Positions 1 through 29,131 of a stretch of DNA of 29,131 bases are shown here, piece after piece (within the stretch, counting starts at the first letter, position 1; the number at the start of each line of letters is the position of its first letter). The notes under the pieces were generated by a model, which worked only from the letters and a program-made list of their open reading frames with translations, was not told the DNA's origin and made no database searches. Source of the DNA: a virus; the IMG/VR virus record IMGVR_UViG_3300009593_000088, positions 1-29,131 of that record, one strand, 5' to 3'. The position numbers and the translations under genes are program-made.

Positions 1-450
1 CCTGGTACTCATGAAGATAAAGCAGACATATATCAGATACCATACAAAAATATGGTAAGATATATGTTTGAGATGCCTGATGATGCATCATTTGATATGC
101 TTTATGAGAATCTTAAACATCAAGAGACTATATCTTTCTGGTCTACATCATTCTTGCGTGGTACAACTCTCGACAATGCTATCATCATTGTTGATGAGAG
201 TCAGAACCTACACTTCCATGAGTTAGATACTATCATGACTCGTGTTGGTCAGGATAGTAGAATCATATTCTGTGGTGATGCATCACAATCTGACCTTGTA
301 AAGGCAACAGATCGTACTGGTATCATAGATTTCCAAAGAATCTTACAGACTATGGATGAGTTTTCTCTTATTGAATATGGTATTGAAGATATCGTTAGGT
401 CTGGTATTGTCAAGTCATACATCATTGCAAAGATCAATCTAGGTATATAA
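1..450 (+). CDS. phoH: PhoH-like P-loop ATPase, 3' part (5' end outside window)
   Basis: The reading frame is open from base 1 to the TAA at 448-450, so the gene starts upstream of the window and only the C-terminal ~149 residues are visible. The hallmark is a Walker B strand, IIIVDESQN, followed by the PhoH signature segment IIFCGDASQSDL, which together identify the PhoH family. The Walker A loop would lie in the missing part. PhoH proteins are cytoplasmic NTPases of unclear role. They are very common in marine phages and are often linked to phosphate stress or RNA metabolism, although their phage function is unproven. The next gene starts one base after the stop, so the two are probably co-transcribed. 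The family call is secure; the start and full length cannot be judged here. Confidence 0.9.
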   Translation, partial: PGTHEDKADIYQIPYKNMVRYMFEMPDDASFDMLYENLKHQETISFWSTSFLRGTTLDNAIIIVDESQNLHFHELDTIMTRVGQDSRIIFCGDASQSDLVKATDRTGIIDFQRILQTMDEFSLIEYGIEDIVRSGIVKSYIIAKINLGI

Positions 451-451
451 A

Positions 452-1006
452 ATGACAGTAGGTGATTTTATATATTGTGAGAGTGTATTATCTAAAGAAT
501 CTTGTGATAAATTTATAAAATTCTTTGAGGATAATATACAACATGCTGGTAATGGAATGATGGGGGAAGATACACCCATTGGTAGTTTAGAAATTCATTT
601 AAGACCTAAAGATCAAAGAGATTATTTTGGATTAGGAAAATCTGTTTCTAAATGTATTGATAGTTATAGTAAAATATATCCTTTAGTTAATACTAATGTG
701 GGTGATTGGACTACGTTCCACACATGTCAATTCGCTAAATTTGAACCAGATAAGTATTATTCTCATATACATTGTGAAAATTCTTTTAGTGCACACACTA
801 TTGCTAATAGATGTTTTGCATGGATGATTTATCTTAATACTATCGAAGATGGTGGAGGTACAGAATTTATTCATCAGAATTTTGTTACCAATCCTATTGC
901 AGGTGATATGTATATCTGGCCAGCAGGATGGACTCATATGCATAGAGGAGTTAATGCTCCTAATGAATTTAAATATACTATAACTGGGTGGTGCAATTAT
1001 GTTTGA
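452..1006 (+). CDS. 2OG-Fe(II) oxygenase, prolyl 4-hydroxylase-like
   Basis: This 184-residue protein has the layout of a compact double-stranded beta-helix dioxygenase. Such enzymes couple oxidation of 2-oxoglutarate to hydroxylation of a substrate using Fe(II). Visible parts are a metal-binding HCE (H107-x-E109, where the usual motif is HxD), the distal histidine in WTHMHRG (probably H162) and a 2OG-binding basic residue in KYTITGW (K174). GGGTEF at 134-139 and IWPAGW before the distal His are typical of cyanophage P4H-like enzymes. The substrate is unknown. The gene begins one base after phoH and overlaps the next gene by 8 bases. The Glu in place of Asp at the metal site is an oddity, but Glu is tolerated in some dioxygenases. 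The fold call is good; the activity is inferred. Confidence 0.8.
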   Translation: MTVGDFIYCESVLSKESCDKFIKFFEDNIQHAGNGMMGEDTPIGSLEIHLRPKDQRDYFGLGKSVSKCIDSYSKIYPLVNTNVGDWTTFHTCQFAKFEPDKYYSHIHCENSFSAHTIANRCFAWMIYLNTIEDGGGTEFIHQNFVTNPIAGDMYIWPAGWTHMHRGVNAPNEFKYTITGWCNYV

Positions 1007-1700
1007 ACGTGTTCCTGATATAAAAGAGATCACTGATATCAACACCGAGATGGTGGATGGTAAAAGATATTATGTATCATCGACAGGTGAGAGGTATCCT
1101 TCTATCACTACTGTTATCAGTAACAATTCCAAGAAGCAAGCAGGTCTTGCTAAATGGAGGAAGAGAATAGGACCAAAGAAAGCAGCAGCAATTACTGCCA
1201 AGTCTGCTAGACGTGGTACTAGATATCACAAGTTGGTTGAAGATTATATGGCAGGTAAAGAATTAAACATTCTTGACTCTGGTAACAAGGAACAACCATT
1301 GCCCTGGTTGATGTTTCACTCATCAGTGAAGACTATTGATAAGATAAATAGTATATACCTTCAAGAAGCTGCACTCTATTCAGACGTTTTAAAAATAGCA
1401 GGAAGAGTGGATTGTATTGCAGAGTACGAAGGAAAATTATCTATCATTGACTTTAAGACATCAGCAAGACCTAAAGAAGAACTCTATATGTACGATTACT
1501 ACGTACAAGAGACAGCATATGCATGTTGTTTCAAGGAGTTATATGGTTTTGATGTTGAACAATTAGTAACAATAGTTGCCTGTGAAAACGGAGACACACA
1601 GGTAAAGATTGTTTCTCCCAAAAAGGAGTACCTTGTACGATTACAATCATATATTCAGGAGTACAACGAAAAACATGCCCGAAATAAAACTAGAGGATAA
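999..1700 (+). CDS. RecB/Cas4-type PD-(D/E)XK exonuclease
   Basis: This 233-residue protein carries the ordered motifs of the PD-(D/E)XK nuclease superfamily. They are RRGTRYHKLVEDY (H77), GRVDCIA (D138), IIDFKTS (D151 and K153) and a QETAYA segment (Q170) matching the QxxxY motif of RecB/Cas4 nucleases. These would form a metal-dependent DNA exonuclease active site. Cyanophage genomes commonly carry such a gene near gp33 and gp32, so a role in recombination, replication or host DNA breakdown is likely. It starts inside the end of the preceding oxygenase gene (8-base overlap) and its end overlaps gp33 by 26 bases, which suggests translational coupling. Nuclease family confidence is high; polarity and biological role are inference. 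Confidence 0.85.
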   Translation: MFERVPDIKEITDINTEMVDGKRYYVSSTGERYPSITTVISNNSKKQAGLAKWRKRIGPKKAAAITAKSARRGTRYHKLVEDYMAGKELNILDSGNKEQPLPWLMFHSSVKTIDKINSIYLQEAALYSDVLKIAGRVDCIAEYEGKLSIIDFKTSARPKEELYMYDYYVQETAYACCFKELYGFDVEQLVTIVACENGDTQVKIVSPKKEYLVRLQSYIQEYNEKHARNKTRG

Positions 1701-1923
1701 ATTCATGACTGCTGCGAAATTTTCGCAGGATGTTGAAAAGATTGCATCAGAACATACTATGAACTATATTGATGCTATTGTACATTACTGTGAAACACAC
1801 GAGATAGAAGTGGAATCCGTATCTAAATTGATATCAAAACCACTCAAAGAGAAGCTTAAATATGATGCACAGAAGTTAAACTTCATTAAGAAAACATCAA
1901 GAGCAAAGTTGATACTAGTATGA
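1675..1923 (+). CDS. gp33: Late promoter transcription accessory protein gp33
   Basis: This is a small protein (82 residues from ATG 1675, or 72 from ATG 1705, which is preceded by AGAGGA). The core includes FSQDVEKI, MNYIDAIVHYCE, and LKEKLKYDAQKLNF, which matches cyanophage gp33. In T4, gp33 binds the flap of host RNA polymerase and links it to the sliding clamp and gp55 so that late promoters fire. That fits the TATAAATA-type late promoters seen later in this window. It overlaps the exonuclease gene upstream and shares an ATGA with the next gene, so translation is probably coupled. The choice of start is uncertain. I recognise it by core motifs and by position next to gp32-region genes, not by alignment. 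Confidence 0.75.
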   Translation: MPEIKLEDKFMTAAKFSQDVEKIASEHTMNYIDAIVHYCETHEIEVESVSKLISKPLKEKLKYDAQKLNFIKKTSRAKLILV

Positions 1924-2267
1924 GTGATTTTTTTAAGTCAGAGATGGTACTTGGTGAACTGCAAGAGATAACAGACTTACAACAGTTCTGTGTCAGATCA
2001 GTTCAAACATTTCCAGCACTCTCACCAAAGAAAAGATTAGATTATTTCTTTAAGTTAAAAACATTAATAGAGAAGCAGCAAATCTTTTGGGCAAGACTTA
2101 AATTGTCTGATGATCCACAAGCACAGGCAATGATACAGAACTTGAGAGCAGCAGCAGTCATGTTTGGTGCTGAAGACAATGATAACCTTGAACAGATGTT
2201 CAAAGAATTGTTGACAAAGATTGATATGATGACTGAACTAGCACGTAAAGAGGCAGAAGGGGGTTGA
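1920..2267 (+). CDS. DUF1825 family protein
   Basis: This 115-residue, mostly helical protein resembles DUF1825, a small family known from cyanobacteria and their myoviruses. The matching features are an N-terminal FFKSEMV, then LIEKQQIFWARLKLSDDPQA near residues 50-68, and a C-terminal FKELLTKIDMM helix. Its function is unknown. It starts in an ATGA overlap with gp33. Its stop codon (2265-2267) lies in the loop of a hairpin and inside the -35 box of the promoter that serves gp32, so the gene end and the regulatory cassette are interlocked. It could be a protein acquired from the host. The family call rests on memory of the motif pattern. Confidence 0.65.
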   Translation: MSDFFKSEMVLGELQEITDLQQFCVRSVQTFPALSPKKRLDYFFKLKTLIEKQQIFWARLKLSDDPQAQAMIQNLRAAAVMFGAEDNDNLEQMFKELLTKIDMMTELARKEAEGG

Positions 2268-2282
2268 CTCGACCTTCTGCCT
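2251..2282 (+). terminator. Hairpin carrying the gp32 promoter -35 box in its loop
   Basis: AGGCAGAAGG (2251-2260) pairs perfectly with CCTTCTGCCT (2273-2282) around a 12-base loop. The loop contains the DUF1825 stop codon and the -35 hexamer TTGACT. There is no T-tract after the stem, so termination may be weak. The arrangement resembles the promoter-early stem-loop (PeSL) cassettes described in T4-type coliphages. Confidence 0.7.
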
Positions 2283-2292
2283 ATGATATAAT
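2264..2292 (+). promoter_or_regulatory. Sigma70-type promoter upstream of gp32
   Basis: TTGACT (2264-2269) and TATAAT (2287-2292) are separated by exactly 17 bases, close to the bacterial consensus, so host RNA polymerase should use it without phage factors. Transcription would start near 2299 and give a leader of about 45 bases before gp32. The leader holds a small hairpin, GACT-TCG-AGTC (2301-2311), and a good ribosome site, AAAGAGGT. Confidence 0.85.
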
Positions 2293-2344
2293 ATTCACAT
2301 GACTTCGAGTCGCACAAGCCAAATCTAAAGAGGTAAAAAATTAA

Positions 2345-3220
2345 ATGACATTCGCAGATTTAAAGCGTAAGTCCCAGACAAATTTTCAGTTCTTGCAAAA
2401 GGAACTAGAGAAGTCCAGCAATGCGAAAGCAGGTGCCGACGAGAGACTCTGGAGGCCCGAACTTGACGCTACAGGTAATGGATATGCTGTTATCCGTTTC
2501 CTCCCTGCTCCCGATGGGGAGGCACTACCATGGGCAAAGTTATATGCTCACGCATTCCAAGGACCAGGTGGTTGGTTTATAGAGAACTCTCTAACTACAT
2601 TGGGTCAAAACGATCCAGTTAGTGCTGCCAACAATCAGTTATGGAACAGTGGTGTAGAATCTGACAAGGATATCGCTCGTCAACGCAAGCGTAAGTTATC
2701 CTACTACTCTAACATCTATGTTGTTAGTGATCCAAAGCACCCAGAGAACGAGGGTAAAGTGTTCTTGTACAAGTATGGCAAGAAGATTCATGATAAGATC
2801 CTCGCTGCAATGCAACCAGAGTTTCAAGATGAGACTCCTATAAATGTATTTGATTTCTGGGAAGGTGCTAACTTCAAGTTGAAGATCAAAACAGTTGCTG
2901 GTTTCTGGAACTATGATAGTTCTGAATTTGCAGCACCTGCTGCTCTATCAACTGATGATGAAGAGATGGAAAATATCTGGAAGACTGCTTATAGTTTAGA
3001 AGCATTCACAGCACCAGATCAGTTCAAAACATATGAACAACTTGAACAACGTTTGAATGCTGTACTTAATACAGCACCTGCTGTACGTCAGGCACAAGCA
3101 GAGGAAGAGTATGAACCAACACCTGTTGTTGATAGAGTTGATAGAGTCCCATCGACTCCAACCTCAACACCAGAGGAAGAGGATGCTCTCTCTTATTTTC
3201 AAAAGTTAGCAGAAGAATAA
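2345..3220 (+). CDS. gp32: Single-stranded DNA-binding protein gp32
   Basis: This 291-residue protein is the T4-type ssDNA-binding protein that coats replication and recombination intermediates. The N-terminal LKRKSQ (residues 6-11) matches the basic LAST-type motif used for cooperative binding. The core has GYAVIRFLPAPDGEALPW (47-64) and the typical AHAFQGPGGWFIENSLTT. The C-terminal ~50 residues are acidic and Pro/Thr-rich, ending in ALSYFQKLAEE, as expected for the partner-binding tail. Unlike T4 gp32, the protein has no cysteine at all, so the zinc site (one His and three Cys in T4) cannot form. It has its own sigma70 promoter with a short leader hairpin and is followed immediately by a strong terminator. 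T4 gp32 represses its own translation through a leader structure; whether the small hairpin here does so is unknown. Confidence 0.93.
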   Translation: MTFADLKRKSQTNFQFLQKELEKSSNAKAGADERLWRPELDATGNGYAVIRFLPAPDGEALPWAKLYAHAFQGPGGWFIENSLTTLGQNDPVSAANNQLWNSGVESDKDIARQRKRKLSYYSNIYVVSDPKHPENEGKVFLYKYGKKIHDKILAAMQPEFQDETPINVFDFWEGANFKLKIKTVAGFWNYDSSEFAAPAALSTDDEEMENIWKTAYSLEAFTAPDQFKTYEQLEQRLNAVLNTAPAVRQAQAEEEYEPTPVVDRVDRVPSTPTSTPEEEDALSYFQKLAEE

Positions 3221-3225
3221 ATTGT

Positions 3226-3253
3226 AAAGGGTTCCTTGACGGAACCCTTTTTT
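3226..3253 (+). terminator. Intrinsic terminator after gp32
   Basis: AAAGGGTTCC (3226-3235) pairs with GGAACCCTTT (3241-3250) around the loop TTGAC and runs into T residues. This is a textbook rho-independent terminator 5 bases after the gp32 stop. The loop is also the -35 box of the next promoter. Confidence 0.92.
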
Positions 3254-3264
3254 ATTGCTATACT
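3236..3264 (+). promoter_or_regulatory. Sigma70-type promoter nested in the gp32 terminator
   Basis: TTGACG (3236-3241) and TATACT (3259-3264) are 17 bases apart. The -35 box is the terminator loop plus one stem base, and the spacer is the 3' stem arm plus the T-run. It should drive the three genes from 3284 to 4902. Confidence 0.85.
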
Positions 3265-3283
3265 ATAAAAGTAAACTTAACGA

Positions 3284-3697
3284 ATGAACAAAATGACATT
3301 CACCCCTTGCAGATACAAAGAGTACAAGACACAGTACTTGGAATTTGAATATGATTCAAGAGAGTCTTATTATGAAGAGATGAGACAAAGAGAAAGATAT
3401 TTGATTGAGTTAACTGATTCAAAAGAATTGGAAAGCTGTAGAGAGCATTACATGGATGGGATAGGTACTAGAAAGTGGGATAAAATGGTTGCAATGAATT
3501 TTGGAATGGATGAAAGTGATACAGTTGTAGCATATTCCACAGATTCTAATGGAAAAGTGATAAGAGTATGGGAGAATCATTATGATGATCCAAAAGGTGA
3601 TGGTGTAGGTGAGTCTGTACTTTGGCCACCAAAAGTAGGTGAGCAATCAACCAGATGGTTGACTAAAAAACCTTACAGGCACTGTCAAGTCGGATAA
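3284..3697 (+). CDS. Hypothetical protein, 137 residues
   Basis: I do not recognise this protein. It is rich in charged and aromatic residues, especially in YLEFEYDSRESYYEEMRQRE (residues 18-37). It has a central GTRKWDKMVAMNFGMDESD and a C-terminal ESVLWPPKVGEQSTRW. There is no signal peptide or membrane segment. The ATG at 3284 lies about 20 bases after the -10 box of the terminator-embedded promoter; a second ATG at 3293 is possible. It is first in a probable early operon with two 2OG-Fe(II) oxygenases, and its stop is 2 bases before the next start codon. Nothing in the sequence reveals its function, though the operon suggests a link to the oxygenases. Confidence 0.75.
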   Translation: MNKMTFTPCRYKEYKTQYLEFEYDSRESYYEEMRQRERYLIELTDSKELESCREHYMDGIGTRKWDKMVAMNFGMDESDTVVAYSTDSNGKVIRVWENHYDDPKGDGVGESVLWPPKVGEQSTRWLTKKPYRHCQVG

Positions 3698-3699
3698 TT

Positions 3700-4287
3700 G
3701 TGGAAGGATATGATTTATTCACCACCACTGTGTGGTCAACTGATCTAGATTTAGATCTTGATAAATTGAGAAGGGAAGTATTTTCCTTCTCAAAAACACA
3801 GCCTTCTGTAAATTTTTCAAATGCTGGTGGATATCAAGGACATTGTTTTGATTATAAACCTTTAATCAATGCCATAAAGGATAATGTACCTCGTTATGAA
3901 GATCCAGAATTAGGTCACTTACATATCACTGCTTGGGTAAACATTAATGGTAAGGGTGCTTATAATACAAGACATACTCATGCTGATGGAATAAATCTAC
4001 TTTCAGGTGTTTATTATGTAACAGTTCCTGAAAATTCTGGGAGTATTGTATTCTTTGATCCTAGACCACCTATATTTCATTCTATGGCAGACATGAGATA
4101 TTATGGACAGGGTAGATTGAATAATTATAGAATAGAAGCAAGAGAAAATAGGTTATTGTATTTTCCTTCTTGGTTAGAGCATGAGGTTGAACCAAATAAT
4201 ACTGATGAAGATAGAATATCTATATCATTTAATTTAATTCGTAAGAAAGATATTGAAAGTTATCAAGAGATCCTTAATTATAGTTGA
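3700..4287 (+). CDS. 2OG-Fe(II) oxygenase, TIGR02466-like (first of pair)
   Basis: This 195-residue protein starts with GTG at 3700, two bases after the previous stop. The fold signature is clear: YNTRHTHADGINLLSGVYYV carries the metal-binding H94-A-D96, GSIVFFDPRP follows, and LYFPSWLEHEVEPN holds the distal histidine H161. RISISFNL has the 2OG-binding arginine R172. This set matches the putative 2OG-Fe(II) oxygenase family TIGR02466, widespread in cyanophages. It should hydroxylate an unknown substrate in the host cytoplasm, consuming 2-oxoglutarate, a nitrogen-status signal in cyanobacteria. It lies 6 bases before a diverged paralogue. The catalytic residues look complete here. Confidence 0.85.
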   Translation: MEGYDLFTTTVWSTDLDLDLDKLRREVFSFSKTQPSVNFSNAGGYQGHCFDYKPLINAIKDNVPRYEDPELGHLHITAWVNINGKGAYNTRHTHADGINLLSGVYYVTVPENSGSIVFFDPRPPIFHSMADMRYYGQGRLNNYRIEARENRLLYFPSWLEHEVEPNNTDEDRISISFNLIRKKDIESYQEILNYS

Positions 4288-4293
4288 AATAAA

Positions 4294-4902
4294 ATGAGTA
4301 CACAAGCATGGTTTGCTATACCTCTCTATGTAACTAAAGCATCTGGAGAGGTATATGATGAGATACAAGAAGAACTTCTGTTATGTTGCAACCAAAAAGA
4401 ATTCTCGCAGTTTGAGAATTGGCCAGATCATAACCATGAATTGAGTGAAAATGCTTTTGGTGGTAATGTTCTTAAAGATTGTCCTAAATTTTTAGACTTT
4501 TTACATGTTAATCTAATGTCTTACATGGATGATATTAGATGTCAATCTTCAAGAGAATATGAAATATCTACATCTTGGTTTACAAAGACAAAACATCTCA
4601 AGTGTGCAGACCTTCATGATCATGGTGGGTCTGATTTATCTGGAGTATATTATTTGCAGACTAATGGTAGAGATGGTAATTTGAAATTTTCAGATCCTCA
4701 TAGGTCTTATGCAACAAATTATATCTTTCAGAGTGTAACTATAAATGAACCAAAATTACCTTTAGAACAAGGATTGTTAGCATTATGGCCAGGTATGTTA
4801 CAACATCAAACTGAACCTAATATGACTCAAGACGAAAGGATATCTTTATCTTACAACATATCTTTTCGTAGGGAATTTGCCCCACATTCTATCGTTAGGT
4901 GA
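4294..4902 (+). CDS. 2OG-Fe(II) oxygenase, TIGR02466-like (second of pair)
   Basis: This 202-residue protein is a diverged paralogue of the gene just upstream. They share the order LHDHGGSDLSGVYYL, LKFSDPHR, LLALWPGMLQHQTEPN and ERISLSYNI. The distal histidine is H171 and the 2OG-binding arginine is R182. The metal motif differs: where the upstream copy has HAD, this one reads H108-D-H110, so the acidic ligand is not in the usual place. D114 or another residue might serve, or the enzyme may have altered activity. Cysteines are frequent in the N-terminal half (CC at 31-32, C63, C83 and C104). The gene ends the small operon that begins at 3284. Family membership is firm; catalytic competence is less certain than for its neighbour. 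Confidence 0.8.
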   Translation: MSTQAWFAIPLYVTKASGEVYDEIQEELLLCCNQKEFSQFENWPDHNHELSENAFGGNVLKDCPKFLDFLHVNLMSYMDDIRCQSSREYEISTSWFTKTKHLKCADLHDHGGSDLSGVYYLQTNGRDGNLKFSDPHRSYATNYIFQSVTINEPKLPLEQGLLALWPGMLQHQTEPNMTQDERISLSYNISFRREFAPHSIVR

Positions 4903-4933
4903 AGCAAAGCGAAAGATACTATAAAGAAAACCC

Positions 4934-4985
4934 TGTTTTGTGTGAAAACTATGATAAATTATTATGAGGAACCCAACACAAAACA
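4934..4985 (+). repeat. Inverted repeat ending just before a start codon, with a possible promoter inside
   Basis: TGTTTTGTGT (4934-4943) is perfectly complementary to ACACAAAACA (4976-4985), which directly precedes the ATG at 4986. The 32-base loop contains the ribosome-site-like GAGGA (4966-4970). A modest sigma70-like promoter, TTGTGT (4938-4943) and TATTAT (4960-4965) with a 16-base spacer, overlaps the left arm. Read-through RNA could fold and mask the start; RNA from the local promoter could not. Confidence 0.5.
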
Positions 4986-5129
4986 ATGTCAGGAGATTAC
5001 TTCACTCACAACGATAGACAAACCGAGTCATACTCTACTTTAAAGTGGACAGATGACGGAGAACTAACGACACTTGACATGTCTAGGATACTAGAAGCAC
5101 TACAAAGTCACGAAGAAAAGCAGGAGTAA
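4986..5129 (+). CDS. Small hypothetical protein, 47 residues
   Basis: This is a short ORF from ATG 4986 to TAA 5127-5129, encoding an acidic, soluble 47-residue protein. It contains SGDYFTHNDRQTESYSTLKW and ends in LQSHEEKQE. It is supported by its position: it has a possible promoter and SD-like GAGGA upstream, though the 15-base spacing is long, and its stop codon sits inside the terminator hairpin that closes this transcription unit. I do not recognise a family. The context is the boundary between early plus-strand genes and the minus-strand baseplate genes. It is short enough that chance cannot be excluded. Confidence 0.6.
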   Translation: MSGDYFTHNDRQTESYSTLKWTDDGELTTLDMSRILEALQSHEEKQE

Positions 5130-5156
5130 TTATACTCCTGTCTTTTTACTTTTTTT
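5121..5156. terminator. Shared terminator between converging genes
   Basis: CAGGAGTA (5121-5128) pairs with TACTCCTG (5133-5140) around a 4-base loop. On the plus strand a long T-rich tract follows (5141-5156), making a good terminator for the 47-residue gene. On the minus strand the hairpin is followed by CTTTTCTTC, so it may also stop gp53 transcription. Both stop codons lie in the hairpin. Confidence 0.85.
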
Positions 5157-5813
5157 AGATATGTAATCAGTTGATGATTCATATCTATTTTTTTGTGTAA
5201 ATTCATTTATAAATGGATCTAGGAAGCTACCTTTCAGTAAATATATTTCTCTTCTCTTTTCATTTTCCTCTATCTCATGCTGATATGCATTAACAGGATC
5301 ACATACTTCTGAACCTGCCATAGTAACTACATTGGTGCCATCAAAGAATGAGAACGGTGTATTGTAGAACTCCTCATCTACTTTAAGACCTGCATCAAGA
5401 GCATTTATTTTTATAGTTTTACCCGTAAGATCAGTGGTCATTGATGTACCACTCTTGATCTCACGGGTTTTGTAGTATAGTATCTCACTGTAAGGATCTG
5501 TGTAACTCTTCTCACAATACTTTCTTACAGCATTGTCTGTTCTTGGCCAATCGAATAAAGGATTGATAACATTGTTAGTTATTAGTATCACCCAGTCAAG
5601 TAATGGATTACCGTACATTTTTTCTGCTAACTGTTCAGGTGTTTCTCCTTCTACCACTGCATACTTATTAAAGGTTGTAGTGTATGAGAACATTCTTTCA
5701 TTGAGTTCAAATCTTCTGAAGAAATTCTTTGCAGTTATGAAATCAGATTTCGTGTAAGGAAACTTGATTGGTTTAACATCATATTCGATGTCTGGTATTA
5801 ATGAGAAAAACAT
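5130..5813 (-). CDS. gp53: Baseplate wedge protein gp53
   Basis: This 227-residue protein matches T4-type gp53, the wedge component that is needed for six wedges to join around the hub. A LysM-like stretch, YAVVEGETPEQLAEKMYG (residues 51-68), followed by NPLLDWVILITNN and INPLFDWP, is the family signature. The C-terminal part (RREIYLLKGSFLDPFINEF) is the conserved closing element. It starts one base after the gp48 stop, making it the last gene of the minus-strand run gp4, unknown, gp48, gp53. Its stop lies in the loop of the shared terminator at 5121-5140. The protein acts only in virion assembly. The call is confident. Confidence 0.88.
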   Translation of the reverse strand: MFFSLIPDIEYDVKPIKFPYTKSDFITAKNFFRRFELNERMFSYTTTFNKYAVVEGETPEQLAEKMYGNPLLDWVILITNNVINPLFDWPRTDNAVRKYCEKSYTDPYSEILYYKTREIKSGTSMTTDLTGKTIKINALDAGLKVDEEFYNTPFSFFDGTNVVTMAGSEVCDPVNAYQHEIEENEKRREIYLLKGSFLDPFINEFTQKNRYESSTDYISKKSKKTGV

Positions 5814-5814
5814 A

Positions 5815-6945
5815 TCAGTATGTTGCTACAGGTACGTCTGACAGTGGTACTTCTTGTTCGAATACCAGTTTGAGTTCTTTGAATTGTATTGAAAGTAATG
5901 TTGCTACAGGAGAACCATCTTGGTAGGTTGCATAACTACCATCTGGTGTGTAGTTAATGCTTACGTTGGTGATAGCACATGGTTTATATTGAGTAACATA
6001 TTTATTTAAAACATTACCTGTCATAAATTTAACACTGACAATTTTTGGTAATGTTAGTAATGAACCAACACCCTTATCACTATCCTTTATCTTTCCACCC
6101 CATGAAGGTAGCATTGCTTTCTTTAATGTTTGGCAGATAGTAAAAATATCTCTACCTTCTTGAGGATCTCTTGGCATCATCTTAAAGTTTAGATTAAATC
6201 CTCTCAATTCAGGTGCTTCATACATTAATTCTACGTTAGGGTTTATGATACGTCCTGACACACCAGAAATTAGTTGGTCAGTTGTCATATTTCCACCCAT
6301 AGCAAGGTTCATCATTCCTTTTGCAAAACTAAAACCATCAATCACTATTCCACCTTTAAATGTTTCTGTAACTGTTTTCCACAGGTCATTCTTTTTGGTA
6401 CCTATCACTTCAGCAAATCCTCTCTGTCCTACACCAGTACCAACACCACCCCAGTTAGCACCATACTGTGTATTAACATCCTCTGGCATGAATAGTAGGA
6501 CAGATTTATAATCTGCTGCTCTTTTAGTAAGTGCATTATCACCTATGCTGTGATGATAGTTTTTATAGATTTGTCCAGTTGTATTTTCTTCATCGCTTTC
6601 TACTTCTGTAGATTGTCCTGGTATATTACCAAATGGTGGTTGGTAATCGTAGAAATCTATAGAAACGTAATCAGTATCTGCTGATATAGGATAAGATGAA
6701 GGATATCTAACCGTTTTTTCTGATGTAGCACCAACCGTTCCTTTATTCACTCTAGGTCTTGCCCATGCTGATTTTATTACGACTGTATCATTTTGTTTTT
6801 CTTTCTGAAGTCTAATTTCTTCAGCCTTTTGTTTTATTTCTTCAATTTCCTGTTGATTTGCACCAGTTTCGAGTTCAAAACCAAGTTTCTCACGCCATGC
6901 TTTTTCTTTAGCATTGAGTCTTTCTTCAGCAGTATGATTTGACAT
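5815..6945 (-). CDS. gp48: Baseplate tail-tube cap protein gp48
   Basis: This 376-residue protein fits T4-type gp48, which sits on top of the baseplate hub and provides the platform for tail tube polymerisation together with gp54. The N-terminal ~70 residues are charged and helical (EERLNAKEKAWREKLGFELE). Then come a conserved RYPSSYPISADTDYVSIDFYDYQPP stretch (broken here as RYPSSYPIS and YVSIDFYDYQPP), a Gly-rich middle (GANWGGVGTGVGQRGFAE) and a C-terminal half with FNLNFKMMPRDPQEGRDIF (about residues 251-269). The last half, with NVSINYTPDGSYATY, resembles tube-type folds. The start codon directly abuts the stop of the upstream gene with no gap. gp54 is an alternative, but the length and position beside gp53 favour gp48. 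Confidence 0.8.
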   Translation of the reverse strand: MSNHTAEERLNAKEKAWREKLGFELETGANQQEIEEIKQKAEEIRLQKEKQNDTVVIKSAWARPRVNKGTVGATSEKTVRYPSSYPISADTDYVSIDFYDYQPPFGNIPGQSTEVESDEENTTGQIYKNYHHSIGDNALTKRAADYKSVLLFMPEDVNTQYGANWGGVGTGVGQRGFAEVIGTKKNDLWKTVTETFKGGIVIDGFSFAKGMMNLAMGGNMTTDQLISGVSGRIINPNVELMYEAPELRGFNLNFKMMPRDPQEGRDIFTICQTLKKAMLPSWGGKIKDSDKGVGSLLTLPKIVSVKFMTGNVLNKYVTQYKPCAITNVSINYTPDGSYATYQDGSPVATLLSIQFKELKLVFEQEVPLSDVPVATY

Positions 6946-7602
6946 TTAGTAATCCTTCACGATTGCTTTTGCTTTCACTCGATCATTTTCTTTTTCTTTC
7001 ATCTCTTCCCATACTAATTCTCTATCGTATGGGAATTGTGATCTGTTTCTTCTACCAGTCATAACAAAATCCTCAACAGGTAAAAGTATAGATGTATCCC
7101 ATTCTTCTGAATGTAGATCTAGGAAAAGACTTTCCACATGACTATTCAAGTATTTATGTATGATATTCCTAGGTATGTCAATCATACCTCGTTGTAATTT
7201 TTTCATTGCCTTAACTCTAGTTCTGTACTGTAGGTAATGAAAGTTTGCTGCATAGAATCCATCTTTATCTCTTTTGAATACATATGCAAGAGGAAATCTA
7301 TCATAGTAAGGCAACCATTTACTCTTTGCTTTGTACTCAAAAAAGTATAAGTGTCCTTGTCTTACCGTAGTTCTTAATTCATTACCATCCTGTTCAGCTT
7401 CATCATCATAAGAGTCTCTTTTTTCAGCAACAACTAAATTATCAGTTGTATAATCACCTGCTATACTATTTAAAGTATTTTTATACCAACTCAAGCTCCT
7501 TTGTTCAGTGCCAGCTTGGTCTTTTATCTTTTCAAATATTGTTTGGTAGGATGAAGTGTCTTCTGTACTTGATCCAAACCCTTTACCTGCGGTGCTTGGC
7601 AT
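6946..7602 (-). CDS. Conserved T4-type virion protein, PYYDRFPL motif (gp2-like?)
   Basis: This 218-residue protein lies between gp4 and gp48. The central block GHLYFFEYKAKSKWLPYYD, then RFPLAYVF, then GFYAANFHYLQYRTR (residues about 83-130) is a pattern seen in a conserved protein of many T4-type and jumbo phages. Some annotations call that protein a DNA end protector or structural protein. In T4, gp2 (DNA end protector) adjoins gp4, and the order here is similar, so a gp2-type head-completion role is possible but unproven. Basic and aromatic residues dominate, which fits DNA or virion contact. It overlaps the end of gp4 by 20 bases. I give no symbol because the family link is uncertain. Confidence 0.65.
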   Translation of the reverse strand: MPSTAGKGFGSSTEDTSSYQTIFEKIKDQAGTEQRSLSWYKNTLNSIAGDYTTDNLVVAEKRDSYDDEAEQDGNELRTTVRQGHLYFFEYKAKSKWLPYYDRFPLAYVFKRDKDGFYAANFHYLQYRTRVKAMKKLQRGMIDIPRNIIHKYLNSHVESLFLDLHSEEWDTSILLPVEDFVMTGRRNRSQFPYDRELVWEEMKEKENDRVKAKAIVKDY

Positions 7603-8044
7603 ACTTCTTGATTGCTAGGTGATCTTCAGTAAGAATTAAAAATTTCATCTGCCTGTCTTTACAGTAGTCTTCTGCAGCATCCCACTTGGCACGGTTTTTC
7701 ATGAATGTTAAAACGTCTCTTCTCCATGCAGTAGTCTTTCGTTTTGGTTTTTCGATTGGTCCTTTTACTTGTTTCTTTGGTTTTACTTCTATAATATACT
7801 TCTTCATACCAGCAGATTTAGTTCTTACTTTGATGTAGAAGTCAGGGTAATAACGGTGAGATCTCCCATCAATAGGGGACTTGTAAGGTATTACTACTTC
7901 CTCACTACCCCACTCAACTATAGTACTTGTATGGTCACAGAAGTGCATAAATTTTCTTTCCCATAATGACCTATAAATAATGTTGGTGGGATTACCTTTA
8001 TACTTACGTGGATTGTTTGGTTTGTAAGTTCCAGAGTATGACAT
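7583..8044 (-). CDS. gp4: Head completion protein gp4
   Basis: This 153-residue protein matches the T4-type head completion protein gp4 (gp50), which prepares filled heads for tail joining. It opens with YKPNNPRKYKGNPTNIIYRS and WERKFMHFCD. It then has a nuclease-like core: RSHRYYPDFYIKV and KYIIEVKPKKQ (about residues 62-111) look like the D...ExK strands of a PD-(D/E)XK/TnsA-type fold. Any nuclease activity is inference. It is the first gene of the minus-strand baseplate run and has a CTAAATAA late-promoter element 23 bases upstream. AAGG about 13 bases before the ATG may be its ribosome site. Confidence 0.85.
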   Translation of the reverse strand: MSYSGTYKPNNPRKYKGNPTNIIYRSLWERKFMHFCDHTSTIVEWGSEEVVIPYKSPIDGRSHRYYPDFYIKVRTKSAGMKKYIIEVKPKKQVKGPIEKPKRKTTAWRRDVLTFMKNRAKWDAAEDYCKDRQMKFLILTEDHLAIKKYAKHRR

Positions 8045-8067
8045 AATTATTATTAAACCTTCCGTTT

Positions 8068-8075
8068 TTATTTAG
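8068..8075 (-). promoter_or_regulatory. Late promoter for the gp4-gp53 run
   Basis: The minus strand reads CTAAATAA here, 23 bases before the gp4 ATG (8044). It matches the variant late element CTAAATAA also seen at 8862 on the plus strand and is related to T4 TATAAATA. Confidence 0.6.
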
Positions 8076-8076
8076 C

Positions 8077-8781
8077 GTGTCGATTAATACATTCATTAGT
8101 GCAATTGCCAAAGGTGGCAACATGGCCATGTCAAATGGCTATGATGTACAGTTCGAGATAACTAGTTCTTTTCGAAATTATCTAGATGAGTTTTTCCTAG
8201 GAGATCTTTATACAACTGATGCATCTAATCTTGGTGGCTTGGTTAAGTTACTTTGTGATGAAGCACAACTACCTAATACTCAAGCAGCAACAGGACAATT
8301 GCAAGGAAGATATCTTGGAGAGAACCAAGTCAGTTATCCTTATGCTAGATTTTTTACAGATTTTTCTTTATCATGGATGTGTGATGTAAATATGACACCA
8401 TTGAAGTTTGTGACAGCATGGCATAACTTTATATTTGATGGAGGAATGGTTCAAAATGGTCCAAAGAAAAATATTTCAGGATCTTTGACGGGAATTAAAG
8501 GTGAACGTCCCCATATATTTAATAGAGCAATTAGATTAAAATATCCTAATAAATATGCTGCTACAGTGAGAATTACAAAGACAGATCAAGGACCACAAGC
8601 ACCTAATCAGAGAGCAGGAATTTCATATATTATGGAAGAATGTTATCCATATTCAATTGATTCTGTGCCTTTATCTTATGGTACATCACAATTAACTAGA
8701 GTTTCAGCTAACTTTTATTATGCGAAGCATAGTGTGGTATATCAAGATCAAAGTGTATACCCTTCGAAGACCATTTTCTGA
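8077..8781 (+). CDS. Tail tube/tube-initiator-like protein (gp19/gp54 type)
   Basis: This 234-residue protein resembles the T4 gp19/gp54 tube-fold family. Features are ANLPNTQ-type sequence (here EAQLPNTQAATGQLQGRYLG), YPYARFFTDFSLSWMCD, then MTPLKFVTAWHNFIFDGG in the middle. The C-terminus has YPYSIDSVPLSYGTSQLTRV, the usual closing beta strands. It could be gp54, the tube initiator that works with gp48, or an additional tube-like protein; the length lies between T4 gp19 and gp54. The annotated start is GTG 8077, giving the N-terminus SINTFISAIAKGG. An internal ATG at 8122, preceded by AAAGGTGG, is an alternative. No clear late promoter or SD precedes the GTG. The gene diverges from gp4 with only 32 bases between them. 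Confidence 0.72.
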   Translation: MSINTFISAIAKGGNMAMSNGYDVQFEITSSFRNYLDEFFLGDLYTTDASNLGGLVKLLCDEAQLPNTQAATGQLQGRYLGENQVSYPYARFFTDFSLSWMCDVNMTPLKFVTAWHNFIFDGGMVQNGPKKNISGSLTGIKGERPHIFNRAIRLKYPNKYAATVRITKTDQGPQAPNQRAGISYIMEECYPYSIDSVPLSYGTSQLTRVSANFYYAKHSVVYQDQSVYPSKTIF

Positions 8782-8788
8782 ATATGCA

Positions 8789-8863
8789 CAGGGAAATTCG
8801 ACTTTTGATTCCCTGAATTCGGCAAAAAAATCTCCGATCAATTTTACCTCAAAAAGTCGAGCT
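8789..8863 (+). repeat. Structured intergenic element with 49-bp block, copy A
   Basis: The 112-base gap before gp26 holds three linked things. First, a hairpin CAGGGAA (8789-8795)/TTCCCTG (8809-8815). Second, an inverted repeat TCGACTTTTGA (8798-8808)/TCAAAAAGTCGA (8849-8860, one bulge), whose left arm is the loop of the first hairpin, so a pseudoknot is possible. Third, a 49-base block (8815-8863) that matches 36 of 49 positions with 19996-20044, ungapped. It ends with GTCGAGCT right at the late promoter. Confidence 0.75.
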
Positions 8864-8872
8864 AAATAAATA
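8862..8872 (+). promoter_or_regulatory. Late promoter upstream of gp26
   Basis: CTAAATAAATA ends 21 bases before the gp26 ATG (8894). It is the T4-type late element in the CTAAATA variant and abuts the repeated block. Confidence 0.7.
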
Positions 8873-8893
8873 TACGAATTGAAATAATTTTTA

Positions 8894-9607
8894 ATGGCAT
8901 TACCGAAATTAGGTGTACCCACCTATGAACTGATTTTACCTTCAACTGGAAAAACTGTTAAGTATAGACCTTTTCTTGTAAAAGAAGAGAAACTGCTTTT
9001 ACTTGCAATGGAATCAGGAGAAGAGAAGGAAATAATAACTGCTGTAAAAACACTTCTGAAGAATTGCATTACATCTAGACTAAAAGTAGATAATTTACCA
9101 TCATTTGATTTAGAATACATCTTTTTGAAGATACGTGCAGCATCTGTTGGTGAAGTAATTGAATTAACAGTTACATGTACTGATGATAATGAAACAACTA
9201 CTACAGCATCTATAGATATATCAGATATAGAAGTTGAGAAGTCTAAAGAGCATTCTAACAAGATTATGCTAGATGATAAAACAGGTATTGTGATGAAGTA
9301 TCCTAGTATCGATAGATTCATAGAATCACAATTTTTGAATAAAGATGTTAAAACTGAAGAGGTTTTTAACTTTATTTCAGATAATATTGATCAAATTTTT
9401 CAAGGTGATGAGGTATTTGATAAAACTACTACAACACCCAAAGAATTTCGTACATTTGTTGAAGGTTTGACTAGTAAACAGTTTGAAGCAATTCAAAAAT
9501 TTTATGAAACCATGCCTAAACTAACTCATTCATTTACAGTGATTAATCCAAATACTGAAGTTGAATGTAAGTACAATCTTGAGGGACTACAGAGTTTTTT
9601 CGCATAG
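8894..9607 (+). CDS. gp26: Baseplate hub/tail assembly protein gp26
   Basis: This 237-residue protein matches T4-type gp26 (T4_baseplate family, PF12322). It starts PKLGVPTYELILPSTGK and YRPFLVKEEKLLLLAME, and has the conserved DLEYIFLKIRAASVGE block (about residues 76-91). A C-terminal block, FTVINPNTEVECKYNLEG, follows. gp26 is needed for baseplate hub assembly in T4. Its place directly before tape-measure-like genes, and its -1 extension, suggest a tail assembly chaperone role similar to lambda gpG. The last codons run AGT TTT TTC GCA TAG: a slippery heptamer lies just before the stop (see the frameshift feature). A late promoter precedes the gene. Confidence 0.87.
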   Translation: MALPKLGVPTYELILPSTGKTVKYRPFLVKEEKLLLLAMESGEEKEIITAVKTLLKNCITSRLKVDNLPSFDLEYIFLKIRAASVGEVIELTVTCTDDNETTTTASIDISDIEVEKSKEHSNKIMLDDKTGIVMKYPSIDRFIESQFLNKDVKTEEVFNFISDNIDQIFQGDEVFDKTTTTPKEFRTFVEGLTSKQFEAIQKFYETMPKLTHSFTVINPNTEVECKYNLEGLQSFFA

Positions 9608-9635
9608 CGGTCTTCCAGAACAGTTTGGAAGGCTA
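9595..9635 (+). promoter_or_regulatory. Probable programmed -1 ribosomal frameshift signal
   Basis: T_TTT_TTC (9595-9601) is an X_XXY_YYZ slippery heptamer in the gp26 frame, two codons before the gp26 stop. A stem-loop follows: TAGC (9605-9608), bulge GGT, CTTCC (9612-9616), loop of 10, GGAAG (9627-9631), GCTA (9632-9635). Slippage by -1 enters the downstream frame at 9601, which stays open to 9789. Confidence 0.72.
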
Positions 9636-9789
9636 TTATAAGACTAACTTTGCTTTGATGCAGTACCATAAATATAGTTTGACTGAAATAGAAAATATGA
9701 TGCCCTGGGAACGAGAAGTATATCTTTCTCTTCTTGTTCAATATATTCAGGAAGAAAAGAAGAAAGCAGAGGCAGCTAAACAGAAATAA
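9601..9789 (+). CDS. gp51-like / tail assembly chaperone T-domain, read by -1 frameshift from gp26
   Basis: This frame encodes 62 residues from codon 9601 to the TAA at 9787-9789: RIAVFQNSLEGYYKTN, then FALMQYHKYSLTEIENMM, then PWEREVYLSLLVQYIQEEKK. The protein-like features (HKYSLTEIENMMPWE followed by amphipathic helix) resemble the T part of GT-type tail assembly chaperones and the small protein annotated as gp51 in cyanophages. There is no ATG or GTG before 9658. The previous stop in this frame is at 9580-9582; only TTG 9625 or ATA 9604 could start it, without a visible SD. Translation by -1 slippage from gp26 is therefore the best explanation and would give a 298-residue gp26 fusion. T4 gp51 itself is much longer, so the gp51 name is tentative. 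Its stop overlaps the next start as TAATG. Confidence 0.72.
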   Translation, partial: RIAVFQNSLEGYYKTNFALMQYHKYSLTEIENMMPWEREVYLSLLVQYIQEEKKKAEAAKQK

Positions 9790-11618
9790 TGGCTTTAGAA
9801 GAACAAGCAATCGAGATTCTGGATGAATCTGCATCAGATGCAGATAGTAGTTTGGTGGATCAGCTTGTAGAAGAGTTTCCTGCCCTTGCTGGTTCTTTAG
9901 TTAAGACTATTAATAGAAGAAACAATACTAGTTTAGAAATACCCAAGAAAGAGAGAGTTTCTAAAAATAAGATATTATTGGATATTACATCCACTTTATC
10001 AAAGATTAATGGGGAACTTATTATTGTTAATAGTAGGATACACGCACAAAATGATTTATTACGTGCAAATCTAGGACTTACTGCTAGTTCTGTAGGTAAT
10101 TTAGAATATAATGATAGTTTACTTACAAGTAAACTTGATTCAGTGCTTGAAGCATTGAAAATACAAAATGAATTTATGAGAGAGAGGGAGGAAGATCAAA
10201 CACGTGCAAATATAGAAGGTCGTGGTGAAGGAACTGATCCAGGTGCATTTTCAGAAGGATACAGTAAAGGGTATAAAAAAGGAAGTCCTATCAAAGAACT
10301 ATTATTAGAAAAAGTTCGTAATTATTTCACCACGAGAATATTGAAGTTTTTTACTAAAAAGGGTATGTTAAATATCCTTACTAATGTAAAGAGTAAATTG
10401 GGATGGAAGACTGCTGCTAAAGGATGGGATCATATTGCATTAAATCCAAAGCAAAATAAATTCATGAAACCTAGATGGTGGCAAGCAGTTGATGATTATA
10501 TGAAACCTATAACAAGACCATTAACTTCTAAAATTGATGACATTGCTAGTAGTGCATGGGGTAAAGGATTATTTCAAATGGTGACTGATCCTGGTAAATG
10601 GTTGCAGAATACTATGGGTAGCAAATGGATGGATAATATACCTATGGGAGGACTTGGAAAAAAATTAGCAAAACGTCTTCCTTTAATTACGGCAAGATTT
10701 AGTAGTAAGATGGTTCCTGTTGCTGGTGCTGCTATTTCATTTACTGAAGCAAATGAGAGAAGAAAAAATGGAGATATGTTTGGTGCTTGGTTAGCAGGTA
10801 TTGGAGGATCAGCTGATACAGCATCTTTGTTTACATCACCAGCAGCAGGAACAGGTGTTGGTGCTGCTGTACCTGCTGGATTACAGGCAGTATCAATGGG
10901 TGCAGATATTAGTTTATTAGTTTATGATATCTGGAATGCATTTACTCAACCATTGCAAGAACATGAGATGGAGCATGGTGGAGTAATACAAGCACCACCT
11001 ATATTAACACCAGCAGAAAAAGGTGCTGTGATAGGAGGTAATGGATCTTCAGATATAGGACATATAGTTAATGCTGCAGCGATGATTACAGATACATTTA
11101 AAGTCAATTTGAGTGGTACTAGTAAATTACGTAATGAATATCCCACAGATGGATCTACTGGTGTTGTGACACTAACTCCATTAGCAGGATCACAAATTGT
11201 TCGTGAAGATGATGCAAAATCAGAGGATTTCCAACTAGAAGATATTGCACCTACTAATGACAATAATGCTATTCGATCAAATGTATCTGGAGAATCTGGA
11301 GATAATGAAGAGTCTAAAGGAGAAGATGTTTTATTATCTAGTAATGAAAGTAAAATAGATCCAATAGATGGTATTGATGTGGCATCTAATAATAATGTTA
11401 ATATATCAAATATATCTTCTGTTACAGAAACTAATGATATATCAAATAATATTTCTTATGACGTAGATCCAGTAGGCAAAACTAAAATAATATTTGTCAC
11501 AAAAACTAACACAGTATCTGGTGGTAATAATGTTATTGCTACTGGTGGAGGAGACACTTATAACGTTAAAATATATCAAGGACATCATAAGTTGTCTAGG
11601 TTGATACTTGCTTCATAA
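9789..11618 (+). CDS. Tape-measure-like tail protein, 609 residues
   Basis: Its position right after the gp26/-1 extension pair and its make-up point to a tape measure or tail-internal protein (the role of T4 gp29). Residues 1-140 are largely helical with coiled-coil character (KLDSVLEALKIQNEFMRERE). Residues ~165-320 are basic and amphipathic. Residues ~328-385 form a long Ala/Gly-rich hydrophobic region (FGAWLAGIGGSADTAS, then GLQAVSMGADISLLVYDIW), as expected for a segment that may enter the host membrane. The rest is Asn/Ser-rich and low in complexity. A motif MEHGGVI at 394-400 recurs as FEHGGNI in the next gene. The length is close to that of T4 gp29 (590), but I cannot claim homology. 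It starts at TAATG, coupled to the upstream frame. Confidence 0.6.
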   Translation: MALEEQAIEILDESASDADSSLVDQLVEEFPALAGSLVKTINRRNNTSLEIPKKERVSKNKILLDITSTLSKINGELIIVNSRIHAQNDLLRANLGLTASSVGNLEYNDSLLTSKLDSVLEALKIQNEFMREREEDQTRANIEGRGEGTDPGAFSEGYSKGYKKGSPIKELLLEKVRNYFTTRILKFFTKKGMLNILTNVKSKLGWKTAAKGWDHIALNPKQNKFMKPRWWQAVDDYMKPITRPLTSKIDDIASSAWGKGLFQMVTDPGKWLQNTMGSKWMDNIPMGGLGKKLAKRLPLITARFSSKMVPVAGAAISFTEANERRKNGDMFGAWLAGIGGSADTASLFTSPAAGTGVGAAVPAGLQAVSMGADISLLVYDIWNAFTQPLQEHEMEHGGVIQAPPILTPAEKGAVIGGNGSSDIGHIVNAAAMITDTFKVNLSGTSKLRNEYPTDGSTGVVTLTPLAGSQIVREDDAKSEDFQLEDIAPTNDNNAIRSNVSGESGDNEESKGEDVLLSSNESKIDPIDGIDVASNNNVNISNISSVTETNDISNNISYDVDPVGKTKIIFVTKTNTVSGGNNVIATGGGDTYNVKIYQGHHKLSRLILAS

Positions 11619-11621
11619 ATA
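11614..11621 (+). promoter_or_regulatory. Late promoter with strong ribosome site
   Basis: CATAAATA overlaps the stop codon (11616-11618) of the upstream gene. A near-perfect SD, AAGGAGGT (11626-11633), lies 7 bases before the ATG at 11641. The 14-mer TTGCTTCATAAATA is repeated exactly before the gp5-type gene. Confidence 0.75.
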
Positions 11622-11640
11622 CGAGAAGGAGGTATAACTA

Positions 11641-13977
11641 ATGGCAGCATTTACAGAAGGATTTTCAAATGTATCAGGTGGAGAAGGTAAAGGGCCTGCA
11701 CACCTAGGTAGAGTCATTAGTATGGTTCTTGAAGCTCGTCAAATGGCATCAGACGAGAGGAGAGAAGCACAAAAAAAGTTATCAGAGCAAGCACCTGAAC
11801 TCAAGCTTGAAGATTTTGGTATAAACAAGGGGTATTTCTTTAAAAAAGCATTACAACATAATTTTGGTGGTGCTTTTTTAGACAGGAAGAAAGAGAATTT
11901 AAAGAAATTACTTTCTGCTAGAAGGATTTTAAAATCTAAAAAGAAAATATATGTTACTGCTAGAAATTTTTTAAAAGATCATACTAGATTTGGCAAGGTT
12001 GATGGTGCACGTGCTGCTAGTTTTAAGAAAAAGTTTAATTATAATGTGGAGGTTGAATCTCCTGCAGGATTGGAAGATTCATCTGCAAAGGTTGCTAAAG
12101 CAGCATCTGGAGGAGGTGGTGGTAGTAGATCAAGTACTAAACAAGACTTTTTAACAGCAGTAACTGAAATTGCAAAGTCATTACAAAGTACTGCACAGTC
12201 TATTAATAATGCTGTTGATAAGAATACTGGTATAGCAGCTGGTATTGTATCATCACAAAAGAATATTGTAGTTGAGATAAGTCAGAGAACAGATAGGGTA
12301 ACAGATAAACTAGAAGCAATAGCAGCAGCAGTTAATCAGCAAACTGAATTTTTAAAGAAAGCAAAAACAACTGCTAAAGCAGATAAAACAGAAGCAAAAG
12401 GTGAGTTAAAGAAACTTGATAGTGCATTTAATAATAGGTTTGATAACTTACGTACTAGAAAAGATGAAAGTCTGGAGACGAGTACTTCTGAAAATATTAC
12501 TAATCAATCTAGAAACGATACAACTCCACCAGATCCATGGGGTGATTTTGAGCATGGTGGTAATATACCTGCAGTAACTGAAATTAATGGACCTCGTACT
12601 GGATTTAAAACAACAACTCCAGATGGTGTTCCGTTCATTGGTCATGGTAGAGAGAAGATGGTAAGCTTGCCAGGAGGTGGAACTCAAATTATTCCAATGG
12701 ATAATTATGCAACTGATGGTATTCAAGGTAATGAAGTGACTCCTGGTGGTGATCTGATGGCAGAGAAGGGTATGAAGATACCACCACTACCACCATTTAA
12801 ATCATTAACTCCACTTTCTGGATTAGATTTATCTAAACCTTTCAAAACAGCTCCAACTACTACTAGTGGTAGTTCTGCTGGAGGTCAAGATATGCTAGAT
12901 GCAATGCAACTTCCATTTAGAGCAGTAGGAGCATCTTTATTAAAGGTAACAGGTGATGTAAGAAATAGACTTGGTGCAGTAAGTCCTGTTGCTGATGCAA
13001 AATTAAATAATATAACGAATGTTATTGCCAATGCTTTTGGTTTATCTTCAGAAGATGTAGCACCTACTAAAGCATCAGGTGAAGCAAATGCTAGGGTTAG
13101 AAAAACATTAGATGAAAAAGAAGATTCTAAAAAGGATCTTAAATGGTATCAGCTTGAAGCAATTAAGAATTTTATTGGTAATAAATGGAATCAAACTGGT
13201 AATCTTATCAATAGTACTAAAGAGGGTGGAAAAAACCTATTTAAGAATATGTTAGGTAGAAATAAAGAATTTAGTCAAAAAGAGATTGCTACTATATTCA
13301 TTAAGGAGTTTAAAAAACAAGGTTTGTCTGACATTGGTGCTCAATTAGCAACAGCAGAGTTTATGAGAGAGTCTAGTTTACTTCAATCAAATGTGCTGGG
13401 ATCACATATGGATGGGAATGAGAGAGCATGGGGTGCAGGTTCTTGGCAGTTGGATAGAGATGATGCATTATTTAAACATCTAAATGAAAAATATGGTATT
13501 ACTCCAGAGAATTTTGCAAATAGTGGTCAGAAGGGAATTAAAGGTCAAGCTTCTTTCATGTTGGAAGAGATGAGAAATAAAGAGTTGCTGACACTATTAA
13601 AGAAACCTTCTTTGAATGAAGAAGAGAAGACTAGAGTAAGACAATTGTTTAAAGAAGCATACTTTAGATATAACGAGTCTATACCTTTAGATAGATCAGA
13701 AGATGCATTTGGATCTATACTGAAATACATGGGTGATACATCTAGTCTTCATTCATCATCTAATAATGATCTTGCATCAAATAATTTCCTTGAATCATTT
13801 AAAAATGATTCTAATTCAGCAGTAGAAATTGTTAATCTTAATCTTGGTGAGGATGGTTCGCTTGCATCTTCTACAAGTTTTACTGATCAATTAAGTACTG
13901 GTGATGATACCTTGACAGCAGGGTCAACCTGGTCTTTAGGGATGGATACATATTGGCCACAGAAAATTCATGCTTAA
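11641..13977 (+). CDS. Tail-internal protein with lysozyme-like domain, 778 residues
   Basis: This large protein starts at an ATG with an excellent SD. The N-terminal ~140 residues are basic and helical. A glycine linker follows near residue 157, and a long helical/coiled-coil stretch follows from about 170 to 280 (VTDKLEAIAAAVNQQTEFLK). There is then a Gly/Pro-rich part with FEHGGNIPAV and FIGHGREKMVSLPGGGTQII. The C-terminal third (about 541-700) looks like a phage tail lysozyme/transglycosylase domain: an alpha-helical GLSDIGAQLATAEFMRESSL with candidate catalytic E573 or E577, then AWGAGSWQLDRDDALFKHL. Such domains cut peptidoglycan during DNA injection. As the gp5-type protein here lacks a visible lysozyme domain, this protein may supply that activity. 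It could equally be the tape measure. The domain call rests on motif pattern only. Confidence 0.62.
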   Translation: MAAFTEGFSNVSGGEGKGPAHLGRVISMVLEARQMASDERREAQKKLSEQAPELKLEDFGINKGYFFKKALQHNFGGAFLDRKKENLKKLLSARRILKSKKKIYVTARNFLKDHTRFGKVDGARAASFKKKFNYNVEVESPAGLEDSSAKVAKAASGGGGGSRSSTKQDFLTAVTEIAKSLQSTAQSINNAVDKNTGIAAGIVSSQKNIVVEISQRTDRVTDKLEAIAAAVNQQTEFLKKAKTTAKADKTEAKGELKKLDSAFNNRFDNLRTRKDESLETSTSENITNQSRNDTTPPDPWGDFEHGGNIPAVTEINGPRTGFKTTTPDGVPFIGHGREKMVSLPGGGTQIIPMDNYATDGIQGNEVTPGGDLMAEKGMKIPPLPPFKSLTPLSGLDLSKPFKTAPTTTSGSSAGGQDMLDAMQLPFRAVGASLLKVTGDVRNRLGAVSPVADAKLNNITNVIANAFGLSSEDVAPTKASGEANARVRKTLDEKEDSKKDLKWYQLEAIKNFIGNKWNQTGNLINSTKEGGKNLFKNMLGRNKEFSQKEIATIFIKEFKKQGLSDIGAQLATAEFMRESSLLQSNVLGSHMDGNERAWGAGSWQLDRDDALFKHLNEKYGITPENFANSGQKGIKGQASFMLEEMRNKELLTLLKKPSLNEEEKTRVRQLFKEAYFRYNESIPLDRSEDAFGSILKYMGDTSSLHSSSNNDLASNNFLESFKNDSNSAVEIVNLNLGEDGSLASSTSFTDQLSTGDDTLTAGSTWSLGMDTYWPQKIHA

Positions 13978-13983
13978 TTCCTA

Positions 13984-15450
13984 ATGTCTGATAAAAAAGT
14001 ATTTGCTAATAGTGTTGAACTTATATCTTGCCTCATAAAAGGCAACAATAAAACTAAGCCATTTAATGCTACAAATGGTGTATTAAGATTTGATTATTTT
14101 GAGAACATAGAAGCACCTACTGTCTTTGGATCATTGGAGATAGGTGAAGAGTCTATGAATAGTATGATATCTGATATACCTTTGCAAGGTGGTGAACAAG
14201 TAGAAATTAAATTAAAGACAAAAGTAGATGAGACGGAGCATACGTATCAGTTTGTAGTTTTTAAGATATATGCTAGGTATCTTACTGATAGGTTTCAGAC
14301 ATATACATTAGGTTTAGTATCACATGAAGCATTAGCAAATGAGATGGCAATGGTTGGTACTACTCAAGAAGGACTGTCTAGTCAGGTAGTTATTAATTTA
14401 TTGAAAGATAATCTACAAACAAAGAAGAAAGTGCTTGTGGATAGAGCAAAGAATACTATAAAGTTTCAACCAGGAAAGAAGACACCATTTAGTATCATAG
14501 AGACATTAAAGATGAAGACTATTTGTGACGAGGGTACTAGTATCCAGTACTCTAGTAGTATTAATTCATCATCATTAAAAAAGGTAGAAGTTCAAACTGG
14601 TGGTATTGGTAAGGTTGAAGATGGACAATACAAAAAAATGACGGGAAGTGCTGGTTACTTATTCTGGGAGAACAAAGAAGGATATAATTTCAGATCAATG
14701 GATAAATTATATGATACAAAGTCTGACATTCCTACTGAAAAAGATACTGACCCAAAGGTAAAGAATAAACCTGTTGCTACATATAAGCAACAGAATACCC
14801 AAGTTGCTAAAGATCCACGGTTTGTAATATCTCATGTAGAATTTGAAAAAGAGATTGACTTGTTAGATAAGTTGAGACATGGTGCTTATTCATCTGTTAT
14901 TTGTTACTATAATTATAGTACAGGATCTTATGAAGAGTATGCATACTCATTAGATGATCAGTTTAAGGAGATGAGTCATTTGGGACCACAAGATGGAGTG
15001 GCAGCAGCACAAAAAATGTTTTCTGAATATCCCACTAGAATAATGTCAGTATTATTAGACCATGAGACATGGCATGATGGTGAAACGACAGCATCACCAG
15101 AGGATAAAGATGGTGGTACTAAAGACACTGCAAAATTTCCTGATTATCAGAAGTTTTTCACATCACAGTCTATAGCAAGATTTAATTCATTTAATAATCA
15201 ACAATTACAGATAAAAGTGCCAGGTAATCCTTCATTGAAGGTGGGTGACCTTGTTGATATTAAAATTATGAATCAGACAGCAGAGAAAAAAACACCTGGT
15301 AAGGAATGGGATGCAGAGCATAGTGGTAAGTATCTTATTTCGAAATTAAATCATGCTTTTGTACCTAAAAAACCAATGACAGAAACATTTCTTACTTTAA
15401 TACGAGATGTATATGGAGATGGGGTTACAAAGGTTGAAATTGCTTCATAA
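13984..15450 (+). CDS. gp27: Baseplate hub protein gp27
   Basis: This 488-residue protein fits T4-type gp27, the trimeric hub ring that carries the gp5 spike. N-terminal features are NATNGVLRFDYFENIEAPT and FGSLEIGEESMNSM, as in hub beta-barrel domains. The C-terminal barrel shows FNSFNNQQLQIKVPGNPSL, then KVGDLVDIKIMN and HSGKYLISKLNHAF (about residues 447-460), which is the usual signature of hub domains. The middle contains a tyrosine-rich run (YSSVICYYNYSTGSYEEYAY). It lies 6 bases after the preceding gene and directly before the gp5-type spike gene, the expected partner. No late promoter stands directly before it, so it is probably read through from 11614. Its end carries the next late promoter. 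Confidence 0.82.
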   Translation: MSDKKVFANSVELISCLIKGNNKTKPFNATNGVLRFDYFENIEAPTVFGSLEIGEESMNSMISDIPLQGGEQVEIKLKTKVDETEHTYQFVVFKIYARYLTDRFQTYTLGLVSHEALANEMAMVGTTQEGLSSQVVINLLKDNLQTKKKVLVDRAKNTIKFQPGKKTPFSIIETLKMKTICDEGTSIQYSSSINSSSLKKVEVQTGGIGKVEDGQYKKMTGSAGYLFWENKEGYNFRSMDKLYDTKSDIPTEKDTDPKVKNKPVATYKQQNTQVAKDPRFVISHVEFEKEIDLLDKLRHGAYSSVICYYNYSTGSYEEYAYSLDDQFKEMSHLGPQDGVAAAQKMFSEYPTRIMSVLLDHETWHDGETTASPEDKDGGTKDTAKFPDYQKFFTSQSIARFNSFNNQQLQIKVPGNPSLKVGDLVDIKIMNQTAEKKTPGKEWDAEHSGKYLISKLNHAFVPKKPMTETFLTLIRDVYGDGVTKVEIAS

Positions 15451-15453
15451 ATA
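15446..15453 (+). promoter_or_regulatory. Late promoter upstream of the gp5-type gene
   Basis: CATAAATA overlaps the gp27 stop codon (15448-15450) and lies 18 bases before the ATG at 15472. The surrounding TTGCTTCATAAATA is identical to the one at 11608-11621. Confidence 0.75.
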
Positions 15454-15471
15454 TAGCAGATAGTATTTAAT

Positions 15472-18400
15472 ATGGATCAAGTACTCTCATCATTATATCC
15501 TACAAATCAGATTGGTTCTGATGGTATGTCCTGGTGGGTTGGTCAAATTGAATCACCAAAGGGATATACTGACCCAGAAGAAGTTCCAGATGGTGGTGAT
15601 CCAAAAAGAGCAGGTAGATATCGTGTAAGAATAGTTGGTGTTCATTTACAATCAGGTGATATTACACCTACAACTGAATTGCCATGGGCACATGTGATGA
15701 TGCCAGCAACACATCCATACTCTGATGGTGGTGTTACTGGTTCTTCTGCTAACTATGATTTGGGTAATTGGGTAATTGGATTCTTCCTTGATTCAGCAAA
15801 GCAGCAACCTATTATAATGGGTTCTATTGGTCATGTTCCTGGTGCTACTGTAATAGATAATCCTGATCCTAACCCAAATAATACAAATAAGAAAGGTTAT
15901 GGTTTTACTAGATTTACACCCAATGATGTTAATGCATCTCAACATAGAGCAGCAGATGAAACGGATGGTAAAAGGGATGATGGTAGTAATGCAAATGGTA
16001 ACATTGCTAACAAGGACGCAAATAGAAAAAATGGATCAACTGCTACTTTAGCAGCATTGCGTGGATTTAATTGTGAAACAAACCCAGCAGGAGGAGAGGT
16101 TTGTGTAGAAATTGCTGACCCTACCTGTGGTTCGGAGAGTAATTTTGACAAAAGTGTAGGTAATATTATAGGTGATTTGTTAGCAGCAAACCAAAAGTCT
16201 GGTGGACAGTTGGGTAGTTATTATGTGAGTAAGGTTAATGGTTATCTTTATGATAAGATAGGTATTGCCAGATATCATATAGGTCGAGTGACACGTCTCG
16301 TAAGGGCACTTATGGGTAGGATGCAATCTGAAATGATTGCTGGTATTAGGAAGGGAATTGATGCTTTAGTTAATGCAGTTCTTGGATTAAATGCTGCAAA
16401 GGAAGCTAAAGATAAAGCTGTATCAAATGATCCTAAAGGTGACCACAAGAGTGTCAAGAAGGAAGGTAACCTTCTTAAGAGAGTCAAGAAGGTTATCGAT
16501 AGGATCCTAAAAGCATTGGGATGTGCTATGGAAGATGCTATTGATATGTTAGTTAAATGGTTGACTAACATGCTATTCAATATGATCATGGAAGCATTTT
16601 CACCTGCTGTTTGCCTTATCCAAAACCTTGTAGATGGTATTGTTAATAAGATCATATCTGTTATTGATGGTCTTATTTCAAAGGTTATGGGACCATTGCA
16701 GAGTATCTTGTCTATTATAGGAGGTGGTATAGACATAGTATCTTCTGCTTTAAACAAGATAATGTCTTTCCTTGGTATTAATTGTGGTGGACCTAATAGT
16801 AAGTGTTCTAAAACGACAAAGACATGTAGTGATTGTGGTAGTGATGAGGAGAAAGATGATTGGTTGGATACATTATTAGATCAGATTGAAGGTGGTGATA
16901 CTGGAGAGAGATTTACATGTGATGAGGCTAAAGATTATCCAGATGATAAAGATACCAATATTGTATTTGTTGGTGGTATTCCAGAGTCTCCTGTACCAAT
17001 TGGTGATGATTCTACTCCTGATGGTGAAGACAATGATGACAATGATACTTTCTTCCCAGATGATGATATAGATCCAGGAGATGACGACGATGACGATGAT
17101 GACGACGACGATGATGATGATGACGATGATATTATTGATCCTATCATCTATCCTGAAGACGACGACGATGATGATGACGAGTATGATCCAGTACCTTTAG
17201 ATGAGACTGGAACTCCTTTCTATGAGATAACTATAGATTCTCCAACTATAGTTAATGGTGATACTGTAGTATATACTGTACATACAGGACATGTACCAGC
17301 AAAGGATAGTAATGATCCATTGTCTACAGGTGCAATACTACAGTATACAATATCAGGTCCAGATACATTTACTGATGATGGACTTACAGGTACATTTGAA
17401 GTCTTATTAGATAGAATGGATACTACTACAGCATATGATGAAAATGGTGATGAAACAGTTGTTGATGTTCCTGTGGGTAAATCAACATTCTCTGTGACAT
17501 TTTCTGATGATATACAAATACCAACAGCAGAACAACGTGTATTATGTACAGTACAACAGATATATGATCATAAATTTTATATTGCAACAATAGGATCAGG
17601 TACTGCATCAGAAATTATTTCAGAGAATGCATTCAAGCTTGGAGTTAGAGGAATAGTTCTCAATACAGGACCAGTAGATGCAGATGGTGACCGCATGGGA
17701 GCATATACTCCTGGAACATATACTAATGTTGCAGGTGTTGGAGGACTTAAGGGAACTGAAGCAACATTTGATGTAGTTATAGATGAAAATGGTGACTTTG
17801 AATCAGTAACACTTAATGCTAAAGGTAAAGGATTTGCAATTGGTGAAGTAATAACAATTAGTGGTACATTAGTTGGTGAAACAGAATTTAATACAAACCC
17901 TGCTGTTAGTAAGGATATAACTTTTACTGTCACTGATTTGGAAAGGATTCCAACTATTGATCATGATGAAGCAGATACAGTAGTACTTGCTGATCTTGAG
18001 CAAATAAGATATCCAGATGATGAATTTGATCCTAATCCAGTTCCTACTTATGAAATTGTTGCAGATAAAGAGAATTACAATGAGGGAGAAGATATAACAT
18101 TTACCATCACTACTACTAATGTTGATGATAATACTAAAGTTGATTATACAATATATGGTGACATTGAACAGGCAGATCTTATTGATGCTATGACTGGTAC
18201 TATTACTATTAAAAATAATAGTGCCAAGTTAATCATTGGTATTGCTGAAGATATAGAGGAAGAAGTTGATGAAAGTCTTTACATTACTTTAGTTGGTGTT
18301 GATGCTGCTACTTCTGTTGTTATTAATGGAACTTATGTGCCAGAAACTACAGTACCAGAAGAGATAATAAAGATAGATAAACCAACATGTGGTCTTCCTA

Positions 18401-18909
18401 TTACTGATGATGATGGTGGTATTGTTGAAATACCTATTAGTGATCCAGGGGATCCATATGAAGAAGCACCTGAAGTTATAATAACAGGCGAAGGATTTGG
18501 TGCTACTGGTATTGCATTATTAGATCCACAAGGATATGTGTCTGAAATAAGAGTTACTAGGTCTGGTTTGAATTATAAAAAGAATACCCCTGTAAATAAT
18601 AATTTACGTTGTATTATAGATTCATTTACTCTTATATCACCAGGTATTAAGTATACATCTCCTCCGAAAGTATATGTTAATAGTGAACTATTAGTTGCGA
18701 AAGCAGAGATTGATGATCGTGGATATGTTGTTAGTGTTAAAATATTAGATAGAACAAAGACATATAATAAGACACCTAAAGTACAAATTATTGGTGGAGG
18801 AGGAGCAGGTGCTATGGCTATGCCTAGCATGGTATGTTTAGGTGAAGACGACTTGAAGTCACGAGGTGCTGTTAAGATTGGTACTGGTAAATATATTGAT
18901 TGCCCATGA
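15472..18909 (+). CDS. gp5: gp5-type hub spike protein with poly-Asp linker and beta-sandwich repeats
   Basis: This 1145-residue protein opens with a gp5/VgrG-type OB-fold: SWWVGQIESPKGYTDPEE, then RAGRYRVRIVGVHLQSGDI, LPWAHVMMPATHP and GNWVIGFFLDSAKQQPIIMG (residues ~20-125). No T4-lysozyme-like domain is visible after it. Instead come helical amphipathic segments (about 224-440), a cysteine cluster CGGPNSKCSKTTKTCSDCG (near 438-456), and acidic linkers with 17 consecutive Asp (537-553) and 7 Asp (563-569). Two Ig/Calx-beta-like domains (about 581-697 and 857-943) follow. The C-terminus has motifs with P-x-V-x-I-x-G-x-G-x-GA and GYTSPP-like turns (about 1000-1130). It is driven by its own late promoter and overlaps the needle gene by 4 bases. 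The hub role is firm from the N-terminus; the roles of the added domains are unknown. Confidence 0.8.
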   Translation: MDQVLSSLYPTNQIGSDGMSWWVGQIESPKGYTDPEEVPDGGDPKRAGRYRVRIVGVHLQSGDITPTTELPWAHVMMPATHPYSDGGVTGSSANYDLGNWVIGFFLDSAKQQPIIMGSIGHVPGATVIDNPDPNPNNTNKKGYGFTRFTPNDVNASQHRAADETDGKRDDGSNANGNIANKDANRKNGSTATLAALRGFNCETNPAGGEVCVEIADPTCGSESNFDKSVGNIIGDLLAANQKSGGQLGSYYVSKVNGYLYDKIGIARYHIGRVTRLVRALMGRMQSEMIAGIRKGIDALVNAVLGLNAAKEAKDKAVSNDPKGDHKSVKKEGNLLKRVKKVIDRILKALGCAMEDAIDMLVKWLTNMLFNMIMEAFSPAVCLIQNLVDGIVNKIISVIDGLISKVMGPLQSILSIIGGGIDIVSSALNKIMSFLGINCGGPNSKCSKTTKTCSDCGSDEEKDDWLDTLLDQIEGGDTGERFTCDEAKDYPDDKDTNIVFVGGIPESPVPIGDDSTPDGEDNDDNDTFFPDDDIDPGDDDDDDDDDDDDDDDDDIIDPIIYPEDDDDDDDEYDPVPLDETGTPFYEITIDSPTIVNGDTVVYTVHTGHVPAKDSNDPLSTGAILQYTISGPDTFTDDGLTGTFEVLLDRMDTTTAYDENGDETVVDVPVGKSTFSVTFSDDIQIPTAEQRVLCTVQQIYDHKFYIATIGSGTASEIISENAFKLGVRGIVLNTGPVDADGDRMGAYTPGTYTNVAGVGGLKGTEATFDVVIDENGDFESVTLNAKGKGFAIGEVITISGTLVGETEFNTNPAVSKDITFTVTDLERIPTIDHDEADTVVLADLEQIRYPDDEFDPNPVPTYEIVADKENYNEGEDITFTITTTNVDDNTKVDYTIYGDIEQADLIDAMTGTITIKNNSAKLIIGIAEDIEEEVDESLYITLVGVDAATSVVINGTYVPETTVPEEIIKIDKPTCGLPITDDDGGIVEIPISDPGDPYEEAPEVIITGEGFGATGIALLDPQGYVSEIRVTRSGLNYKKNTPVNNNLRCIIDSFTLISPGIKYTSPPKVYVNSELLVAKAEIDDRGYVVSVKILDRTKTYNKTPKVQIIGGGGAGAMAMPSMVCLGEDDLKSRGAVKIGTGKYIDCP
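17080..17178 (+). repeat. Asp-codon repeats in the gp5-type gene
   Basis: Seventeen consecutive GAT/GAC codons (17080-17130) are followed, after an Ile/Pro spacer, by seven more (17158-17178). The codons are mixed, not a pure trinucleotide. The minus-strand poly-Ser ORF here is only a shadow. Confidence 0.95.
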
Positions 18910-19988
18910 GTATTACTAATAATTACGATAAAGTACACGGTAAAGGTGTAGCAGTAGATCTTGTTGCTGAACCTGCAAGTGGTAGAAAGGAACAAGAGGA
19001 AGGTAAGTTCATCAAGACAGTTCCTACTGCTGTAACTCAAGATGGATGGACTATAATGACCTGGAAAGGTGAGAATGGTGGTCCAGGTGGATATGCTTTA
19101 ACAAATGGTGTTAGTTCACTTTTATTTGATGAGAATGGTAATTGTAAGACTGCAACAGGAAAACCAGGAGATACTGGTTGTGGAGGTAAAATAGTTCGTA
19201 TATGTACAGATTTCCTTGATAAAGGACATAGTTATGCTGGACAATTTACTGGTTCTAGTCAGGAAAGATCAAAGGAAGGTAAGACTGAAGAACTGCCTAC
19301 TTATTCTCTTCATGTTACAGGTGAGACTGCTATAGAATCTGTTGGTGGTGATGTAAACATTTTAGGTGATAATGTTACTATACAAGCAAGAAAGACACTT
19401 ACTTTAAAAGCAGGTACTGCTATTGCAATTGAAGCAGGTAATGATAAAGGTGGTCAATGTTCTGGACAAATTGATGTAAAATCAGGAAAGTATACAATTG
19501 ATACTGCTTTTTATAAAGAAGTATCAAAAGGTCATCATGCAGAGATTGATGGTGAGTATACTGTCAATCAGAAAATGCCAGGAGCGAAAGTTTCATTTAA
19601 TACTGCAGGAAGTATTAATGCAGTTGCTGATGCCAATTATAGGTTTAAGGTTGGTGGAAAATATGAAATAGATGGTCAAGGAAATATGTTATTTAGATCA
19701 AAACGAGGTGGTACTAGTTTTAAGATGAAAGGCAAAATGAATGAAGAAATTGGAGGAACAAGAAAAACAAAAATTGATGCACAACCAATTATTCCTATGG
19801 CAGTTGATCCAACTGGATGGGATATTCAGATAGCGAAAGCAAAGAAAGATGGAATAAAAATTCATTCTGGACTGGGACTTAATGCTAAATTTATGGGAGG
19901 AATTAATATGATTAAATTTATGGGTAAAACCACAACAATTACTTCACCATCAACTACAATCAAAGGTGGTAAGATATTCCTTAATTGA
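18906..19988 (+). CDS. Needle beta-helix protein (gp5 C-terminal domain, separate gene)
   Basis: This 360-residue protein begins at ATG 18906, sharing ATGA with the gp5-type stop, so the two are translationally coupled. An upstream TTG at 18900 is possible but less likely. The middle (residues ~135-190) has short beta repeats typical of gp5C/VgrG needles: TAIESVGGDVNILGDNVTI, QARKTLTLKAGTAIAIEAG and IDVKSGKYTIDT. The second half continues with GSINAVADANYRFKVGGKYE and ends with TTTITSPSTTIKGGKIFLN. In T4 the needle is cut from gp5 by proteolysis; here it is a separate gene. It would trimerise into a membrane-piercing needle. Confident as to fold, less so as to the exact partner interface. Confidence 0.75.
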   Translation: MSITNNYDKVHGKGVAVDLVAEPASGRKEQEEGKFIKTVPTAVTQDGWTIMTWKGENGGPGGYALTNGVSSLLFDENGNCKTATGKPGDTGCGGKIVRICTDFLDKGHSYAGQFTGSSQERSKEGKTEELPTYSLHVTGETAIESVGGDVNILGDNVTIQARKTLTLKAGTAIAIEAGNDKGGQCSGQIDVKSGKYTIDTAFYKEVSKGHHAEIDGEYTVNQKMPGAKVSFNTAGSINAVADANYRFKVGGKYEIDGQGNMLFRSKRGGTSFKMKGKMNEEIGGTRKTKIDAQPIIPMAVDPTGWDIQIAKAKKDGIKIHSGLGLNAKFMGGINMIKFMGKTTTITSPSTTIKGGKIFLN

Positions 19989-19989
19989 G

Positions 19990-20044
19990 TTACACGAATT
20001 CGGCAATTTTTTCTCCGTGTAAATTTGCTCAAAAAAGTCGAGCT
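19990..20044 (+). repeat. Structured intergenic element with 49-bp block, copy B
   Basis: The block at 19996-20044 matches 8815-8863 at 36 of 49 ungapped positions. The shared parts are GAATTCGGCAA, TCTCCG and AAAAAGTCGAGCT (the last with one base shift tolerance in the A-run). Here TTACACG (19990-19996) pairs with CGTGTAA (20016-20022). The block ends at the first base of the -35 box of a consensus promoter. Confidence 0.75.
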
Positions 20045-20077
20045 TGACACAAAAACTATATAAGACTATAATAAATA
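20044..20077 (+). promoter_or_regulatory. Consensus sigma70 promoter overlapping a late promoter
   Basis: TTGACA (20044-20049) and TATAAT (20067-20072) with a 17-base spacer are both perfect consensus. AATAAATA (20070-20077), a T4-type late element, overlaps the -10 box. The cassette 20094-21262 could thus be transcribed both early and late. Confidence 0.88.
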
Positions 20078-20093
20078 AGTTCGATTGGAGTAT

Positions 20094-20228
20094 ATGACCA
20101 AAAAATCAATAAAACGTACTGACAAAAAGGGACGTGAAGAAACGTGGGAGTGGGAAGAAACTCCAGAACTCCTAGTAGCACTGGAAAAACTCCGTCAAAC
20201 TGAACAACTTGCACAAAATAAGGCATGA
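20094..20228 (+). CDS. Small hypothetical protein, 44 residues
   Basis: A short ORF from ATG 20094 to TGA 20226-20228, with TTGGAG upstream as a ribosome site. The protein is charged and helical: MTKKSIKRTDKKGREETWEW, then EETPELLVALEKLRQTEQLA. It is the first gene after a consensus sigma70/late promoter pair and overlaps the CP12-like gene as ATGA, which supports it being real and coupled to its neighbour. I recognise no family. Confidence 0.65.
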   Translation: MTKKSIKRTDKKGREETWEWEETPELLVALEKLRQTEQLAQNKA

Positions 20229-20491
20229 CAACCCCCAAGCACGATTTAGAGCATGAGGTCTATCTTGATCCTAAAGATCATAAAGAGCATATCAATCATG
20301 GTATGCTTGAGTATACCGAGGCAGACCTTAAAGATGTTCATGCAGAGTATGATGAATATCATAAAGGTGATGAAGTAGATTCTAATGATGCCAAGATTAA
20401 TGATTATCATACAAGACATGAGGATTCTCATCTAGAAGTCTATTGTGACAATCATCCAGATGCATTTGAGTGTAGAGTATACGACGAGTAA
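20225..20491 (+). CDS. cp12: CP12-like protein (C-terminal GAPDH-binding motif)
   Basis: This 88-residue acidic, His-rich protein ends in HLEVYCDNHPDAFECRVYDE. That is the C-terminal CP12 signature (Cys-x8-Cys followed by RVYD). CP12 is a redox-controlled, partly disordered protein that binds GAPDH and phosphoribulokinase and shuts down the Calvin cycle. Cyanophages carry it, and it is thought to steer host carbon towards the pentose phosphate pathway and NADPH for nucleotide synthesis. The N-terminal cysteine pair and the AWD-VEEL core of classical CP12 are absent here, so PRK binding may differ. The gene overlaps its neighbours at both ends (ATGA and TAATG) in a tight operon with the cpeT-like gene. 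The identification rests on the C-terminal ~20 residues. Confidence 0.8.
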   Translation: MTTPKHDLEHEVYLDPKDHKEHINHGMLEYTEADLKDVHAEYDEYHKGDEVDSNDAKINDYHTRHEDSHLEVYCDNHPDAFECRVYDE

Positions 20492-20757
20492 TGGAGTACG
20501 TACTTGATCAAAAGTATGTTTATTATATGGGTAATATAGTAAGGATGTATTTTATTCAGGGTATTCCTTACACGTTTGACGAATTACCACAAGTTATACA
20601 AGATCATCCGTCTATACATACTGAAGCATTGGAAAATGTCCATTTTAGTGATGAACAGTTGTATCGTTGGCATTCATACCTAATGGAGGAAGAATGTCAT
20701 CCACTATGCTTTGAACTACCAGTTAATGACCCTGAATTATTGCCAAAAGATGATTGA
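20491..20757 (+). CDS. Hypothetical protein, 88 residues
   Basis: This unrecognised protein is rich in aromatic residues in its N-terminal half (YVLDQKYVYYMGNIVRMYF) and acidic at the end (LPVNDPELLPKDD). It has FDELPQVIQDHPSIHTE and DEQLYRWHSYLMEEE in between, with two nearby Cys (ECHPLC). There are no membrane segments. It starts in the TAATG overlap with the CP12-like gene and its end overlaps the cpeT-like gene by 8 bases, so it belongs to the same cassette and probably acts at the same time in infection. No function can be read from the sequence. Confidence 0.75.
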   Translation: MEYVLDQKYVYYMGNIVRMYFIQGIPYTFDELPQVIQDHPSIHTEALENVHFSDEQLYRWHSYLMEEECHPLCFELPVNDPELLPKDD

Positions 20758-21262
20758 TAAATTTCGTGAATGGTTCGAAGGAACATGGGAGAATAAGGTA
20801 CAAGCGTTTACATATCCTGCCAGATTTGCTATGGTCAGGATTATTCATAAACGGGTAGGAGACTATTTTTACGGGGAACAAGCATATAATTATCAGTTAC
20901 ATTCCCCGTATAGGACATTTGTTATAGAACCAGTAGAGGAGGGAGATAATATAAGAATTAAGAACTTTACGTTCGATAAATCAAAGCATAGGGGTTTTAA
21001 AGATTTGGAATCTTTGGAATTAACTCCTAAACCTGAATGTGATAACATATGCACATTTAATGGTATAGAATTTAGAGGAAGCAATAATCATTGTGACTGT
21101 CTTGTACCATGGAAAGATGAAATGACATATTTACAAACTGATGTAGTTTTGGGTAAAGACTATTATAATGTTGTAGATAGGGGTTTTAAGATAGGAACAG
21201 CAGAGCAAATATGGGGTTCGAAGCATGGTAGTTTCGAATTTAAAAAAATATCGCCATCATAG
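20750..21262 (+). CDS. cpeT: CpeT/CpcT-like phycobiliprotein lyase
   Basis: A 170-residue protein from ATG 20750 (an upstream in-frame ATG at 20711 lies inside the previous gene and is less likely). The start MIDKFREWFEGTWENKVQAF is the CpeT/CpcT signature. It is followed by RIIHKRVGDYFYGEQAYNY, YRTFVIEPVE, IRIKNFTFD and a Cys-rich GSNNHCDCLVPW. CpeT-type lyases are beta-barrels that bind phycoerythrobilin and assist its attachment to phycoerythrin; cyanophage homologues occur in myoviruses of marine Synechococcus and Prochlorococcus. This supports the host assignment. It is last in the CP12 operon and overlaps the tRNA gene at its 3' end by 10 bases. Confidence 0.85.
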   Translation: MIDKFREWFEGTWENKVQAFTYPARFAMVRIIHKRVGDYFYGEQAYNYQLHSPYRTFVIEPVEEGDNIRIKNFTFDKSKHRGFKDLESLELTPKPECDNICTFNGIEFRGSNNHCDCLVPWKDEMTYLQTDVVLGKDYYNVVDRGFKIGTAEQIWGSKHGSFEFKKISPS

Positions 21263-21324
21263 CACAGTGGTAGTGCAGGGCTTTTGTAAAGCCAAGGTCG
21301 GTGGTTCAAATCCTCCTGGTGGCA
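21253..21324 (+). tRNA. tRNA-Thr (anticodon TGT)
   Basis: A 72-base cloverleaf can be drawn. The acceptor stem is GCCATCA/TGGTGGC (one T-G pair). The D stem is GCAC/GTGC with loop AGTGGTA, the anticodon loop is TTTGTAA with anticodon TGT at 21285-21287, and the T arm is GGTGG-TTCAAAT-CCTCC. The discriminator is A and no CCA is encoded. Two imperfections are visible: position 27-43 is G-A and the T stem has a central T-T. The overall sequence resembles cyanobacterial tRNA-Thr(UGU). The 5' end lies within the last 10 bases of the cpeT-like gene. It decodes ACA, a codon frequent in this AT-rich phage. Confidence 0.88.
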
Positions 21325-21339
21325 TTGTGGATTTTATAG

Positions 21340-21347
21340 TATAAATA
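21340..21347 (+). promoter_or_regulatory. Late promoter for the giant structural gene
   Basis: TATAAATA, an exact match to the T4 late consensus, lies 33 bases before the ATG at 21380 and 16 bases after the tRNA. Confidence 0.82.
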
Positions 21348-21379
21348 CAACAAGTAGAAGTAGCACGGTTCGGTTAGTT

Positions 21380-24300
21380 ATGCCCTTAACAAGACTTGAT
21401 AACCTATATTCAAGTAAAACAGGTAAGTACCTATATGTGTCGCCAGATGATTTTAATGCGACTGATGAGTTAGATAATAGAGGTAATTCACCTCTACGTC
21501 CATTCAAGACGATTCAGAGAGCTTTTATAGAGGTTTCTAGGTATTCTTATCTTCCAGGTAAGGATAACGATAGATTTGACCAGTTCAGCATCATGTTGAT
21601 GCCTGGTAACCACTATATTGATAACAGACCTGGATTAGTTGAAGCTGCTAATCCTGAAGCAAGATATTTTGATGCTGCTAATTTAATTGATGCAAATAGA
21701 CAGACCATTATTGATCGTGGTGCTGCTGAAATTGCTATACATCACCCTGACTTTTTCTACCCTAAAGATACTGAAACACAAGATTACTCAAGATATAAGG
21801 ACGCATTTAGACTTTCTCAATTAAACCGTCAAGAAATTATTAATAATTCTTGGTCTGCTACTATTTCTCAATTCCCTACTCATGGACAATATGAAGATAA
21901 GTGTAAAAGAGATTTAGGTCTCTTTATTGATGCATTATCACTTGATGTTGCTCAAGCAGATGGTAATGAATATACTATTAAATTCTGTGAGTCATTCTTT
22001 AATGAATCTGGACAAACATGGTTGAATGGTAGTTTACAAGGTGAAACAACAGAAGCAATTTTTGGATTTGAAAAAGCAAGAGACAATATGTTCCTTGCTA
22101 TTGCTAACCAGTTATCAGCACAAGATCTAACAATTACTGCTGATAATGCACCAGGATCTGATTATGGTACTGCAACAAGGCAATTAAAACCATATGATGC
22201 TGATTACACTCCTGTTGATGGTAAATTAATATTACATGTTACAGATCACCAGTTATCAGTTGGTGACCATATTAATATTGCTGCAAATTCACTTACATTT
22301 ACTTGTGATCAGGATAATAACGCATCTGATCATTTATATCCAAGATTAAGTGACCCTGCTGCTGGTAAGTACCTAGAAATATTAAATGTAATAAATGATA
22401 ATCAATTTGAAGTTAATGTTGGTGCTACACCTATCGTTAACTACACACCAACAGGTGGAGAGTATGATCCTTTAACTGGTGAATTGATACTTGATATTGG
22501 TGCTCATACACTTGGAAAAGGTGAAACTGTTAAATTAGCAGGAGAATCAATCATATTCAAGTGTGATGAAGATGGTGGTGCTACCACTCATCCATATCCT
22601 CGTACTAGTGACCCAGCATATAACGCAGCATTACAAATTACTAGTGTTGGTACTACTTATACTCCTAATTCAGAGACAAAGTATAATGCAACTACTGGTA
22701 TTTTAACCGTTGATATTGGAGCTCATACTTTCCAAAATGGTGATTTCATAAAGTTAGATGATGGTGCTATAACATTCAAATGTGCAAAAGATGGTTATGC
22801 TACAGATCATGCATATCCACGTCCTACAGACCCTGCTAGTAAGCAATGGTTGCCAATTTCTAATGTAGGTGCAACATCATTTGATGTTAATGTTGGTATT
22901 TCACCTGATGTAGCATATAATGTTAGTTGGGCTGATTATACACCAACAACAGGTATGTTGGAACTTACTATTGGTAGTCATTCTTTCAATGGACCTACTA
23001 ATAAAACAGCAGAAGATGCTACTTTTGATCCTGTTACTGGTGATCTAGTAATTACTATTCAAGATCATGGATATACTGATGGTGATAGAATTAAGATAGA
23101 AGATGGATCATTAATATTCCTTTGTGACATGGACGGAAAGAATTCCGAGCATGCATATCCAAGATCTACAGATCCTGCAAGTGGTAAATTCTTACCAATT
23201 AGTGACATTACTAATGATACATTCAAAGTTAATGTTGGTGCAACTCCTACTGTAAATTATACACCTACAGGTGCTACATATAACCCTGCAAATGGTGATT
23301 TAACTCTAACTGTTGGATTTCATGATTTAAAAGCAGGAACCAACTTGATGATAAATCAGGATTCTCTCAAGTTTACTTGTGAGATGGATGGTAACAATTC
23401 TATCAAGACTTATCCTCGTTCAACAGATCCTATTTCACATGAACCAACTGCTATAACATCTGTTGGTACATCAGATCATAATGTAACTGTTGCTAATTAT
23501 GATCCTGTTACTGGTGTATTGGAATTGACTACTACTGGAAATTCATTCCAGAATAGTGATAGAGTAATGATTACAGATGAATCATTAACATTTACATGTA
23601 ATAGAGATAGTAATCAGAGTAATCATTCTTATCCTCGTTCTACTGATCCTATTAGTAATCAGTGGTTAATTATAACTAATGTTCAGAATAATAATGTTGG
23701 TGGAAATGACTATCAAACTTTTGAGGTTAATGTAGGTACATCTTCTGATATATCACAACATACGTTTGTTCCTTCTGCTTCTGCTAATGGTGCTCTTAAG
23801 AAACAAACTGGAGATATTACTGTTAATGTAGGTTCATCTCCTATTGTAGATTATAATGTTTCTAATGCAAGTTATACTCCTTCTACAGGTAATCTTGTAC
23901 TAGACATTGGACAGCATGATTTAAATGAAGGATCTAGCATTAAGTTAAAAAACGAATCAATTATCTTTACATGTGCTGCTGATAATGATCAAACCCAGCA
24001 TGCATATCCTCGTGCAGCTGGTCAAGGTGGTGCTAGTGTTGATGATCCATCATATGATACTGCTGTTACTATTCTCAATGTTGCATCAACCTCTCATCAA
24101 CCAGAAATTGGTAGTGCTTATAATCCAAATACTGGAGAATTAACTATTAAGTTATCAGGTAATACATTTAATAATGGTGATAGAGTTCAGTTTGAAGCAG
24201 ATTCTTTAATATTTACTTGTGAGAAGGATAACAATGCTACTCAACACACATATCCAAGATCTACAGATCCTGTAGTAGGAAGATGGTTGCCAATTTCTAA

Positions 24301-27300
24301 TGTAGACACTGTTGCAGGTACATTTACAGTTCAGGTAGGAACATCATACAATACTTCACAACATACATTCTTTGGTGCTCAACCAGGTGCTATGAAGAGG
24401 CAGACTGGTGAAATTTCAGTTAATGTTGGTGTTTCATCTGATCAATCTGTTCATTCATTTGTAACAACAAATGGTAGTCCAGTAATTAGTGGTGGTAACT
24501 ACTTACATACATTTTCAGAAGCAGTTCCTAATGCAGTTAAGACTGGTGGTGGATATGCTCATGAGTATGTTATTTCTACTCCTTCTGGAATAGTAAAAGC
24601 AGGTGATTCAATTAAGATCGGTGCTAATACTATAGATTTCACATGTGGATTTGATAGTAATCAAAGTGTTCACTCATATCCTCGTACTAGTGATCCAGCA
24701 TACGATTCATTACTTCCAATTGTATCTACATCTCCTACAAAAATTACAGTTGATATTGGTATTTCTCCTGATACTTCTGAACATAGATATGTTGATTCAG
24801 ACCCAGGTGCAGTAACTTCTGGTGGTAACTATAACCACGTATGGGAAAGTTCACTTCCTAATGGTTTAACAAGACAAGATGGTAAGATAAAACTTAATGT
24901 TGGTACATCTTCTAACACTACTGCTCATACATTCCATGATGCAATTTCTGGAGCATTGATTACTGGTGGTAACTATGGTCATACGTTTAAAGAATCTGCT
25001 GACAATTCAATAACATTTGCTGATAACCAGAATAATAGAGAGAATACCAATCTTTGTGCTGATATTCAGTCATTTATTGGAAACTTAACTGCTATTGTTA
25101 CATCAACAATTACTGATGGTAATACATCTGGTTTACCTGCACAACCATCAGTTTCTGCAAAAATTCCTGCAGGTGAAGAGAAATGTAAGAGAGATATTGG
25201 GTATTTTATTGATGCTATTGTATCTGACTTAAGAAATGGTGGTAATAGTAACACTATTTCTAATACAAAGACTTATTTTGATCGTGATGGTATTCCAATC
25301 GTTGATGGATTAACAGGTGAGATTGCCGAGTCTGTCACTGCATTTAATGGTGCTCGTGATATGATGACTAAAGCAGTCAGCAACCAATTATATGAAAAAG
25401 ATTTGGTAGTTACTCAAGGACCAGCAGTTGCTGGTACTCAAGGTGCACCAGTTATTGATTATGGTTTATCTGGTAATCCACAGGCATGTTCTGATGTACA
25501 ATCTAACATCATTACATTAACAAATATTTTAACAAGTACTATTAGTGCTGGTAACCTTAATAACCTTGCTACTGTACAGGTTACAGGTACAGTTCCTATC
25601 TTCAACTATAATACAGCATTAGAAGAGTGGCAAGATGATAGTATTCTAGATCTTTCTAACCCAGATAACGTTCTTTATAAGTTTAACTCTTCAACTGGTG
25701 GTACTATCGTACCTAGAGGTTGTTCTCTAATAGGTTATGACCTACGTAGAACTATTGTTAGACCACTATATGTTCCTGATTGTGTAGATGGAGATCAACC
25801 TAGATCTTCTGTCTTTAACCTAACTGGTGGTTGCTACTTGTGGCAGTTTACTATTAAGGATGGTGATTTATCTACAAATTCACCTCTTTATGATGCTGCT
25901 CATAATGTAGGTAAGGTTTACAATAACAAAGGTGATTTCTCATCATTAGCAGTTCCTGAATATTCTCACCATAAGCTCACTGTGATGACTTATGCTGGGA
26001 ATGATGAATTAGATTTATACTATACGAAGGTAGGAAAAGCATTTGCACAGTTCCAACCTACTATAGATGATGGAGAATTTGATGCTCTTGTACAAGAAAC
26101 TAGAATTGTTGGTCCTTTATCTGATACTAGATCAATTGAGAGTATTAAAATTGAAGATAATGCTGGTGGATCATCTTCTACATTATCTGTTACAACCAAG
26201 ATTGATCATGGTTATTTTGTAGGTCAGTATGTTGCTGTACTTAATACTGGATTATCTACTGAAGTTAATGGTACATGGAAAGTAACTTCAATTAATTCAA
26301 CTAACGATAAACTATTCCAGTATGTTATTCCAACTAATGCTGCTGGTCTTGGGTTAGTATCTGGTGCTACTTATACTGCTGCTGCAGGTCAGCTAGGATC
26401 TGGTGCTATTATTCAGGCAGAAATTGATTCTGTTGAATCTGCATCTCCATACGTATTCAACTGCTCCATTAGATCTACATGGGGTATTTGTGGTATGTGG
26501 GCAGATGGATCCATGGTGACTGGATTCAAATCTATGGTTGTTGCCCAGTACACTGGTGTATCACTTCAGAAAGATGATAGAGCATTCATCCGTTACGATA
26601 GATTTAATAACACATGGAATCAAGCAGCATTATCTGATGCATTTGCTACTGTTCCATATCATACTAAAGGTGATGCATACTGGAAGGATGACTGGAGAAA
26701 CTTCCACATCAGATGTACAGATGATGCGTTCATTCAGGCAGTTTCAGTATTCGCTGTTGGATATCATAACCACTTCTTGCTAGAGTCTGGTGGTGATATG
26801 AGTATCACTAACTCTAACAGTAACTTTGGTAATACTTCACTACATGCTAAAGGATTTAAGGGTTATGCCTTCAATCAAGACAAGGGTGGATACATCGATT
26901 CTATTATTCCACCTAAAGTAGTTGATACTTCTGCTACTGCAATTGTTAAGCAACAGTACTATACATTAGATATTGAAAAGTCTAATGATCAGGGTAATCA
27001 TACTAATTTATATCTTGCTGGTAATGAGAATCAGAATCCTGCATCTAGACCTGCTGTTAATATTGGTGGATATAGATTAGGTGCCAAGTCAGGTGAGCAA
27101 CTCTATGTCAATCTACAATCACCTTCTGCTGGTGGTAAGCAAAGATATCATGCTGAACTATCACCTAGTGGATGGACAACATATACTGCTTCATTATCAA
27201 CATTAAAACCTGCTGATTTCAATACTTCATTTGAAATTGGTGGTGATGCAACTGATGATTTCAACACTGCTCAAGATGCTGCGACTCTTATTGAAAGGAA

Positions 27301-29131
27301 TAAGGAATGGATTGCATCTGAAGCATATGGTTATATTATAGGGAAATATCCAGCACTTTTAACTAATCCTGCTATTACTATTAGCAAGTGTGCAAGAGAT
27401 ATTGGATTCTTTGTTGATGCTGTTGTTAAAGATTTACGTGTTGGTGGTAACGTCAATAGTATTAATGCTGGTGAATCATACTTCCAAGGCAATAATCTTA
27501 ACTACATTACTAATGAGTTATCAGAGACATTAGATGCTATGGATCATGCCAAGCGATTGATGCTTGGTGCAATGCGTAACTTTACACTTCTAATTAAGAA
27601 TTGTACCTTTACACAAAATAGTTCTAATGTAATGGTTGGTGATACTTCTGGATTAGTACCAGGAATGACAGTTACTGAATATAATCAGTCTGACTTTACT
27701 GAAGGATGGCTTGATACAAGTGCTACAAATGCAGTTACAACTAATATTCCTGGATCTAATCTTGTTATTGATCAGGTTATTAATGCTACAACAATTAGTA
27801 TAAAGGATAGAAGTACTGGTAATCCATATACTGTTATATCTGCTGGCACAACAACTGCTTGGTTATACTTTAAGAATATAAACCAGTATGGTACTTCTTC
27901 CCAGTATACAGATGAAAGTATTACTATTGATACACAGTATCCAGAGTGTACAAATATTGCTAGTGCTATTCAGGGTTACTATGATACAGTTAACCTTATC
28001 CTATCAGGAAATGGTTCTTCAATAACAAGAGTAGAAGCAATCATTGATTCTTCTTCCTTATCTGGTCGTGCTACAGTATTCACTATTGCTACTGGTGGTG
28101 GTCAATCTGACCCACATGGATGGACAACTGGTACACCTGTAAGACTTGTACCAAAAAGATCTTCTGGTAATGTTGTAGATAAGAGACTTATAAGACTTCC
28201 AATAGGATTTGCTACTAATCAAATCTATTATGTAATTGCTCCAGGTAGAGAAACATATCCAAAGACATGGCATGGAACAGGTAAAGAATTTGATAGAACA
28301 AATTCTACAAAATTAATGCTTGCTGCATCTAAAGAAAATGCTGCTGCTGGTATCTATATCTTCTCTCCAGAGACAGATTACATCGATGGTAATGTAGAGG
28401 TTGAGATTCAACAGTATGTACTAGATGATAAGTATGATTTACATCGTTATAACTGTAACGTAAGTGGTACTTATATTGAAACAGATATTCCACACATATT
28501 TGATATGCCATTGGATGCTGTATCTGTACAGAAAATATTCTTTAAGACTTCTTCTGATGCTAGTTCTGAATTACCAACTATTGCTGGTGGTGGTGTTGTA
28601 GATTCTACTACTTACTACTATCCAAGATGGGTAACCAAGACTAAATTTAGTGTTCATACATCAGAGGCAGATGCTAGAGCAGGGGTTAATGCAGTAGTAT
28701 TTACTGCTAACAGTGGTAATGACTTCATAGCATATGGTGATAAACTAACCAGTCCTTTGAAATATGATGCATCAGTACATCAGCGTTGGTACTTAAATGT
28801 TAAACCAGATTCTGTTGGTGGTGCTGATCCAGATAATATTCTGACTAGATTCCATGCTTCTGATTTCCTAGATGGTACTGGTAATCTCTTTACATCTGAT
28901 ACATGGTTTGAAAGACTGGATGATGATAGAACTCCTGATGATCGTATCTATCGTTTACGTTATGTTATTCCACAATATTTGCAGAACGTAAGAGAACCAC
29001 TTAATGGTTATGTCATTAAGACAAGAACAGATGATAGAAGAAAATTAAGACCACAGAAATTCTATCTAGAACCATTTAGTAATGGTGCTCCAGATGTTGC
29101 TGAATTTACTAACCCAGCACGTCCTGGTGAA
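21380..29131 (+). CDS. Giant modular virion structural protein (3' end outside window)
   Basis: The frame from ATG 21380 is open to the last base, giving at least 2584 residues. The N-terminus MPLTRLDNLYSSKTGKYLYV, then SPLRPFKTIQRAFIEVSRYS and FSIMLMPGNHYIDNRPG, is that of the very large cyanophage virion proteins. The PFKTIQRA part resembles the opening of pectate-lyase-type beta-helices, so a fibre or spike is plausible. Residues ~260-1110 hold nine copies of a module with core FxCxxD-x5-HxYPRxxDP. Three CxRDxGxFxDA modules start at residues 175, 1269 and 2004. Around residue 1700 is STWGICGMWADGSMVTGFKS, a block I associate with these phage proteins. A strict late promoter precedes it. 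Its location after the gp5/needle genes and its size suggest a host-contacting baseplate or tail-fibre component. Confidence 0.85.
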   Translation, partial: MPLTRLDNLYSSKTGKYLYVSPDDFNATDELDNRGNSPLRPFKTIQRAFIEVSRYSYLPGKDNDRFDQFSIMLMPGNHYIDNRPGLVEAANPEARYFDAANLIDANRQTIIDRGAAEIAIHHPDFFYPKDTETQDYSRYKDAFRLSQLNRQEIINNSWSATISQFPTHGQYEDKCKRDLGLFIDALSLDVAQADGNEYTIKFCESFFNESGQTWLNGSLQGETTEAIFGFEKARDNMFLAIANQLSAQDLTITADNAPGSDYGTATRQLKPYDADYTPVDGKLILHVTDHQLSVGDHINIAANSLTFTCDQDNNASDHLYPRLSDPAAGKYLEILNVINDNQFEVNVGATPIVNYTPTGGEYDPLTGELILDIGAHTLGKGETVKLAGESIIFKCDEDGGATTHPYPRTSDPAYNAALQITSVGTTYTPNSETKYNATTGILTVDIGAHTFQNGDFIKLDDGAITFKCAKDGYATDHAYPRPTDPASKQWLPISNVGATSFDVNVGISPDVAYNVSWADYTPTTGMLELTIGSHSFNGPTNKTAEDATFDPVTGDLVITIQDHGYTDGDRIKIEDGSLIFLCDMDGKNSEHAYPRSTDPASGKFLPISDITNDTFKVNVGATPTVNYTPTGATYNPANGDLTLTVGFHDLKAGTNLMINQDSLKFTCEMDGNNSIKTYPRSTDPISHEPTAITSVGTSDHNVTVANYDPVTGVLELTTTGNSFQNSDRVMITDESLTFTCNRDSNQSNHSYPRSTDPISNQWLIITNVQNNNVGGNDYQTFEVNVGTSSDISQHTFVPSASANGALKKQTGDITVNVGSSPIVDYNVSNASYTPSTGNLVLDIGQHDLNEGSSIKLKNESIIFTCAADNDQTQHAYPRAAGQGGASVDDPSYDTAVTILNVASTSHQPEIGSAYNPNTGELTIKLSGNTFNNGDRVQFEADSLIFTCEKDNNATQHTYPRSTDPVVGRWLPISNVDTVAGTFTVQVGTSYNTSQHTFFGAQPGAMKRQTGEISVNVGVSSDQSVHSFVTTNGSPVISGGNYLHTFSEAVPNAVKTGGGYAHEYVISTPSGIVKAGDSIKIGANTIDFTCGFDSNQSVHSYPRTSDPAYDSLLPIVSTSPTKITVDIGISPDTSEHRYVDSDPGAVTSGGNYNHVWESSLPNGLTRQDGKIKLNVGTSSNTTAHTFHDAISGALITGGNYGHTFKESADNSITFADNQNNRENTNLCADIQSFIGNLTAIVTSTITDGNTSGLPAQPSVSAKIPAGEEKCKRDIGYFIDAIVSDLRNGGNSNTISNTKTYFDRDGIPIVDGLTGEIAESVTAFNGARDMMTKAVSNQLYEKDLVVTQGPAVAGTQGAPVIDYGLSGNPQACSDVQSNIITLTNILTSTISAGNLNNLATVQVTGTVPIFNYNTALEEWQDDSILDLSNPDNVLYKFNSSTGGTIVPRGCSLIGYDLRRTIVRPLYVPDCVDGDQPRSSVFNLTGGCYLWQFTIKDGDLSTNSPLYDAAHNVGKVYNNKGDFSSLAVPEYSHHKLTVMTYAGNDELDLYYTKVGKAFAQFQPTIDDGEFDALVQETRIVGPLSDTRSIESIKIEDNAGGSSSTLSVTTKIDHGYFVGQYVAVLNTGLSTEVNGTWKVTSINSTNDKLFQYVIPTNAAGLGLVSGATYTAAAGQLGSGAIIQAEIDSVESASPYVFNCSIRSTWGICGMWADGSMVTGFKSMVVAQYTGVSLQKDDRAFIRYDRFNNTWNQAALSDAFATVPYHTKGDAYWKDDWRNFHIRCTDDAFIQAVSVFAVGYHNHFLLESGGDMSITNSNSNFGNTSLHAKGFKGYAFNQDKGGYIDSIIPPKVVDTSATAIVKQQYYTLDIEKSNDQGNHTNLYLAGNENQNPASRPAVNIGGYRLGAKSGEQLYVNLQSPSAGGKQRYHAELSPSGWTTYTASLSTLKPADFNTSFEIGGDATDDFNTAQDAATLIERNKEWIASEAYGYIIGKYPALLTNPAITISKCARDIGFFVDAVVKDLRVGGNVNSINAGESYFQGNNLNYITNELSETLDAMDHAKRLMLGAMRNFTLLIKNCTFTQNSSNVMVGDTSGLVPGMTVTEYNQSDFTEGWLDTSATNAVTTNIPGSNLVIDQVINATTISIKDRSTGNPYTVISAGTTTAWLYFKNINQYGTSSQYTDESITIDTQYPECTNIASAIQGYYDTVNLILSGNGSSITRVEAIIDSSSLSGRATVFTIATGGGQSDPHGWTTGTPVRLVPKRSSGNVVDKRLIRLPIGFATNQIYYVIAPGRETYPKTWHGTGKEFDRTNSTKLMLAASKENAAAGIYIFSPETDYIDGNVEVEIQQYVLDDKYDLHRYNCNVSGTYIETDIPHIFDMPLDAVSVQKIFFKTSSDASSELPTIAGGGVVDSTTYYYPRWVTKTKFSVHTSEADARAGVNAVVFTANSGNDFIAYGDKLTSPLKYDASVHQRWYLNVKPDSVGGADPDNILTRFHASDFLDGTGNLFTSDTWFERLDDDRTPDDRIYRLRYVIPQYLQNVREPLNGYVIKTRTDDRRKLRPQKFYLEPFSNGAPDVAEFTNPARPGE
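21902..22114 (+). repeat. CxRDxGxFxDA module, copy 1 of 3
   Basis: Encodes CKRDLGLFIDALSLDVAQ and ends near GFEKARDNMFLAIANQL. It shares layout with the copies at 25184 and 27389. Confidence 0.8.
22298..24697 (+). repeat. Nine diverged FxC-HxYPR-DP modules in the giant protein
   Basis: Cores are at 22298-22357, 22556-22615, 22775-22834, 23117-23176, 23372-23431, 23591-23650, 23966-24049, 24212-24271 and 24638-24697, spaced roughly 73 to 142 residues apart. Each core follows a segment of the form YxPxTGxLxLxI-x-H-x3-GDxIKI and is usually followed by FxVNVG. Copy 5 lacks the His (KTYPR) and copy 7 carries an eight-residue insertion between PR and DP. Confidence 0.9.
25184..25393 (+). repeat. 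CxRDxGxFxDA module, copy 2 of 3
   Basis: Encodes CKRDIGYFIDAIVSDLRNGG and ends near FNGARDMMTKAVSNQLY. It is preceded by LCADIQSFIGNLTAIVTSTI and followed by a related ACSDVQSNIITLTNILTSTI. Confidence 0.85.
27389..27588 (+). repeat. CxRDxGxFxDA module, copy 3 of 3
   Basis: Encodes CARDIGFFVDAVVKDLRVGG and ends near MDHAKRLMLGAMRNFT. A diverged ECTNIASAIQGYYDTVNLIL follows at about 27948. Confidence 0.85.

Follow-up and report, generated by a model that had tools for sequence, protein, structure and literature searches.

How is a protein domain translated when its reading frame overlaps the end of another gene and offers no start codon near its beginning? This question is raised by the gp26 locus of a T4-type phage, found in a stretch of viral DNA of 29,131 nucleotides that was analyzed as a whole and is here called the window (IMG/VR record IMGVR_UViG_3300009593_000088). 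The coordinates of the elements discussed below, together with the evidence for each of them, are collected in Table 1.

Table 1. Elements of the gp26/gp51 locus, with window coordinates and the basis of each assignment.
Feature	Position	Strand	Basis
Tail tube protein gene	8077..8781	+	Pfam PF23849 Phage_TTP_2, E 2e-51; phrog_45 tail tube, E 2e-37
gp26, putative short tail assembly chaperone, zero frame, 237 aa	8894..9607	+	PF12322 T4_baseplate, E 9e-68; phrog_150, E 1.6e-76
Shine-Dalgarno-like GAGGGA, probable 5' stimulator	9581..9586	+	Biased Glu/Gly codon choice
Slippery heptamer T_TTT_TTC	9595..9601	+	Sequence and conservation in relatives
gp26 stop TAG, zero frame, one codon past the heptamer	9605..9607	+	Sequence
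Predicted 3' stimulatory hairpin, 11 bp, spacer 7 nt	9609..9634	+	-14.9 kcal/mol, z -3.5
-1 open frame; gp51 domain from the slip site onward	9583..9789	+	phrog_634, E 4.5e-29
609-aa protein, tape-measure candidate	9789..11618	+	Position only; phrog_11440 of unknown function

gp26, a member of the T4 baseplate hub family PF12322, terminates with the codons AGT TTT TTC GCA TAG. An earlier sequence-only reading of this DNA had proposed that a programmed -1 frameshift fuses gp26 to a gp51-like domain, and the features on which it relied are indeed present: the heptamer T_TTT_TTC stands in the zero frame near the end of gp26, and the -1 frame is open across the whole interval given in the table, with its first ATG at 9658, no earlier GTG, and a lone TTG at 9625. 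The -1 frame reads GTTEFFRIAVFQNSLEGYYKTNF..., and recomputation of the fusion returned the same length of 298 residues (236 + 62, the latter being those that follow SFF). The -1 peptide matches not only the gp51 family phrog_634 but also the C-terminus of the gp26 family phrog_150 (E 1.5e-8), and this double match gave the first hint that both frames encode parts of one protein.

Comparison with T4 extends this hint to a complete homolog. A profile of the predicted fusions aligned with T4 gp51 over model positions 24-282, across the joint (E 1.3e-12). The family PF12322 covers, besides T4 gp26, residues 1-201 of T4 gp51 (E 3.9e-52), residues 200-244 of T4 gp51 are homologous to the -1 domain of the window from the slip onward (E 1e-5), and phrog_150 spans nearly the whole of T4 gp51. 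Judging from these matches, T4 gp51 is a paralog of gp26 that carries the same C-terminal domain; as a full-length homolog of the predicted fusion, it would mean that T4 has a dedicated gene for the frameshift product. The fused form of the gp26/gp51 pair proposed earlier thus has a counterpart encoded by a single ORF. The gp26 of the window is homologous to both T4 gp26 and T4 gp51, and homology between the predicted fusion and T4 gp51 extends over the whole of the latter. T4 itself encodes the two proteins by separate genes that lie on opposite strands and have starts of their own, and its gp26 ends with GAG TTC TTT GAG, which holds no slip site.

Conservation of the junction was assessed in a starting sample of 80 IMG/VR loci, which was enlarged by five more queries and by named phages to 216 unique loci; the KVP40, C48C1, and Aeromonas queries yielded few metagenomic relatives. 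Loci below 90% identity constituted a set of 182 representatives, and 106 representatives below 78% identity were used for a scan of codon choice. All of the first 80 loci (80/80) have T_TTT_TTC immediately ahead of the gp26 stop and encode the gp51 domain in the -1 frame. Among the unique loci, an in-frame T_TTT_TTN occurs at the end of gp26 in 214 of 216, while only one of the 245 other ORF ends that these loci contain has such a run, so that both the heptamer and its frame relation are conserved across relatives. Where position was scored, in 192 loci with TTTTTTY, the gp26 stop lies 0-2 codons past the heptamer. It is this conservation, and not the mere presence of a T-run, that carries the weight, since such runs are not rare: the window alone holds four in-frame T_TTT_TTN and 20 TTTTTTY on both strands.

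Codon usage at the heptamer points in the same direction. The second codon of the heptamer is TTC in 147 of the representatives, TTT in 21, TTA in 13, and TTG in one; in the TTA cases, the zero-frame Phe is replaced by Leu, the T-run is kept, and the -1 codon usually still specifies Arg (AGR). The first Phe is encoded by TTT in 182/182 representatives versus about 70% expected from background codon usage, and the codon before it ends in a wobble T, again in 182/182, versus 32-80% expected, these counts being uncorrected for phylogeny. In the scan, gp26 residues 230, 231, and 233-236 were among the 13 columns with the most biased codon choice out of 235. Correction of the codon and covariation statistics for phylogeny consisted solely in the removal of near-identical sequences. 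The two exceptions among the 216 loci are distant relatives, a Klebsiella phage (L098, 3001-3965) and the Vibrio phage D493 (L099, 2839-3795), which have a gp51-like -1 frame and no X_XXY_YYZ heptamer, their gp26 ends reading GAG ATT TTC ATT TAA and CTT TTC AAG TAA.

The heptamer is flanked by two further elements. Upstream, the sequence GAGGG at 9581-9585, which the sequence-only reading had not listed, ends 9 nt before the heptamer, a distance at which an internal Shine-Dalgarno (SD) sequence stimulates dnaX frameshifting; we know of no SD-like stimulator in the frameshifts of tail assembly chaperones. The Glu codon of this motif is GAG in 124 of 162 cases versus 31% elsewhere in gp26, and its Gly codon is GGG in 26% versus 6% elsewhere in gp26. 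Among the 33 Glu columns of gp26, this one uses GAG most often (a fraction of 0.75, the next being 0.57), and among the 10 Gly columns the one in the motif uses GGA/GGG most often. These biases make GAGGG a probable 5' stimulator of the frameshift.

Downstream, RNAfold predicts an uninterrupted 11-bp stem in the window, pairing 9609-9619 with 9624-9634, to which four outer pairs are added (the z-score in Table 1 is relative to shuffled sequences); its spacer of 7 nt falls in the range of 5-9 nt that characterizes bacterial -1 frameshift signals. A stem-loop in this place had been noticed before, and folding bears it out; the bulged form of 4 + 5 bp from 9605 to 9635 that had been drawn for it is a less stable way of pairing these nucleotides. 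Across the family, the segment from +7 to +52 has a mean z of -1.95 and a mean energy of -9.5, compared with a z of about -0.2 and energies of -3.7 to -6.9 in control windows. The arms of a given genome pair better with each other than with arms swapped between genomes (6.28 vs. 4.79, sd 0.11), and at one position of the hairpin the pair changes among T-A, A-T, and G-C. Only some half of the representatives (96 of 182 by one criterion) have a strong hairpin, and its register and shape vary among clades. A single base-pairing register fixed throughout the family was rejected, as registers 50-56 and compact hairpins both occur. Taken on these comparisons, the hairpin is a real but variable element.

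The start codons available to the gp51 domain bear on the main alternative to a fusion, namely that ribosomes re-initiate at an ATG after the gp26 stop and make gp51 as a separate small protein. Database annotation treats gp51 in this way, and the arrangement is imaginable in many relatives: 115 of the 182 representatives have an ATG or GTG within 33 nt past the slip, and in KVP40, Cr30, and Moby stop and start overlap as TAATG or TGATG. However, the remaining 67, the window among them, lack such a codon as far as +33; an early ATG or GTG with an SD-like motif in reach occurs in only 8/182, and GAGGG, located 18-42 nt from the post-slip ATGs, is too distant for most of them. Upstream of the slip, the -1 frame contains no ATG or GTG in any representative (0/182); it usually reaches back no further than 4 to 8 codons from the slip, where it is open in every relative. 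Re-initiation also fails to explain the conserved T-run, the always-open -1 frame, and the alignment of T4 gp51 across the joint. An independent start of gp51 was rejected on the survey of start codons and SD motifs, in which gp51 showed no consistent start with an SD. Because a post-slip start codon is so often absent, and so seldom preceded by an SD, a separate gp51 cannot be the general route, and we regard re-initiation in place of fusion as very unlikely; some relatives may nevertheless make a small gp51 on its own, and in some phages re-initiation could add a third product.

The frame might also be changed by RNA polymerase, slipping on the T-run, and not by the ribosome. A homopolymeric run is compatible with this, and in 21/182 representatives the run measures 7 or 8; yet in 161/182 it is exactly 6 long, the seventh base is usually C, and a run of six T's is shorter than those known to slip well in bacteria. 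Moreover, the run always lies in the X_XXY_YYZ register, and the SD-like motif and hairpin that accompany it are stimulators of ribosomal slippage. Transcriptional slippage was rejected given the length of exactly 6 in most relatives, and we consider it very unlikely. The idea that gene decay, or a mistake in sequencing or assembly, split one ORF has nothing in its favor beyond the split itself and is refuted to the point of being negligible by the recurrence of the split at the same codon in 182 distinct genomes, both environmental and from isolates, with S-PM2, P-SSM2, and KVP40 among them.

With the heptamer in nearly every locus and no consistent start for gp51, the evidence supports the frameshift as first proposed; of the conditions that the earlier reading had named as refuting it, those on the heptamer and on the start of gp51 were examined, and both came out in its favor. 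We consider it highly likely that a programmed -1 ribosomal frameshift yields two tail assembly chaperones from one gene. We infer that the majority of ribosomes would stop at 9605 and make the short gp26 of 237 residues, while a minority would pause at the heptamer, slip back by one base, and pass the stop in the -1 frame, giving a long form of 298 residues with the gp51 domain at its C-terminus. Located about 10 nt upstream, the SD-like GAGGG could pair with the 16S rRNA of the translating ribosome and would probably help the slip, as would, probably, the hairpin 7 nt downstream, in the manner of E. coli dnaX. The signal resembles that of dnaX in combining an internal SD-like motif, a homopolymeric heptamer, and a downstream stem-loop; it differs in that dnaX uses A_AAA_AAG and that the dnaX shift leads to a shorter product, whereas the shift here would lead to a longer one. 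The rate of slippage may be low, because U_UUU_UUA and U_UUU_UUU are far less shifty in E. coli than A_AAA_AAG (PMC5009743).

The proposed role of the two products is modeled on the G and GT proteins of lambda: by analogy, the short form would serve as a coat for the tape measure protein and the long form, through its gp51 tail, would recruit tube subunits; T4 would obtain this pair from two genes, gp26 and gp51. The slip site of lambda is G_GGA_AAG, in contrast to the T_TTT_TTC found here. In gene layout, the two systems are alike, in that a short chaperone ORF follows the tail tube gene and is extended, through a -1 slip toward its 3' end, by a C-terminal domain (PMC5009743), with a large gene, here the tape-measure candidate, coming next. 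According to Pfam and PHROG profile matches, the tail tube protein gene directly precedes gp26, just as V lies upstream of G in lambda. The AlphaFold model of gp26 (pLDDT 87.5) found as its top match among 350,542 PDB chains the HK97 tail assembly chaperone (2ob9; prob 0.93, E 0.47), with partial coverage and a target TM of 0.43 over 62 columns, which is suggestive of a fold like that of the HK97 chaperone gp13. A search of solved structures by sequence with the gp26 and gp51 profiles gave chance matches only. A model of 64 residues (the slip-site FF and the 62-residue domain) is helical, and a fold search with it returned no match.

Downstream, the start of the 609-aa ORF coincides with the last base of the gp51 stop. 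The sequence-only reading had placed the frameshift before the tape-measure gene; a large ORF does follow directly, but similarity to T4 gp29 was not found, either for this ORF (by hhalign) or for the 778-aa ORF beyond it (11641-13977). The latter weakly matches an endolysin family and, in part, the tape measure protein of a Xanthomonas phage, and is an alternative tape-measure candidate. Farther along the window, a GAT/GAC tandem repeat at 17080-17130 lies within a 1145-aa ORF and would form an Asp-rich stretch if read in that phase, and a single ORF of at least 2584 residues (21380-29131, plus strand) runs off the window end, probably encoding a giant structural or tail fibre protein.

The arrangement extends over a considerable range of T4-type phages. 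It is the same in S-PM2, P-SSM2, KVP40, Cr30, phiM19, pf16, and Moby, and the layout recurs in Aeh1, PX29, VmeM-32, and Cronobacter S13. In previous work, cyanophage gp51 was noted to be short, at only about 20% of the length seen in the rest of the gp51 proteins, and gp51 was called missing in Aeh1 (PMC3037559). The gp26 of Aeh1 (L278, 1513-2289) ends with GAT TTT TTC GAC TGA and is followed by the gp51 domain in the -1 frame. In the record of Synechococcus virus S-PRM1 (L090, 2501-2704), the gp51 domain is unannotated and appears as an intergenic gap, and other records give the domain start codons of doubtful support.

Frameshifting in chaperone genes is a familiar device of other phages, and its use by T4-type phages has been treated at least in part. 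Vladimirov, Gautam and Davidson (2022; Virology 566:9-15) reportedly identified the tail assembly chaperones of T4-like phages, which are very probably the same gene pair as the one described here. In the chaperone locus of Vandenendeviridae and Andersonviridae (phage Adele), the short chaperone gene ends with a conserved poly-T motif, GTTTTT, at which a -1 frameshift occurs (PMC12846349); that system shares with the one proposed here a poly-T -1 slip at the end of the short chaperone, in other families and with a different motif. The same paper cites Vladimirov et al. (2022) on poly-T slippage signals in the chaperone genes of T4-like phages, and PMC10885494 cites them for the statement that some T4-like phages have a short copy and a long fusion copy; we take the general idea to be at least partly published. 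The supposition of the earlier reading that such a frameshift was undescribed for T4-type cyanophages stands in one respect, as our literature search among open papers found no description in cyanophages, and not in another, as T4-like chaperones had been treated. For the SD-like stimulator, the covarying hairpin, and the Aeh1 case, no description was found in the open literature.

With regard to evolution, we favor, with moderate confidence, a scheme in which Kyanoviridae and several other T4-type lineages (KVP40, Aeh1, Cr30, and phiM19) make the long chaperone by a dnaX-like signal, and T4 lost the slip site and substituted for it a gene duplication and fusion; the order, with the frameshift ancestral and the duplication derived, is read from the distribution among phages. 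The two-gene arrangement of T4 could be read as a derived replacement of frameshifting. If this scheme is true, the 'gp51 genes' of cyanophages are no genes, and gp51 of Aeh1 is present in the -1 frame. The short cyanophage gp51 noted earlier (PMC3037559) would then be explained, its missing N-terminus being gp26, and the annotation of a core gene would be corrected in hundreds of marine phage genomes, in which the gp51 domain is now recorded as separate or missing.
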